DNA from: Syntrophobacter sp. SbD2
Lineage (GTDB): Bacteria > Desulfobacterota > Binatia > UBA9968
Assembly (NCBI GenBank): GCA_945889495.1
Contig: CAMDBU010000014.1
Span: forward strand, 1 to 61,140
Reading direction: 5' to 3'
DNA: 61,140 nucleotides
The position numbers and the translations under genes were made by a program. Numbering within the stretch: the stretch's first letter is position 1; the number at the start of each line of letters is the position of its first letter. The notes under the pieces were generated by a model. That model was not told the origin of the DNA. It did no database searches and worked only from the letters and a program-made list of their open reading frames with translations. Below, piece after piece: positions 1-61,140 of the stretch.

Positions 1-60
1 CTCGCTCACCGCCACCCACATCCCTCTCTGCTCTTCGTGTTTTCGTTTTCCCATCGCCAT
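1..60 (-). CDS. Transposase N-terminus (partial, runs off the window)
   Basis: Twenty codons from an ATG at 60, reading MAMGKRKHEEQRGMWVAVSE, stay open to the window edge. This opening matches the usual start of DDE transposases of the IS5/IS1182-like group, which carry a DUF772-type N-terminal domain (family assignment from memory of that motif). A second possible start is the ATG at 54. Only the N-terminus is visible, so activity and exact family cannot be judged. Confidence 0.6.
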   Translation of the reverse strand, partial: MAMGKRKHEEQRGMWVAVSE

Positions 61-149
61 GCAATAAACTCTACACGATCTCTTCTTCCTGTCGATCCTC
101 ATCGCCTCGGTTACCCACTTCATTCTCGACTTTCACCACGGGCTGCTAG
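1..149 (-). mobile_element. Insertion sequence end (partial) inside a permease gene
   Basis: This is the 5' end of an IS read on the minus strand; the rest lies beyond the window. It holds the transposase start at position 60 and about 85 bases of terminal sequence. The permease gene on the other side loses its reading at about 146-149, where a CTAG palindrome sits, so the junction is placed there. The terminal inverted repeat cannot be confirmed because the other end is missing. The junction is exact to only a few bases. Confidence 0.6.
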
Positions 150-1916
150 ACCCAAGAAGCTCGCGACGAAAAGTCCGGTGGACGCTTTGGACGGCGTCTT
201 ATAGCCCAAGCTCTCGGATAGGTTGATGAGCATTTGGCTGGTGATCACGGTGCGCGCGGTCTGCTGCGGGATCAGCGCCATGACCACCACGCCCATGATG
301 CCGGTGGCGATGACTTGCCAGTGAAAGTTCAACGGGAACATCCGCACCAAATGGAGCGACAATCGATAGAACAAGCCGCAGCCGGTGATCGCCGCGCCGA
401 GACCTAAAACTCCCAGCGTCATGAACCAAGTGGTGCTGGCGAAGCCGCCCATGACCGTGGGCGCCGATTCCAGCTTAGTCAGAATGACCGCCATGGCGAA
501 GACCAGGGCGACGCCGTAGTCGGGCAAAGAGCGAAACACCCAAAAGATTAGCGTCAGCGAGATCAGGCCCAATAATTTAGTTCCCGAGGGCTCCAAGCCG
601 ATGTCGGGCACGGCGAACCAGAGATAGCCGCCGACGCCAAGACCGAGGATCGCGCCGAACCATTTGCTCAAGGGCGCCGATTGTAATGCCGCGGCGGTCA
701 CGCGCCAGCGGCGCGGCGATTCCTCGCCGCTGCGTTCGCCGTTAAACGACACCGGCTCGGACGTGCTATCGGCGTAGTGTTCCGGCAAGGTCATGTCGCG
801 ATCGATCAAACTCAAGGCGCTGCGCAGCTGGCCGATCGCCTGGCCATACTCTTTGCGTTTCGCCAGGGTATCGGCGACGCGCCGGTAGCTCGCCACCGCT
901 TCGCCGGCGGCGGCGCGCTGGGACAGGACTTCTTGATAGGCGCGCAGGGCGGCCGGCAGATCGCCCAACTGGATAAAGATGTCGCTCTTGAGCGTGACCA
1001 GGGCGGTGTCGGCAATGAAGTATTCGCGCGGCATGCGGTCGAGAATATTTCTGACAAATTGCGCCGCCGCCATCAGCGTCTCCTGGCTCTGGGCCTTGAG
1101 ATGTTTGATCACCTCGGGCCAGTCCGGCACCTCGGCGGCATGGTGCACCGCTTGCTGCCAGTCGCCCAGGGCGGCGTAGCGTTTGGCGAAATTGCCATGC
1201 AGCTGTTGCTGGACGTCGCTGCCGTCGACAGTGAGCAGCTTTTCGTGCAAAAAATCCTTAAAGAAACTATGAAACTCGATGCGCTCGTTGCCGAGATGGC
1301 GCACCAAGGGCGACTGGCCTTTGCTCAAGTCGGCGACCACCTTGGCGATGCTCTTCGATTGAAATAATTGCTCGACGGTGGCGCTGTCCATGGCGCTGAG
1401 CAGCGCGGCGTGGCGGAAAAACTCCTGTTGGCGCGGCGACCGGCCCGAGTAAAACTCTTCGGCCAACGAATTGAAGGCTTCGCGGCCGGTGGAATATTGC
1501 CGGTCGATGAACGATAGCCGCTTGCTCAATGTCGCGCAGAATTGCCGCAGCCAGCTCGGGTGCTTGTCGATCAGGTCGTCCCACTCCTGGCGGCTCAGCC
1601 GCCAGAGCGTGGAGTCCTTGACCGTGACGATGGTCGCCGAACGGGTTTCACCCGACAATAAGGCCATCTCGCCGAACCAATTTTGCGCGCCCAAAATCGC
1701 CACGATCTCGGAATTGCCGGCGCCGCTGTCGACGACTACTTGGACGGCGCCGGACTGAATAAGATAAAACGCGTCGCCCTGATCGCCTTGGCGGAAGATG
1801 GTCGCGCCGGCGGCGAGGTTACATTCCTCCATCTTGCCCATGATCTTGGCGACATCTTCGCGCGACAGGCTCGAGAAGATTGGGATGCCTCTTATGGTAT
1901 CGGCCAGTGGTTCCAT
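120..1916 (-). pseudogene. cNMP-binding / helical-repeat / SLC13-like permease fusion, 3' end lost to IS
   Basis: Three parts are visible. Residues about 15-130 form a cyclic-nucleotide-binding domain with the phosphate cassette GEMALLSGETRSAT. Residues about 150-390 are helical and resemble the region after the ATPase of MalT/LuxR-type regulators (FHSFFKDFL, then TPR-like helices). From about residue 420 there are membrane helices like those of the SLC13/DASS anion transporters (IPQQTARTVITSQM). SLC13 membrane domains usually exceed 400 residues; only about 170 remain. The last codons, before the stop at 120, come from the inserted IS, so the transporter is almost certainly inactive. Before disruption it was probably an anion permease gated or sensed by cNMP; the substrate is unknown. 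Its start lies 7 bases upstream of the next minus-strand gene end region, suggesting the last gene of an operon. Confidence 0.75.
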
Positions 1917-1923
1917 GGTCGGC

Positions 1924-2976
1924 TCAGCGGATCACCTTGTCGGCACGCTTCAATACCGCCGGCGGCAGCTGCATGCCCATATAGTTTGCCGTGCGGTAGT
2001 TAACGATGAAGTCGAATTTATCGGCCCGTTCGATGGTCGGCAGGGCGGCCTTGGGATCTTTCAAGATCGCTCCAAGCATGGCGCCGGCGCGCCGTCCCAT
2101 GGCGAGATAGCTCGGGCCGTAGGCGGCGGTGGCGCCCTGGATCGCCCAGGATTCTTCGTTGAACATGGACGGCAATTTTTTCTGCCGCGCCGTGGTGAAG
2201 ATGAATTCCGCCTCGCCCTCGACCAGATCGTCGGGCACATGAAACAGCGCCGCCCCCGGCGCCGGGCGCAAGTTGGTCAAAGTATTTTTCAATTCGTCGG
2301 CCGACTTGACGCCATGGTTGACCACCGTGAGGCCGAGTTTTTTCGCCGCCGTCTGGGCGAAGGCGAAATTGTCGCGGGAAAAATTATTGTTGCTGTCGAA
2401 AAAAATATGCACTTCGCGGAGCTCGGGGATGAGTTCTTTAAACAGTGCCAAACGCTTTTCGGTTTTCTCCACGGCGAAGCCGGCGATGCCGGTCAAATTG
2501 CGCGCCGCTTCGCTCATGCTTTTCACCATGCCCGCCGCCATCGGATCGCCGGGATGGACAAAGACGATGGGAATCTCGCTAGTGGCGCCGGCCGCCACCG
2601 TGGTCGCACGGGTGCCGGTGGTGAAGATCGCCGCAACTTTGAGCTTTAGGAGTTCGTCGGCGGCGGGGCGCAGCGCGCTGCGGTCGCCCTTGGTATTGCG
2701 GGTGTCAAAAATTAAATTCTTGCGCTCGACATAGCCTAGCCGTTTGAGCTCTTCATGGATGCCCTTGAGGGCTTGAGTCTGGGCGCGGCCCAGTTCCGGC
2801 AACAGGACGCCGATGCGCAGTTTGGTCTGGGCTTGGGCGGTGGTGCTCAGCAGGAACAGCAACGCCAGCAGTTGGAGCGCTGCGCTGATCCTGCGCACCG
2901 TAGGCGCGGAGTCCTTCGACAGTCTCAGGACGAACGGATCGCGAGTTGGCCTGAGTGATGATCGCTCGCTTGTCAC
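1924..2976 (-). CDS. ABC transporter substrate-binding protein (ABC_sub_bind family)
   Basis: A 350-residue periplasmic binding protein of the ABC_sub_bind/TrpX-like type: IGVLLPELG at the mature N-terminus, GYVERKNL, IPIVFVHPGDPMAAGMV, and the C-terminal PPAVLKRADKVI. The hydrophobic signal segment (LQLLALLFLLSTTAQA) starts only near residue 32, so the N-terminal tail is unusually long. That tail includes a dispersed CTTCGAC/CTCAGGAC repeat translated as FVLRLSKD. The GTG start overlaps the stop of the upstream MBL-fold gene (GTGA), implying translational coupling. A later start cannot be excluded. No permease or ATPase of its class lies nearby and the ligand is unknown. Confidence 0.85.
   Translation of the reverse strand: MTSERSSLRPTRDPFVLRLSKDSAPTVRRISAALQLLALLFLLSTTAQAQTKLRIGVLLPELGRAQTQALKGIHEELKRLGYVERKNLIFDTRNTKGDRSALRPAADELLKLKVAAIFTTGTRATTVAAGATSEIPIVFVHPGDPMAAGMVKSMSEAARNLTGIAGFAVEKTEKRLALFKELIPELREVHIFFDSNNNFSRDNFAFAQTAAKKLGLTVVNHGVKSADELKNTLTNLRPAPGAALFHVPDDLVEGEAEFIFTTARQKKLPSMFNEESWAIQGATAAYGPSYLAMGRRAGAMLGAILKDPKAALPTIERADKFDFIVNYRTANYMGMQLPPAVLKRADKVIR
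2911..2939. repeat. Dispersed CTTCGAC..CTCAGGAC repeat inside a gene
   Basis: The segment reads GTCCTTCGACAGTCTCAGGA followed by CGAACGGAT. The imperfect palindrome CTTCGAC/CTCAGGAC is a repeat seen in many bacterial genomes, and a second copy lies at 9515-9538. Here it is in frame within the N-terminal tail of a binding-protein gene and codes for part of PFVLRLSKD. Confidence 0.7.
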
Positions 2977-3893
2977 AGCTTCAACTCCAAGCCCTGGTAG
3001 GCGATCATTGAGTTGGCGAAAAGTTTTTTACTGAGCTTTTCGATACGCTTCATGGCCGGGTCGTCATGCTGCGGCTCGTGATGATACAGCACCAGCTGTT
3101 TGACCTCGGCTTTGGCCGCGGCTTCGACCGCCATCTCAACGGTGCTATGGCCCCAGCCTTGTTTTGATTTGGTCTTGGAATGGTACTCGCCGTGCAGATA
3201 TTGGGCGTCATGGATCAACAGGTCGGCGCCGCGGGCGAATTCGATGACATCGGCGTAACCACCGGGCTGCTGCTCGACATCGGTGGCGTAGACCAAGGTC
3301 TTGCCGGCGTAGCTCACCCGATAGAGCATCACGCCGTCGCGCGGATGGGCTGGGCTCTTGTGGCTTTCGACGATCAGTTGACGATTTACTGAGGGTCGCG
3401 CCGCGGTCGACTTGCCGATGGTTGGCGGTTTGCCGGGCGCGCCGAAGCGCAAGGTCTCGCCGCCGCGCAGTGAATGAATGGCGCTTTTGCCCTTGAATTC
3501 ATCCAGTGAAATCGGAAACAGGTTGCTATGGGATAACTGGCGCAAGGTTTGCCGCAAAGCTGACGCCGAGCGGCCGGGACCGTAGATGAACGAACGCGTG
3601 CCGGCGCTCAGCAGTGGCTCGTAAAAAAACAGCCCCATCAAGTGATCGATATGGGTATGGCTTAAGAAAATATAACTGTCGGCCGCGGCGGCAGCGCGCC
3701 GGCCAATCGCTTTGCCGAGCGCGATGATGCCGGTGCCAGCGTCGAAGATCAGCCGGCGGCCGGCGACGTTAACCTCGACGCAGGAAGTATCGCCGCCGAT
3801 GGCGCGGGTGGCCGCGCTGGCGGTGGGATAACTGCCGCGCACGCCCCAAAAGCGCACTTTAAATTCATTAGTTCTGGTTGCCATCGCCGCCAT
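2973..3893 (-). CDS. MBL-fold metallo-hydrolase
   Basis: About 306 residues with the metallo-beta-lactamase signature: FWGVRGSYP and GGDTSCVEV at the start, the metal-binding SHTHIDHLMG motif, ATDVEQ, HDAQY and a late YHHEPQHDD. This pattern belongs to the PhnP/RNase-Z-like branch often annotated as MBL-fold hydrolase, whose substrates are usually phosphodiesters or unknown. The reading frame extends to 3941, but the extra residues (PVVYSFIFP) look unrelated, so an ATG at 3893 or 3884 is preferred; none has a strong ribosome-binding site. It is followed without a gap by the binding-protein gene. Confidence 0.85.
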   Translation of the reverse strand: MAAMATRTNEFKVRFWGVRGSYPTASAATRAIGGDTSCVEVNVAGRRLIFDAGTGIIALGKAIGRRAAAAADSYIFLSHTHIDHLMGLFFYEPLLSAGTRSFIYGPGRSASALRQTLRQLSHSNLFPISLDEFKGKSAIHSLRGGETLRFGAPGKPPTIGKSTAARPSVNRQLIVESHKSPAHPRDGVMLYRVSYAGKTLVYATDVEQQPGGYADVIEFARGADLLIHDAQYLHGEYHSKTKSKQGWGHSTVEMAVEAAAKAEVKQLVLYHHEPQHDDPAMKRIEKLSKKLFANSMIAYQGLELKL

Positions 3894-4018
3894 GTAAAGC
3901 AGATTTACCGGGAAAATAAAAGAATAAACCACCGGCGCCATGGACCAATTACGCCGACCAATCTTGCGGTAGCCGCTCGGTCTACGTACAGTTGGCCGGT
4001 GTCAATGGAGGATCGACA

Positions 4019-5089
4019 GTGAACCGAAACTGGCTGGTTACGGCATTCTTCTTTGCCTTGCTGCTGCTGATTCTCTACGGCGCCTACCTGATTATCAGCC
4101 CGTTTATCACCGCCATCACCTGGGCGCTGATCCTGGCGATCCTGGTCTATCCGCTTTACGCCTGGCTGCTCCGGCTACTACGCGGACGGGCGTCCCTGGC
4201 CGCGGTGATCGTCATCGTGTCGATTACTCTGTTGGTCATCGCGCCGGGCTTCGAAGCCGCTTGGTTTCTCTCCGACGAAGCGGTCGAGCTGGTGCAGACG
4301 GTGCGCACGCTGGTCAGCGAAGAGGGACTCAAGGAATGGGCCGCCAGGCCTTGGGTGCAACAGCTGCAAAGCTGGTGGAGCATGATGTCGTTCCGCCTGA
4401 TGGATTTCAAAATCAATTGGAAGGAAGCGCTGGTGCAAGGCGCCCAGGCGTCGTCGTCATTTCTGGTCGGCCAGGTGCGCGGCATCGCGCAAAATGTCCT
4501 GGTGTTCGCCGTCAACTTCGTAATCGCTCTATTCACGCTGTTTTTTTTGCTGCGCGACGGCGCCGAAATCTTGCAGCGTTTGCAGCGGCTGCTGCCGATG
4601 GACCGGGAGCATCAGGAGCGCTTGCTCAAAAATGTCGTCGACGCGGTTATCGCCGTGGTCCATGGCTCGCTGGTCGTTGCCACCGTTCAGGGGCTCCTTG
4701 CCGGTCTGGCCTATTGGGCCACCGGCGTGCCGTTTTCTTTACTCTGGGGCGTGGTCACCGCGTTCGTGTCGCTCTTGCCGGTGGGCGGCTCGGCGCTGGT
4801 TTCGATACCGGCGGCGATTTATTTGTTTCTCCAAGGCGAAACCGTCCGGGGTATTGTCTTACTGGTTTGGTGCTTGGGCTTTGTCGGCATGGTCGACAAT
4901 ATCTTGAAACCATTGTTGATCGGCAATCGCTTGGGCTTGCCGGTGTTGTTTCTGTTCTTCGGCATTCTCGGCGGCCTTTCCTTGTTCGGCGCCGTCGGCA
5001 TCATTCTCGGTCCGGCGCTGTTCGCGCTCTTGCGCGCGCTGCTCGATCTCTATTCCGAAGAGTACGCTAAGGCGGAGGCGAAGGATTAG
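4019..5089 (+). CDS. AI-2E family transporter (PerM/YdiK-like membrane protein)
   Basis: A 356-residue integral membrane protein with two N-terminal helices, a soluble segment of about 100 residues (EEGLKEWAARPWV...), and a C-terminal helix bundle with FALFTLFFLLRDG and the conserved PLLIGNRLGLP near the end. This is the AI-2E/PerM permease layout; members export small molecules or act as Na+/H+ antiporters, and the substrate here is not predictable. The GTG at 4019 is chosen because GGAGG at 4007-4011 lies seven bases ahead; the longer reading from a TTG at 3992 lacks such a site. It is transcribed away from the MBL gene. Confidence 0.88.
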   Translation: MNRNWLVTAFFFALLLLILYGAYLIISPFITAITWALILAILVYPLYAWLLRLLRGRASLAAVIVIVSITLLVIAPGFEAAWFLSDEAVELVQTVRTLVSEEGLKEWAARPWVQQLQSWWSMMSFRLMDFKINWKEALVQGAQASSSFLVGQVRGIAQNVLVFAVNFVIALFTLFFLLRDGAEILQRLQRLLPMDREHQERLLKNVVDAVIAVVHGSLVVATVQGLLAGLAYWATGVPFSLLWGVVTAFVSLLPVGGSALVSIPAAIYLFLQGETVRGIVLLVWCLGFVGMVDNILKPLLIGNRLGLPVLFLFFGILGGLSLFGAVGIILGPALFALLRALLDLYSEEYAKAEAKD

Positions 5090-5189
5090 CGCGGCCGGTT
5101 GGCTTCTCCGGCTAATTCTGAATATATAGACCGCGAATTGGGTAATGAAGAGAAGAGGGTTACCGCACAAATCTCAAAAGGAGAAACAT

Positions 5190-5435
5190 ATGACCGTCGA
5201 TAAAGAATTTTTCAACGTCAAGTACAAAGAGGGATCGCTCGATCCGAAAACCGCGCAGCTGATTTTCTTCGCCGTGTGCATCGCCATCGGTCATGAAGAC
5301 GGCGCCAACCTGCACCTGGCCAAGGCGCGCGAGTGCGGCGCGACCGCGGATGAGATCAACGAAGCGGTGGTTTACGCCATGCGTCCAGCGGCGGCCAAGG
5401 TGCGCAACCTGGCCAAAGCGGTGATTGCTCGATAG
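5190..5435 (+). CDS. AhpD/carboxymuconolactone-decarboxylase-like small protein
   Basis: An 81-residue all-helical protein matching the AhpD/CMD fold: DPKTAQLIFFAVCIAIG, then HLAKARECGATADEINEAV. Redox-active members have a CxxC pair before the conserved His; here the segment is GHEDGANLH, with no cysteine pair, so peroxidase activity by the AhpD mechanism is unlikely. The ATG at 5190 follows AAAAGGAG at 5176-5183. It sits 38 bases before cnoX on the same strand. A structural or decarboxylase-like role is possible but unproven. Confidence 0.82.
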   Translation: MTVDKEFFNVKYKEGSLDPKTAQLIFFAVCIAIGHEDGANLHLAKARECGATADEINEAVVYAMRPAAAKVRNLAKAVIAR

Positions 5436-5473
5436 ATCGTTCCAATGGTTCCAACGAAACGAGTGAATTATAC

Positions 5474-6328
5474 ATGAATCAGTGGACGATCGACGTTAAC
5501 GAAGAAAATTTCGAAGCGGCGGTGCTAGAGCGCTCCAGCGAAGTGCCGGTGCTGGTAGACTTCTGGGCCGAGTGGTGCGGACCGTGCAAGGCGCTCGGTC
5601 CGGTGCTGGAAAAACTCGCCGACGAATACGCCGGCGGTTTCATTCTCGCCAAACTCAATGTCGATGAGAATCCCAACCTTGCTGGCATGTTCGGCATTCA
5701 AGGCATTCCGGCGGTAAAACTGTTTCGCGACGGCGATCTGGCGTCGGAATTCACCGGTGCATTGCCCGAGCCCATGCTGCGCGAGTTTCTCACCAAGTTC
5801 TTACCGTCGGCGAGCGACAAGGAAGCCCAGGCGGCCATGGCGCTTGAAGCAGAAGGCAAGCTCGCCGAGGCCAAAGCCGCCTATGAGGCGATCCTGGCCG
5901 GCAACGCCGATCATGGCCAGGCGCTGTTGGGCATGGCGCGCTTGGCGGTGATCGGCGGCGATAACGGTGCGGCGCTGGAATATCTCGAGCGCATCTCCAT
6001 CATCGCCGACGAGCGCAAGGAAGCCGACCGCATGGTCGCCAAGTTGAATCTCCAAGCCGGCGGCGCGCAAAACGAAGCGGCGCTGCGGGAGAAGATCGCC
6101 GCCAACCCGAAGGATATCGAAGCCCGCTTCGATCTCGCCCAGGCGCTCGCCGGCGTCGAAAAATACGACGAAGCGCTCAGCTATTTTCTCGAAGTGGTCA
6201 AGGCCGACCGCAAGTTCAAAGACGACGGCGCGCGCAAAGCGATGATCCAAATCTTCGAAGTACTGGACGGCGAAGATCCGCTCACCGACAAGTATCGTTC
6301 GGAGCTGGCGGCGGTGTTGTTTCGGTAA
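5474..6328 (+). CDS. cnoX: Thioredoxin-TPR chaperedoxin (CnoX/YbbN-like)
   Basis: This 284-residue cytosolic protein has an N-terminal thioredoxin domain (residues 1-110; active site WCGPC with Cys35 and Cys38; cis-Pro in [11 protein letters not shown]) and a C-terminal TPR-like helical domain (about 115-284). In E. coli, CnoX binds unfolding proteins under oxidative chlorine stress and hands them to chaperones; it has an SxxC motif in place of WCGPC. The canonical motif here suggests real thiol-disulfide activity, as in the Caulobacter homologue. The gene follows the AhpD-like gene and may share its transcript. Confidence 0.9.
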
Positions 6329-6337
6329 AAATGCAGC

Positions 6338-6464
6338 AGAAGAATCTCACCACAGAGGGCACAGAGATCACAGAGTGGAAGATTCGGAATCGGATGATTT
6401 AACCCCAAAAGGCGCAAAACAAGGATACGGGTTTCGTAGGGGCGGGTTTTAAACCCGCCCTCTT
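6338..6464. repeat. Dispersed repeats between cnoX and putA
   Basis: Two repeat types are visible. CACCACAGAGGGCACAGAG and a following CACAGAG lie at about 6350-6376. A near-perfect palindrome GGCGGGTTT-T-AAACCCGCC lies at 6441-6459 (nine-base arms, one-base centre). Similar GGCGGGTT..AACCCGCC hairpins occur at 10577-10596. The palindrome could end cnoX transcription but has no T run. Confidence 0.65.
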
Positions 6465-6508
6465 CAGCTTCGTGGTGAACAAGTCCTTTCTCATTTTCTG
6501 ACAATCCC

Positions 6509-9433
6509 ATGGCACTGGCGCCGGATAAGATCGAGCGGGAAGTGCAGCGGCTCGGCCGGGCGCTCTACCAGCGGGCGGCCGAGCATAAGCCGTCGTTGTT
6601 CGAAGCCCAGGACTTGCTCGGCCGGATGATCGACTGGTCGTTGGACGACGAATCGTTGCGCGTGGCGCTGTTTCGTTTCGTCGATGTGCTGCCGAGCTTG
6701 GAGTCGTCTTCTGAGATCGGCCGCCATCTCGAAGAATATTTCTCCCGGGTCGATCATGCCTTGAGTGGGTTAGCGATTCTCGCCCAGACGCTCCATGCCG
6801 GTACTTTGGTCGCGCCCATGGTGCGGCGCAACGTCATCAAGCTGGCGCGCCGTTTCATCGCTGAGGAGAGCGGCAACCACTTAACTTCGGTGCTCACGGC
6901 TTTGCGCAAGGAGCCGGCGGCGTTCACTATTGACGTTGTCGGCGAGGCGACGGTGAGCGATGGCGAAGCGGCGGCGATGCAAGGACGCTATCTCGCGCTC
7001 ATGGGCCGGCTCGCCGCGGCGAGCGCCAAGTGGCCCGACTGCCAGCAGATCGACGATTCGCCCAACGGCAAAATTCCCCGGGTCAATCTTTCGGTCAAAC
7101 TATCTTCGCTATGCGCCCGCTTCGATCCGTTGGACCCCAACACCGAAGTCATCGTGCGCCAGCGGCTGCGCGAATTATTTCGCGCCGCGTCATCGTTGGG
7201 CGCGGCGGTGACCGTCGACATGGAGCAGAACAGTTTTCGCGAGCTGACCCTGGAGATTTTTTGCGGCGTGTTGGAGGAGGACGAATTCCGCCAAGCGCCC
7301 TACGCGGCGATCGCATTGCAGGCGTACCTGATCGATGCGGCGAAAGATGTCGACGGCTTAGTTCGCTGGGCGCGACAGCAGCGCCGCCGAATCGGTGTGC
7401 GCTTGGTCAAAGGCGCCTACTGGGACAGCGAGATCGCCTGGGCCAAGCAAAAGAGCTGGCCGATTCCAGTGTTTCTCGACAAGGCGCAGACCGACGCCAA
7501 TTACGAGCAGCTGAGCCGCATGCTGCTCGAAGCCCATGATGTCATCGACGCCGCCTTCGGCAGCCACAATCTGCGCAGCCTGGCCCACGCCATCGTCGCC
7601 GCCAAGGAGATCGGCGTGCCGGCCAACGGCTACGAGATGCAAATGCTCTACGGCATGGCCGAACCGGTGCGCCAGACGATCATTCAAAACGGCCAGCGGG
7701 TGCGGGTTTACTTGCCGGCCGGCGAATTGCTGCCGGGGATTTCCTATTTGATTCGGCGGCTGATGGAGAACACCTCCAACACCTCGTTCTTGCGCCAGAC
7801 CTACGCCGACAAAAAAGACGTCGATAGCTTGATCAAAGCGCCGGTGCCAGCCAAATCGATTCCCTCAGCCAGCGTCGAGCGACAATTCGTCAACCAAGCG
7901 CCGATCGATTTCGCACCAACGGCGAACCGGGAGAAATTCGCCGCGGTAGTCGAACAAGTGCGCGGTGAATTCACCAGCAGCCGCAAACGCAGCGGCGAGT
8001 CGTGGATCGTGTCGGTGAATCCGGCCAACCCCAGTGAAGTCATTGGCCAAGTGCGGGTTTCCACGAGCACTGAAGCCGAACGAGCGATCGCCAAGGCCGA
8101 AGGTTTTTTTCCCGAGTGGCGTGGGACGCCGGCCCGGGAGCGCGCCGACATGCTTTTCAAAGCCGCCGAGATCATGCGCCAGCGGCGCTGGGAGTTGGCG
8201 GCGCAAGAGCTGTTCGAAGTCGGTAAGGGCTGGCGCGAGGCGGACGGCGATGTCTGCGAAGCGATCGATTATCTCGACTACTACGCCCACGAGATGCTGC
8301 GCTTGGCCGAACCGCGCGAGACTCAGCAGTTGCCGAGCGAAACCAATACGCACTTTTACGAGCCACGCGGCCTCGCCGCCGTGATCGCGCCGTGGAATTT
8401 CCCCCTGGCGATCCTCGCCGGCATGACCGCGGCGGCGTTGGTTACCGGCAACTGCGTGTTGATCAAACCGGCCGAACAGTCGCCGCTGATGGGCGCTTGC
8501 CTGCACGACATTCTGCGCCAAGCGGGCGTGCCCGACGACGCCTGCCAGCTGCTCCAGGGCGGCGGCGAGATTGGCGCGCAGTTGGTTCGCTCGGCGAAGA
8601 TTCATGTGATCGCGTTTACCGGCTCGCGGGAAGTCGGCTTGGAGATTCTCCGCGAAGCCTACACGACGCGGCCCGGACAGACTCACGTCAAGCGGGTGGT
8701 CTGTGAGATGGGCGGCAAGAACGCGGTGATCGTCGACAGCGATGCCGATCTCGACGAGGCAGTGGTGCATGTCATCGATTCGGCGTTTGGCTACCAAGGG
8801 CAGAAATGTTCAGCAGCCTCAAGGCTGATTCTCTTGGGCGAAATCCATGACCGTTTCCTGACGCGGCTGGTGGACGCCGTGCAGAGCTTGAAGATCGGTC
8901 CGCCGGAAGATCCGCGCAATGCCATTGGACCGGTGATCGATGCGGCGGCGCAACGGCGCATTGTTGACTACATTCGACTCGGCAAGAAGGAAGCCCAGTG
9001 CGTGGTTGAAATCGCCGCGCCCAAGGAGGGCTACTTCGTCGGCCCGGCGATCTTTCGCGATGTCGACCCGCGCAGCCGCATCGCCCAGGAAGAAATTTTT
9101 GGCCCCGTGCTGTCGGTGATCAAGGCCGATGATTTCGAGCAGGCCCTGCGGATCGCCAACGATTCCCAGTTCGCGCTCACCGGCGGCGTCTTCTCGCGCT
9201 CGCCCAATCATATCGAGCTAGCGCGCAAAGAATTTCGTGTCGGCAATCTCTATATCAACCGCGGCATCACCGGCGCCATCGTCGAACGCCAACCCTTCGG
9301 CGGTTTGAAACTCTCCGGCATCGGCAGCAAAGCCGGCGGGCCGGATTATCTATTGCAATTTCTCGAACCGCGGACGATTTCGGAAAACACCCTGCGCCAT
9401 GGGTTTGTTCCCCCGGAGCGGATGCGGAAATAG
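6509..9433 (+). CDS. putA: Bifunctional proline dehydrogenase / L-glutamate-gamma-semialdehyde dehydrogenase (PutA)
   Basis: This 974-residue enzyme oxidises proline to glutamate in two steps. The flavin-dependent proline dehydrogenase barrel spans about 110-440 (RRRIGVRLVKGAYWDSE and the R-R..ENTSNTSFLR substrate-binding segment). The NAD-dependent aldehyde dehydrogenase spans about 490-960 (PWNFPLAI near 627, Glu733 in CEMGGKNAVIV, catalytic Cys767 in GQKCSAASR, EEIFGPVLSV). There is no N-terminal ribbon-helix-helix DNA-binding domain, so unlike E. coli PutA it should not repress its own gene. It is preceded by about 180 bases of repeat DNA and has no strong ribosome-binding site. Confidence 0.96.
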   Translation: MALAPDKIEREVQRLGRALYQRAAEHKPSLFEAQDLLGRMIDWSLDDESLRVALFRFVDVLPSLESSSEIGRHLEEYFSRVDHALSGLAILAQTLHAGTLVAPMVRRNVIKLARRFIAEESGNHLTSVLTALRKEPAAFTIDVVGEATVSDGEAAAMQGRYLALMGRLAAASAKWPDCQQIDDSPNGKIPRVNLSVKLSSLCARFDPLDPNTEVIVRQRLRELFRAASSLGAAVTVDMEQNSFRELTLEIFCGVLEEDEFRQAPYAAIALQAYLIDAAKDVDGLVRWARQQRRRIGVRLVKGAYWDSEIAWAKQKSWPIPVFLDKAQTDANYEQLSRMLLEAHDVIDAAFGSHNLRSLAHAIVAAKEIGVPANGYEMQMLYGMAEPVRQTIIQNGQRVRVYLPAGELLPGISYLIRRLMENTSNTSFLRQTYADKKDVDSLIKAPVPAKSIPSASVERQFVNQAPIDFAPTANREKFAAVVEQVRGEFTSSRKRSGESWIVSVNPANPSEVIGQVRVSTSTEAERAIAKAEGFFPEWRGTPARERADMLFKAAEIMRQRRWELAAQELFEVGKGWREADGDVCEAIDYLDYYAHEMLRLAEPRETQQLPSETNTHFYEPRGLAAVIAPWNFPLAILAGMTAAALVTGNCVLIKPAEQSPLMGACLHDILRQAGVPDDACQLLQGGGEIGAQLVRSAKIHVIAFTGSREVGLEILREAYTTRPGQTHVKRVVCEMGGKNAVIVDSDADLDEAVVHVIDSAFGYQGQKCSAASRLILLGEIHDRFLTRLVDAVQSLKIGPPEDPRNAIGPVIDAAAQRRIVDYIRLGKKEAQCVVEIAAPKEGYFVGPAIFRDVDPRSRIAQEEIFGPVLSVIKADDFEQALRIANDSQFALTGGVFSRSPNHIELARKEFRVGNLYINRGITGAIVERQPFGGLKLSGIGSKAGGPDYLLQFLEPRTISENTLRHGFVPPERMRK

Positions 9434-9445
9434 GAAGAGAAGAAA

Positions 9446-9555
9446 TTATCTCGCAAAGGCGCAAAGACGCAAAGGGTAAGGAAGCTGGTTTCCGAATACT
9501 TAGCGCCTTGGCGCCCCTTCGACGTAGCTCAGGACATGCTTTGCGAGAGATAGTC
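9446..9555. repeat. CGCAAAGGCGC repeat with a CTTCGAC repeat nested in it
   Basis: ATCTCGCAAAGGCGCAAAGA at about 9448 starts one arm and CTTAGCGCCTTGGCGC (ending about 9514) begins the opposite arm, which resumes as CTTTGCGAGAGAT at 9539. Between them, 9515-9538 (CCCTTCGACGTAGCTCAGGA plus CATG) is a copy of the CTTCGAC/CTCAGGAC repeat. The second family has apparently inserted into the first. Confidence 0.7.
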
Positions 9556-9563
9556 CTAAAATC

Positions 9564-10532
9564 TTGAACGCAAAACCCTACATCGCGCCTTGGTGGCTGC
9601 CCGGCGGCAACGCGCAGACCATTTACGCCCGGGCGCTTGGGCGCAATTACAGCATCGAGTACCAGCGCCAGCGTTGGAACACGCCGGACGGGGATTTCAT
9701 CGATCTCGATTGGGTGAATCGTGAGAGCAAGACGGCGAAGCTGCTGGTGCTGTTCCACGGTCTCGAAGGCAGTTCGCGTAGCCATTACGCGCTGAGTTTG
9801 ATGACGCTCGCTCAACGGATCGGCTGGCGCGGCGTGGTGCCGCACTTTCGCGGTTGCGGCGGCGAGATCAACCGCCTGCCGCGCGCTTACCACTCCGGCG
9901 ACGCCGCCGAGATCGATTGGATCTTGCGCCGGCTCAAAAGCGAAAATCCCGATTGCGAAATCTACGTTGCCGGCGTTTCACTCGGCGGCAACATGCTGCT
10001 CAAATGGCTGGGTGAGCAGGCTGATGTAGCTACGACAGTTGTTAAAGGCGCGGTGGCGGTATCCGCGCCGGTGGACCTGCACGCCGCCGCGGCGGTGTTG
10101 GACTTTGGTTACCGCCGCGCGATTTACACAAGGCGCTTCTTGCGCTCGCTGCGAGCGAAGGTACTGGCGAAGATCGCAACGCATAAGTTAGATATTCCGA
10201 TCGAAGCCGTGCGCCGCTGTTCGACCTTGCGCCAGATCGACGATCTCTACACCGCGCCGATCAATGGCTTTAAAGACGCCGACGATTACTGGACCCGCGC
10301 CAGCAGTAAACCCTTGCTAACAAATATTCGCGTTCCGACCTTGCTGCTCAACGCGCGCAACGATCCGTTCCTGCCTGCCGATGCCCTGCCGGCGCAGAAA
10401 GAAGTTTCTGATGCCGTCACGCTGGAATTTCCCGTCTCAGGTGGCCATGTGGGATTCGTGGCTGGGAGTATGCCCGGTAATTTGGCCTGGCTACCGCAGC
10501 GAATTCTGAATCATTTCTCGGTTGGAATTTAG
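9564..10532 (+). CDS. YheT-type alpha/beta-fold hydrolase
   Basis: A 322-residue serine hydrolase of the YheT group. It starts with the family opening WWLPGGNAQTIYA, has the HG oxyanion segment LFHGLEGSSRSHY, the nucleophile elbow GVSLGGN, the acid in LLNARNDPF and the catalytic His in SGGHVGF. Physiological substrates of YheT proteins are poorly defined; esterase activity is the usual assumption. The start is a TTG at 9564 with no convincing ribosome-binding site, and no upstream ATG exists in frame before the repeat, so the exact start is uncertain. Confidence 0.9.
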   Translation: MNAKPYIAPWWLPGGNAQTIYARALGRNYSIEYQRQRWNTPDGDFIDLDWVNRESKTAKLLVLFHGLEGSSRSHYALSLMTLAQRIGWRGVVPHFRGCGGEINRLPRAYHSGDAAEIDWILRRLKSENPDCEIYVAGVSLGGNMLLKWLGEQADVATTVVKGAVAVSAPVDLHAAAAVLDFGYRRAIYTRRFLRSLRAKVLAKIATHKLDIPIEAVRRCSTLRQIDDLYTAPINGFKDADDYWTRASSKPLLTNIRVPTLLLNARNDPFLPADALPAQKEVSDAVTLEFPVSGGHVGFVAGSMPGNLAWLPQRILNHFSVGI

Positions 10533-10569
10533 GCTGATGGAACCGCAGCGTAGTTGCGTCGATGTAGTT

Positions 10570-10621
10570 AAGGGAGGGCGGGTTTTCCAACCCGCCGGGC
10601 GGACAGGAATGTCCTCCCTCC
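10570..10621. repeat. Clustered hairpins between convergent genes
   Basis: GGCGGGTT-TTCC-AACCCGCC (10577-10596) is followed by GGACA-GGAA-TGTCC, and the whole is bracketed by AAGGGAGG and CCTCCCT. The hairpins sit between the converging hydrolase and kelch genes and could stop transcription from both sides, though no T run follows. The first hairpin is the same family as 6441-6459. Confidence 0.6.
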
Positions 10622-10696
10622 TTTGGATTTGCGATGTGTGAATCGTAGGAAAGTCGATGTCGCGGCGCGCTTTCAAGAGGATGAGCTTCTCGTTGT

Positions 10697-11692
10697 CTAG
10701 GGCGTCAGCACTTCATTCACCGACGAATACGTCGCACCTGGCTGGGGCCCGCCGGAGATGACGTAAATGGAATTGCCGATGACGGCGGCGCCGAGGCCGT
10801 GGCGGGCGGTGGGCATGGGGGACCAGCCTTGCCATTTGTTTTTGGCGGGGTCGTAGGATTCGACGTTGGCGTGGGTGCTGCGGCCGTATTCGCCGCCGAA
10901 GACGAAGATTTTTCCATTGAGCACGGCGGCGACAATGCCGCTGCGGGTGGTCGGGATCGGCGAGCGATTGCGCCAGCGATTGGCCGCCGGGTCGTATTCT
11001 TCGTTGTCGCCGATGCTGCGGTCGTGGTTGCCGTTGATGCGGCCGGCGATGGCGTAGAGTTTGCCGTCGACGACGCCGATGGCGTGGTGATCGCGCGGCG
11101 TGATCATGCGCGCATGCTTGCTCCAGCTATTCTCCACCGGATCGTAGGACTCGTTGGCCGGAGTGTTGCGGCCGTTCTTAGCGACGCCGCCGACGGCGAA
11201 AATTTTTCCGCCGATGATGCCGACGGCGAGGGCGCCGCGCGGGGTCGGCATGGCTTTTTTCATCGTCCAGCGATCTTTGGTGGGGTCGTATTCGTAAACG
11301 GTATCCACCGGGCCGACGCCGGAAATATAGCCGCCGATGACATAGATCTTGCCATTGACCGCCGCGGCGCCGACATGGTGCAGCGGTTTGGGCAAAGGCG
11401 CGCGACCGCGCCAGCTATCGCTGGCTGGGTCGTATTCTTCGACCAGGTTGCCGCCTTTATCGTAGCCGCCCATGACGTAAATTTTGCCGGCGATCTCTGC
11501 CGCGGCGACTTCGGTGCGCGCTGAAGGCATGGGCGCGCGGCTGGTCCACTTGCCGGGCAGTTGCGCGCCGGCGTCGGAGCCGAGCGCCAAGAGGGTCGGA
11601 AATATTACCACTGAGACGCGGAGGACGCGGAGGAAATTCCGAATCGAAAATTCTCGGCGACCTCTGCGTCTCCGCGGTGAATCAATCTTCAT
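10697..11692 (-). CDS. Secreted kelch-repeat beta-propeller protein
   Basis: A 331-residue protein with about six kelch motifs of the form GGKIYVxGGY...EYDPxxxxW (KIYVMGGYDKG, KIYVIGGYISG, KIFAVGGVAKN, KLYAIAGRING, KIFVFGGEYGR, SIYVISGGPQP), enough for one six-bladed propeller. A hydrophobic segment near residues 26-43 (VSVVIFPTLLALGSDAGA) looks like a signal peptide. The preceding Arg-rich tail (PRRRRGRRE) is the translation of a dispersed CACCGCGGAGACGC repeat, so the original start may lie nearer residue 25. Kelch propellers mediate binding or, rarely, catalysis; none can be named here. Confidence 0.85.
   Translation of the reverse strand: MKIDSPRRRRGRREFSIRNFLRVLRVSVVIFPTLLALGSDAGAQLPGKWTSRAPMPSARTEVAAAEIAGKIYVMGGYDKGGNLVEEYDPASDSWRGRAPLPKPLHHVGAAAVNGKIYVIGGYISGVGPVDTVYEYDPTKDRWTMKKAMPTPRGALAVGIIGGKIFAVGGVAKNGRNTPANESYDPVENSWSKHARMITPRDHHAIGVVDGKLYAIAGRINGNHDRSIGDNEEYDPAANRWRNRSPIPTTRSGIVAAVLNGKIFVFGGEYGRSTHANVESYDPAKNKWQGWSPMPTARHGLGAAVIGNSIYVISGGPQPGATYSSVNEVLTP
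11608..11681. repeat. CACCGCGGAGACGC palindromic repeat forming a gene start
   Basis: CCACTGAGACGCGGAGGACG on one side and the opposing CCTCTGCGTCTCCGCGGTGA on the other form a loose inverted repeat of a common dispersed family; a related copy is at 49785-49861. It lies within the kelch gene's first 28 codons, so those residues are repeat-encoded. Confidence 0.65.
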
Positions 11693-11738
11693 GGGTTATT
11701 CTGATGCGCGGTTCGCAGCGTAGACAGTTCGCGCAGGT

Positions 11739-12482
11739 TCACGCCGGATAAGGATTGTCCAAGGCATGCTGTTCCATGAGCGCTTGCAGGTCGACCATGA
11801 TGAAGGCGCAGTATTTGGGATCGTAGCCTAGCTTCTTGGCGGTCTTACCTTGTTCCAAGATGCGCTGGAGGATCATGCGATTCAAAGGCCCATGGCCCAT
11901 GTGGTCTTCATGCTGCACCAAGTCGGCTTCGGCGTGGGCGTTAAAATAGATCGCTTGGCGCTTGCTCATGCCGTAATGGCTGACCAGGGCTTGGCTCCAT
12001 TGCTGGGACCAGTGGCCGAGGGTTTCTTCGTAAACATGGGCGCCCCAGAGCTCGATGATCGAGCCGTCTTGAAACACCCGCCGGCAATAATCGCTGATCG
12101 CCCGTCCCGGCGCTGAGGCCGGTTTTTCGAACAGTTCTTCTTTGCTCAGCCCCAAGGCGTTGGCGGTTTCGAGCAGAATCAAAATATGGCCCGGCGGCTT
12201 GGGCGAGATCAGCTCTTCGGCGACTTTGTCGCACAGCGGTGCCAGCAGATCGAAATTTTCCACGAAGAACGGCAAATGGACGTAGTAAGACACCGCGTTG
12301 AGCGCCACCACCTCGATGGAAAATAGCCCCCAGTCCTTGAAAAAGCGCCGCAGGCTGCCAATCGGCAAGGTGCCGTCGCGGAGGCGGCTCATGAACTCGC
12401 CCTGATGAATGCGCTTGTGCCAATGACGATGCACTTCGCTATAGAGTTCGTCGACGAAGATTTTGGCTGGGCCGGAGTCCAT
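11739..12482 (-). CDS. TenA/PqqC-like (heme-oxygenase-fold) putative iron redox enzyme
   Basis: A 247-residue all-helical protein of the TenA/PqqC/CADD superfamily. Visible candidate metal ligands are VAEELISPKPPGH (helix 4-5 Glu and His), ELWGAHVYEE, and HAEADLVQHEDH late in the protein, resembling the H-x3-D-x2/3-H pattern of heme-oxygenase-like diiron oxidases. No TenA catalytic Cys motif was recognised, so thiaminase activity is less likely. It is divergent from a ferritin-like gene (12608), across 125 bases. The substrate is unknown; a diiron oxygenase or cofactor-synthesis role is inference. Confidence 0.75.
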   Translation of the reverse strand: MDSGPAKIFVDELYSEVHRHWHKRIHQGEFMSRLRDGTLPIGSLRRFFKDWGLFSIEVVALNAVSYYVHLPFFVENFDLLAPLCDKVAEELISPKPPGHILILLETANALGLSKEELFEKPASAPGRAISDYCRRVFQDGSIIELWGAHVYEETLGHWSQQWSQALVSHYGMSKRQAIYFNAHAEADLVQHEDHMGHGPLNRMILQRILEQGKTAKKLGYDPKYCAFIMVDLQALMEQHALDNPYPA

Positions 12483-12607
12483 TTAAGTCTTAGATTATGA
12501 GTGGTTAGGTCGTCTGACCAGCTTTCACTGCGGACTGATTTCTTGTATTGTTAAAACCTAAATGATTGGCGGAGTCAATCACCGTTTGATGATCCGGCGG
12601 AGGAATC

Positions 12608-13264
12608 ATGGAAGCGCTCAAGCCCGAAGAGTTTTTACAGCAACTGATCGCCACCCGCGAAGCGTTCTGGGAAAAGATGAATGCCGAACGCAAGAGTTAC
12701 GGCGCCGAGAAGCCGTTGACTCCGGCGGTCGTGCTGCGCCGGCTGCAATTTGGCGTGGTCATGGAGCGCAAGGCGGCTGAGGTGACCGCGCCCTGGGTGA
12801 GTAAGATCCCCGATCTCGATCTGCAACAGCCGATGTCGGAGTATGTCGTCAATGAATTGAAGCATACCTCGATCCTGTGCCAGCGCATCCGCGATCTCAA
12901 CGGCGATCCGGACGGTTTGTGGAACAGTCCTTTGGCGGAATTAAAAGAGCTGTGGGACTTCCATGCCGGCTTGGGTTCGCTCTGCGAGCTCATCGCCAGC
13001 GTGCAGTTCGGTCATGAAGAGTTTTTTCCGCGCACGTCGAAATCATTCATCGAGCGCGTCACGCCGCTCGACCCGACCACGGCGGCGATCTATCGCGATG
13101 TTTTGCTCGCCGAAGAAGAGGGCCATGAGTGGATCGCGCCGGAGATTCTCAAACGCTACGCCACCGATGCCGAGTCGCAGCGGAAATGTCTGGCGGCGTT
13201 GAAGACGGGCTGTGAATTATTTGGCCGGGCGATTCAGAGCTTCAATCGAAGCATGCCGGCTTGA
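12608..13264 (+). CDS. Ferritin-like putative di-metal protein
   Basis: A 218-residue helical protein that I do not recognise by name. It contains two spaced ExxH-type motifs (NELKHTSIL and AEEEGHEW), an upstream Glu in GVVMERKAAEV and another in FGHEEFF, the E...ExxH...E...ExxH layout of ferritin-like diiron proteins. No signal peptide. The start is well supported by GGAGGAAT just ahead of the ATG. It is divergently paired with the TenA/PqqC-like gene. The metal-binding role is inferred from motif spacing only. Confidence 0.7.
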   Translation: MEALKPEEFLQQLIATREAFWEKMNAERKSYGAEKPLTPAVVLRRLQFGVVMERKAAEVTAPWVSKIPDLDLQQPMSEYVVNELKHTSILCQRIRDLNGDPDGLWNSPLAELKELWDFHAGLGSLCELIASVQFGHEEFFPRTSKSFIERVTPLDPTTAAIYRDVLLAEEEGHEWIAPEILKRYATDAESQRKCLAALKTGCELFGRAIQSFNRSMPA

Positions 13265-13351
13265 GAGCTTGTTGCTAGCCGCGGTTCGGGTATCCAAAAG
13301 GAAGAAGAGTCTTTAGATCGCCTAAGAACGGACAGGTTGGCTAAAGCGATC

Positions 13352-13534
13352 TCAGTGTTTGTGCTCGATCTTTTTGCCGTAGGTCACTTCACCTTTGTCG
13401 ACCCGCAGGGAAAAGCCGCAGTCGGGGTTGGTGCAAGCCCAGGCCTTGTACATCACCGAGGCGCCATCCTGGCCGTAGTCCGACAGCGGAATCAGTAACC
13501 CGTTATTGCATTTCTGACATTTAGGAAAATCCAT
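13352..13534 (-). CDS. Small zinc-ribbon protein
   Basis: A 60-residue protein with PKCQKCNNG near the start and ACTNPDCGFSL later, a four-cysteine zinc-ribbon layout, and a His-rich tail (KKIEHKH). The ATG at 13534 is preferred over one 24 bases upstream because AAGGAG lies just ahead of it. It stands alone and its function is unknown. Confidence 0.72.
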   Translation of the reverse strand: MDFPKCQKCNNGLLIPLSDYGQDGASVMYKAWACTNPDCGFSLRVDKGEVTYGKKIEHKH

Positions 13535-13734
13535 CTCCGCTCCTTCTTTCAACCCCACCTACCTGGGCTCAAGCGCTTCACGTAGGAAAATTTTATCGTA
13601 TCGGGAGAGGATAAATCAAGCTAAGCTCTTTGACGGTCAGAAATACTAGAACCGCGAGATGCGACTTTTGGACGCAAAAAAGTGGCAATCGACAGCGTCG
13701 ATTACCCCTTTGAGCGGAAGCATGCAAAGCGCGA

Positions 13735-14037
13735 TTACTTGGATTTCTTCTCCATCGCGTCGGCTTTCTTTTCGGTCATCTTATCTTTGGCTTTGTCGGC
13801 GGCCTTTTTGACGGTCTTTTTGGCTTTGCCTTTGGCCTTGCCTTTAGCTTTTTCTTCGACTTTGTCACCAACTTTGTCGACCACCTTATCGGCGACTTTG
13901 TCCATCTTCTTATCGGTTGCCGGCAGCGCGGGAACTGCTGGCACCGCCGGTGTTGCCGGTTTGGCTTGGGCGAAACTCACTCCGCTCAAGGCCAAGGTCA
14001 TCACCGCGACGACGAAAACTTTAATAGCGTTTTTCAC
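13735..14037 (-). CDS. Secreted Lys/Ala-rich low-complexity protein
   Basis: About 100 residues: a clear signal peptide (VFVVAVMTLALSGVSFAQ), a Pro/Ala linker (PATPAVPAVPALPAT) and a C-terminal half made of repeating KVADKV, DKVEEKAKGKAKGKAKK and KAADKAKDK units. The tail is strongly basic and probably a long charged helix, as in histone-H1-like or polyanion-binding proteins. The GTG at 14037 is chosen because GGAGGT at 14045-14050 is well placed; the longer reading starts inside that site. No function can be assigned; binding to LPS or nucleic acid is speculation. Confidence 0.7.
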   Translation of the reverse strand: MKNAIKVFVVAVMTLALSGVSFAQAKPATPAVPAVPALPATDKKMDKVADKVVDKVGDKVEEKAKGKAKGKAKKTVKKAADKAKDKMTEKKADAMEKKSK

Positions 14038-14140
14038 TTTAATCACCTCCCTTTGTCAGAATAGACGCTGCGATCAGCGCTTCATTCAAAGGACCATGGA
14101 AACTGGTCAAACACAAGCGCACGTTGTTGCGCTGGGCGAA

Positions 14141-15235
14141 TTACACACCGTAAAACTGTCGAGCGTTGTCCTCTAAAAGCTTTTTGCGCACCGGCGCGGC
14201 GATGTCGGCGCGATCCTTGAGGATGGTCGCGGTGCCCTCGGTGCGGTCGGCGTGGGGATAGTCCGACGAAAACATGAATAGATCTTCGCCCACCTCACCG
14301 ACGATTTTCGGCAAGGTTGCTTCGTTGCCCTCGCAGCCGAAGTAAATCCGGCCGGTCTTCAAATATTCGCTGGGCGCATGGCTGAGCAAATCCTTGGCGC
14401 CGTAACGCGGATTCTCAAAGTGGTCGTCCATGCGCTCGACATGGGCCGGCACCCAGCTGATGCCGCCTTCGAGGAAGGCGAACTTCAAATTCTTATAGCG
14501 ATCGAGCAGGCCGGAGCAGAGCACGCTGGTGAGGCCGGCCATGATCGGAAAGATGCCGGCTAGCACGCGGTTGGGAAAGTGGTGTTCGAATAGCGTGTCG
14601 ACGAACGGGAACTGCAAACTGAAGTGGACGGCGATGGGCATCTTGACCCGGTCGCACTCGGCGAAGAAGACATCATGGTCGGGATGATCCAAACGGCGCG
14701 CGCCGGCGGTGCCGTTGATCATCACCGCTTTGACACCCATGTCGGAGAGCCGGGTGATTTCCTTGGCCGCGCCCACCGGATCGAGCAGCGAGACTACGCC
14801 AACGGCGCGCAAACGGTCGGGCGCCTGGTTGCACGCTTCGTTCAGCCAAGTGTTGTAGGCGCGGCAGATGCCGTTGCCCAAGATGCCGTCGGGCCAGGCG
14901 TTGGCGTGGAGCAAAAAGCTTGGATAGATAAACTGCAGATCGATCTTCTCGCGGTCGAGATCGTCCAGGCGCTCTTTGATGTTGTTCAACGTCTGGCTGC
15001 CCGGCGAGGCGCGCCGCGCCGATTGCAAGGCTTTCCCCGGAGGGGCGGCGGTGCCGGGGGCGCCGGCGCCCATGATGGTCGGCCGCTTATACGAGGTATG
15101 GCCGTCGACCACCCAGAAATTATGGCCCTGCTCGTCGCCCAACAACCGCGGCCGGTAGTTGCGCAACGCCGGCTCCATGTATTTGTCGAAGATCTCTTCG
15201 CTCTCAAAAAAATGTCCATCGCCGTCGATAATCAT
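14141..15235 (-). CDS. Amidohydrolase 2 (ACMSD-like) family protein
   Basis: A 364-residue TIM-barrel metal-dependent hydrolase or decarboxylase of the amidohydrolase-2 family: DGDGHFFES at the start, YPSFLLHANAW, PIAVHFSLQF (metal His), FLEGGISWVP and FSSDYPHADR (catalytic Asp). Members include ACMSD, gamma-resorcylate decarboxylase and lactone hydrolases of aromatic catabolism; the precise substrate cannot be told. It ends a minus-strand run with two binding proteins and a racemase-like protein, which suggests a catabolic operon. Confidence 0.88.
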   Translation of the reverse strand: MIIDGDGHFFESEEIFDKYMEPALRNYRPRLLGDEQGHNFWVVDGHTSYKRPTIMGAGAPGTAAPPGKALQSARRASPGSQTLNNIKERLDDLDREKIDLQFIYPSFLLHANAWPDGILGNGICRAYNTWLNEACNQAPDRLRAVGVVSLLDPVGAAKEITRLSDMGVKAVMINGTAGARRLDHPDHDVFFAECDRVKMPIAVHFSLQFPFVDTLFEHHFPNRVLAGIFPIMAGLTSVLCSGLLDRYKNLKFAFLEGGISWVPAHVERMDDHFENPRYGAKDLLSHAPSEYLKTGRIYFGCEGNEATLPKIVGEVGEDLFMFSSDYPHADRTEGTATILKDRADIAAPVRKKLLEDNARQFYGV

Positions 15236-15300
15236 TGCTTCGCGCTCCCCTCCAGAATTCTTGCTAACTCTTAGCCACTACGCCGAGCGGTTGCAACTCG

Positions 15301-16074
15301 CTAGGACGAGCGCTTAGACACCGCGTCGGGCTCGAGACCGGTGGGGCAGGGATAAGCTTTGATGCTGTGTTTAATATTGTTGCGCGCCATGAGTTCGGCG
15401 TAGCTCACGCCTACCGCTTTGGTGTTGATCACCGGCACGCCGAGATGGGGTTCCAACTCTTCGGGCGTCACCACATAAGGATAAATCTTGCCGCCCAGCG
15501 GAATGATCGCCTGAGCTCCCTGGGCGACCAGCTCTTTGCCCACCGCCAGGGTCCGTTCGACGACGATATCGTGATAGCCGGACAGATCGCCGGTGTCGTA
15601 GAGAGCGACGGTGCGGATGCCGCTAACGAACGGCGTCATGCCGTAGGTCTGGACCATGCGCATGGTGTGCGGCATATGGGTCTCCAAGGGCACGATGAGA
15701 CCGAAGCGGTCGCAAATGCTGGCGGCGAAATGGAGCGACGCGCGCAGCAAACCGATCACCGGGATGCGCACCGCCAGCCGGCTCGCCTCCACGCCGGGAT
15801 CGAAGGTGTTGCTCTGGATCACCGCGTCGAAGCCCTGACGCTCGGCTTCGATGGCTTTTTTCACCAGCGCCGGAGTTTCCAATATATGATGCAGGCCGGA
15901 CAGCGCTTTGCGCTCTTCCAACAGGCGCAGCACCGCGCCGCTGCCGAGATCTTCGGGGTAGGCGAGTTCAAAAGTGGTGTCGGGCGAGGCGTAGCCCTTG
16001 AGCAGTTTGGCGATATGCACTTCGAGTTCGGCGGAGTGGCGCTGGGCGGAATGGTTTAAAAACATGAAACGCAT
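15301..16074 (-). CDS. Asp/Glu/hydantoin racemase-like protein lacking the catalytic cysteines
   Basis: A 257-residue protein with the fold pattern of hydantoin racemase/maleate isomerase proteins (FLNHSAQRHS, EAERQGFDAVIQ, VPVIGLLRAS-like IPVIGLLRAS). The family uses two cysteines. At the first site, normally C-F-x-D-P, this protein has SNTFDPG; at the second, normally a G-C motif, it has IPLGGKIYP. Both cysteines appear replaced. It is therefore unlikely to racemise by the usual two-base mechanism and may have another reaction or a binding role. It lies between an extracellular binding protein and an amidohydrolase. Confidence 0.82.
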   Translation of the reverse strand: MRFMFLNHSAQRHSAELEVHIAKLLKGYASPDTTFELAYPEDLGSGAVLRLLEERKALSGLHHILETPALVKKAIEAERQGFDAVIQSNTFDPGVEASRLAVRIPVIGLLRASLHFAASICDRFGLIVPLETHMPHTMRMVQTYGMTPFVSGIRTVALYDTGDLSGYHDIVVERTLAVGKELVAQGAQAIIPLGGKIYPYVVTPEELEPHLGVPVINTKAVGVSYAELMARNNIKHSIKAYPCPTGLEPDAVSKRSS

Positions 16075-16138
16075 GATGTTCTCCTTTTTTGACGATAGGA
16101 CTTCTGGGATCGATGGGACCTATATTAATCTCGCGCGA

Positions 16139-17149
16139 TCAGCCGCCGAAAATTCCGCGCATCTGTTTGGCGTACTCGTCGAGCTTTTCCGCCAGGGCCG
16201 GGTTGACCGGGACGATTTTTAAATCTTTCAGCATCGCCGCCGCTTCGTTGACCAGGTCGCCGCGGGCGATGTGGCGGCCTGGGGTCTGCATGAGTCTTTG
16301 CCCTTCGCGCGACAGCACGAATTCCAAAAATAACTTTGCCGCATTGGGATGGGGCGCGCCGGTGGCGATACCGGCGCCGACCATGATCGCCGGCACCGGG
16401 CCTAACGCGGTCCAGTCGATGGGCGCGCCGCGCTCTTTTATGCGCTCCACCGACGATACCGGAATATTGATATCGTAAACCCCTTCGCCGGCGACCACCA
16501 ATTGGGCCAGGAGCTCGTGGCCTTCGCGCGGGCTCGGCTGCTGTTTTGCCAGCTCGCGCATGAATTTCATGCCGCGCTCCTGCCCGAGAATTTGCAACAT
16601 GCCGACGAACCAGTCGGCCTTAGTGCCTTCCATGAGCAGCTTGCCCTTCCATTTGCTATCGAGCAGGTCGTCATAAGACTTCGCCAGCTGAGAGCGTGGC
16701 ACCAGCCGGGTGTTATAGGCGCTGACGTAGGCGTTGTAATAGACCGTGGTCCAGAAACCTTCTTCCTTGAACTCCTTGGCATAGAGGGCGTTGGGCTGCG
16801 GTAGGTAGCGCGCCAGAACGCCGCTGCGGTTGAAAATATGCATGCTGAACTCGACGGTCTGGATAATATCGGCAAAGACCTTCTTGGCGCGGAATTCGGT
16901 CAGGACGCGGGTCAGGAGTTTTTCACTGCCGGTGCGGTGCAGCTTCACTTTTATAAATGGATAGCGCTTTTCGAACTCGCCGATGATCCCGTTGGCTTCG
17001 GCCAGGTTCATCGACGCGTAGTAGACTAACTCGCCTTCGCGCTTGGCGGCGTCGATCAGCGCATCGTTGGTCGCCGCTTGGCCGCTTGGCGCGACCATGG
17101 TGAGCCACAACAACAAAAACAAACCTATGCTCGAAGTTCGCGACTTCAT
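16139..17149 (-). CDS. Extracellular solute-binding protein (iron/polyamine-type SBP)
   Basis: A 336-residue binding protein with signal peptide (SIGLFLLLWLTMVAPSGQA) and class features: ALIDAAKREGELVYYAS, FEKRYPFIKVKLHRTG, FADIIQTVE, WKGKLLMEG, and a late HPNAAKLFLEFVLSREGQ. These match the FbpA/periplasmic ferric-type SBP family, but such proteins in environmental genomes often bind organic ligands. Its ATG at 17149 directly abuts the stop of the upstream NMT1-type gene, so the two are co-translated. No permease adjoins it. Confidence 0.9.
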   Translation of the reverse strand: MKSRTSSIGLFLLLWLTMVAPSGQAATNDALIDAAKREGELVYYASMNLAEANGIIGEFEKRYPFIKVKLHRTGSEKLLTRVLTEFRAKKVFADIIQTVEFSMHIFNRSGVLARYLPQPNALYAKEFKEEGFWTTVYYNAYVSAYNTRLVPRSQLAKSYDDLLDSKWKGKLLMEGTKADWFVGMLQILGQERGMKFMRELAKQQPSPREGHELLAQLVVAGEGVYDINIPVSSVERIKERGAPIDWTALGPVPAIMVGAGIATGAPHPNAAKLFLEFVLSREGQRLMQTPGRHIARGDLVNEAAAMLKDLKIVPVNPALAEKLDEYAKQMRGIFGG

Positions 17150-18076
17150 TTATTTACCGAGTGAATCGATAAAGCCGTTGTCTTCGAGCTCGCGGATGAA
17201 TCGATCATCGACGAACTTCTTGGCGTCGGCGCCGCGCGCTTCGGGCAAGTCCCTAGCCATGAAGTCGAGCAGGGTTTGCAAGGATGCGACCACCGGGTAG
17301 GGCGCCCGCGGCATGCCCGGTTGAGTCAAGTCATAGGTTTCCTCGGCGATGGTGCGGTCGGCGATGCCGCTGTAATCGGCCTGGACATCGACGGTGAATT
17401 CCCGGTCGGTGCGGTAACGGTGCATGCCCTCGACATAGGCTTTGACGAATTGGCGGGTGATCTCGGGATTCTTCTCGATATAGTCGCGCCGGCCGGCGAT
17501 GCCGCCGAGCGCATAGTTGAGGCCGTACTCGGCGAAGTCGATCAAATACTTGCAACCATGGCGGATGGCGTCGATGCATTCGGGCGGCGTGCCGACCACG
17601 ACATCGACTTTGCCGCTCAAGAGCGCGTCCATTTCCGCCTCGGCGCCATGGCCGATGGTTACTTCCTGCAAACCTTTGATGCCGGCGGCGTCGAGCTTGG
17701 CGGTGACGAATTTGACCAGCGCGTCGCCGATGCCGCCGTCGTTGACCGTGCCGATTTTCCTGCCGGTTAGTTCTTCGCGGCTGTTGATACCGGGGCGACC
17801 GACGAGAAATTGCTGGTTGATGCCGCCGGTGAGAAACACCACATCGGCTTCGCCCTTGAGATTGGCGCGCAGTGGCGCCGGCGCGGCCAGGTTGCCGAAC
17901 TGAATTTCGCCCGCCATCAAGCCGCGTACCACGCCCTTGGCGCCGCCCATCACTGGCGGGCGGTCGACGTCGAGGCCATGCTTACGAAACAGGCCGGCTT
18001 TCCAAGTTACCATCATCGGCCCAGCGCCCTGGCCGATGGTGGCGAAGCCAGCGTTGATTTTGATCAATTCTACCAT
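17150..18076 (-). CDS. NMT1/THI5-like binding protein without signal peptide
   Basis: A 308-residue type-2 periplasmic-binding-fold protein: GQGAGPMMVTWKAGLFRKHG, GGAKGVVRGLMAGEIQFGN, LTGRKIGTVNDGG and YIEKNPEITRQFVKAY, characteristic of NMT1/SsuA-like proteins. It starts MVELIKINAGFAT with no signal sequence, so as annotated it would stay in the cytoplasm. The start at 18076 is supported by AGGAAA just ahead of it; a much longer open frame continues upstream to 18907 but runs antisense through kdsB and is rejected. It is the first gene of the 18.1-14.1 kb operon. Confidence 0.87.
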   Translation of the reverse strand: MVELIKINAGFATIGQGAGPMMVTWKAGLFRKHGLDVDRPPVMGGAKGVVRGLMAGEIQFGNLAAPAPLRANLKGEADVVFLTGGINQQFLVGRPGINSREELTGRKIGTVNDGGIGDALVKFVTAKLDAAGIKGLQEVTIGHGAEAEMDALLSGKVDVVVGTPPECIDAIRHGCKYLIDFAEYGLNYALGGIAGRRDYIEKNPEITRQFVKAYVEGMHRYRTDREFTVDVQADYSGIADRTIAEETYDLTQPGMPRAPYPVVASLQTLLDFMARDLPEARGADAKKFVDDRFIRELEDNGFIDSLGK

Positions 18077-18209
18077 GAAAAATTTCCTATTCGACAATTC
18101 TAGCGTTATTCCTATCACGATTGTGCCTCGCTCAGTCAAGTGGCGGGCTTTGCGGTTTCTGGCGCGACAAACTTTTTCGCGCCGTTGACGGGCGATTGGG
18201 CGATTCGCG

Positions 18210-18238
18210 TTGACAGCTTTTCGGCGCGGGCGTAGTAT
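18210..18238 (+). promoter_or_regulatory. Sigma-70-type promoter for the kds-pyrG-lpt cluster
   Basis: TTGACA (18210-18215) and TAGTAT (18233-18238) are separated by 17 bases, giving a near-consensus housekeeping promoter. Transcription would begin near 18245, about 108 bases before kdsB. The position in the divergent gap supports the call. Confidence 0.7.
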
Positions 18239-18352
18239 CGAATTCCGTAATGCGCTTTCCGGGAAAGCCATTGCGGTTTTTTGTTTTTGGCGCCGCCATG
18301 TCCAAGTCAACCATTCATCCGATTGTCCTTGCAGCCGTGAAATCGTGACCTG

Positions 18353-20777
<2,425 letters not shown>

Positions 20778-20796
20778 ATCGAGTTTACCAACAACC

Positions 20797-21624
20797 ATGC
20801 CCACCAAGTTGATTAAAATCGGTAACGTTGCCGTCGGCGCCAATGGGCCGCTGGCGGTGATCGCCGGTCCCTGCGTAATCGAAAGCCGGGAGTCGGCGCT
20901 GCGCCATGCCGCGGCGCTCAAAGAACGGGCCGACCGGGTCGGTGTGCCGTATATTTTCAAAGCGTCCTACGACAAGGCCAACCGGAGCTCGGTTAACTCC
21001 TTTCGCGGACTGGGCCTTGAAGCGGGCTTGGCGATTCTCGCCGAGGTCAAACAAAAAATTGGTGTGCCGGTGCTCACCGATGTGCATGAAACCGATCAAG
21101 TGGCGGCGGTCAAAGAGGTTGCTGACATCCTCCAAATCCCAGCGTTTCTCTGCCGCCAGACCGATTTCGTCGCCGCGGTGGCGCGCTCGGGCAAGGTCGT
21201 CAACGTCAAGAAGGGGCAGTTCCTCGCCCCCTGGGACATGCGCAACGTCATCGACAAGATTGTTGCCACCGGCAACGAGCAAATTCTCGTCACCGAACGC
21301 GGCGCGTCCTTCGGCTATAACAATTTAGTTTCCGACATGCGTTCGCTGGTGGTGATGGGCGAAATGGGCTATCCGGTGGTGTTCGACGCCACCCATAGTT
21401 TGCAGCTGCCCGGCGGCTTGGGCAACGCGTCGGGCGGCGAGCGCAAATATATTCCCGCCCTGGCGCGCGCCGGCGTCGCCACCGGCATCGATGCGCTGTT
21501 CATGGAAGTGCATGAGAATCCCGATCAGGCGTTGAGCGATGGACCCAATTCCCTCGCCCTGGAAAATTTCGAAGCGTTGCTGCGCCAGGTGAAAGCCATC
21601 GACGCCCTGGTCAAAGGTCTTTGA
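20797..21624 (+). CDS. kdsA: 3-deoxy-8-phosphooctulonate synthase (Kdo-8-P synthase)
   Basis: This 275-residue TIM barrel condenses arabinose-5-phosphate with phosphoenolpyruvate. Diagnostic segments are IAGPCVIESRE, FKASYDKANRSS, FRGLGLEAGLAIL, PVLTDVHE, FLCRQTDFV, DATHSLQLPGG and MEVHENPDQALSDGPN. A cysteine follows the A-G-P, and metal-ligand candidates CVIE, DVHE and D..H are present, so a metal-dependent form is possible. It is four bases from kdsD, its substrate supplier. Confidence 0.97.
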   Translation: MPTKLIKIGNVAVGANGPLAVIAGPCVIESRESALRHAAALKERADRVGVPYIFKASYDKANRSSVNSFRGLGLEAGLAILAEVKQKIGVPVLTDVHETDQVAAVKEVADILQIPAFLCRQTDFVAAVARSGKVVNVKKGQFLAPWDMRNVIDKIVATGNEQILVTERGASFGYNNLVSDMRSLVVMGEMGYPVVFDATHSLQLPGGLGNASGGERKYIPALARAGVATGIDALFMEVHENPDQALSDGPNSLALENFEALLRQVKAIDALVKGL

Positions 21625-21628
21625 TACC

Positions 21629-22597
21629 GTGAGCAAACCCACACTTCTCACGCGCGCCGCCGAAGTCTTGCGCATCGAAGCTCAGGGGCTCTTGTCGGTG
21701 AGCGAGCGCTTGGACGACAATTTTCTCCGTGCCGTCGAGTTGTTGCGGCGTTGCCAGGGCAAAGTGGTGGTGACCGGCGTCGGCAAGTCGGGTCTGATTT
21801 GCGCCAAGATCGCCGCGACGCTGTCGAGCACCGGTACGCCGGCGCTGTTTCTCCACTCCGGCGACGCTTTGCACGGCGATCTCGGCATGGTGATGGCTGA
21901 GGATGTCGTGGTGGCGATTTCCAACAGCGGTGAGACCGACGAGATTCTAAAATTATTGCCCCATTTCAAACATCATGGCCATCAATTGATCGTCATCACC
22001 GGCAATCCGGAGTCGACGCTGGCCAAGGCGGGCGCGGTGGTGCTCGACGTTCGGGTAAAAGAGGCCTGCCCCCTCGGCTTGGCGCCGACCAGCAGCACCA
22101 CGGCGGCGTTGGCCATGGGGGATGCCCTAGCGGTGGTCTTGCTCGAGCAGAAGGGCTTCAAGGAAACCGACTTCGCCTTGCGCCACCCCGGCGGCATGCT
22201 CGGCCGCAAGTTGCTGCTGCGGGTGGAAGAGTTGATGGTCCGTGGCGAGCGTTTGCCATTGGTCAGTGAGACGACCAAGGTCAAAGAGGCGTTGTTCGAG
22301 ATCACCGCCAAGCGACTCGGCGTCACCGGCGTGACCAACGATAAGCGGCAGTTGGTCGGCGTGCTCACCGACGGCGATCTGCGCCGCGGCTTGGCAAACA
22401 AGGTCGAGATTCTTTCCCTGGCGGCAAACCAACTGATGACGCGCAATCCCAAAACCATCCCCGCTGACACGTTAGCCAGCGAAGCGGTGGCGGTGATGGA
22501 AAAATACTCGATTACTTCCTTGTTCGTCTTGGAGCCAGAGACCAAGACGCCGGTCGGCATCGTCCACCTACACGACCTGGTCAAGGCCGGCCTTTAA
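21629..22597 (+). CDS. kdsD: Arabinose-5-phosphate isomerase (SIS plus two CBS domains)
   Basis: A 322-residue KdsD/KpsF/GutQ-type enzyme that isomerises ribulose-5-phosphate to arabinose-5-phosphate. An N-terminal SIS domain (about 40-180: VVVTGVGKSGLICAKIAAT, HGDLGMV, SNSGETDE, LGLAPTSSTTAAL) precedes two CBS domains (about 205-322, with GVLTDGDLRRGL). The start is a GTG four bases after kdsA, so translation is likely coupled. It supplies the next enzyme upstream in the cluster. Confidence 0.95.
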   Translation: MSKPTLLTRAAEVLRIEAQGLLSVSERLDDNFLRAVELLRRCQGKVVVTGVGKSGLICAKIAATLSSTGTPALFLHSGDALHGDLGMVMAEDVVVAISNSGETDEILKLLPHFKHHGHQLIVITGNPESTLAKAGAVVLDVRVKEACPLGLAPTSSTTAALAMGDALAVVLLEQKGFKETDFALRHPGGMLGRKLLLRVEELMVRGERLPLVSETTKVKEALFEITAKRLGVTGVTNDKRQLVGVLTDGDLRRGLANKVEILSLAANQLMTRNPKTIPADTLASEAVAVMEKYSITSLFVLEPETKTPVGIVHLHDLVKAGL

Positions 22598-22602
22598 CCA
22601 CC

Positions 22603-23130
22603 GTGAAGACTTCTGCCGCATCGCTGCGCAAAAAGGCGGCGCAGATTCGCCTGCTGTTGTTGGATGTCGACGGTGTGCTTACCGATGGCCGGATCATCGT
22701 CGACGACCGCGGCGTCGAGAGCAAACATTTCCATGTTCGCGACGGCCAGGGCATCGCGTTGTTGAAGCGCAGCGGCATTGAGGTCGGTTGGATCACCGGA
22801 CGCTCATCAAAGGTGGTGCACCACCGGGCCAAGGATCTGGGTCTAACGCTGCTTTTCCAGGGCGTCCAGGACAAGTTGTATGTCTATGACCGAATCAAAA
22901 AAAAGCTTCACCTGACCGACGCCGAGATCGCCTATGTTGGCGACGACATCATCGATCTGCCGGTGCTGCGCCGTGTTGGTTTGGCGGTGATGGTCGGCGA
23001 TGGTTCAGCCGAGCTCCAGGTCGTTGCCGACTATGTGACAGCGGCACCGGGTGGTAAGGGCGCGGTGCGTGAAGTCTCTGAGTTGATTCTTAAAGCTCAG
23101 AATAAGTGGCTGGGGCTGCTCGCCGGTTGA
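22603..23130 (+). CDS. kdsC: Kdo-8-phosphate phosphatase (HAD family)
   Basis: A 175-residue compact HAD phosphatase: nucleophile motif LLLLDVDGVLTDGRI near residue 20, FHVRDGQGIALLKRSGI, the Thr motif WITGRSS, a Lys in QDKLYVYD and the acidic motif YVGDDIIDLPVL. It removes phosphate from Kdo-8-P to give free Kdo. The GTG start is five bases after kdsD. Confidence 0.95.
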   Translation: MKTSAASLRKKAAQIRLLLLDVDGVLTDGRIIVDDRGVESKHFHVRDGQGIALLKRSGIEVGWITGRSSKVVHHRAKDLGLTLLFQGVQDKLYVYDRIKKKLHLTDAEIAYVGDDIIDLPVLRRVGLAVMVGDGSAELQVVADYVTAAPGGKGAVREVSELILKAQNKWLGLLAG

Positions 23131-23191
23131 CCTATTATCCTCAATAGTTCCTGAATCTTACCTGTTTGCAAAGCAATATTCGTGCCTTTCC

Positions 23192-23220
23192 TTTACAGAA
23201 ATTCCTAAGAGTGGTATTTT
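23192..23220 (+). promoter_or_regulatory. Probable internal promoter before lptC
   Basis: TTTACA (23192-23197), a 17-base spacer and TATTTT (23215-23220) lie in the 114-base gap between kdsC and lptC. A start near 23227 would give a short leader to the ATG at 23245. It could let the export and rpoN genes be expressed apart from Kdo synthesis. A sigma-54 reading was checked and fails on spacing. Confidence 0.5.
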
Positions 23221-23244
23221 TGCATTCACAGTGCGGAATTGACC

Positions 23245-23871
23245 ATGCGTAAGACCAGACGGGCGCTCCTGCTTGCGGTTATCTTCCTGTCTTTGGGAGG
23301 GGTAGCCTATAAGGTATCCGATGTGATGCGGCAGATGCGCAAGGCGGCGATAAAAGATCCCGTAGCGGTTCTCGACGCCATGCCCGAGGCTTTGTTGCAT
23401 ATCAAAGACTTTCACCGCGCCAAGATCGAGAATGGCCGCAAGGTCTGGGAGCTGTTTGGTGACGAAGCTGATTATCTCAAGGATAAGCGCGAGGCGGTGA
23501 TCAAGAAACCGCGGTTTCTTTATTATGACAAGAAAGATGAGGCGGCCGAGACTTCCGCGGATTCGGCGCATGTTTACTTAAACGAGAAAGAGCTCGAACG
23601 GCTCGAACTTAAAGGTAGCGTACGGGTCGCCATGAAAGGTTACGTGCTAACATCGGAGCTAGCCAATTACCTCCCCGCCAAGGAACAAATATTACTGCCC
23701 AACCGCACTCAGGTGGTTGGCGAAGGGATTTCAATGGAGGGGGCGAGCATGGAAGTGGAATTGGAGGGGAAGAAGATTCGTATGGTGCGCGATGTTAAGA
23801 CCAAAATCGAACCCGAGAAACTGGCTAACAAGAAATCCAAGGCCGCCAATGGCGCGAAGGTTGGAGGCTGA
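23245..23871 (+). CDS. lptC: LPS export system protein LptC
   Basis: A 208-residue bitopic inner-membrane protein: one N-terminal membrane helix (ALLLAVIFLSLGGVAYKV) then a periplasmic beta-jellyroll-type domain with VYLNEKELERLELKGSVRV and EVELEGKKIRMV. LptC joins LptB2FG to the periplasmic LptA bridge. Sequence similarity in this family is weak; the call rests on topology and the kdsC-lptC-lptA-lptB order. ATG at 23245 is preferred over a TTG six bases upstream. Confidence 0.85.
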   Translation: MRKTRRALLLAVIFLSLGGVAYKVSDVMRQMRKAAIKDPVAVLDAMPEALLHIKDFHRAKIENGRKVWELFGDEADYLKDKREAVIKKPRFLYYDKKDEAAETSADSAHVYLNEKELERLELKGSVRVAMKGYVLTSELANYLPAKEQILLPNRTQVVGEGISMEGASMEVELEGKKIRMVRDVKTKIEPEKLANKKSKAANGAKVGG

Positions 23872-23875
23872 GACG

Positions 23876-24430
23876 ATGCGCAAAATCCTGTCGATAATCG
23901 CCCTGGGCACTTGCTTGTTTGGGTTACCAGCGGCGCGCGCCGCCGCCGCCGCAGCGCCGGACGCGGGTAAAAAAACCGTCAACGCGTTTGAGTTCAATAA
24001 GAAAGATCCGATCTATATTACTGCCGATTGGATGGAAGTGGATCAGGGCAAGAGCACCATTGTCTATAAAGGCCGGGTGGTGGCGGTGCAGTCCGATATG
24101 ACCATGCGCAGCGATACGCTCACCGCTTTTTACGATCCAGAGATGAAGCAGATGAAACAAATTGTTTTGGACGGCAAGGTCAACGCCACGCAGGGGACGC
24201 GGGTCGCCACCGGCGATCGGGCGATTTTCGACGATAAGGCCAAGACCGTGACCCTGACCGGCAACCCGGTCATGCGCCAAGGAAATAATCAAGTCAGCGG
24301 TGCCAAAGTGGTTTATTATATCGAGCAGGATCGGGCTCTGGTCGAAGGCGACGGCAAGGTCAGGGTTTCGGCGACCATCTTCCCGGAAGAATTGAAGGGC
24401 CAGGAGCCGGGGGATGCCAAGCCCAAATGA
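23876..24430 (+). CDS. lptA: LPS transport periplasmic protein LptA
   Basis: 184 residues with signal peptide ([19 protein letters not shown]) and an OstA-type domain: [66 protein letters not shown]-like LVEGDGKV. LptA forms the periplasmic bridge that carries LPS to the outer membrane. It starts five bases after lptC with GGAGG ahead of it, and its stop overlaps the lptB start (ATGA). Confidence 0.94.
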
Positions 24431-25149
24431 GTGTGTTCAAAGCGGTGTCGGTGGCCAAAGCGTACAGCGGCCGGCGGGTCGTCGATGGCATTAGTTTGGC
24501 GGTTCACGGCGGTGAAGTGGTGGGGCTGTTGGGTCCCAATGGCGCCGGCAAGACGACGACATTTCATATGATGGTGGGATTGGTTCGGCCCGATGAAGGA
24601 AAGGTTCTGTTGAACGACGACGAACTCACCGATGCGCCGATTTATCAGCGCGCCCGCGCCGGTATCAGTTACCTGCCGCAGGAGTCTTCGGTGTTTCGCC
24701 GTCTAACGGTGGAGCAAAACTTGCTGGCGATCCTGCAGACTCTCGATTTGACCGGGGCGGAGCAAAAAGAACGGGCGAACGGCCTCATGAAAATGCTCGG
24801 CGTCGGCCATCTAGCGACCCACAAGGCATTCACCCTGTCGGGCGGCGAACGGCGCCGGGTGGAGATCGCCCGCGCCTTAGTGCTGTCGCCATTTTTTCTC
24901 CTGCTCGACGAACCTTTTACCGGCATTGATCCGATCGCGGTGGCGGAGATTCAAAAAATCGTCCGCAATTTGATCACCAGCGGCATCGGCATCTTGATTA
25001 CCGATCACAACGTCCGCGAGACTTTGGGCATCTGTGATCGGGCCTATATCGTCAACGAAGGAACAATTCTTGAGGAAGGCACTCCTCAATCGATCGCGGC
25101 CAGCCCCAAAGCGCGAAAATTTTATTTGGGAGAAGGTTTCAAGTTTTAA
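24427..25149 (+). CDS. lptB: LPS export ABC transporter ATP-binding protein LptB
   Basis: This 240-residue ATPase drives LPS extraction from the inner membrane. Walker [11 protein letters not shown]-loop region [17 protein letters not shown], signature [15 protein letters not shown], Walker [13 protein letters not shown] and switch [10 protein letters not shown] are all present and typical of LptB. The partner permeases LptF and LptG are not in the window. It is the only ABC ATPase gene seen here. Four-base overlap with lptA; rpoN starts two bases later. Confidence 0.97.
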
Positions 25150-25151
25150 CT

Positions 25152-26627
25152 ATGGCAGGTCTAAATTTACACCAAGTTCAAAAGCTCGCCCAGACGTTGG
25201 TGATGACGCCGCAGCTGCAGCAGGCGATCAAGCTATTGCAGCTGTCGCGCTTCGAGCTCGAGGAAATGGTACTCAAGGAGCTGCAAGAAAATCCAGCTCT
25301 CGAAGAGGGCGCCAACGACGAGCCCGAGGTCGCCGAGCAACCGCGCGCCGACACCAAGAGCGAACCGACGGAAGAGTTTGCCGAGTTGGTCGCGCCGCGG
25401 GAGACCAACACGGTGGACAAGATCGGCACGTTGGACTGGCAAGAATATCTCGATAGCCACTCCAACGGCGTGCATAGCTCGCTGACCGCTGAGGCGATGT
25501 CCGACGACGGCGATTCGCCGCCTTCCTGGGAAAATAGCTTAACTAAGAAAACCTCCCTCGAAGATCACCTGATCTGGCAGCTGCGGCTGTCGAAGATCAG
25601 CGAACGGGAATCCAACATCGGTTTCTACATTATCCAGAACATCAATGAGAACGGTTACCTGGCACTAACCGTCGAAGAGGTTTGCGCCGCGGTTGAATGT
25701 TCGCCTGAGGAAGCCGAGGGGGTGCTCAAGCGCATCCACTTTTTCGATCCGGTGGGGGTGGCGGCGCGGGATTTGCGCGAGTGTCTGCTGGTGCAACTGG
25801 AGAATCTCAAGCTCGGCGACAGCCTGGCGGCGCGCATCGCCGACGGCCATCTGAGTTATCTCGAGTCCAAGCGTTACGAGAAGCTGGCCAAGGATCTCGG
25901 CGTCAGCGTCGATGAGATCGTCGACGCGGCGCACTTGATCGCCTCCCTCGAGCCGAAACCGTCGCGCGGCTTCGAGCAAGACGAAGTGCGCACGGTGTTG
26001 CCCGATGTCTTCGTCGAGCGCATCAGCGGCGAATGGGTGATTTATTTGAACGATGACGGCGTGCCGCGGCTGCGGGTCAGTTCGCTCTACCGCCGCATGG
26101 CTGGGCAGGAAGGCGCCGAAGAGGAACAGGCGCGCCAATACTTGCAAGAAAAAGTTCGCGCCGCCACCTGGCTGATCAAGAGCATTCAGCAGCGCCAAGC
26201 GACGCTCATGAAGGTGACCCAGAGCATTTTCAAGTTTCAAGAAGAATTTCTCGACCATGGGGTGAGCCGTTTGAAACCCATGGTGCTGCGCCAGGTGGCC
26301 GAAGATATTTCCATGCATGAGTCGACGGTGAGCCGGGCGACGGCCAATAAATATGTCCATACCCCGCAAGGGCTGTTCGAGCTAAAATATTTCTTCCAGA
26401 GCGGTTTGATGAGCCGGGGCGGCGACGATGTCGCCAGCGAGAGCGTCAAAGAGAAAATTCGCGCCATCGTCGCCACCGAAGATCCGCGCAAGCCCTACAG
26501 CGATCAACATATCGCCGCCATGCTGTCGGACGATTCCATCGAAATCGCCCGGCGCACGGTGGCCAAATACCGCGAAGCGATGGGTGTGTTGCCGTCATCG
26601 AAGCGCCGTCACTTCGTGCGCAAATAA
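25152..26627 (+). CDS. rpoN: RNA polymerase sigma-54 factor
   Basis: 491 residues with the RpoN layout: Gln-rich activator-interacting region I (LAQTLVMTPQLQQAIKLLQLS), an acidic region II (about 60-110), the core-binding domain, and the C-terminal DNA-binding domain ending in the RpoN box ARRTVAKYREAMGVLPS. It directs transcription from -24/-12 promoters and needs an AAA+ activator such as the NtrC-type protein near 51 kb. A good sigma-54 site lies at 41029-41044. The lptB-rpoN linkage is common in proteobacteria. Confidence 0.97.
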   Translation: MAGLNLHQVQKLAQTLVMTPQLQQAIKLLQLSRFELEEMVLKELQENPALEEGANDEPEVAEQPRADTKSEPTEEFAELVAPRETNTVDKIGTLDWQEYLDSHSNGVHSSLTAEAMSDDGDSPPSWENSLTKKTSLEDHLIWQLRLSKISERESNIGFYIIQNINENGYLALTVEEVCAAVECSPEEAEGVLKRIHFFDPVGVAARDLRECLLVQLENLKLGDSLAARIADGHLSYLESKRYEKLAKDLGVSVDEIVDAAHLIASLEPKPSRGFEQDEVRTVLPDVFVERISGEWVIYLNDDGVPRLRVSSLYRRMAGQEGAEEEQARQYLQEKVRAATWLIKSIQQRQATLMKVTQSIFKFQEEFLDHGVSRLKPMVLRQVAEDISMHESTVSRATANKYVHTPQGLFELKYFFQSGLMSRGGDDVASESVKEKIRAIVATEDPRKPYSDQHIAAMLSDDSIEIARRTVAKYREAMGVLPSSKRRHFVRK

Positions 26628-26709
26628 GGCTTCGGCGCAGGCTAGCGATGATCGCGATTAATAGTTCCGCTTGCTACTTTGTCGCCCCCGACCAGAGAAA
26701 GAGAAGTTT

Positions 26710-27171
26710 GTGAAGATCACCGATTTTGTCAGCGTTCACACGGTCATTCCGAGTTTAGTCAACCGGCAAAAAGGTTCGGTGTTGGAAGAACTGGCCGCCG
26801 GGCTGGTGGCCAAGCATCCGGACTTGGAGCATGGCCGGGTGTTGGCCGTGCTCCAGGAACGGGAACGGATCAGCTCGACGGCGATTGGCGACGGCGTGGC
26901 GATTCCCCATGGCAAGCTGCCTGGGCTCGAACGGATTTACGGTGTGTTCGCGCGGAGCCCGGCGGGAGTGGATTTCAATTCTCTCGATGGCGGGCCGACG
27001 CACCTATTCTTTGTCTTGATCGCGCCGGAGAACGCCGCCACCGATCATTTGAAAGCGTTGGCGCGGATCTCGCGGTTACTCAAGGACGAGAGCTTTCGTA
27101 AGCGACTGATGGCGGGCAATAGCCACCAGGAACTGTTTCAACTGATCAGCGACGAAGACGATAAGTTTTAA
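26710..27171 (+). CDS. ptsN: Nitrogen PTS EIIA component
   Basis: A 153-residue fructose/mannitol-type EIIA domain. The phosphorylatable histidine is His67 in GDGVAIPHGKLPG. PtsN relays phosphate from HPr and regulates potassium uptake and nitrogen/carbon balance. The usual hpf gene between rpoN and ptsN is missing here. A GTG at 26710 after AGAGAAG is preferred as the start; a longer frame reaches 26671. It is followed ten bases later by rapZ. Confidence 0.93.
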   Translation: MKITDFVSVHTVIPSLVNRQKGSVLEELAAGLVAKHPDLEHGRVLAVLQERERISSTAIGDGVAIPHGKLPGLERIYGVFARSPAGVDFNSLDGGPTHLFFVLIAPENAATDHLKALARISRLLKDESFRKRLMAGNSHQELFQLISDEDDKF

Positions 27172-27181
27172 TCCTCCTGCC

Positions 27182-28048
27182 ATGGCCAGCGGTTTAGACA
27201 TCTTTATCATTACCGGTCTATCCGGCTCAGGCAAAAGCTTCGCCATTCGCGCCCTCGAGGACAACGGGTTTTTCTGCATCGACAATTTGCCGGCGCCGCT
27301 GATTCCCAAGTTCGTCGAACTCTGCCAAGGCTACCAGGAAAATATCCTGCGCATCGCCTTGGGCGTCGATTTACGCGGCAGCCAATTTCTCCGCGCTCTG
27401 CCCGAAGTGCTGACCGACATGCGCGGTGGTGGCCACCATGTTCAGGTGCTATTCTTCGATGCTTCCGATGATGTCCTGCTACGCCGGTTCAGCGAGACCC
27501 GAAGGCCCCATCCATCGGCTGGCGGCGGTTCGGTGCAGGATGGCATCGCCAAGGAGCGCAAGGCGCTGGTATCGATCCGCGCCCTAGCCGATAAAGTCAT
27601 CGATACCAGCGATTTCAACGTCCATCAGCTCAAGCGCGAAATGGAACAGCAGTTCTGCGATGCCCCTTCGGCGCGCCGCATGACGCTGTTTCTCACTTCC
27701 TTCGGCTACAAGTTCGGCATCCCCCATGACACCGATATTATTTTTGACGTGCGCTTCTTGCCCAATCCCTATTTCGTCAGCGAATTGCGCGGCAAGAGCG
27801 GCTTGGACCATGAAGTCGATGAATATGTGTTGGGTAACGCGGAGACCCGCGCTTTTCTCGACCGGCTGTACGCGCTGTTGGAATTCACTTTGCCGCTCTA
27901 CGAACGGGAGGGCAAAAGCAGCTTGACCCTGGGGCTTGGCTGCACCGGTGGCCGCCATCGTTCGGTGGCGCTGGTTGAAGAGCTGCAGAAGCGTTTCGGT
28001 GGTGGCAGCTTGCGGCTGCATATCAAGCATCGCGACATCGATAAGTGA
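27182..28048 (+). CDS. rapZ: RNase adapter protein RapZ
   Basis: 288 residues with a P-loop (ITGLSGSGKSFAIRALEDNG), the family segment FFCIDNLPAPL, and the C-terminal domain ending in GLGCTGGRHRSVALVEEL. In enterobacteria RapZ binds GlcN6P and steers the small RNA GlmZ to RNase E; in other groups its target is unknown. It lies between ptsN and the HPr gene, five bases from the latter. Confidence 0.95.
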   Translation: MASGLDIFIITGLSGSGKSFAIRALEDNGFFCIDNLPAPLIPKFVELCQGYQENILRIALGVDLRGSQFLRALPEVLTDMRGGGHHVQVLFFDASDDVLLRRFSETRRPHPSAGGGSVQDGIAKERKALVSIRALADKVIDTSDFNVHQLKREMEQQFCDAPSARRMTLFLTSFGYKFGIPHDTDIIFDVRFLPNPYFVSELRGKSGLDHEVDEYVLGNAETRAFLDRLYALLEFTLPLYEREGKSSLTLGLGCTGGRHRSVALVEELQKRFGGGSLRLHIKHRDIDK

Positions 28049-28052
28049 CGTC

Positions 28053-28328
28053 ATGAGTAAAGTGGTCAAAAAGCTTGAAATCAAAAATAAGCTCGGCCTG
28101 CACGCCCGCGCCGCCGCGCTGCTGGTGCAGACGGTCAATAAATTTTCCGCCCAGATCAATTTTTCCGCCGACGGCCAGAGTACCGATGGCCGGAGTATTC
28201 TGGGCGTCATGTCCTTGGGCGTTGCCCAGGGCAGCAAGATTCAAATCGAAGCCAACGGTGACGATGCCGAAAAGGCGGTTAAAGCCGTGGAAAAGCTCAT
28301 CGAAGCTCGCTTCAACGAGAGCGAATAA
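28053..28328 (+). CDS. ptsH: HPr phosphocarrier protein
   Basis: 91 residues. The active histidine is His17 in LGLHARAA; the regulatory serine region is Ser48 in GRSILGVMSLGV, so both EI- and HPr-kinase-type phosphorylation sites are kept. Such an HPr would feed PtsN in a nitrogen-type PTS. No ptsI/ptsP (enzyme I) follows; the next gene is metK. Frame and length are typical. Confidence 0.95.
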   Translation: MSKVVKKLEIKNKLGLHARAAALLVQTVNKFSAQINFSADGQSTDGRSILGVMSLGVAQGSKIQIEANGDDAEKAVKAVEKLIEARFNESE

Positions 28329-28330
28329 GG

Positions 28331-28359
28331 TTGAATCGCCACTGTCGATCCGTTACTAT
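28331..28359 (+). promoter_or_regulatory. Sigma-70-type promoter for metK
   Basis: TTGAAT (28331-28336), a 17-base spacer and TACTAT (28354-28359) lie directly after the ptsH stop. Predicted start near 28366, 40 bases before metK. It suggests metK-ahcY are transcribed independently of the rpoN group. Confidence 0.55.
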
Positions 28360-28405
28360 CCACAAATTCTGATTTTCCATTTCTAGTGCGTTGGAGGTCT
28401 TCCCG

Positions 28406-29584
28406 ATGGCCGGCAAAAATTTCTTATTCACTTCGGAGTCTGTTTCGGAAGGACATCCGGATAAATTGTGCGATCAAGTGTCCGATGCGATTCTCGATGC
28501 CCACCTGGCCGGCGATCCCGATAGCCGGGTGGCCTGCGAGAGCTTGGCCAAGACCGGCATGGTCGTCGTCGCCGGCGAAATTACTAGCAAGACCAAAGTC
28601 CCCTATGTCGACATCGTCCGCGAAGTGGTGCGCGATATCGGTTACACCGATTCGTCCATGGGTTTTGACGGCAACACCTGCGCGATCCTTACCGCCATCG
28701 AGCAGCAATCGCCGGATATTTCCCAAGGCGTCACTGAAGGTCAAGGTTTGCACAAGGAGCAAGGCGCCGGCGACCAGGGCATGATGTTCGGCTACGCCTG
28801 CGATGAAACCCCGGAGCTGATGCCGTTGCCGATTCAGATGGCCCATAGCTTGGTGCATTATTTGGCTAAAGTGCGCAAAGGCGGCGAAGCCTATTTTCTC
28901 CGCCCCGATAGCAAATCCCAGGTCACCGTCGAATATCAAGACGGCAAGCCGGTCAGAGTTAAAAACGTCGTGATCTCGACCCAGCATAGCGCCGACGTCG
29001 AGTACGCCAAGCTGCGTGAGACCATCATCGACGGCGTCATCAAAGCGGTGATCCCGGCGCAGTACTTGGACAAAGACACGATTTTTCACGTCAACCCCAC
29101 CGGCCGGTTTGTGGTCGGCGGTCCCCAAGGCGACTGCGGTTTGACCGGGCGGAAAATTATCGTCGACACCTACGGCGGCATGGGCCGCCATGGTGGTGGC
29201 GCATTCTCAGGCAAGGACCCGTCCAAGGTCGACCGCAGCGCGGCGTACATGGCGCGTTATGTCGCCAAGAACATCGTCGCCGCCGAGTTGGCGCAACGCT
29301 GCGAAGTCCAGCTGGCTTACGTCATCGGCGTCGCCCAGCCGGTGTCCGTGCTCGTCGAAACCTTCGGCACGGCGAAAATCCCCGAGGACATGATCGCCAA
29401 AATCGTCCAAGATAGTTTCGATCTGAGCCCTAAGGGGATCATTCAAACTCTCGATCTCAAACGGCCGATCTATCGCGCCACCGCCGCCTACGGCCACTTT
29501 GGCCGGGCGCCCGAAGAAGGTATGTTCACCTGGGAAAAAACCGATCGCGCGGCGGATCTCAAGAAGGCGGCGGGGCGGGTTTAG
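28406..29584 (+). CDS. metK: S-adenosylmethionine synthetase
   Basis: 392 residues making SAM from ATP and methionine. Signatures: [17 protein letters not shown] at the start, [12 protein letters not shown] (methionine/ATP loop), [19 protein letters not shown] near the end. The ATG at 28406 is preceded by GGAGG and starts at the usual [10 protein letters not shown]; a TTG 15 bases earlier overlaps the ribosome-binding site. It is followed by ahcY, so synthesis and recycling of SAM are linked. Confidence 0.97.
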
Positions 29585-29637
29585 GCGGCGGTCGGTCATA
29601 GTTCGACCTTTCTCAATCAGCGAAAATTTATTCACTA

Positions 29638-29672
29638 GCTTAGCCTGGCGCGCACGGCGCGCCAGGCTAAGC
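29638..29672. other. Perfect 16-bp hairpin between metK and ahcY
   Basis: GCTTAGCCTGGCGCGC (29638-29653) and its exact complement (29657-29672) are separated by ACG. The stem is very stable. No T run follows on either strand, so it is not a standard intrinsic terminator. It may stabilise the metK 3' end, attenuate ahcY, or be a repeat element. It does not look like a SAH riboswitch. Confidence 0.7.
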
Positions 29673-29703
29673 AAAACATCATTAAATTTCAATCTCATTC
29701 TAG

Positions 29704-30990
<1,287 letters not shown>

Positions 30991-31016
30991 GTTCGGTTCA
31001 CTGACCAGCTCTAAAG

Positions 31017-31050
31017 GCTCCGCCGGCTTGATCGCCGGCGGAGCTTTTTT
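31017..31050 (+). terminator. Rho-independent terminator after ahcY
   Basis: An 11-bp perfect stem GCTCCGCCGGC / GCCGGCGGAGC with loop TTGATC is followed by six T. It closes the long plus-strand cluster that began at kdsB. Confidence 0.92.
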
Positions 31051-31302
31051 AATTTGGAATCTGGAATCTGTATTTGCGGCGCGGCAAGGGGTAAGCCCTG
31101 CGCAGGGAAACCAAATGGGGCGCTGCCTCTGAGCGCGCTTTGCATCATGCTGCTGGTAGTAATGACTTTGTGGCTTCGCAGTCGGGTGGTTTCCCTGCTC
31201 CGGGCTCACCCCTTGCCGGATGGGCGGCCTTGTTGCGGAGATGGCGTCCGAGTTTTTGAATATGGAATCTGTAATTTGTAATTTGAAATTCCCCGCGCCA
31301 GC
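31051..31302. repeat. MITE-like inverted-repeat element in a gene-free stretch
   Basis: The gene-free stretch after the terminator holds two 33-base inverted repeats, 31081-31113 and 31187-31219, matching at 29 of 33 positions (core GGCAAGGGGT..AGCCC and CAGGGAAACCA), with about 73 bases between. Similar AATCTGTATTTG and AATCTGTAATTTG direct repeats flank it. No open frame of note lies inside. It fits a small non-autonomous transposable element or a structured RNA. Confidence 0.6.
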
Positions 31303-31332
31303 TTGACGACCAGCGCCTTGCCGGACTAATAA
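31303..31332 (+). promoter_or_regulatory. Possible promoter for the cupin-nitrile hydratase operon
   Basis: TTGACG (31303-31308) and TAATAA (31327-31332) with an 18-base spacer lie 45 bases ahead of the cupin gene. A match by eye only. Confidence 0.45.
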
Positions 31333-31376
31333 TCCGTTAGCTGATCACGATTGGTGTTACGCCAAAGGAGGTGTTT

Positions 31377-31955
31377 ATGTCCGCTGTCAAGAAATTTATC
31401 GAATCCGCGCGCAAGCTTCACGCCGAAGAAGAAGACGCGGCCAAGCGTTGGGAGAAAATGACGCCGCTGTTGCAAGAGCTGATCGCCGATCCGGCGGTGC
31501 GCGAACAGTCGCGCCATTGGCCCGATTGCTCGCAGGGCGGCGAGCGCGCTGAGAATTTACTATTCTACGAAGACCCAGATTATAAATTCGTCATCAACGG
31601 CTTGATCAAGGCGCCGCACACGCGCACTTCCGTCCACGACCACGCGCATAACTGGACGCTCTACGGCGTGCTCGACGGTTCGGAGTCGATCGAACGTTAC
31701 GACCGTCTCGACGACGGCGCGAAACCGGACTACGCCCAAGTGCGCAAGTCGGTGAACGTCAAAGTCGGCGCTGGCAAGATCGATTTGGTGCCGCCCTTTG
31801 CGATTCACGCCGAGGAGAGCGGCGACGAGCGCACGGTGGCGATCATCGTGCGCGCCGAGAAGGCCGGCGGCTTTCTCCAGGGACGCTACGACCCGGAGAC
31901 CAACAAATATTGGCAGGGTTATGGCCCCAAGCAGTTGCCCTTCGAGCTCAAATGA
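31377..31955 (+). CDS. Cupin protein, cysteine-dioxygenase-like
   Basis: 192 residues with a cupin metal site: VHDHAHNWTLYGVLDGSESIERY (His-x-His, then Tyr/Gly segment) and a later IHAEESGDERT His. This resembles the thiol dioxygenase/CDO-type cupins and 2,4'-type dioxygenase-like cupins; no substrate is certain. GGAGG at 31367-31371 places the start at the ATG 31377. It opens an operon with an asparaginase-like gene and nitrile hydratase-type genes; a thiol-dioxygenase role would connect it to sulfur compounds, but this is inference. Confidence 0.78.
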   Translation: MSAVKKFIESARKLHAEEEDAAKRWEKMTPLLQELIADPAVREQSRHWPDCSQGGERAENLLFYEDPDYKFVINGLIKAPHTRTSVHDHAHNWTLYGVLDGSESIERYDRLDDGAKPDYAQVRKSVNVKVGAGKIDLVPPFAIHAEESGDERTVAIIVRAEKAGGFLQGRYDPETNKYWQGYGPKQLPFELK

Positions 31956-31991
31956 TTTCGTTGTCGCTCATTTCACTGACGCGAGTTCACG

Positions 31992-33707
31992 ATGGCTGAT
32001 ACCGGCAGCGCGGCGAAACCGCGCATCGCGGTGTTTTCCGGGCCGACGGCGACGATTCAAAACAGCGAGCCGTTGGTGACCAGCAACAAGGCGCGGGAGA
32101 AGTACGGCCAGCCGAATCGCCTGCACAAAGACGGCTCGCCGATGCGTTTCGATGTTTTGCGCGCGCAACGGTTAGCGGCGCCGGTGACGATCTACGTCGA
32201 GCAGTTTAGCGCCCACCCGCTGGAACGCGATCACGCCGAGCTTTACGCGCCGCCGGATGGTTATCTCGACGCCGCCGGGGTGTTTCACAAAGAGCGCACC
32301 AGCGCGGCAGACAAAGCGGTCTACGAAATTATTCTTCGGCCCGAAGATGGCCTTTATCCGCTGCCCTACATGGCGCGCCAGGCCAACGGCCAGCCCTGGG
32401 AGATGGACGGTACGGATAAAAACGTCGCGGCGGAGAAAGTGCGCGTGCCGTTCTTTCCCGACGGCTCGCGTTTGTTCGAAGAGATCGACCGTCTGGGGAT
32501 TTCTGACCAAGGCGTCGGCTGCCTGCTGACGGCTAAAGCGGAGTTCGATTTTTACCGCGCCTTACCGTCCGGTGGCTACACCAAAGGGCGGCGCGAGAGC
32601 GAACGCACCGATATCGGCTCCGGCGACATCGCGCCGGAGAGCCGCGGCGACGACTTTTTCCCCTATCGTCCGGGTTATCTGCGCAAGGAGCCGCCCATGG
32701 CGGCGTTGGCGCGGTTGACCAATATCGTTCAACAGGCGCTCGCCAGCGGCAAATACGCCGGCGGCATCTGGCTCGAAGGCAGCCCCTTCGTCGAAGAGAC
32801 GATTTACTGGTTGAATCTGTTGATCGATACCAAGGTGCCTGTCGTCGGCAATTCCTCGCAGCGCGCCCATGGCGCCATCGGCAACGACGGCGACCGCAAT
32901 ATTGTCGATTCCGTCGACTACATCACATCGAGGATTTGGGCCGATGAGCAGGGCCGGGACTTTGTCGGCGCGGTGGCGATCCTCGACGAGCAGATTTTTA
33001 CTTCCCGCGACGTGCAAAAAGCCGACGCCCGCCCCGGCGGTTATATCGCCACTGGCGGCCATGGCGGCATCATCGGCCGCATGGGCCATCCCGGCGCGCC
33101 GCAGTTTTCTTTCAAGCCGATCAAGCGCCACACGCACACTTCTCTAGTCAATTTCTCGCAGTTGCCGGCGACCGTTCAAGGCTCGCGGATTCAAGGTTCA
33201 ACCATCGGGACTATCGGCGTACCGGTAAAAAATGGCGCCGGTGAATTGCTCGGCTCGGCGATTCCCAAAGTGGTGATCGTCAAACATGCGCGCTATTTGC
33301 CCGAAGACACTTCTGGCGATGCCAGTAGCGAAGTCGATATTCTCGCGCGCATTGAAAACAATCTGCGTATGGCGCCGCTGGCCGGTTTCGTCGCCGAGGG
33401 CTCGGCGCCATTTGGCGCCATGAGCAATGGCGTCGATGCGGCGCTCAAGCGCGCGACTTTCAGCGGCATGCCGGTGGTCAAAGTCGGCCGCGGCAACGCC
33501 GGCGGTTTTGTCGATGCGACGCGCGATCCGCTCGCCATCGCCGGCAGTAATCTGACCGCGACCAAGGCGCGGCTGTTGTTAATGGCCGGTTTGCTCAAGT
33601 TCGGCTGCCTGCCGCCGGCCGCCGATGCGGCCAAACCGACGCCGGCGGAAAACGACGCGACCAAAGCCAAGTTAAAATTGTACCAAGAGATTTTTGATAG
33701 CCATTAG
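31992..33707 (+). CDS. Asparaginase/glutaminase-like amidohydrolase (long form)
   Basis: 571 residues, longer than ordinary asparaginases (about 330). An N-terminal region with IAVFSGPTATIQNSEPLVTSN leads to a central region whose NSSQRAHGAIGNDGDRNIVDSV matches the conserved asparaginase segment around the S-D-G motif, and a C-terminal domain with GMPVVKVGRGNAGG. The classic TGGTIA nucleophile motif is not obvious; SGPTATI may be its equivalent. It probably hydrolyses an amide. Position right before the nitrile hydratase genes suggests it takes the amide they make. Confidence 0.72.
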   Translation: MADTGSAAKPRIAVFSGPTATIQNSEPLVTSNKAREKYGQPNRLHKDGSPMRFDVLRAQRLAAPVTIYVEQFSAHPLERDHAELYAPPDGYLDAAGVFHKERTSAADKAVYEIILRPEDGLYPLPYMARQANGQPWEMDGTDKNVAAEKVRVPFFPDGSRLFEEIDRLGISDQGVGCLLTAKAEFDFYRALPSGGYTKGRRESERTDIGSGDIAPESRGDDFFPYRPGYLRKEPPMAALARLTNIVQQALASGKYAGGIWLEGSPFVEETIYWLNLLIDTKVPVVGNSSQRAHGAIGNDGDRNIVDSVDYITSRIWADEQGRDFVGAVAILDEQIFTSRDVQKADARPGGYIATGGHGGIIGRMGHPGAPQFSFKPIKRHTHTSLVNFSQLPATVQGSRIQGSTIGTIGVPVKNGAGELLGSAIPKVVIVKHARYLPEDTSGDASSEVDILARIENNLRMAPLAGFVAEGSAPFGAMSNGVDAALKRATFSGMPVVKVGRGNAGGFVDATRDPLAIAGSNLTATKARLLLMAGLLKFGCLPPAADAAKPTPAENDATKAKLKLYQEIFDSH

Positions 33708-33725
33708 CGGCGAGAGGAATTTTCG

Positions 33726-34799
33726 ATGTCGGGAAAACATGGACATAAACCGTTCGAAGGCCATATGCATGACTACATGGCGCATATCAAAGCCGTCGAA
33801 GAGGATCTGGAATACTACCGCGCCAAGCGCTTCGAGCCGCGGATTTTCTATTTACTGCGGCGCAACGTGGTGACCTTCTACGATCTGCTCAAAGTACGCG
33901 CGGCGCTTAAAAAGAAAGATCATTTTTTCCAATTCGCCAAGCCGCAGGGCAAAAACATTGAGGCGCGGGTGCGCTATTTAGAGGAGTGGCTCGACGAATA
34001 CGTCAAGGGCATCGCCCTGGTATCGGCGCGCACCGTCGAAGGCATGGACATGGTCACCGAGGACAACCGCAAGGAGCGCGGCGACTACGATGAATTTTTC
34101 AAGATCAAAAAGAAAGAGCACCAGGGCACGCTCGAAGAGCGCATGGCCAACTTGCAGCAGGATTTAACCGACTATTCCGAGTTATTGGAAGTCTTTGTCC
34201 AAGCTTTGATGCGGCGCGGTTGGGCGACGCGCGAAGATTTAACCCAGCGCTGGAAGCAGTTGCACGACGAGCGGGCCTGGGCCGGCGGCGTGATCGTCGC
34301 CAAGGCCTGGAGCGATCCCGAGTTTAAACAAGCGTTACTCGCCACCGGCCGCGAGGCGCTGCGCGAAATGGGCGTGCACCAGGGCAAGGTCGGCAAATTG
34401 GTGGTGGTCGAGAACACCGAGCAGACCCACAACGTCATCGTTTGCACGTTATGCTCCTGCTATCCCTACGATATCCTCGGCGACACACCCTGGTGGTACA
34501 AGCATGAGAGTTACCGCACCAACATCGTGCAAAACCCGCGCGCCTGCGTGAAGGAGCTGTTCCAGCTCGAACTGCCGAGCGACAAAGAGCTGCGGGTGTG
34601 GGATAGCACTTCGGATGTGCGCTACTTCGTTTTGCCCCAGCGGCCCGCCGGCACCGAGGGGATGGCGGAGCCGGAGTTGGCCAAACTGGTCACCGTCGAT
34701 AGTCTGATCGGCGCCGGCTACGCTCTGGAGCCGGGGCAGTTGCGCGAGCGCGAAGCGGCTCACGGCGAAGCGGAGATGCCGCGAGTGCGGCCAGATTGA
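33726..34799 (+). CDS. Nitrile hydratase-type protein: beta-N-like domain fused to alpha subunit
   Basis: 357 residues. Residues about 1-130 are helical and resemble the N-terminal domain of nitrile hydratase beta (FEPRIFYLLRRNVV, ARVRYLEEWLDEYV). Residues about 150-340 are the alpha subunit, with the metal-binding claw VCTLCSCYP, WWYKHESYR, LPSDKELRVWDSTSDVRYFVLPQRP and VTVDSLIGAG. Thr in VCTLCSC is the cobalt-type signature. Thiocyanate hydrolase uses the same metal site and splits beta into two chains, so it is an alternative. The fusion of a beta-N-like part to alpha is unusual. It is followed eight bases later by the matching beta-C gene. Confidence 0.8.
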   Translation: MSGKHGHKPFEGHMHDYMAHIKAVEEDLEYYRAKRFEPRIFYLLRRNVVTFYDLLKVRAALKKKDHFFQFAKPQGKNIEARVRYLEEWLDEYVKGIALVSARTVEGMDMVTEDNRKERGDYDEFFKIKKKEHQGTLEERMANLQQDLTDYSELLEVFVQALMRRGWATREDLTQRWKQLHDERAWAGGVIVAKAWSDPEFKQALLATGREALREMGVHQGKVGKLVVVENTEQTHNVIVCTLCSCYPYDILGDTPWWYKHESYRTNIVQNPRACVKELFQLELPSDKELRVWDSTSDVRYFVLPQRPAGTEGMAEPELAKLVTVDSLIGAGYALEPGQLREREAAHGEAEMPRVRPD

Positions 34800-34807
34800 G
34801 CAATGCT

Positions 34808-35089
34808 ATGAGCGAGACGACGGGCAAATACAAAATCGGCGACGCGGTCATGGTCGCGGTGGAAAATCCCAAGGGCAATCCGCGCACGCCAAAATATATC
34901 CGCGGCAAGCGCGGCGTGGTGGCGCTCGCCCATGGCCGGCTGGAAAACGCCCGCGATCATCGCGGCATCCATGATCCGCTCTACACGGTCAAATTCGACT
35001 TGACCGAGCTGTCGGCTTGCCACGATAGCGATACGATTTGGGTCGACGTCCATGAAGAGTGGTTGCGCGAGGTCGAACGGGATAGTTGA
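34808..35089 (+). CDS. Nitrile hydratase beta, C-terminal (SH3-like) domain only
   Basis: 93 residues matching the SH3-like C-terminal half of nitrile hydratase beta: YKIGDAVMVAVENP, RTPKYIRGKRGVV, HGRLENARDHRG, PLYTVKFDL and IWVDVHEEWL. Complete beta subunits have about 200-230 residues with a helical N-terminal half; that half seems to be fused to the preceding alpha. ATG at 34808 is preferred over a TTG at 34796. Together the two genes would give a full alpha-beta unit. Confidence 0.82.
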   Translation: MSETTGKYKIGDAVMVAVENPKGNPRTPKYIRGKRGVVALAHGRLENARDHRGIHDPLYTVKFDLTELSACHDSDTIWVDVHEEWLREVERDS

Positions 35090-35172
35090 GCGAAGTGGCC
35101 AAACCGTTCCCGTGCCGAGCTCGAAGCGAACAAAAATCAGCAATCGATCACAAGGAAAGTAGATTAACCGCT

Positions 35173-36138
35173 ATGGCAGATTTAACTTTAACGATGGCGC
35201 TGTCGCATTATGACCGGCATATGCCGCTCTTCGATGGTTCGGTGACCGCCGAGGGCGTCGATTTACAAGTGCTCGAGGTCGGTCAATCCCATCCGCTCAA
35301 GCATGGCCAAGATCGCCATGAGCGGATGCTGCAAAAGAGCGAGTTCGACATTTGCGAGCTGTCGCTGTCTTCCTATCTGATCGCCAAGAGCCGCGGTATG
35401 CCGTTCACGGCGATCCCGGTGTTTCCGCGCCGCTTGTTCAGCTTGTCGCAGATGTGGGTCAATGTGAACGCCGGCATCAAGACGCCCAAGGATCTGGTCG
35501 GCAAGAAGGTCGGCTTGAGCACTTTTCAAACTACTTTGTCAGTGTTGGCCAAGGGCGACTTGCAGTCTGAGTACAACGTGCCCTGGCGCGATATTGACTG
35601 GTACATTTCCAAGGACGAGGCGGTGCCGCTAAAGCCCCTGGCTGGGGTCAAAATGCAGCTACTCAAGAAAGGCCAAAAGATCGGCGCCATGTTGGCGGCG
35701 GGCGAGATCGACGCGCTGATGGTGCCGCACCCGCCGGAAGAAGCGCTGCGCGGCGGCGGGTCGGTGCGCCGGTTGTTCGCCGATCCCAAGGCTGAAGAGG
35801 CGAGCTATTTTCGCAAAAATGGTTACTTCCCGATCATGCATGTGGTGGCGTTCAAAGACGAAGTGCTAAACAAAAATCCCTGGCTCGCCAAATCCATCAC
35901 CGGCGCCTTCGACCGCGCCAAGGCGGCCTGTCTGGAATACTACGACGATCCCAACTGGTCGCGCTTTGTCTGGGGGCGCCATCTGTTCGAGGAAGAGCGC
36001 GCCGCCTTCGGCGACGATCCCTGGCCCCATGGCATCGCTAAGAATCGCGCCAATCTGGAGCGCTTCGTCGGCTATTCCCTCGATCAGGGCTTGATGGAGA
36101 AGCGGCTCACGGTGGAAGAACTGTTTTTCGAAAAGTAA
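35173..36138 (+). CDS. 4,5-dihydroxyphthalate decarboxylase-like / binding-fold protein
   Basis: 321 residues, [64 protein letters not shown] and [10 protein letters not shown]. This pattern is annotated as 4,5-dihydroxyphthalate decarboxylase (Pht5-like) and has the type-2 periplasmic binding fold. No signal peptide, so a cytoplasmic enzyme or a leaderless binding protein are both possible. A second homologue is at 53927. It ends the nitrile hydratase operon. Confidence 0.8.
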
Positions 36139-36161
36139 TTGGCCTAACCGCGGGGCAAGCC

Positions 36162-36353
36162 ATGGCGCTGACGATCAAGTGTCCAACCTGTCGCGACCAA
36201 ACCACTTGGGAGAACAATCCGCACCGGCCGTTTTGTTCCAAACGCTGCCAGATGGTCGATCTCGGCGGGTGGATCGAGGAGCGCTACAAGATTCCCGGTG
36301 ACGACTTGGAGCTGATTTTCGATGACGAGGATGACGATAAAAAAATTCAGTAA
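36162..36353 (+). CDS. yacG: DNA gyrase inhibitor YacG (zinc protein)
   Basis: 63 residues with the four zinc cysteines in CPTCRDQ and [14 protein letters not shown], followed by an acidic tail (DDEDDDKK). In E. coli YacG binds GyrB and blocks DNA binding by gyrase. Length and motif match the family closely. It lies 23 bases downstream of the binding-fold gene. Confidence 0.93.
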
Positions 36354-36409
36354 CTATTGGCATCGAACGGCTTCGCCCGATCTAATCGCTTAACCACAAG
36401 CACCTATTT

Positions 36410-37186
36410 ATGAGCATTCACCCCACCGCAGTGATCGATGCCAAGGCCGAGATCGATCCGTCGGTCGAAATCGGCCCCTATGTGGTCATTGACGGCGCGG
36501 TCAAGATCAAGCGTGGCACGCGCGTGATGGCGCACGCCTATATTACTGGCCTAACCGAGATCGGCGAGGACAATGAGATTCATCCCGGCGCGGCGATCGG
36601 CGGCGCGCCCCAGGACCGGGCCTACAAGGGGCAGGAAACTTTTCTCCGCATCGGCGACCGCAACATCATTCGTGAGTACGCGCAGATTCATCGCGGCACT
36701 GCCGCTGGTTCGGCGACGGTGCTGGGCAACGATAATTTTCTCATGGCTACGTCTCATGTCGGCCATAACTGTGTGCTCGCCGACAACGTGATCCTCGCCA
36801 ACGGCGCGTTGCTCGGCGGCTATGTGGAGGTCGGCAAGAACGTGTTCATATCCGGCAACTGCGTGGTGCACCAGTTCGTCAGGATCGGCGACTATGCGTT
36901 GATGCGCGGCTTGAGCGGCACCAGCCGGGATGTACCGCCCTACGCGATCATCGACTGGCAGCACACGGTGCGGGGCGTTAACGTGGTTGGACTGAAGCGC
37001 GCGGGATTCGACGAAGCCAGGATTCGGGCGATCCGCCAGGCGTATCGCATCCTGTTTCGCGGCGGACGTAACCTCGCCCTGGCAGTCAAAGAGGTACAGG
37101 AGAGCGCGAGGACCAACAGCGATCTGTTGGCCCTCTTAGAGTTTATCCAAACTTCGAAGCGGGGAGTTTGCTTCGGCGCTGACTAG
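36410..37186 (+). CDS. lpxA: UDP-N-acetylglucosamine acyltransferase
   Basis: 258 residues, the first enzyme of lipid A synthesis. A left-handed beta-helix of hexapeptide repeats (IHPTAVIDAKAEIDPSVEIG...) carries the catalytic His in SHVGHNC, GGAPQDRAYKG, and the C-terminal helical domain starts with VRGVNVVGLKRAGF. It stands apart from lpxD/fabZ/lpxB, with which it is usually clustered. Its last four bases overlap the end of the convergent small gene at 37183. Confidence 0.96.
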   Translation: MSIHPTAVIDAKAEIDPSVEIGPYVVIDGAVKIKRGTRVMAHAYITGLTEIGEDNEIHPGAAIGGAPQDRAYKGQETFLRIGDRNIIREYAQIHRGTAAGSATVLGNDNFLMATSHVGHNCVLADNVILANGALLGGYVEVGKNVFISGNCVVHQFVRIGDYALMRGLSGTSRDVPPYAIIDWQHTVRGVNVVGLKRAGFDEARIRAIRQAYRILFRGGRNLALAVKEVQESARTNSDLLALLEFIQTSKRGVCFGAD

Positions 37187-37569
37187 CGGCGCTGTGCGGC
37201 GATGGTCTCGGGCTGCGGCGCATCAGGTGCGGCGCCGACGAAATAGATCGGCTCCGTACCCTTCAAGTGGGCCGGGGTCACCACGTAATTGCCGCGCACC
37301 GCCGGATAGATGATGTTGTTGGCAACATTGGCTCGCCCACCCGTCAGCACGTAACCGAGGCCACCCGTCAGCAGTCCCAATCCCGCGTAAGTTACTTTCG
37401 CCGGGATGTAAAACACGCTAGCGAGAGCCGAGCCAAAACCGTAGCCCAACTCTTCCGTCACCGGTTCGGCGGGTTGATTGCTCGTCCCCGCCGTCTGGGC
37501 ATACAAAGGAGTCGACAATACGGTCACCAATGAAGCCAGGGCAATGCCCTTGAGCATTTGTGTTTTCAT
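37183..37569 (-). CDS. Small secreted protein of unknown function
   Basis: 128 residues with a signal peptide (GIALASLVTVLSTPLYAQ) and a Gly-rich, hydrophobic middle (SVFYIPAKVTYAGLGLLTGGLGYVLTGG), then NVANNIIYPAVRGNYVVTPAHLKG. The middle is long enough for one membrane-spanning or membrane-associated segment. I recognise it as a conserved hypothetical type only. No ribosome-binding site precedes either possible ATG (37569 or 37557), and a strong promoter sits so close that the mRNA may be leaderless. Confidence 0.75.
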   Translation of the reverse strand: MKTQMLKGIALASLVTVLSTPLYAQTAGTSNQPAEPVTEELGYGFGSALASVFYIPAKVTYAGLGLLTGGLGYVLTGGRANVANNIIYPAVRGNYVVTPAHLKGTEPIYFVGAAPDAPQPETIAAQRR

Positions 37570-37575
37570 GGCCAG

Positions 37576-37604
37576 AACATATCGCAGGGTTATGTTACTG
37601 TCAA
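37576..37604 (-). promoter_or_regulatory. Sigma-70-type promoter, possibly leaderless transcript
   Basis: On the minus strand TTGACA (37604-37599) and TATGTT (37581-37576) are 17 bases apart. Transcription would start about 37569, the A of the ATG itself, so the mRNA may have no leader. Confidence 0.6.
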
Positions 37605-37820
37605 TAAAGATATTCTAAAAATTTTACAGCTATGTCGCTCTGTCATAGGATTCACCTAATGACAAGCTTCAAACATACTCTCAAGCCATTTATACCGTCT
37701 AAAGCTTTCCTGAAGTCGCATAAGTGAAGTTATAACAACCAAACCCATATTATAGAAAAATGCTCAATGAATGGCTTTTGAGCAAAGTCGGCAACCAGCA
37801 CACAGGATTTGCTTGGCAAT
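37605..37820. other. Gene-free AT-richer spacer
   Basis: About 215 bases between the secreted-protein promoter and the glnE stop. It is visibly richer in A and T than its surroundings. I see no RNA gene, terminator with T run, or open frame worth naming. Confidence 0.4.
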
Positions 37821-40800
37821 TTATCGATTGCTGACGAAGTAACGCTCATAGCAGGCGCGAATTTTCTCCCGGCGCAGCTGGTAGTCCCGCAGTAGCCGTT
37901 GACCAGCCCACCCGGGCTGCTTGGCACTCACACTCTTGGGCTTGTTGTAGCCGAGAGCTTTGGCGATGCCGTCAAGCCTACTGGGTTCGGCGTCAAAGCC
38001 GTCGAGGGACTGATCGCGCTCCAGGCGCAGCCGGTGGTCCAACCGGCGCAGGAAAAGATAACCATCGGCGAGCAGCTGGTGCTCGCGCGGCTTTAATATT
38101 TTTTCGCCTTCTAACGCCTGCAACGCCGCCAGGGTCTCGCGTTGGCGCACATTGGGCAACCGGTGGCCATGGGCGAGCTGCAACATTTGCGTCAAGAACT
38201 CGATGTCGACCAGGCCGCCGCGGCCTTTTTTGAGATTGAATCTGGTTTTGTCTTCATCGGCGAGCTCACGCTCCATGCGCATGCGTAGGTGATGAATCTC
38301 ACCGACGCCCTGTTCCGTGAGACCGACACCGTAGGCGCAGCCAGAGATGACTCGTTCCACTTCCTGACCTAATGAACTGTCGCCGGCGATGAAACGAGTC
38401 TTGATCAGCGCCTGGCGTTCCCACAATTGCGCGGCGCTCTGGTGGTAGTCGCGATAGGCGTCGAGCGAACAGACCACCGGCCCGGCCTTACCAGAGGGAC
38501 GGAGCTGCATGTCGATCTTATAAGCGATGCCTTCTTCAGTCGGCGCCGAGAGATAAGTGGGCAGCCGCTGGCCCAAGCGGACGTAGAATTCATGGGCCGG
38601 CAAGACGCCTTGTGAACCGCCGCGGGTGTGGGCGTCATCGGCCGCGTCGTAGACAAAAATCAAATCCAAGTCCGAGTTGTAATCGATCTCCCGCGCGCCT
38701 AACTTGCCGCCACCGATGACCGCGAAACGGCCGCCGGCGACCCCGCCGAACTTCGCGCTCAAGTCGGCGAGCGCTAGTTCCAGCGCCGCTTCCAAGCAGG
38801 CCTCGGCAAGATCGGAGAGTTGCTGGAGCACAGGTATGAATTCAACGGACCCGCCGAGATCATGCAGGCCGATGCGGATGAATTCCTCGGTCTTGTAACG
38901 GCGCAGGGCGTTTAGTTTCGATTCCACATCGCCGGCTTCGCCCAGGTGGCGGCGCAGTTCGGCGAGCATTTCATCTTTCCCTTTGTCGATGCGGGTCAGA
39001 TCGACACGAATCAAAGTGTCGATGAGCTCGGGACGCTGCAAAAACAAATCGGTCAAAAACTGGCTGTCGGCAAACAACGTGATCAGCAGCCGCATGGTTT
39101 CCGGCTTCTCAGCTAACAGGGTCAGAAAACCGGTGCGGCCGCCGATGCTGTGGGTGAAGTTGGCGAGGTTGAACAGCGCTTGATCCGGCGCGCCGGACTT
39201 GGCGATCTCGGCGATCAACACTGGACCGAGGGTGCGCAGGACTTTCAAACGTTTCGGACTGGGCGGCGAATAGACATCGCCATCGCGCACGGCGAGGAGG
39301 TTTTCGTAAGCCTTCTCTGGTTCCGCGAACCCGACCTTGGCCAATTGCGCGGTGATCACCGGCTGATTGTCGAGATCGTACCAGAGCGCGCCCTCGGCGC
39401 TGGCCGCTTCGCTCTCGATCTGTTTCCGGGCGCTGTAAAAGAGTCGATCGAAAATCTTGCGCACGGTATTGGTGACGCGATGGTGATCGCGCCAGAAAAG
39501 CTCGCGCTCGCCAAGCTTGCCTTTGCGCCGGTAGCCCAAGCGGCGCGCGTAAGCCAGTTCCTCGTCTTTGCCCTCGGGGATCGAGTGGGCGTGGCCTTCC
39601 TGGACGATCTGCACTTTATGTTCGGCTTGGCGCAGAAAGCGGTAGGCTTCGATGAGTTGGTCGCGTTCTTCTCCCGAGATGAATTTTAGCCGCGCCAGTT
39701 CCGCCAGCGCCGGCAGGGTGCTCGGCCCGCGCAGGCTCGGCTCGTAGCCGCCGTTGACCAATTGCAGCGCCTGGGTGAAGAATTCTACTTCGCGAATGCC
39801 GCCGTAGCCGAGCTTCAAGTTGCGCGCCTTCTCGTCGCCGACGAGCAATTCGTTTTCGATGCGCGACTTCATATGGCGCAGCTCGTCGACGGTGGTGTAG
39901 TCGAGGTAACGCCGGTAGATAAACGGTTCGAGCTCTTTCAAAAACCGCGCGCCGAGTTCAAGCGCGCCAGCCACCGGCCGGGCTTTGATCATCGCCGCGC
40001 GCTCCCAACATTGGCCCCAGGACTCGTAGTAGACCATCGCCGAGTCCACCGACTGCACCAACGGCCCATTGGCGCCGAGCGGGCGCAGGCGCAGATCGAT
40101 GCGAAAGACAAAACCGTCTTCGCTGACATCGCCCATGGCGTGAATGATCTTCTGGCCGATGGCGCTGAAAAATTCCCGTGGGCCGGTCTTGCCCTTGCGC
40201 CCGCCGCTGCTTTCGCCCTCGTCGTTCTCAAAGAGCAAGATCACGTCGACGTCAGAGCTGAAATTGAGCTCCCCGCCGCCCAACTTGCCCATACCAATGA
40301 CGACGAAGCGATTGAGCTGCTGCGTTCCCGGCAGATTGAGTTGGCCAAAGTCTTTTTCCACTTCGGCGCGGGAAAAACAGTAAGCGGCATCGAGCGCTGC
40401 GTCCGCCAGCGCGGTCAATTCGCGCACCGTCTCTTCCATGGTCACCGACGCCATCAGGTCGCGGGCGCCGATGCGCAGGTACTCGCGCTGTTTATGGCGG
40501 CGCAGGGCGGCGCAGAAGGCGTCAAAAGAGTTCACCTCTTTGATGGCCGCTGTCAGTTCCGTCATGTTGCCCGCGCAGGATTTCTGCTTGATCTTGATCT
40601 GCCGGGAGAACAGCTCCGGCCACTCCTTACGCTGGCGGATGAGAATGTCGCTCAAGTAAGCGCTGGAGCCGAGCAGCCGTAATAAGTCAGGCAAATCGGC
40701 AGCGGCAATCCTGTCAATCGACTTGGCACCGCCACATTCGACCAGCCGCAGCAGATGGTTCCTAGCCAACGATGGCGACGGGGCGGACTGAAGCAGCGGC

Positions 40801-40850
40801 TCGATCTTTTGACCGTAAGTGGCAGCGGCGGCGCGGCGAAGATTGCTCAC
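37821..40850 (-). CDS. glnE: Bifunctional glutamine synthetase adenylyltransferase/deadenylase
   Basis: 1009 residues, the normal full length. Two homologous nucleotidyltransferase domains are visible: the N-terminal removase half with GMGKLGGGELNFSSDVDVILLF-type motif (SSDVDV) and the C-terminal transferase half with GGGKLGAREIDYNSDLDL. Both keep the D-x-D metal residues. GlnE adjusts glutamine synthetase activity in response to PII protein; glnA and glnB are not in the window. The start is a GTG at 40850. It is divergent from the surface-protein operon with the sigma-54 site. Confidence 0.95.
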   Translation of the reverse strand: MSNLRRAAAATYGQKIEPLLQSAPSPSLARNHLLRLVECGGAKSIDRIAAADLPDLLRLLGSSAYLSDILIRQRKEWPELFSRQIKIKQKSCAGNMTELTAAIKEVNSFDAFCAALRRHKQREYLRIGARDLMASVTMEETVRELTALADAALDAAYCFSRAEVEKDFGQLNLPGTQQLNRFVVIGMGKLGGGELNFSSDVDVILLFENDEGESSGGRKGKTGPREFFSAIGQKIIHAMGDVSEDGFVFRIDLRLRPLGANGPLVQSVDSAMVYYESWGQCWERAAMIKARPVAGALELGARFLKELEPFIYRRYLDYTTVDELRHMKSRIENELLVGDEKARNLKLGYGGIREVEFFTQALQLVNGGYEPSLRGPSTLPALAELARLKFISGEERDQLIEAYRFLRQAEHKVQIVQEGHAHSIPEGKDEELAYARRLGYRRKGKLGERELFWRDHHRVTNTVRKIFDRLFYSARKQIESEAASAEGALWYDLDNQPVITAQLAKVGFAEPEKAYENLLAVRDGDVYSPPSPKRLKVLRTLGPVLIAEIAKSGAPDQALFNLANFTHSIGGRTGFLTLLAEKPETMRLLITLFADSQFLTDLFLQRPELIDTLIRVDLTRIDKGKDEMLAELRRHLGEAGDVESKLNALRRYKTEEFIRIGLHDLGGSVEFIPVLQQLSDLAEACLEAALELALADLSAKFGGVAGGRFAVIGGGKLGAREIDYNSDLDLIFVYDAADDAHTRGGSQGVLPAHEFYVRLGQRLPTYLSAPTEEGIAYKIDMQLRPSGKAGPVVCSLDAYRDYHQSAAQLWERQALIKTRFIAGDSSLGQEVERVISGCAYGVGLTEQGVGEIHHLRMRMERELADEDKTRFNLKKGRGGLVDIEFLTQMLQLAHGHRLPNVRQRETLAALQALEGEKILKPREHQLLADGYLFLRRLDHRLRLERDQSLDGFDAEPSRLDGIAKALGYNKPKSVSAKQPGWAGQRLLRDYQLRREKIRACYERYFVSNR

Positions 40851-40893
40851 GCCACAAGAGTAAACAGAGGAGTGAGTTGCTGCAAGCCTTACA

Positions 40894-40935
40894 CGGTAAC
40901 CTTTTGGCTACCGGCGAGTAACCGATAAGTTACCG
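40894..40935. promoter_or_regulatory. Possible operator: inverted CGGTAAC/GTTACCG
   Basis: CGGTAAC (40894-40900) and its complement GTTACCG (40929-40935) flank an extra GTAACC copy and lie in the gap between glnE and the sigma-54 promoter. Spacing of about 28 bases between arms could fit a dimeric regulator. Evidence is pattern only. Confidence 0.3.
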
Positions 40936-41028
40936 TTGGGCTGGGGCTGGCTGTGCGTCAATCGATTCGCCAAATATATTCCCTTGGTCATTCGCTGCTT
41001 TAACCGAGCGAACGACAACAATGCTGAT

Positions 41029-41044
41029 TGGCACGGCGTCTGCA
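41029..41044 (+). promoter_or_regulatory. Sigma-54 (-24/-12) promoter for the surface-protein operon
   Basis: TGGCACGGCGTCTGCA matches the consensus TGGCACG-N4-TTGCA with one mismatch. The invariant GG (41030-41031) and GC (41042-41043) have the required 10-base spacing. Transcription would start near 41055, leaving a leader of about 35 bases with a ribosome-binding site before the ATG at 41090. rpoN is in the same window. Confidence 0.68.
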
Positions 41045-41089
41045 CTCATTTTTTCAAAAGTGTTTCCATCTTACGAAGAGGAATCCAAA

Positions 41090-44000
41090 ATGATTACCAA
41101 CTACATCCATTTGGCAGGTACTCTGGTTCGTCGTGCTGCGTTGCTGGCACGGAATACGGCTACTAAACAAAGGCGTAATCGAGCCAGTTCAGATGGCAAT
41201 GATCTAAACGGTCTGCCGAAGAAGTATCCACATATTTCTCACGGTTGTTTCGCGTGGATATTCGCACTCGTTATCCTGGCAGCGGTGCCGGCGCAAGCGC
41301 AGTTCGTAGTCAACAGCACCGGCGATGAGCCTGACACTTCGTCCGTCGATGGCGTGTGCCTCACAGGATCCGGGACTTGTACGCTGCGGGCAGCGATCCA
41401 ACAGGCAAATGCCTCAGCGGGCGCTAATACGATCAGCTTTAGCATCCCTGGGGCCGGACCACACACGATCACACCGGCCACGGCGCTGCCGATCATCACG
41501 GGTCCGATCACCATCGATGGTTACACGCAACCCGGGGCCACGCCCAATACCAATCCGACCGATCCCGCCGTGGGTCCACGTCTTGGCAGTAATGCCGTGC
41601 TTATGATCGTGCTCAACGGCGCAGGGCTTAACGCGAATGGGCTGGATATCCAGGCAGGAAGCAGTACGATCAGAGGACTCGTCATCAATGGATTTGATTT
41701 CGACAAGATTTTTGTAAATGGCGCGCAATCTGGCGGCTCGGCTAACGTCATCGAAGGCAATTTCATTGGCACCGACGTTACAGGCATGATTGACGCGAGC
41801 CCCGCGGGCTTCGGTATCCGTATTGTCCAGTCCCCGAACAACGTTATTGGTGGCGTCTTGCCGGCTCAGCGTAATGTGATCGCCGGCAACAATCTTACCA
41901 ACATACTCGTAAATCTCGCCGGCTTGACGGGGGTCAGCGGCAACGTGAAGATCCAGGGTAACTTGATCGGCACCAATGCGGCAGGAACTGCGGTGCTCGG
42001 CGCGGGAACCGGCATCCGTTTATCGGGCGGATCTAATAACAGCATTAGACCCGCTGACAACCATATCATCGGCGGCACCGACGGCGACGACGGCGTGATC
42101 GACGGTCTCGTACAAGCGCGCAACATTATCTCCGGCCACGCCACAGGCATTCACAATAATGAGTCAAAGGGTAGCAGAATATCCGGCAACTTTATCGGCA
42201 CCGATGTGACGGGGACGGTAGCCTTGGAGAATACTGCCTACGGGATTGAGATAAGTGGTGTCTCTTCCGACACGCTCGTTGGCGGATGGTCTGGGAGTAC
42301 GCCCCCGGGAGCGCCAAACATCATATCTGGGAATCAGGCTGGTATTCTAATCACTGGCAATGCCGCCACCCCGACAGCGACTGCTGGAATTATGGTGCAG
42401 AGTAATAGGATCGGTATGTCAGCGGACGGTTTGGCGATGGGAAATACAATAGGAGGTATCTTTGTTGATGGGGTATCCGGTTTCACCATCGGCGGCGGTC
42501 CAAGCCCACTCATAGATGCTAACGCCACTAACGTCATCGCGTATAACGGGACGTCAGCATCCCAGCCGGCGATTCGAGTGGCCCACTCCACGAGTTCGTT
42601 AATCAGCGGTAATATCATCGCTGCAAATCGGGCTCGTGGTGTTCACATCTTCGATGCGAACTCCAATGGAATCCAAATCAGTCAGAATCAAATGTATTCA
42701 AACGGCCTACTCGGAATCGATTTGCAGTCGCTTGGGCAACTGGCAAGCGGCGTTACACCGAACGACGTGGGGGACGGAGATACCGGGGCCAACCTACTGC
42801 AAAATTTCCCAGACCTCACGAGCGCCACTGGCACTGTAGCTGGCACGTCAGTTAATGGATCTTTAAAAACCACTATTTGCTCCGCTCCTCCCTGTCCAAC
42901 GTTCTTGATCGAGTTCTTCGTAAGCCTTGACGTTAACGCTGACCCTTCAGGGTTTGGGGAAGGGGAATTTTACTTAGGTGCTACCTCGATCCAAGCCAAC
43001 GCCGTGGGTGTGAGCCCGATTTCAGTTCCTTCACTACCTTCAGTAACACCTTTTATAACAACTTCCGGAAGACCGGTGGTCATCACCGCGACAGCGACGG
43101 ATAGCCTGGGCAACACCTCCGAATTCAGCAATTGGGTGCCCGTTACCCTACTCAATTCGCCGCCGGTGGCGAATGCCGGCGCTGACTTTTCGGTGGACGA
43201 AAGTGTGCTGGTTACACTGAACGGCACGGCCAGCATTGATCCCGACGGCAATTCGCTCACCTACACGTGGACACAGATTCCGCTCCCCACTGTTATGCTA
43301 AATAACGACACAACAGCGACCCCGAGCTTCACCGCGCCGGTACTGCTGAGCAGCGGGTCGACGACCTTGACGTTCCAGCTGGTTGTTAATGACGGCCTTG
43401 TCAACTCAGCACCAGATTTCGTGAACGTCACGGTCGTCAATGTGAACCAAGCGCCGATTGCGATGGTCGGTCCGGCTCAAACGGTCAACGAAGGATCGTT
43501 AGTCACGCTCGACGGTTCCGCAAGTTTCGATCCTGATAATGATCCAAAAACTTTCAGCTGGAACCAGGTGACTGGACCAATCGTGCTGCCGCCAAACACA
43601 CCCGGTGAACAACCGACGTTCACGGCGCCGTTGATAACGACCAGTTCAGTCCTGCTCGAATTCGAACTGGTCGTCAACGACGGCTTTACTGACAGTGCTC
43701 CGGCCAGAGCCCAGGTTACGGTCGTTAATGTCAATCAAGCGCCGATCGCCAACGCGGGACCGGACCAGACGCGCGATGAAGGTTCTCTGGTTACCCTCAA
43801 TGGTACCCTCAGTGGCGATCCCGATTTTGATCCTCTGACTACTTTTGAATGGACCCAAGTTCCGACGGGCACAATGGTGACGCTATCCAACGGCGCTACC
43901 GCAACGCCCAGTTTTATCGCGCCGTTGTTGCCCACCGGTACGCAAGAACAACTACGATTCCGCCTCCGAGTCAGCGACGGCCTAGCGTTCAGCGCGCAGG

Positions 44001-44416
44001 ACGAAGTTGTCATCACGGTGCAGGATGTCAATGCGCCGCCCGCCTGCAATCTCGCGCAGGCGATGCCAAGTTCGCTCTGGCCGGCAAATCATTCACTCAA
44101 ACAGGTCAATATCGTTGGCGTCACCGATCCGGACAACAATCCGATCAATATAACGATCCTCTCCGTGACACAGGATGAGCCGGTAAGCGGGCTTGACCGA
44201 CACGATGTCAGTCCAGATGCCGTGATTCAGCCTGGTAATGTGTTGCTACGCGGTGAGCGCGATAGAAATGGCAATGGGCGGGTCTACCACATCGATTTCA
44301 GCGCGACGGATAGCAACGGTGCTAGCTGTACCGGATTGGTAAAAGTCAATGTGCCGCTAACACGTTCCGGTACGAGTATCGACGGCGGCAGGCTGTACAA
44401 TTCACTTGTCCCGTAA
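41090..44416 (+). CDS. Large secreted CSLREA/beta-helix/PKD-like repeat protein
   Basis: About 1108 residues. After a long N-terminal tail comes a hydrophobic export signal (FAWIFALVILAAVPAQAQ), then a CSLREA-type domain (NSTGDEPDTSSVDGVC...CTLRAAIQQANA; the usual CTLREA reads CTLRAA), a right-handed beta-helix of NVIxGNxIGTD units (about 150-540), and three PKD/cadherin-like repeats (PVANAGADFSVDE, PIAMVGPAQTVNEGS, PIANAGPDQTRDEGS). The end contains PSSLWPANHSLKQV and lacks a sorting signal. It is probably an adhesive or carbohydrate-binding exoprotein. The ATG at 41090 with AAGAGGAA is chosen; an ATG at 41021 lies upstream of the sigma-54 start. Confidence 0.85.
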   Translation: MITNYIHLAGTLVRRAALLARNTATKQRRNRASSDGNDLNGLPKKYPHISHGCFAWIFALVILAAVPAQAQFVVNSTGDEPDTSSVDGVCLTGSGTCTLRAAIQQANASAGANTISFSIPGAGPHTITPATALPIITGPITIDGYTQPGATPNTNPTDPAVGPRLGSNAVLMIVLNGAGLNANGLDIQAGSSTIRGLVINGFDFDKIFVNGAQSGGSANVIEGNFIGTDVTGMIDASPAGFGIRIVQSPNNVIGGVLPAQRNVIAGNNLTNILVNLAGLTGVSGNVKIQGNLIGTNAAGTAVLGAGTGIRLSGGSNNSIRPADNHIIGGTDGDDGVIDGLVQARNIISGHATGIHNNESKGSRISGNFIGTDVTGTVALENTAYGIEISGVSSDTLVGGWSGSTPPGAPNIISGNQAGILITGNAATPTATAGIMVQSNRIGMSADGLAMGNTIGGIFVDGVSGFTIGGGPSPLIDANATNVIAYNGTSASQPAIRVAHSTSSLISGNIIAANRARGVHIFDANSNGIQISQNQMYSNGLLGIDLQSLGQLASGVTPNDVGDGDTGANLLQNFPDLTSATGTVAGTSVNGSLKTTICSAPPCPTFLIEFFVSLDVNADPSGFGEGEFYLGATSIQANAVGVSPISVPSLPSVTPFITTSGRPVVITATATDSLGNTSEFSNWVPVTLLNSPPVANAGADFSVDESVLVTLNGTASIDPDGNSLTYTWTQIPLPTVMLNNDTTATPSFTAPVLLSSGSTTLTFQLVVNDGLVNSAPDFVNVTVVNVNQAPIAMVGPAQTVNEGSLVTLDGSASFDPDNDPKTFSWNQVTGPIVLPPNTPGEQPTFTAPLITTSSVLLEFELVVNDGFTDSAPARAQVTVVNVNQAPIANAGPDQTRDEGSLVTLNGTLSGDPDFDPLTTFEWTQVPTGTMVTLSNGATATPSFIAPLLPTGTQEQLRFRLRVSDGLAFSAQDEVVITVQDVNAPPACNLAQAMPSSLWPANHSLKQVNIVGVTDPDNNPINITILSVTQDEPVSGLDRHDVSPDAVIQPGNVLLRGERDRNGNGRVYHIDFSATDSNGASCTGLVKVNVPLTRSGTSIDGGRLYNSLVP

Positions 44417-44446
44417 CGATTGTGTTCAACAAGAGGAGAAGAAGCT

Positions 44447-45532
44447 ATGAAAACCTTAGCGCAACGAGGGTTGGTAAAAGCGGCGCTCGTGTTGGCGGTT
44501 TTACTAACCGTTACTGGCCTGCCACGATCGAGTTTAGCGGACCTATCGAGCAACGCGACTGTCTTCGCATCGGGATTTAGCAATCCGCGCGGGCTGAAGT
44601 TTGGCCCGAACAGCGACCTATACGTCGTTGAAGCTGGTATTGGCGGGAGCAACCCGTCAGCTTGCGATCAGGAAGGGTCAATCTTTGATCCATATTTTAG
44701 TGGCTACACCGGTCAAATCTCCAAGGTGAATCTCGCCAACCAACAAAAGAGTATCGTTGCTTCGGGGCTCCCATCCACGGTCGATAATACCAACACAGTG
44801 TTGGGCGCGGTCGATCTCGCCTTCATCGGAAACACGCTCTACACCGTAGTTTTTGCTGGTTGTGAGCGCTTCTTTCAGAACGTTCCGACCAGTGTCGTGC
44901 GCGTGAACGCCGATACTACGTGGAATGTCGTTGCTGATTTGAGCCACTTCCTAAATAACAATCCGGTGGCCGAACCGCCGCCTGGGGCGCCGGCGGGAGA
45001 TTTTGAGTCCGACGGGTCGCCCTACGGCATGATCGCGGTGCGGGGTTCGCTCTATGTCGTTGAGGCAAACAGCGGGCAACTTTTGAAAGTGTCCGCCGAC
45101 GGATGGGTCGAAAGAGTCGTCGATCTTTCGGTAAACCATCCGGTGCCTTCGTCGATCACATACCACGGCGACTTCTATATCGGCACATTTGGCAGCGCCG
45201 ACACCAACTTTTTGGCGGAAGTCTACAAGGTCACACCGAGTGGGCAAGTGCGCGTCGTGGTTTCGGGCTTGAATCCGGTATTAGGACTGGCCGTTGTGCG
45301 CGGCCAGCTTTATATCCTCGAAACCTATTCGGGCGACCCGGTCTCGACGGATACCGGTCGCATTCTCCGCGTGTCGTTATCTAGGGCGCCGGCGAGTCCC
45401 GAGGTCATAGCCAGCGGATTGACGTTCGCCACTGCGATGGTGGCCGGACCGGACGGGCGCCTATATGTCTCCAACAAGGGTTTCGGTTTTGGCGCCGGCG
45501 AGGGAGAAATCGTCGCCGTGGAAGTTGAGTAA
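44447..45532 (+). CDS. Secreted ScyD/ScyE-like (NHL/SMP-30-type) beta-propeller protein
   Basis: 361 residues with signal peptide (AALVLAVLLTVTGLPRSSLA) and propeller blades built on FSNPRGLKFGPNSDLYVVEAG, YGMIAVRGSLYVVEANSGQLLKV, YKVTPSGQVRVVVSGLNPVLGLAVV and AMVAGPDGRLYVSNKG. It matches the ScyD/ScyE family named after scytonemin-associated proteins, whose biochemical role is unclear. The start at 44447 is supported by AGGAG. It is 30 bases after the PKD-like gene and probably shares its sigma-54 promoter; a terminator follows at 45637. Confidence 0.85.
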   Translation: MKTLAQRGLVKAALVLAVLLTVTGLPRSSLADLSSNATVFASGFSNPRGLKFGPNSDLYVVEAGIGGSNPSACDQEGSIFDPYFSGYTGQISKVNLANQQKSIVASGLPSTVDNTNTVLGAVDLAFIGNTLYTVVFAGCERFFQNVPTSVVRVNADTTWNVVADLSHFLNNNPVAEPPPGAPAGDFESDGSPYGMIAVRGSLYVVEANSGQLLKVSADGWVERVVDLSVNHPVPSSITYHGDFYIGTFGSADTNFLAEVYKVTPSGQVRVVVSGLNPVLGLAVVRGQLYILETYSGDPVSTDTGRILRVSLSRAPASPEVIASGLTFATAMVAGPDGRLYVSNKGFGFGAGEGEIVAVEVE

Positions 45533-45636
45533 CAGACCTGCGAATTAGCGCCTTTGACGAGTCCTTGGGGCACAGACTAAAGAAAGCGTCTCAGCTTATG
45601 CGGGCCGCGTTCGGGTCGGCAGGAATTCAATCTGCG

Positions 45637-45678
45637 CCTAAGCCCGACCGGTTAACGACCTGCCGGGCTTGGGTTTTT
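45637..45678 (+). terminator. Rho-independent terminator after the propeller gene
   Basis: CCTAAGCCCG (45637-45646) pairs with CGGGCTTGGG (45664-45673), one G-T wobble, 17-base loop, then five T. It ends the surface-protein operon. It lies immediately before the decayed binding-protein frame. Confidence 0.75.
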
Positions 45679-45679
45679 C

Positions 45680-46099
45680 ATGGGACAATATAGCAAAAGC
45701 GAACTTTGCGCGGTTGCGGCAGTGGCAACGCTGTTAGGCTGTGTTGCCATCGCTCCCGCGCAGCAGCCGGTAAATATTCCCCGACTTGGCTATGTCGAAG
45801 GCAAGAATATTCTCATCGATTATCGTTCTGCGGAAGGCAAAAAGCCGATTGCCGGCCAGATACGACGATCAAACCTTGTGCATGCCAGCGGTCTAGCGAG
45901 TTACGGGGTGAGTCTCAATGACTTAGATCGGCGCGCGGCGAGTTACATCGACAAGCTATTGAAAGGGGCGAAGCCAGCCGATCTGCCGGTGGAGCAACCG
46001 ACGAAATTCGAAATGGTGATCAATCTCAAAGCGGCGAAGGAGATAGGCCTGACAGTTCCACCTGACTTGCTGCGATGGGCGGATGAGTTCATAAGATAA
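45680..46099 (+). pseudogene. Internally deleted ABC_sub_bind binding-protein remnant
   Basis: 139 residues where intact relatives have about 320-330. The N-terminus (IAPAQQPVNIPRLGYVEGKNILI) jumps to the C-terminal part (GLASYGVSLNDLDRRAASYIDKLLKGAKPADLPV...), so roughly 190 central residues, including the ligand-binding domain, are missing. The remaining C-terminus is very like the next gene (46193), and a 45-base repeat follows each copy, so this is the decayed half of a tandem duplication. Frame is still open and could give a short product. Confidence 0.8.
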
Positions 46100-46117
46100 G
46101 GCAAACGTAAAAATGAT

Positions 46118-46162
46118 AAAAGGCAACATAACGATTTCGCTCTGCGAGGCGGCTTGTTGATT
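46118..46162. repeat. Direct repeat after binding-protein remnant (copy 1)
   Basis: 45 bases matching 47234-47278 at 39 of 45 positions (core GATTTCG.TCTGCG.GGCGGC). One copy follows each of the two related binding-protein genes, marking the duplicated unit. Confidence 0.75.
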
Positions 46163-46192
46163 TTGCCCTGGGAAGGCAGACTGAAACACCGA

Positions 46193-47188
46193 ATGTTCAA
46201 ATCTACCACTAAAAACATCGGCGGCGTTTTTCTCAGCGCGATTTGCTTGGCAAGTGGATTTTCAGCTGAAGCGCAGCAGCCAAAAACGCTATCTCGGATC
46301 GGACTTCTAATTGCCGGTTCTCGTACCGGCATGTCGGCCAGCATCGGATGGTTTCGCGATGGGTTGCGCGAGCTGGGATATATCGAAGGAGAAAACATCT
46401 TGATCGAGGAGCGCTATGCGGATGCAGAGTTGGACCGGCTGTCGTCGCTCGCGGCCGAGTTGCTGCGGCTCAAGGTGGAAGTCGTGGTTACGGCCGGAAC
46501 TCCTGGCGTTCGTGCGTGGACGAAAGTAACTAAGACGATCCCGATTGTCTTTGTCGGGGCCGGCGATCCAGTGGCGAGCGGTATCGTCGCCAGCCTCGCG
46601 CGGCCAGGGGGAAACGTCACGGGGATAAGCCAGTTTGGTCCAGAGCTAGGCGGGAAACGGCTTGAGATACTTAAGGAGGCATTCCCTAAGGTGACTCGGG
46701 TGGCCTACCTATGGACCCCCGACCTTTTAGGAAGCGCGAGTGGGTTGAGAGGCAGTGAAATCGCTGCCCCAGCACTGGGGGTAAAACTTCAATCTTTGCC
46801 AGTGCGCACATCCAATGACATCGACGGCGCGTTCGCAGCGGCGTTGAAGGAACGCGCCCAAGCTCTCACTGCGCAGACCGCTCCGATCCTTAATACATAC
46901 AAGAAACGGGTCATTGAGTTTGCCGCGAAACACAGACTGCCGGCAATCTACAACCAGGCAGAATGGGCAGAGGCCGGTGGCCTGATGTCATATGGACCCA
47001 ATCCGAGGGATCAATTGCAGCGCGTGGCAATATTCGTCGATAAGATCCTAAAAGGCGCCAAAGCAGCTGACCTGCCTGTCGAGCAGCCGGTGAAATTCGA
47101 GATGGTCGTCAATCTCAAAACAGCGAAGCAGATTGGCCTGACAATTCCCGCTAACGTGCTTAGGTGGGCGGATGAAGTCATTAAATAA
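46193..47188 (+). CDS. ABC transporter substrate-binding protein (ABC_sub_bind family)
   Basis: 331 residues with signal peptide (GGVFLSAICLASGFSAEA) and class motifs IGLLIAG, ELGYIEGENILIEERYAD, IPIVFVGAGDPVASGIV, ARPGGNVTGISQ and C-terminal PANVLRWADEVIK. It is related to 1924-2976. No permease or ATPase is nearby. The ATG at 46193 is preferred over an upstream reading from 46154, which adds residues encoded by the copy-1 repeat region. Confidence 0.9.
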   Translation: MFKSTTKNIGGVFLSAICLASGFSAEAQQPKTLSRIGLLIAGSRTGMSASIGWFRDGLRELGYIEGENILIEERYADAELDRLSSLAAELLRLKVEVVVTAGTPGVRAWTKVTKTIPIVFVGAGDPVASGIVASLARPGGNVTGISQFGPELGGKRLEILKEAFPKVTRVAYLWTPDLLGSASGLRGSEIAAPALGVKLQSLPVRTSNDIDGAFAAALKERAQALTAQTAPILNTYKKRVIEFAAKHRLPAIYNQAEWAEAGGLMSYGPNPRDQLQRVAIFVDKILKGAKAADLPVEQPVKFEMVVNLKTAKQIGLTIPANVLRWADEVIK

Positions 47189-47233
47189 TTTTGGATTTGC
47201 GATTTTAGATTAGGGGAGCTAAGACAAAAATTA

Positions 47234-47278
47234 AAAAGGCAAAATAAAGATTTCGGTCTGCGCGGCGGCTTTTGGATT
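47234..47278. repeat. Direct repeat after intact binding protein (copy 2)
   Basis: Partner of 46118-46162, 39 of 45 positions identical. It lies 45 bases after the intact binding-protein stop. Confidence 0.75.
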
Positions 47279-47304
47279 GGCGAGCACAAACTTCGAATAC
47301 GAAA

Positions 47305-49206
<1,902 letters not shown>

Positions 49207-50012
49207 GAAATATCTCCCGCAAAGGCGCGAAGGCGCTAAGTTCGGAGATTGGGTTAATGGGATTTTCGTTGTTGGGTGTCTTAAACTTTGCGGCTTTGCG
49301 GCTTGGCGAGATAAAGTCCGAATCCGGAAAAGATTATTTTCTCGCAAAGGCGCAAAGACGCCAAGGTTCGGAGAGATAGATAATGGGTTTTTTCGTTGTT
49401 TGTCTTTTTAAACTTTGCGGCTTGGCGCCTTGGCGAGATAAAATCCGAATCCGGAGAAGAGTATTTTCTCGCAAAGGCGCTAAGTTCGGAGAATTCAGAT
49501 AATGGGTTCTTAGGCTTCTTAAACTTTGCGTCTTGGCGCCTTGGCGAGAGATAAATCCGAATCCGGAAAGAGACAATACTCTAGCAAAGGCGCAAAGACG
49601 CGAAGGTAAGAATAAATTGTCATTTCGACCGAAGGGAGACATTTTTTGAGATCCCTCGCATCGGCTCGGGATGACGGGCACGCCCGTCACTTTGCGGCTT
49701 GGCGCCTTGGCGAGATAAAATCCGAATCCGGAGAAGAGTATTTTCTCGCAAAGACGCAAAGGCGCTAAGTTCGGAAGAGAGAGATTCACCGCAGAGGCAC
49801 GGAGAACGCGGAGATGGAGTATCTCCCGATCAAATTGTTCTCTCTGCGTCTCAGCGGTGCAAACTCCGAATTCTCTTACACCGATTGTCCGCGAAGGGCG
49901 CCAAGTTCGGAGGGATCGTTTATGGATTCTCTTTGTTAAGAATTCAAACTTAGCGCCTTTGCGGGAGATAAATCCGAATCCATAATAGGATGCCTTTGCG
50001 GGAGAGTCTCTT
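49207..50012. repeat. Tract of CGCAAAGGCGC-type dispersed repeats
   Basis: This 806-base gene-free tract holds at least six repeats of CTCGCAAAGGCGCAAAGACG or its variants (near 49211, 49339, 49467, 49582, 49745, 49890) alternating with the opposite arm TTTGCGGCTTGGCGCCTTGG and the spacer AATCCGAATCCGGA. Spacing is irregular (about 110-250 bases). Two other families are embedded: a GTCATTTCGACC...GGGATGAC palindrome (49619-49675) and a CACCGCAGAGGCACGGAG / CTCTGCGTCTCAGCGGTG pair (49785-49861). An open frame crosses it on the minus strand but is repeat translation. Confidence 0.8.
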
Positions 50013-50381
50013 ATGGCCGAGAAAAAGATACTGCTGGTGGAAGACAATCCGGTGAATCGGCGGCTGGCGATTTTTCTCTTGCGTTCGCAGGGGTATCAGG
50101 TGCGCGAGGCGACTAGCGCGCTGGAGGCCTTCGAGATTCTCAAGAGCGAGTCGTTCGATCTCATCGTCATGGACATCCAGCTGCCGGGCATGGATGGGCT
50201 AGAAGCGACGACCAAGCTGCGCGGCGAGCCGGCGACGGCAGCCATCCCGGTGATCGCGGTGACATCCTACGCCATGTCCGGCGACCGCGACAAAGCGCTG
50301 GCCGCCGGCTGCAGCGGCTACGTCACCAAGCCGATCGACAAGACGATCTTCCTCGCCGAGATCGGCCGGCATCTAAAGTGA
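50013..50381 (+). CDS. Single-domain response regulator (CheY/DivK-type)
   Basis: 122 residues, one receiver domain and no output domain. Key residues: acidic pair Glu10-Asp11, phospho-acceptor Asp54 in IVMDIQLPGMDG, Thr/Ser in AVTSYAM and Lys in VTKPID. Such proteins act by protein binding or as phosphate relays. It lies between the kinase and the NtrC-type gene, separated from each by repeat tracts. Confidence 0.93.
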   Translation: MAEKKILLVEDNPVNRRLAIFLLRSQGYQVREATSALEAFEILKSESFDLIVMDIQLPGMDGLEATTKLRGEPATAAIPVIAVTSYAMSGDRDKALAAGCSGYVTKPIDKTIFLAEIGRHLK

Positions 50382-50389
50382 AAATCATC

Positions 50390-50660
50390 TTCGGATATTC
50401 CTCCCGCAAAGGCGTTCAGGATCGGAGAAGATTTATCTCCCGCAAAGGCGCAAAGGCGCTAAGGGGTTGGGAGAATTGAAGAATAGAATTGTCTTTGCGA
50501 ACTTGGCGAGCTTGGCGCGAGAAAATCCTAGTCCTAGAAAGAATGACTCGCGCAAAGCTCGCCAAGGACGCTAAGGTTCGGATGCATCGGTAATGGATAT
50601 TCTTGGTTAAGTCTTTTTAAACTTTGCGTCTTTGCGCCTTTGCGGGAGATATTCCGAGTT
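50390..50660. repeat. Second CGCAAAGGCGC repeat tract
   Basis: Repeats CTCCCGCAAAGGCG (near 50400), CCCGCAAAGGCGCAAAGGCG (near 50437), the opposite arm GAACTTGGCGAGCTTGGCGC (near 50499), CGCGCAAAGCTCGCCAAGGA (near 50550) and TTTGCGTCTTTGCGCCTTTG (near 50624). It fills the gap between the single receiver and the NtrC-type gene. No gene is seen. Confidence 0.75.
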
Positions 50661-50680
50661 CCGACTGGAGTGAAACATCT

Positions 50681-52059
50681 GTGAATCCCAATAGGATGAC
50701 AACTGGCGCGCGCGTGCTGATCGTCGACGATGACGCGCCGGCGCGGCGGTTGTTGCAGGTGCGCTTGCGGGCGATGGGCTGCGAGGTGGCTTTGGCCGGC
50801 GATGGCGAGGAGGCGATGGCGAGGAGGCGCTGGCGCAGATCAAGAAGCATGAGCCGGCGCTGATGTTGTTGGACTTGCAGATGCCCAAGATGGGCGGCAT
50901 CGAGGTGCTGCGCCATTTGCGCGCCGTCGGAGCAAACTTTCCCGTCGTGGTCATCACCGCCCATGGTTCCATCCAAACCGCTGTCGAGGCGATGAAAGAG
51001 GGCGCTTACGATTTCATCACCAAGCCGCTCGACGCCAATCACTTCGATATCGTCGTGCGCAAGGCGCTCGACAGCGAGGCGCTCAAACGCAGCTGGCAAC
51101 TGCTGGCGGCCGAAACCGATAGCCGCCACCGGTTGATCGCCGGCGAGAGTAAAGCGATGCGCGACGCGGTCGACATGGCGCGCAAGGCGGCGGCGAGCAG
51201 CGCCACTGTGTTGCTCCTCGGCGAAAGCGGCACGGGCAAGGAAATCTTCGCGCGGGCGATTCACAACTGGAGCGAGCGCCACGGCCAGCCCTTCGTCGCG
51301 ATCAACTGCGTCGGCTTGTCGAAGGAACTCTTGGAAAGCGAACTGTTCGGCCACGAGAAGGGCGCGTTTACCGGCGCCGACCAGCTCAAGAAAGGCAAGA
51401 TGGAGATGGCCAACGGCGGCACGGTGTTCCTCGACGAGATCGGCGATATGTCGGCGGAGCTACAAACCAAGCTGTTGCGCTTTCTCCAGGAGCGCGAATT
51501 CGACCGGGTCGGCGGCCGCGAGCCGATCCGCGTCGACGTGCGCATCGTCGCCGCGACCAATCGTGATCTGGAGAGCGCCATCAAAGAAAACCGCTTCCGC
51601 GAAGATCTTTACCATCGCCTCAATGTCATCCCGATTATCCTGCCGCCGTTGCGTGAACGCGCCGAGGACGTTCCGGCTTTAGCCGAACACTTCCTGCGCC
51701 GCTTCGCCGCCGAGTCGAAAAAGCATTTCGTCACTGTCGCTAACGACGCCTTGGCCCAACTGAAAGCTTATCCCTGGCCGGGAAATGTCCGCGAGCTCGC
51801 CAACGTGATCGAGCGCGCGGTAGTCTTGGGTAATGGTTCGACGTTGACCGTTAACGATCTACCCAACCGTATTGCCGCCGCGACACCGCTTACTCGGAAC
51901 GACAACCTCAGCTACCGCGAAGCGATGGAGTCGACGCGGCGCGCCATAGTCGCCCAAGCGCTGGCGCAAGCACACGGCAACCGCACCGCGGCGGCCAAGG
52001 CGCTGGGGCTGCACGAGAAATATTTCCTGCGCATGATCAAGACGCTGGGCATAAAGTAA
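50681..52059 (+). pseudogene. NtrC-family sigma-54 activator, receiver split by a 14-bp duplication
   Basis: The first frame gives RVLIVDDDAPARRLLQVRLR to a stop at 50861-50863; the second, from an ATG at 50863, gives LLDLQMPKMGGIEVLRHLR and a full AAA+ activator (Walker A GESGTGKE, GAFTGA, GGTVFLDEIGDM) and a C-terminal helix-turn-helix (NRTAAAKALGL). GATGGCGAGGAGGC is present twice in tandem (50801-50828). Removing one copy restores AGDGEEALAQIKKHEP and joins the frames. Stop and restart overlap as TGATG, so coupled translation of two halves is possible. The second part keeps the phospho-acceptor Asp and all activator motifs. Start of the first part is a GTG at 50681 or ATG at 50696. Confidence 0.85.
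50801..50828 (+). repeat. 14-bp tandem duplication causing a frameshift
   Basis: Two exact copies of GATGGCGAGGAGGC, 50801-50814 and 50815-50828. The extra 14 bases shift the NtrC receiver frame. The copies are perfect, so the event is recent or an assembly artefact. Confidence 0.92.
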
Positions 52060-52206
52060 GCGCTTATCGAATTTCACTCGCGGTTGGTGGTATTACAAGC
52101 GAACCATGGTTTCGAAAGCGAATGGGTTTTTATCTACAGGTGAGGTTTTTGAAGAAACTCCATTCCCTCGACACCGTCCACATCATCGAAGGCAAGGCGT
52201 GAAACC

Positions 52207-53433
52207 ATGAAGAAGCTCCCGACCAAGAAGCCCGATGCCGCCCGTCCTCCCGCTTACACCGGCTTGATCGGCGGCATCGGCGAACTGCTCGAAACCGCAC
52301 GCCACGCCACCGCGCGCGTCGTCAATTCGCTGATGACGGCCACTTATTGGGAAGTCGGCCGCCGCATCGTCGAGTTCGAGCAGGGCGGCAAGAAGCGGGC
52401 AGGGTATGGCGAGGAGTTGCTAAGTCGACTGGCGGAGGATTTGACTGCGCGGTTTGGGCGGGGGTTTTCCGCGCCCAACCTGCACAAGTTCAAGCAGCTC
52501 TATCTTGCCTACCTGCCGGGGCACATTTTATCGACACTGTCGATAAAATTGCCGACGGCAAAAAGTCCGACACTGTCGAGCGTTTCCACCGACCGGGAGA
52601 TTCTATCGACAGTGCCGATAGAATTGGCGGCGCTGCCAATTGTGCAGACGGCGTCTGCGAAATCCGCGACAGCGTCGCGGATTTTGACCCTTGGCGATGT
52701 CGCCAAAGCCTTCCCGCTCCCGTGGTCTCATTACGTTCGCCTTTTGTCTGCTCGGTCGCCCGAGGCTCGCGCTTTCTACCACACCGAAGCCCTGCGCGGC
52801 GGCTGGAGCGTGCGCCAACTGGACCGGCAGATCAACTCGCTCTTCTACGAGCGCACCGCCTTTTCCAAAAACAAAACCGCTATGCTCCGAAAAGGTGCGA
52901 AGCCGCAAACGGGTGACGCGCTTACCGCTGAGGAGGCGATTCGTGATCCGCTGGTGTTGGAGTTTCTCAACCTACGCGACGAATACTCGGAGACTGAGCT
53001 AGAGGACGCCCTGATCCATCATCTCGAATCTTTCCTGCTCGAACTCGGCAGCGACTTCGCTTTCGTGGGCCGTCAGCGGCGGCTGCGGATCGATGATGAG
53101 TGGTATCGTGTGGACTTGCTCTTTTTTCATCGTCGCCTGCGCTGTCTCATCATCGTTGACCTCAAGCTGGGTAAGCTTACCCACGCCGACGCGGGTCAGA
53201 TGCACTTGTATCTGAGCTACGCCAAAGAGCACTGGGCGCATCCTGACGAAAACCCACCCGTGGGACTCATCCTCTGCTCCAGCGCCGGGGAAAACCTGGT
53301 CCGCTACACCCTTGATACCCTGCCCAGCAAAGTTCTCGCCCGCGAATATAAGCTGGCTCTTCCGGACGAGAAACGACTAGCGCGGGAACTAGCCCAGGCG
53401 CGCAAGCAAATCGAGGCGCGACCGAGGCGATGA
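52207..53433 (+). CDS. YhcG-type PDDEXK nuclease (DUF1016)
   Basis: 408 residues. The N-terminal DUF1016 domain (about 15-110: VNSLMTATYWEVGRRIVEFEQ, GYGEELLSRLAEDLTARFGRG) is followed by a variable linker (about 108-162) and the C-terminal region (WSHYVRLLSARSPEARAFY, LRGGWSVRQLDRQINSLFYERTA) ending with the PDDEXK nuclease core (DDEWYRVDLLFFHRRL...LIIVDLKLGKL). E. coli YhcG and relatives are tied to DNA-repair or phage-defence contexts, but the substrate is uncertain. The linker is built from five nucleotide palindromes (52525-52684). No restriction or defence partner adjoins it. Confidence 0.9.
   Translation: MKKLPTKKPDAARPPAYTGLIGGIGELLETARHATARVVNSLMTATYWEVGRRIVEFEQGGKKRAGYGEELLSRLAEDLTARFGRGFSAPNLHKFKQLYLAYLPGHILSTLSIKLPTAKSPTLSSVSTDREILSTVPIELAALPIVQTASAKSATASRILTLGDVAKAFPLPWSHYVRLLSARSPEARAFYHTEALRGGWSVRQLDRQINSLFYERTAFSKNKTAMLRKGAKPQTGDALTAEEAIRDPLVLEFLNLRDEYSETELEDALIHHLESFLLELGSDFAFVGRQRRLRIDDEWYRVDLLFFHRRLRCLIIVDLKLGKLTHADAGQMHLYLSYAKEHWAHPDENPPVGLILCSSAGENLVRYTLDTLPSKVLAREYKLALPDEKRLARELAQARKQIEARPRR
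52525..52684. repeat. Five palindromes in the nuclease linker
   Basis: In frame: ATTTTATCGACA-C-TGTCGATAAAAT (52525-52549); a short CGACA-C-TGTCG at 52568-52578; TTCTATCGACA-G-TGCCGATAGAA (52601-52623, one mismatch); GCAGACG-G-CGTCTGC (52644-52658); AAATCCGCGAC-AGC-GTCGCGGATTT (52660-52684). They encode ILSTLSIKL, EILSTVPIEL and similar units. Confidence 0.8.
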
Positions 53434-53457
53434 GCTTGGTGTTGTGTCGAAAATATT

Positions 53458-53898
53458 TTAAACCGCACCCCAGCTGACGATCCGTTTCGGCGTGATGACG
53501 ATCATCGGCCGCTGGTGGATCGCCATCGCGCGATACTGAGGATGCTTGCGGCGGAGAAGATTGACGGCGTGGCGATGTTTCTCGCCGCTTTGGAGAATGC
53601 GCGCCTTACCGAAGACTAGGACATAGGCGAGCTTGCGCCAGTCTTCGTCGTAACGATCGATGACCAAAGACACTTGGGGATTGTCACGGATGTTCTTCAG
53701 CCGTTTTAACTTGCTCGGCGCGGTGTGTTTGGGTTTCTCGTCGATGGGCGAATAGAAATACTTGCCGTCGAAGACGAAGCAGATCGGGATGACATGGGGC
53801 TGGCCGGATTTATCTGATGTCGCCAGGTGGGCGGTGCGGGCGGAGCGGAGAAGGCGCGAGGCACGAGGCGTGAGGCGCGAATTCGGATTCTTGCTCAT
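53458..53898 (-). CDS. PPOX-class (pyridoxamine-phosphate-oxidase-fold) protein
   Basis: 146 residues of the split-barrel flavin/F420-binding family: ARTAHLATSDKSGQPHVIPICFVFDGKYFY, DNPQVSLVIDRYDEDWRKLAYVLVFGKARI and HPQYRAM. The pattern is closest to PPOX-class F420-dependent proteins, whose substrates are usually unknown. The first 16 residues or so (SKNPNSRLTPRASR) are encoded by a palindromic repeat, and the ATG is in its loop, so the native N-terminus may have been replaced. Confidence 0.82.
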   Translation of the reverse strand: MSKNPNSRLTPRASRLLRSARTAHLATSDKSGQPHVIPICFVFDGKYFYSPIDEKPKHTAPSKLKRLKNIRDNPQVSLVIDRYDEDWRKLAYVLVFGKARILQSGEKHRHAVNLLRRKHPQYRAMAIHQRPMIVITPKRIVSWGAV

Positions 53899-53925
53899 GC
53901 CTCAAGCCTCGCGCCTCATGCCTTC
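53850..53925. repeat. GGCGCGAGGC palindromic repeat between converging ends
   Basis: Left arm 53850-53876 and right arm 53899-53925 are imperfect complements (about 23 of 27 positions) made of GAGGC/GCCTC units. The start codon of the PPOX gene sits in the loop and its first codons in the left arm. A dispersed repeat, not a terminator (no T run). Confidence 0.7.
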
Positions 53926-53926
53926 T

Positions 53927-54919
53927 TCAGATTTTGAACTCTCCCACCACATTGGGGGCGAAGATTTCTTCGACGGTGACTTTGCGGGCGAGCAGACCCT
54001 GGTCGCCCATGTAGCGGATTAAATTTTCCAGCAGGTGGCGGTTGGTTTCGACACCGTAAGGCCACCAGTCGGGGCCGAAGATTTCGCGCATCTGTTCGCG
54101 TTCCCAGGGCAGCCAGGGGAGCGTGCAGGCCATGGTGTTCGATATGTGCATGTTCTTGATCGCCAGGTCTTTGGCTTCGCAGAAGGCTTTGTACAGGCTG
54201 CGGGCGATCCATTGGTTTTTTTCGTAGACTTCTTTTTTGATCACCAGCACATGCATGATCGGAAAGATTTTTGTCCGCTTATAATAATCGATCTCGACGT
54301 CCTTGTAGTTGGGGAACAAGCGCTTCACCTTGGGGTTGCCTTTGACGAAGGATGACGGCGCCCGTGCCGAGATCAACACGTCGATCTCGCCGCTCTCCAA
54401 CATTCCATTTAAAGTCTTGTCGTCGGCGATGGGATCGAGTTTGATCTCCGGCGGTAGGGTGAGTTTCACCCGCTCTTTTCTGCCGGCTTCTTCCTGGCCG
54501 CCGGTGAACCAGTGCATGTCGGCGGTCTTGACGCCGTAGTCGTCGGCGAGAAAGCCGCGAATCCACACGGCGGCGGTGATCGAGTACTCGGGCGCGCCGA
54601 CTTTTTTGCCTTTGAAGTCCGCCGCGGTCTTGATGCCCGAGTCGGTGTTGATGAAGACGCAGGAGTGGCGGAAATAGCGCGACGGGAAAATTGGGACGGC
54701 GACGAAGGGCGAATTGCCGCGGCTGATCATGGTGACATGATTGGACAAGGACATTTCCGAGACATCGAACTCCTGATGATGGCCCATGCGCCAGAAAATC
54801 TCTTCGGCCTCCAGCGGCACATAGTTGATACGAATGCCCTCGGCCTGCACGTCGCCGGTGCGCAGCGCCATGGTGCGGTCGTAGTTGCCGCAGCCGACGG
54901 TCAAAAATAATTTCTCCAC
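53927..54919 (-). CDS. 4,5-dihydroxyphthalate decarboxylase-like / binding-fold protein
   Basis: 330 residues, homologous to 35173-36138: LTVGCGNYDRTMAL, FDVSEMSLSNHVTMISRG, FPSRYFRHSCVFINTDSGI, DVLISARAPSSF and IFPIMHVLVIK. No signal peptide. The start is a GTG at 54919 supported by AGAAGGAGA just upstream. It follows an iron-type permease gene, so it may serve as a second binding component or as a metabolic enzyme. Confidence 0.82.
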   Translation of the reverse strand: MEKLFLTVGCGNYDRTMALRTGDVQAEGIRINYVPLEAEEIFWRMGHHQEFDVSEMSLSNHVTMISRGNSPFVAVPIFPSRYFRHSCVFINTDSGIKTAADFKGKKVGAPEYSITAAVWIRGFLADDYGVKTADMHWFTGGQEEAGRKERVKLTLPPEIKLDPIADDKTLNGMLESGEIDVLISARAPSSFVKGNPKVKRLFPNYKDVEIDYYKRTKIFPIMHVLVIKKEVYEKNQWIARSLYKAFCEAKDLAIKNMHISNTMACTLPWLPWEREQMREIFGPDWWPYGVETNRHLLENLIRYMGDQGLLARKVTVEEIFAPNVVGEFKI

Positions 54920-55006
54920 AAGAATTCTCCTTCTAAGTTCGTTGACGGACTTCTATTCGGGTCCTACGGATCCGAAATTATCAATTCTCCATTCTCCATT
55001 TTCAAT

Positions 55007-56764
55007 TTACTTGGTGTCCCAGCGCGAGTAGCGCTGCGCGACGGCGATCAAGATCACCGAGATCAAGGAAATCACCAAGCCGATGGCGGCGACCCGGCCG
55101 CGCATGCCGTCGAGATAGAGAAAATAGAGCAGCGGCCCCAACGGTTCGGCGCCCGGGCTGTATAGAAACAAAGTCGCGCTGAACTCGCGCATGAAGATCG
55201 TCACGAGAATAATCCAGCCGGCCATGACGCCGGGGCGCATCATTGGAATCAGGATGCGCCGGAAAGTGGTCAAGAAGCCGGCGCCGCAGACGATGGAGGC
55301 TTCTTCCAATTCCTTATGCACTTGAATGATCGTGCTGCTGACGGCGCGCAGACCGTAGGGCAAGAAGCGGGTGACGTAAGCGATCAGGATGATCCAAACG
55401 GTGGCGTACACAGGAATCGGAAAGTCGACATAGGCCCAGAGCAGGCCCAACGCCATCGCCGTGCCGGGAAACGCCCAGGGAATGAATACCAATCCTTCGA
55501 TCAAACCGCGCGCCGCTAATTTCGTCCGCACGGTGATATAGGCGGCCAGAGACGCCAGAGTCATGCACAAGGTCGCGCCGACCAGGGAGAGGAACAGGCT
55601 ATTCAAAAACGCTTTATGCACCCGCGGCGTCGCCCAGACATATTGAAAATGGGACAGCGTCAGATTCTGCCAGGTCTGCCAAGTGGGCACATGGTAATAG
55701 GGCAGGATCGCCACCAGCGACAGAACTAAGATCGGCAGCACCACCAGCATGACGAGCAACAAGAAGGCGACGCCCGAGGCGACATAGCGCCAGGGGCCGA
55801 GCTCGATCTGATGGGGTCGAAAGCCCTTGCCGGTGACAGTGGAAAACGATTCCACTTGGGAAGTAAAGCGGCGATAGAGATAGACGAACACCAGCGCGAT
55901 GGCGAGGATGCCGACGCCGTAGGTAGCGGCCAAATTGTGATTGGTCGGAAACGAGCCGAGCGCTTCGCGCCAGATTTTCGTCGTGAAAACTTCAATGCGC
56001 GCCGGCAAAGCGATAATCGCCGGGGTGTCGAAACTTTCGATGGCGCGGACGAAGTTCAACGTGCCGGCGGCGAGGATCGCCGGGCGGATCAATGGAAAGG
56101 TGATGCGGCGCATGACGCCGAATTCGCCCGAACCCAGGGTCTTCGCCGACTCTTCCAAGGACGGGTCCATGCTTTTCATCGCCGCGGCGACGATCAGGAA
56201 AGCCAGCGGCGTCAGGATCAGCGCTTCGACGTAAATCAAACCGGCCATGGAGTAGATGTTGAACGGCCCCTTCTCCATGCCGAAAATTTTCACGAACAGG
56301 CCATTGATCAGACCGTTGCTCGGATTGAGCAGCATGACCCAGGAGATCGAGACCAATATCGGCGGCAGGATATTCGGAATGATCGCGGTCAGTTCGAACA
56401 AACGGCGAAACGGCGCGTCGGTGCGAATGGTGATCCAGGCCAGCGCGAGGGCGAAGAGCACCGACAGCCCGGAGGAGCCGATGCCGAAGATAAACGAGTT
56501 GAGCATCAGCGAATAGGCTTCCGGATCGCTGTAGGCGCGCACGTAATTGTCCAGCGTAAATTTACCCGGCAAGCCCAGCGGCGCGTCGGTCAAACTGCCA
56601 TAGAATAAAAAGTAAGTAGGATAGAGACTGAGAAAAGCGATGATGCTGCCGACGATGAGAAACACCCAGCTCACCGGTTGGCTCAAGAATGCGCCCACTC
56701 GCGAGCGGCTCCAGGCGGAAGTGAGCGGCTCGGGCGGGTTAGGAGTAGTTTCAGGAATCGACAC
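55007..56764 (-). CDS. ABC transporter permease, fused double permease (ferric/thiamine-type)
   Basis: 585 residues with two homologous six-helix permease halves, each with an EAA loop (EESAKTLGSGEFGVMRRI around 200 and EEASIVCGAGFLTTFRRI around 490). This arrangement is that of FbpB/ThiP-type permeases. It starts 11 bases after the binding-protein gene at 56776 on the same strand, so the two form a transporter pair. No cognate ATPase (FbpC-type) is in the window. Confidence 0.92.
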   Translation of the reverse strand: MSIPETTPNPPEPLTSAWSRSRVGAFLSQPVSWVFLIVGSIIAFLSLYPTYFLFYGSLTDAPLGLPGKFTLDNYVRAYSDPEAYSLMLNSFIFGIGSSGLSVLFALALAWITIRTDAPFRRLFELTAIIPNILPPILVSISWVMLLNPSNGLINGLFVKIFGMEKGPFNIYSMAGLIYVEALILTPLAFLIVAAAMKSMDPSLEESAKTLGSGEFGVMRRITFPLIRPAILAAGTLNFVRAIESFDTPAIIALPARIEVFTTKIWREALGSFPTNHNLAATYGVGILAIALVFVYLYRRFTSQVESFSTVTGKGFRPHQIELGPWRYVASGVAFLLLVMLVVLPILVLSLVAILPYYHVPTWQTWQNLTLSHFQYVWATPRVHKAFLNSLFLSLVGATLCMTLASLAAYITVRTKLAARGLIEGLVFIPWAFPGTAMALGLLWAYVDFPIPVYATVWIILIAYVTRFLPYGLRAVSSTIIQVHKELEEASIVCGAGFLTTFRRILIPMMRPGVMAGWIILVTIFMREFSATLFLYSPGAEPLGPLLYFLYLDGMRGRVAAIGLVISLISVILIAVAQRYSRWDTK

Positions 56765-56775
56765 GGGTGGGATGC

Positions 56776-57783
56776 TCAGCGCAGAAAGATCTGCGTGTAC
56801 TCTTTTTTCTTCTCAGCGAACTCTTTGGTGCTCAAGTCGTCCATCTCGACGAAGCCGAGCTTGTCGGCGCCGGGCAGCGGCGGCAGGATGCCTTTGCGAT
56901 TGACGAACTCGCCGAGCTTCGACATCAGATTCATGCTCTCGTCGTCGAGGAAAAAGTCGATAAACGCTTTGCCGGCATTCAGGTGCGGCGCTTTGCTGGC
57001 CAGGGTGATGTAGCTGGCATCGCCGATCACCTTGGCGTCGCGCACGTAGTCCACCGGCGCGCCCTTTTTGGCGTCGATATAAGCGTACTTGATGTAAGTG
57101 ATGGCGATGGGGATTTCGCCGCTGGCGACCCGCTCGGCCGCGGGTAAGAGCGATTCCACCCACACCGGCTTATTGGCGGCGAGATCGCGCATGAATTTTT
57201 CGGCTTTCTCTTTGCCCATGATCTTATACAGGCTCGCCAGCCATTGAGTCGTGGTGGTGTGTTGGGTCGGGTCGGGCATGACGATCTTGCCTCTGTATTG
57301 CGGCTTGGCGAGATCTTCCAGGGTTTTGGGATATTCGTTGGGCTTCAACGCGGCTTTATTGTAAACCACGCCGACCACCACGTTGCGATAGCGCGGGCCG
57401 AGGTTCGGGTCGATGACTTCCTTGGGGAAATCGCTGTTGGTCGGCGAATCGTATTTCTGGAAGTAGCCGTCCTTTTGCATCAGCCGCATGACGTTGTCTG
57501 CGGCGACGATGGCGTCGGCGCCGTTTTTGCCGGCGCGAAACTCAGTCATGGCGCGGTCCATCACCTTGGTCGCCGAAGCGCGCCAATACTCGGCGTCGAG
57601 ACCGAACTTTTTCTTGAAGGCATGGATGATGGCGTCCATGGTGTCGCCTTCCAGCGAACCGTAGATCACCGCTTTGCCTTCCTTCTTGGCGGCGTCGAGC
57701 AGTTGCGCGCTCTGGCCGCGTGCCACGGACGCCGTGAGCGGCAGACTGAGCAACGCAACGAGCACGAGATAAACTGACGGCAT
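56776..57783 (-). CDS. Extracellular solute-binding protein (ferric-type SBP)
   Basis: 335 residues with a signal peptide (SVYLVLVALLSLPLTASVARG), QLLDAAKKEGKAVIYGS, KFGLDAEYWRASATKVMDR, GADAIVAADN, PQYRGKIVMPDP and late HLNAGKAFIDFFLDDESM. It is of the FbpA-like type but could bind organic ligands. The ATG at 57783 is preferred because AGGAG lies ahead at 57791-57795; a GTG 15 bases upstream is inside that site. It precedes the permease in an operon and is divergent from the hydantoinase. Confidence 0.92.
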   Translation of the reverse strand: MPSVYLVLVALLSLPLTASVARGQSAQLLDAAKKEGKAVIYGSLEGDTMDAIIHAFKKKFGLDAEYWRASATKVMDRAMTEFRAGKNGADAIVAADNVMRLMQKDGYFQKYDSPTNSDFPKEVIDPNLGPRYRNVVVGVVYNKAALKPNEYPKTLEDLAKPQYRGKIVMPDPTQHTTTTQWLASLYKIMGKEKAEKFMRDLAANKPVWVESLLPAAERVASGEIPIAITYIKYAYIDAKKGAPVDYVRDAKVIGDASYITLASKAPHLNAGKAFIDFFLDDESMNLMSKLGEFVNRKGILPPLPGADKLGFVEMDDLSTKEFAEKKKEYTQIFLR

Positions 57784-57900
57784 GAATTTTCTCCTCACTT
57801 ACCGCGGTCGCCGGTGGGCGAAGCGGAAGGATATTTTCAGATTTCACCTAGCGAGTCAAGTTAACTTTCGGCCCCAATGACGGTCCGGTTCGCTCGTAGA

Positions 57901-57929
57901 TTGACTCTGCCAAGCACGGATCATATAAA
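57901..57929 (+). promoter_or_regulatory. Sigma-70-type promoter for the hydantoinase gene
   Basis: TTGACT (57901-57906), 17-base spacer, TATAAA (57924-57929). Predicted start about 57936, about 30 bases before the ATG at 57966, which also has GGGAG. Confidence 0.62.
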
Positions 57930-57965
57930 GATTTTTCACGATAAGCGAAGGGAGAATTTAATTTC

Positions 57966-59348
57966 ATGGCTAAGCTCGATTTGCTGGTTAAAAATGGCGA
58001 AGTGTGGACGCCGGGCGGCTTTATCGACACCGATATCGCGGTGAGCGACGGTAAGATCATCGCGCTGGGCAAGCCGCCGGTGCTGCCCGATACGGCGGAC
58101 CAGGTGATCGACGCCAAGGGGATGAAAGTGATCCCCGGCTTGGTCGACACCCACACCCATCACCGTGATCCTGGTTTCACCTACAAGGAAGACATCACCA
58201 CGGCGACCATGGCGGCGGCGGCCGGCGGCGTGACCACCTCCATCGGCATGCCCAACGTCAATCCGCCGACGACAACCGTCGAGCGCTACCGCGCGCTGGT
58301 CGAGCACCATAGCAAGAACGCCATCGTCGACTTCAATCACAATCCCTCCGGCACCGTGCCCGAAGAAATCCCCGGCCTCGCCAAGGAAGGACCGCTGGCG
58401 TTTAAAATCTTCATGGTCAAGGACACCGGCCGCGATTACCCGCATATGCCCGGCATCGGCATCAACAACAACGGCGAGCTGTTCAAATGCTTCGAGACCG
58501 TCGGCAGCACCGGCTTGCCGCTGATGGTCCATCCGCACGATCAAGATCTGATGGACGAGATCGAAGGGCGCTACTGGAAAAAGGAGGACCGCAGCCCGCA
58601 GGCCTACGCCAAAGCCTACCGCGATTACGACGGGATCATCTGGGATACGGCGATGGCGACCTTGTTCCGCATGCAGAAAGCCCTCGGCACGCCGCTCCAT
58701 ATTCTCCACATGACCACGCCCGAAGGCATCGCCATGTTGCGTCGGGCCAAGGACGAAGGTCGGCCCTGCAGCTGCGAGGTCAATCCCTGGGCGATGTTCT
58801 TGGGTACCTGGGAAAACGTCGAAAAGATGGGGCCCTACTGCTTGGGCTTCTGGGTGCCGCCGAACCATGTCAATGGACTTTGGGAAGCGATCAACGACGG
58901 CACCATCGACATGATCGGCACCGATCACGCGCCGCACACCAAGGAAGAAAAAGACCGCGGCTGGACCGATATGTGGAGCTGCCCAGGCGGCGAACCGCAG
59001 ATCCAAGATTATTTGAGCCTATTTCTCGACGCGGTGAACCAAGGCAAGCTGACGCTCGACCGCTTGGTGCGCATCTCGTCGTTCAACCCGGCCAAGGTTT
59101 TCAATATTTATCCGAAGAAGGGCGTGCTCATGCCGGGCTCCGACGCCGACATGGTGATCGTCGACATGAATAAGGAAAACGTCATCTCGAACGCGACCAC
59201 TTACACCAAAGTCGGCTGGACACCGTACAACGAACGCAAAGTCAAAGGCGTGCCGATCCGCACAATCCTGCGCGGCAAGACGGTGATGCTCGATGGCAAG
59301 ATCACCGGCAAGCCGGGGGACGGGCAGTTGGTGAAGCCGGTGAGTTAG
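57966..59348 (+). CDS. Dihydroorotase/hydantoinase-type cyclic amidohydrolase
   Basis: 460 residues of the amidohydrolase superfamily (hydantoinase/allantoinase/dihydroorotase). Metal ligands His63 and His65 in DTHTHHRDPG, a lysine in LAFKIFMV that is the likely carbamylated bridge, His in MVHPHD and ILHMTT, and Asp in GTDHAPHTKEE. Length fits hydantoinase. Substrate is a cyclic amide or ureide. It is divergent from the iron-type ABC genes, which may import its substrate; this is inference. Confidence 0.92.
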   Translation: MAKLDLLVKNGEVWTPGGFIDTDIAVSDGKIIALGKPPVLPDTADQVIDAKGMKVIPGLVDTHTHHRDPGFTYKEDITTATMAAAAGGVTTSIGMPNVNPPTTTVERYRALVEHHSKNAIVDFNHNPSGTVPEEIPGLAKEGPLAFKIFMVKDTGRDYPHMPGIGINNNGELFKCFETVGSTGLPLMVHPHDQDLMDEIEGRYWKKEDRSPQAYAKAYRDYDGIIWDTAMATLFRMQKALGTPLHILHMTTPEGIAMLRRAKDEGRPCSCEVNPWAMFLGTWENVEKMGPYCLGFWVPPNHVNGLWEAINDGTIDMIGTDHAPHTKEEKDRGWTDMWSCPGGEPQIQDYLSLFLDAVNQGKLTLDRLVRISSFNPAKVFNIYPKKGVLMPGSDADMVIVDMNKENVISNATTYTKVGWTPYNERKVKGVPIRTILRGKTVMLDGKITGKPGDGQLVKPVS

Positions 59349-59363
59349 ACTGGATCTATCAGA

Positions 59364-59393
59364 TTGACCTGGGTCGACGAGCATTGATATATA
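59364..59393 (+). promoter_or_regulatory. Promoter for small secreted protein
   Basis: TTGACC (59364-59369), 18-base spacer, TATATA (59388-59393), 30 bases ahead of the ATG at 59423. Confidence 0.5.
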
Positions 59394-59422
59394 GAAACAC
59401 CAACATTTTCGGAGGAATAATA

Positions 59423-59878
59423 ATGACTAGAATCGTGCAGGTTTTTATTGCTGTTTTCAGTCTTCAATTCTTGCTGATCTCGGATGCGACGATCTCGTTC
59501 GCACAAGTCGATCCAACCAAAGCTCTGATTGGGACGTGGGAGGGACAGATTGAGATCACAGGGAATAGCGGGCGGACACTTACAATCAATTCGGTAAAAG
59601 CAAAGGGCGACGGCGAATGGGTCGCACGGGGTAGGTTCGCCATAGCGGGGATGGAAAGTAAGGAGGAGACCGGCGGACAAGCAATGAGCGTATTGTCGAA
59701 AGACAATGACGTCTTTGTCGAGTTCGTTTCAGGAGGGAACAAGAATCCAGTTAAACTAAAGCTGGTTGGCGAGAACAAACTCGAAAGCACGATTAATATG
59801 GTATTGCCAGGAGGTCGGTCCGGCGATCGAAGAATCAAGTTTGAGAAAGTCGCACCGAAAGCGGGAGACGTTAAGTAG
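59423..59878 (+). CDS. Secreted protein of unknown function
   Basis: 151 residues with a signal peptide (FIAVFSLQFLLISDATISFA) and a small domain: LIGTWEGQIEITGNSG, WVARGRFAIAG, DVFVEFVSGG and KLVGENKLESTI. The beta-rich pattern, with GTWEG followed by alternating strands, resembles lipocalin/calycin-like barrels, but this is not a firm match. GGAGG at 59411 supports the start at 59423. A clear terminator follows. Confidence 0.8.
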   Translation: MTRIVQVFIAVFSLQFLLISDATISFAQVDPTKALIGTWEGQIEITGNSGRTLTINSVKAKGDGEWVARGRFAIAGMESKEETGGQAMSVLSKDNDVFVEFVSGGNKNPVKLKLVGENKLESTINMVLPGGRSGDRRIKFEKVAPKAGDVK

Positions 59879-59928
59879 GATCATCCAGCCGTCGACTCAT
59901 CCGATTCCTAATTACAAACTGCTACAAA

Positions 59929-59968
59929 AGCGGAAGAGCATTTTAAATGTTCTTCCGCTGTTTTTTTT
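59929..59968 (+). terminator. Rho-independent terminator
   Basis: A 15-bp stem (AGCGGAAGAGCATTT with AAATGTTCTTCCGCT, one G-T wobble, one-base loop) followed by G and eight T. It ends the small secreted-protein transcript. Confidence 0.93.
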
Positions 59969-60033
59969 AGATGGATCATACGCCCAAGGTGAAGCGCGAT
60001 AATTACGATTCTGACTCTAAAAAGGGGGTCGCA

Positions 60034-60231
60034 ATGAGCGCATTGAAACGGAAGAATTTTTTGGTGGATGAGAAAGCTTTACGAAGATCGAAAAAGATTT
60101 TGCGGGCCAAGACAGATTCGGATGCGGTGCGGCAGGCGATCTCCTTAGCGATTTTCAAAAGAGAGGTTCTACGAGGCTACGACAAAGCGGCCGGAAAATT
60201 CCCCCACTTCCTAGAACTAAAGGTAGGTTGA
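60034..60231 (+). CDS. Small antitoxin-like protein (VapB/RHH type)
   Basis: 65 residues: KNFLVDEKALRRSKKIL, then AKTDSDAVRQAISLAIFKREV, the pattern of short antitoxins where a DNA-binding strand-helix-helix precedes an extended toxin-binding tail. ATG at 60034 after GGGGG is preferred over a frame from 59971. No toxin of the PIN class follows it, and the next genes are on the other strand; it may be orphan. Confidence 0.6.
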   Translation: MSALKRKNFLVDEKALRRSKKILRAKTDSDAVRQAISLAIFKREVLRGYDKAAGKFPHFLELKVG

Positions 60232-60258
60232 CCCAGGAAGAGTTCAACATTCGGGCGG

Positions 60259-60495
60259 CTAAGCAGCGCTCTGTTTTAGCGAGAAGACGGGTACTTTGAC
60301 GGTTCGTGGCGCTTTGCGCCGATGCTTGACCAGATTCTGGAGTTTTCTTGTGATGGCGGGGGTAAAGACTTTTTCGCCGCAGTGGTTACAGACCTTCGCC
60401 GGAACTTCCTCGACCAAGATTAACTTATCGCCGATTCGCAGATCCACGGTGATCGCCTTTTCTTCCATCTCGGAGTGACACACCTGGCAACGCAT
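60259..60495 (-). CDS. YgiT-type zinc-finger protein (MqsA N-terminal-like)
   Basis: 78 residues with two CxxC knuckles (CQVC and CNHC), the VEEVPAKVCNHCGEKVF segment, and a basic tail. It is the zinc-binding domain of MqsA/YgiT antitoxins without the C-terminal DNA-binding HTH. Last in a three-gene minus-strand run with the DUF2283 and toxin-like genes. Confidence 0.82.
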   Translation of the reverse strand: MRCQVCHSEMEEKAITVDLRIGDKLILVEEVPAKVCNHCGEKVFTPAITRKLQNLVKHRRKAPRTVKVPVFSLKQSAA

Positions 60496-60514
60496 GGGGA
60501 AAAGTTTCCTACGA

Positions 60515-60760
60515 CTATCTCTGAGATGCTTCCAAGATCGTCACACCGACCAGGCGTCGTCCCTTATAGTCCAAGATCACCCCGTCGTCGCGTATTTGGC
60601 TGCGAGTTGAAGTTGGTTGATCCTCAAAATGTACGTAAAGAACGTCGGCTTCTTCGTCGTAATCTAGCCACATATGATTCTTGGGTAGCTGCACGAGGTG
60701 GGCAACAGCCTTGAGAAGATGAGACATGCTCTTTTTTTCTAGGATCGCGCTTTTGGCCAT
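60515..60760 (-). CDS. DUF2283 family protein
   Basis: 81 residues with the family pattern WLDYDEEADVLYVHFED...RDDGVILDYKGRRLVGVTILEAS. DUF2283 genes usually sit beside small toxin-like genes. A GGAGG site is well placed for the ATG at 60760. It overlaps the gene at 60739 by 22 bases, so the two are coupled, and is 20 bases before the YgiT-type gene. Confidence 0.88.
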   Translation of the reverse strand: MAKSAILEKKSMSHLLKAVAHLVQLPKNHMWLDYDEEADVLYVHFEDQPTSTRSQIRDDGVILDYKGRRLVGVTILEASQR

Positions 60761-60960
60761 GTCCGCCTCCCTGTGTTTAACTTTGTTGCAACAAAAGCAG
60801 TGATGACGAACCCATCGTTCCGCGACAGCTCCCGGTACACTACGTTTAGGTAACGCCTTCTACCGAGAGCAGAGATAGCAATCAGTCCGCCCGCATATCC
60901 TTGTACCACCCGCGTTGGGTTCTCGATCGTCGAGAAGAGTTTTTCGTAGTATGCGCTCAT
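60739..60960 (-). CDS. Toxin-like protein beside DUF2283, 5' end cut by an IS
   Basis: 73 residues from the first ATG (60960): LFSTIENPTRVVQGYAGGLI, RRRYLNVVYRELSRNDGFVITAFVA. The reading stays open upstream to about 60990 and adds WSHIVDNKPY, which fits the usual start of this family (H-I...P-Y-M); the part before that is lost at the IS. The pattern is seen in uncharacterised small proteins next to DUF2283, possibly a BECR/RelE-like nuclease toxin, but I cannot name the family. Probably N-terminally truncated. Confidence 0.6.
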   Translation of the reverse strand: MSAYYEKLFSTIENPTRVVQGYAGGLIAISALGRRRYLNVVYRELSRNDGFVITAFVATKLNTGRRTWPKARS

Positions 60961-60993
60961 GTACGGCTTGTTATCAACAATGTGACTCCATCG

Positions 60994-61140
60994 TGTTGTA
61001 GCAAAGTGAATCTGTCAGGGTCTAACGGCAACGTGAATATGTCAGGGTGGAAGGATGAGAACCCTGACGATGAGAGACGAGAAACGACTAGACATCATAC
61101 AACGATCGTTACGTAATGAGCTGACGATGGTGGAAGCCGC
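60994..61140 (+). mobile_element. Insertion sequence left end (ISNCY-like), partial
   Basis: From about 60994 the sequence has two near-repeats, GTGAATCTGTCAGGG and GTGAATATGTCAGGG (21 bases apart in between), as in transposase-binding sites of ISNCY-type ends, then the start of a transposase. The truncation of the neighbouring toxin-like gene marks the junction. The other end lies outside the window. Confidence 0.55.
61055..61140 (+). CDS. Transposase N-terminus (ISNCY-like), partial
   Basis: ATG at 61055 (or 61070) opens MRTLTMRDEKRLDIIQRSLR and continues with NELTMVEAA to the window edge. MRDEKRLDIIQ...ELT..EAA is the typical opening of ISNCY-family transposases, where a helix-turn-helix precedes an integrase-type core (family from memory). 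The core is beyond the window. Confidence 0.6.
   Translation, partial: MRTLTMRDEKRLDIIQRSLRNELTMVEA

Follow-up and report, generated by a model that had tools for sequence, protein, structure and literature searches.

A candidate two-chain enzyme of the nitrile hydratase superfamily in which a conserved front domain may take the place of beta-N

The described systems closest to the locus under study are Co-type nitrile hydratase (NHase) and thiocyanate hydrolase (SCNase alpha/beta/gamma), the latter having its beta parts on separate chains and, like the protein FUS discussed below, an alpha-type metal subunit. In NHase, residue betaArg56 lies in the N-terminal domain of the beta subunit (beta-N). 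According to the available part of PMC7193024, betaArg56 variants are inactive and the arginine is held essential; the same part gives the gene order of thiocyanate hydrolase and reports that solo-subunit nitrile hydratases exist, which depart from the two-subunit rule, as does the pair of proteins analysed here, a likeness drawn by description only. Eukaryotic NHases with the whole beta subunit fused to alpha are also known, and the 2012 paper that deals with them (PMC3323583) states, in its available part, that beta-alpha fusion genes were absent from prokaryotic datasets.

We have analysed a stretch of 61,140 nucleotides (the window) of Syntrophobacter sp. SbD2 (assembly GCA_945889495.1, contig CAMDBU010000014.1), in which the original prediction had placed five genes at 31377-36138, namely a beta-N/alpha fusion with a separate beta-C gene, and long asparaginase-like, CDO-like cupin and binding-fold genes beside them. 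The open reading frames (ORFs) are found there, all on the same strand and with all three accompanying genes included, and the features are as follows.

29722..30990, plus strand: ahcY (SAH hydrolase; Pfam), a frequent upstream neighbour of FUS
31377..31955, plus strand: CDO-like cupin gene, thiol-dioxygenase superfamily (ORF)
31992..33707, plus strand: ASN, asparaginase-fold amidohydrolase-like protein, 571 aa (ORF)
33726..34799, plus strand: FUS, 357 aa, predicted helical N-terminal domain and Co-type NHase alpha core
33765..33911, plus strand: repeat r1, FUS residues 14-62, a diverged copy of the protein's own alpha arm (hhalign)
34062..34100, plus strand: motif D-x-R-x-E-R-G-D-Y-x-x-x-F, FUS residues 113-125 (alignment)
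34119..34265, plus strand: alpha arm r3, FUS residues 132-180, resembling the beta-N arm helix (hhalign)
34284..34715, plus strand: NHase alpha core, FUS residues 187-330 (Pfam, PDB, structure match)
34443..34460, plus strand: metal-binding motif CTLCSC in FUS (alignment rows)
34796..35089, plus strand: BC, stand-alone NHase beta C-terminal domain, 97 aa (PF02211)
35086..36138, plus strand: binding-fold gene, 4,5-dihydroxyphthalate-decarboxylase-like / NMT1-type (PDB 9jp7)

The alpha core of FUS, predicted from its cobalt-type VCTLCSC sequence, is genuine: Pfam NHase_alpha matches residues 155-330 at 1.8e-62, and CTLCSC is present in 13/13 FUS rows and 21/21 rows of other alpha subunits, as well as in 15/15 rows of a later FUS alignment. 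The protein carries this motif of the Co-type enzyme but scores 204.4 bits on TIGR01323, below the cut-off of 249.85, as do L120 (207.6), L121 (191.0) and L040 (200.1), while two controls from the same genome pass (291.9 and 268.3). Residue R266, invariant in 21/21 other alphas, is lost in 7 of the 13 FUS rows, and in a phylogeny with nitrile hydratase and thiocyanate hydrolase, proposed at the outset as a check, the FUS alpha domains form a separate clade with a support of 100/100. Of the initial proposal of an enzyme like either nitrile hydratase or thiocyanate hydrolase, the NHase-family alpha subunit stands, but both equivalog cut-offs are missed and the clade is distinct. L025 was dropped for an in-frame stop in FUS; L036 and L030, whose FUS is cut or frameshifted at the C-terminus, are outside the trees, the 13-row comparison and the 15-row alignment, L104, which duplicates L022, is absent from the trees, and L042 and L043 were left out of one further alignment (A10).

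A distinct scenario resulted for the region ahead of the alpha core, whose match to beta-N had been set beforehand as the test of the fusion reading, and the outcome is against it. In the same genome, PF21006 recognises the true beta-N (5.5e-21) and also the activator (5.7e-10), but has no match to the FUS front domain at a maximum E-value of 10, a setting at which the HMMER filters drop most matches above ~0.1. The hhalign probability of the front domain against a beta-N/activator profile is 3.4%, and a search of the PDB with the N-domain profile returned nothing below E 0.38. Pfam with its working positive controls, hhalign and the PDB profile search all speak against a beta-N identity, and the domain fused ahead of alpha cannot be recognised as a beta domain. 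The Pfam matches that it does give are weak, of coiled-coil type and all below cut-offs (GreA_GreB_N 0.0025). A likeness by eye of the RxERGDY segment to the DExRRxR segment of beta-N is unsupported (hhalign 0.18%).

Repeat r1 aligns with r3 by hhalign at a score of 31.0 and a probability of 88%, the best of 167 control windows from real proteins reaching 14.8 against r1 and 21.9 against r3, and the repeat score was also above all 199 control windows of a separate earlier comparison; r2 is borderline as a repeat (22.3 versus a best control of 21.9). The arm r3 aligns in turn with an 18-row beta-N profile over 34 columns (score 33-34, probability 85-90%). The DxRxERGDYxxxF motif is identical in 15/15 rows of the FUS alignment, drawn from two phyla, and is seen by eye in L036, L125 and L126; the last of these, which is outside the alignment, departs by eye at front-domain residues H20 and E29, and L047, a separate N-domain-only copy, departs from the motif. 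The same 15-row alignment has histidines at the N-terminus of the domain. Purifying selection acts alike on the front domain (dN/dS 0.053) and on the whole of FUS (0.054), although dN itself is lower in the former. Judged from its sequence, the front domain is predicted to be helical, and it holds a diverged repeat of the protein's own alpha arm together with the conserved RxERGDY segment. The AF2 model is confident only over the alpha core, with pLDDT of 23-42 over residues 1-110; PDB matches located for the most part outside the confident region (Z up to 5.5) were disregarded, and what is said on fold is restricted to the alpha core. No plasmid carrying the front domain was found and no viral contig was confirmed, and a search of Pseudomonadota, the phylum of L033, gave 0/398 with no known positive in the search.

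The separate gene predicted behind alpha encodes a genuine beta-C domain, as BC matches NHase_beta_C (PF02211) at 7.1e-15; R30 and R36 of its PRTPKYIRGK segment are invariant across 13 rows, and it reaches 46.8 of the 152.2 bits of the NCBI whole-beta cut-off. FUS-BC shares with Co-type NHase the alpha core, CTLCSC and a beta-C with arginines, but differs in having no recognised beta-N or adjacent activator, an extra N-terminal domain and a beta-C that is a separate protein, so that the predicted departure from the classical domain split holds. Thiocyanate hydrolase differs further, since FUS reaches about half of its equivalog bits and the FUS loci are without a beta-N chain (no PF21006 match on the FUS contigs of 14 genomes of the window's class). 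A three-chain betaN-betaC-alpha set in the same genome (L049) resembles FUS-BC in its split beta and stand-alone beta-C, but it has a true beta-N gene, the one matched by PF21006 above, and an alpha that, with 268.3 bits, lies above the NHase cut-off; by alignment, L110, on a Polymorphobacter plasmid, has a split similar to that of L049. The eukaryotic fusions, as described in the available part of PMC3323583, likewise have a domain ahead of alpha, but there it is the whole beta, whereas in FUS the fused domain is unrecognisable as beta and beta-C is separate. A narrow literature search found no description of the FUS-BC layout, and the word 'nitrile' does not occur in the Binatota paper (PMC8262859).

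FUS and BC occur together at 14/14 loci of the window's class and at 3/4 loci in Actinomycetota, the fourth contig ending inside FUS. Within the class, a CDO-like gene is near FUS at 12/14 loci, ASN at 11/14 and ahcY upstream at 9/14 (at L043 it is absent within the 1.0 kb before the contig end). BC is the only universal neighbour, since CDO and ASN are missing from some class loci and were not seen in the Actinomycetota ones, for CDO three loci with flanks. The predicted five-gene order thus divides: FUS-BC, CDO and ASN are not together by chance, but a binding-fold gene next to BC is peculiar to the window (0/13 other class loci). Among the family-scanned neighbours there is no cobalt transporter or activator, and a VOC-like one (c12) has no informative family match.

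Our favoured reading, to which we give about an even chance, is that FUS and BC constitute a two-chain Co-dependent enzyme of the NHase superfamily, in which the front domain replaces beta-N and perhaps the activator. The alpha core would bind Co(III) through C-T-L-C-S-C and BC would cover it as beta-C does in NHase, while the front domain would stand in place of beta-N, wrapping the core, closing the pocket and contributing one or more arginines for holding the oxidised cysteines; the role of the missing activator may fall to it as well. As to the reaction, FUS-BC would hydrate or hydrolyse a triple bond, probably in a non-classical substrate. In the window's class the CDO-like protein and ASN may frequently be its partners, perhaps working on a product that contains sulfur. 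A natural, conserved enzyme that lacks beta-N would reveal how necessary this domain truly is and would allow its structural role to be told apart from the activator's, and it might offer a different kind of pocket to a chemistry already used in industry; FUS-BC also provides a protein family, from uncultured bacteria, that lends itself to testing.

That FUS-BC is instead an ordinary nitrile hydratase borrowing beta-N or an activator in trans, with the front domain only an extension for localisation or oligomerisation, we consider unlikely. Such partners are at hand, as PF21006 gives 22 beta-N matches in 13/14 class genomes with FUS and the window's genome also holds a classical alpha-beta-activator set besides the three-chain one, and FUS retains the arm of alpha through which beta-N would be contacted; however, one genome (G017, 90% complete) has FUS and no beta-N match anywhere, and a mere extension sits poorly with a front domain constrained like the whole protein and with a motif kept over two phyla. 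The absence of a recognised activator gene near FUS-BC (no PF21006 match on FUS contigs) would also fit a front domain that is a fused activator or metallochaperone, loading cobalt and helping to oxidise the cysteines with no structural part as a beta-N stand-in. Its N-terminal histidines agree with this, and the available parts of PMC7193024 and PMC4709657 describe activators as beta-like and linked to cysteine oxidation; yet PF21006 recognises the genome's own activator and not this domain, and we regard the idea as rather improbable.

The two chemistries initially proposed fare differently in their details. An enzyme similar to thiocyanate hydrolase (SCN- to COS + NH3), with sulfur handling as the task of the CDO-like protein, would account for the split beta, a trait of thiocyanate hydrolase too, and for the sulfur-related cupin at most class loci, and the fold match of the AF2 alpha core hardly separates the two families (Z ~25 to NHase alpha chains, 23 to SCNase). 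FUS, however, scores 147.1 on TIGR03887, the SCNase gamma model, against a cut-off of 291.45 that the Roseomonas scnC control passes (359.2), its PDB search gives 125 bits for SCNase gamma versus 196 for NHase alpha, the FUS alphas do not group with scnC in a tree that holds one SCNase row, and CDO is missing from the three Actinomycetota loci with flanks, all of which makes this chemistry very unlikely. The pathway from nitrile to amide by FUS-BC and from amide to acid and ammonia by ASN, with CDO peripheral, is possible but weak, and we hold it to be quite doubtful. In its favour, ASN adjoins FUS at most class loci and keeps a T12-like Thr and, in 21/21 rows, a K162-like Lys. Against it, T89 is replaced by Ser in 20/20 ASN rows covering the region and D90 by Pro in 18/19 (Ser in the remaining one); in this numbering T89-D90 and K162 are presumably the catalytic Thr-Asp pair and Lys of type II asparaginase, and because the pair has become Ser-Pro, L-asparagine is an unlikely substrate. 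ASN reaches 48.9 of the 314.3 bits of TIGR00520. It also occurs in genomes without FUS (27/148 class genomes have ASN, 14 have FUS), and G008, G013 and G019 have FUS and no ASN match. ASN further has a long insertion near its N-terminus, and its AF2 model has a mean pLDDT of 32.9.

Extending the favoured reading of a front domain in place of beta-N, we tentatively suggest, as a proposal somewhat more likely to fail than to hold, that FUS-BC forms one more branch of the superfamily, next to those of NHase and thiocyanate hydrolase, in which beta-N, much of the pocket and the beta-N-like activator would have been replaced by a domain derived in part from duplicated alpha arms, and in which a new substrate would be fed, in this class, to thiol-dioxygenase-like and asparaginase-like enzymes downstream of SAH hydrolase. 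The best PDB match of the CDO-like protein is mercaptosuccinate dioxygenase (8vni, 2.6e-08). Its iron-binding His89/91/146 are kept in 18/19 rows, L089 having Pro at the third position, and its ATG at 31377 agrees with the starts of its relatives. Cysteine dioxygenase has a Ser-His-Tyr triad, whereas the HMMER-aligned segment of the CDO-like proteins reads A-[IVL]-[IV]-[VI]-R in 19/19 rows. The host of the FUS-BC operon is a soil bacterium. The binding-fold protein matches PDB 9jp7 at 7.8e-53, and its gene probably starts at the ATG at 35173.

FUS, the window protein in which a front domain precedes a cobalt-type nitrile hydratase (NHase) alpha core, and BC, the stand-alone beta-C behind it, constitute a real and conserved variant of the NHase superfamily. 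They belong to a run of five open reading frames, which lie on one strand at the positions of the original prediction, with metK and ahcY upstream:

31377-31955: CDO-like cupin (CDO); PDB match to mercaptosuccinate dioxygenase 8vni, 2.6e-08
31992-33707: asparaginase-like protein (ASN), 571 aa; Pfam Asparaginase, 2e-09
33726-34799: FUS; Pfam NHase_alpha, 1.8e-62, residues 155-330
34796-35089: BC; Pfam NHase_beta_C, 7.1e-15
35086-36138, likelier start ATG 35173: binding-fold protein; Pfam NMT1, 8.7e-05; PDB 9jp7, 4,5-dihydroxyphthalate decarboxylase, 7.8e-53

The spacers measure 36 bp (CDO-ASN) and 18 bp (ASN-FUS), and FUS and BC overlap by 4 bp. A paralogue of the decarboxylase-like protein lies at 53927-54919 on the minus strand.

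The alpha core of FUS retains the CTLCSC motif and most of the residues common to 21 other alphas, and in the AF2 model, which is unusable outside this core, it matches NHase alpha chains with Z about 25 and thiocyanate hydrolase (SCNase) gamma with Z about 23. FUS scores below the cut-offs of both equivalog models (NHase alpha, 204.4 bits against 249.85; SCNase gamma, 147.1 against 291.45). Control proteins clear their respective cut-offs, the classical alpha with 291.9, the three-chain alpha with 268.3 and scnC of Roseomonas with 359.2. D253 and W256 occur in 13/13 FUS of the window's class and in 0/21 other alphas, position 254 is T in the class FUS and proline in 20/21 others, and R266, present in all 21 others, is found in only 6/13; the Actinomycetota FUS keep W256 and have proline at 254. 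In a tree of 38 rows, a 100/100 branch separates 17 FUS rows from 21 NHase/SCNase rows, a single one of which is SCNase.

The original prediction took the front domain to be a beta-N, a reading which the sequence comparisons do not support. FUS residues 1-150 gave no beta-N match in a scan with max_evalue 10, in which matches weaker than about 0.1 are mostly lost to the HMMER filters, whereas controls of the same genome were recovered by PF21006 (true beta-N 5.5e-21, activator 5.7e-10). Four other front domains (L040, L044, L046, L047) likewise had no PF21006 match. Aligned as a profile to one built from eight beta-N sequences and two activators, the front domain reached 3.4%, and a PDB search with its profile gave nothing below E 0.38. 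Across the 14 FUS-bearing class genomes PF21006 yields 22 matches in 13, G017 having none, and no match lies on a FUS contig.

Part of the front domain, segment r1 (residues 14-62), resembles instead the alpha arm of FUS itself, r3 (residues 132-180). Over 14 sequences their score was reached by 0/100 column shuffles, a lenient control as shuffling destroys helix periodicity, and its value of 23.8 exceeds those of all 199 control windows, taken from unrelated families encoded in these genomes, the best of which reached 15.6. Using the two-phylum alignment it rises to 31.0 (88%), the best controls among 167 windows being 14.8 for r1 and 21.9 for r3. At 22.3, a second partial copy around residues 76-95 is borderline. 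The arm helix of beta-N is likewise similar to r3 (34 columns, 85-90%), so that the alpha and beta-N arms are alike, while r1 against beta-N stays at control level (18.9 versus 19.8). Within the 15 rows of the two-phylum alignment the front domain holds the invariant residues H13, D16, H20, A23, V24, D27, E29, Y30, R32, K34, R35, E37, R39, R45, R46, D53, R83, E86, L89, D90, D113, R115, E117, R118, G119, D120, Y121 and F125. L126, outside this alignment, by eye keeps the RxERGDY motif and departs at H20 and E29; the motif is not kept in L047, a copy with the N-domain only. This ORF (L047, 899-1726, G023:C26) joins a second FUS front domain to an IspG (GcpE) tail and may be a misassembly or a broken paralogue.

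The front-domain model matches 14/148 class genomes and, in the phylum sample, 1/395, the window's own genome; it matches 0/398 genomes in the phylum to which the Polynucleobacter locus L033 belongs and 2/296 in that of the Acidimicrobiaceae locus L031. Gene-order searches around these last two matches gave 3/36 and 1/16, which overlap with them. Four Actinomycetota genomes carry FUS in all, their phylum being assigned from the named locus that served as anchor. Among named genomes, a pattern scan returned 10 loci, seven of them with FUS and all of these in MAGs (six named Deltaproteobacteria, one Verrucomicrobia).

FUS-BC is the unit and the other genes are regional, because BC accompanies FUS across loci and CDO and ASN are not found with the Actinomycetota FUS. 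BC stands behind FUS in 14/14 class loci, in L044 with one gene between; it adjoins FUS in the Actinomycetota loci L121 and L126 and is two genes off in L120, the contig of L125 ending inside FUS. CDO is present in 12/14 class loci (L044 lacks it; the contig of L042 ends in ASN), ASN in 11/14 (not in L038, L040, L044) and ahcY upstream in 9/14 (the contigs of L042 and L045 end too early to show it; it is absent in L039, L044 and L043, only 1.0 kb of the last being visible). Neither CDO nor ASN occurs in the Actinomycetota FUS loci, L121 being only 3.25 kb long, and the fifth gene adjoins BC in the window only. Where relatives have no FUS, CDO, ASN and a VOC-like protein occupy the position behind ahcY in differing combinations. 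ASN is found in 27/148 class genomes (E<=1e-30), and 40/148 have homologues of CDO, counting its paralogues (E<=1e-10). The VOC-like protein, a conserved two-domain protein of about 290 aa that Pfam barely recognises, lies at or near this site (L040 4649-5527, L090 5776-6663, L091, L092, L093, L099, L100, L046), often where FUS or CDO is absent. Topoisomerase VI A and B homologues occur near FUS-BC in three genomes (L041 4141-7277, L042 4267-7414, L045 5029-8168), identified by family scan in L041 and by clustering in the others.

In E. coli asparaginase numbering, ASN keeps a T12-like Thr (19/19 rows covering the region) and a K162-like Lys (21/21); L-asparagine is an unlikely substrate, judging from the replacement of T89 by Ser (20/20) and of D90 by Pro (18/19) or Ser (1/19), the L037 row having a 12-residue gap at this site. 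The CDO-like protein keeps three His in 18/19 rows, and the Ser-His-Tyr triad of cysteine dioxygenase is absent in 19/19. By simple counting between the window and G001, dN/dS is 0.054/0.991 for FUS and 0.033/0.621 for its front domain alone, the same ratio of 0.05; the values are 0.142/1.083 for BC, 0.097/0.914 for ASN, 0.059/0.62 for CDO and 0.025/0.652 for ahcY.

Metal, FUS-BC complex and substrate are what we infer: cobalt would be bound in the alpha core, BC would cover it as a beta-C does, and the front domain would sit on the beta-N side giving arginines to the oxidised cysteines, perhaps in place of an activator. This arginine role is proposed because betaArg56 variants of NHase are inactive (PMC7193024) and the activator P14K is stated to be without the corresponding arginine (PMC4709657). 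The originally proposed nitrile or thiocyanate degradation pathway is not established. The NHase layouts named in one review (PMC7193024), which are two-gene orders, the order of SCNase, a fusion of beta and alpha in eukaryotes and a solo subunit, do not include that of FUS-BC; fusion genes are reported to be absent from the prokaryotic datasets of 2012 (PMC3323583), and a narrow literature search found no description of the variant. The window's genome also encodes a classical Co-type NHase alpha-beta followed by an activator gene (L048, contig C27, about 7278-9634) and a three-chain NHase, betaN (103 aa)-betaC (101 aa)-alpha (205 aa) (L049, contig C58, 8207-9435), and a Polymorphobacter plasmid carries a split-beta NHase (L110, 2576-3905) with both beta parts annotated only as SH3-like proteins.
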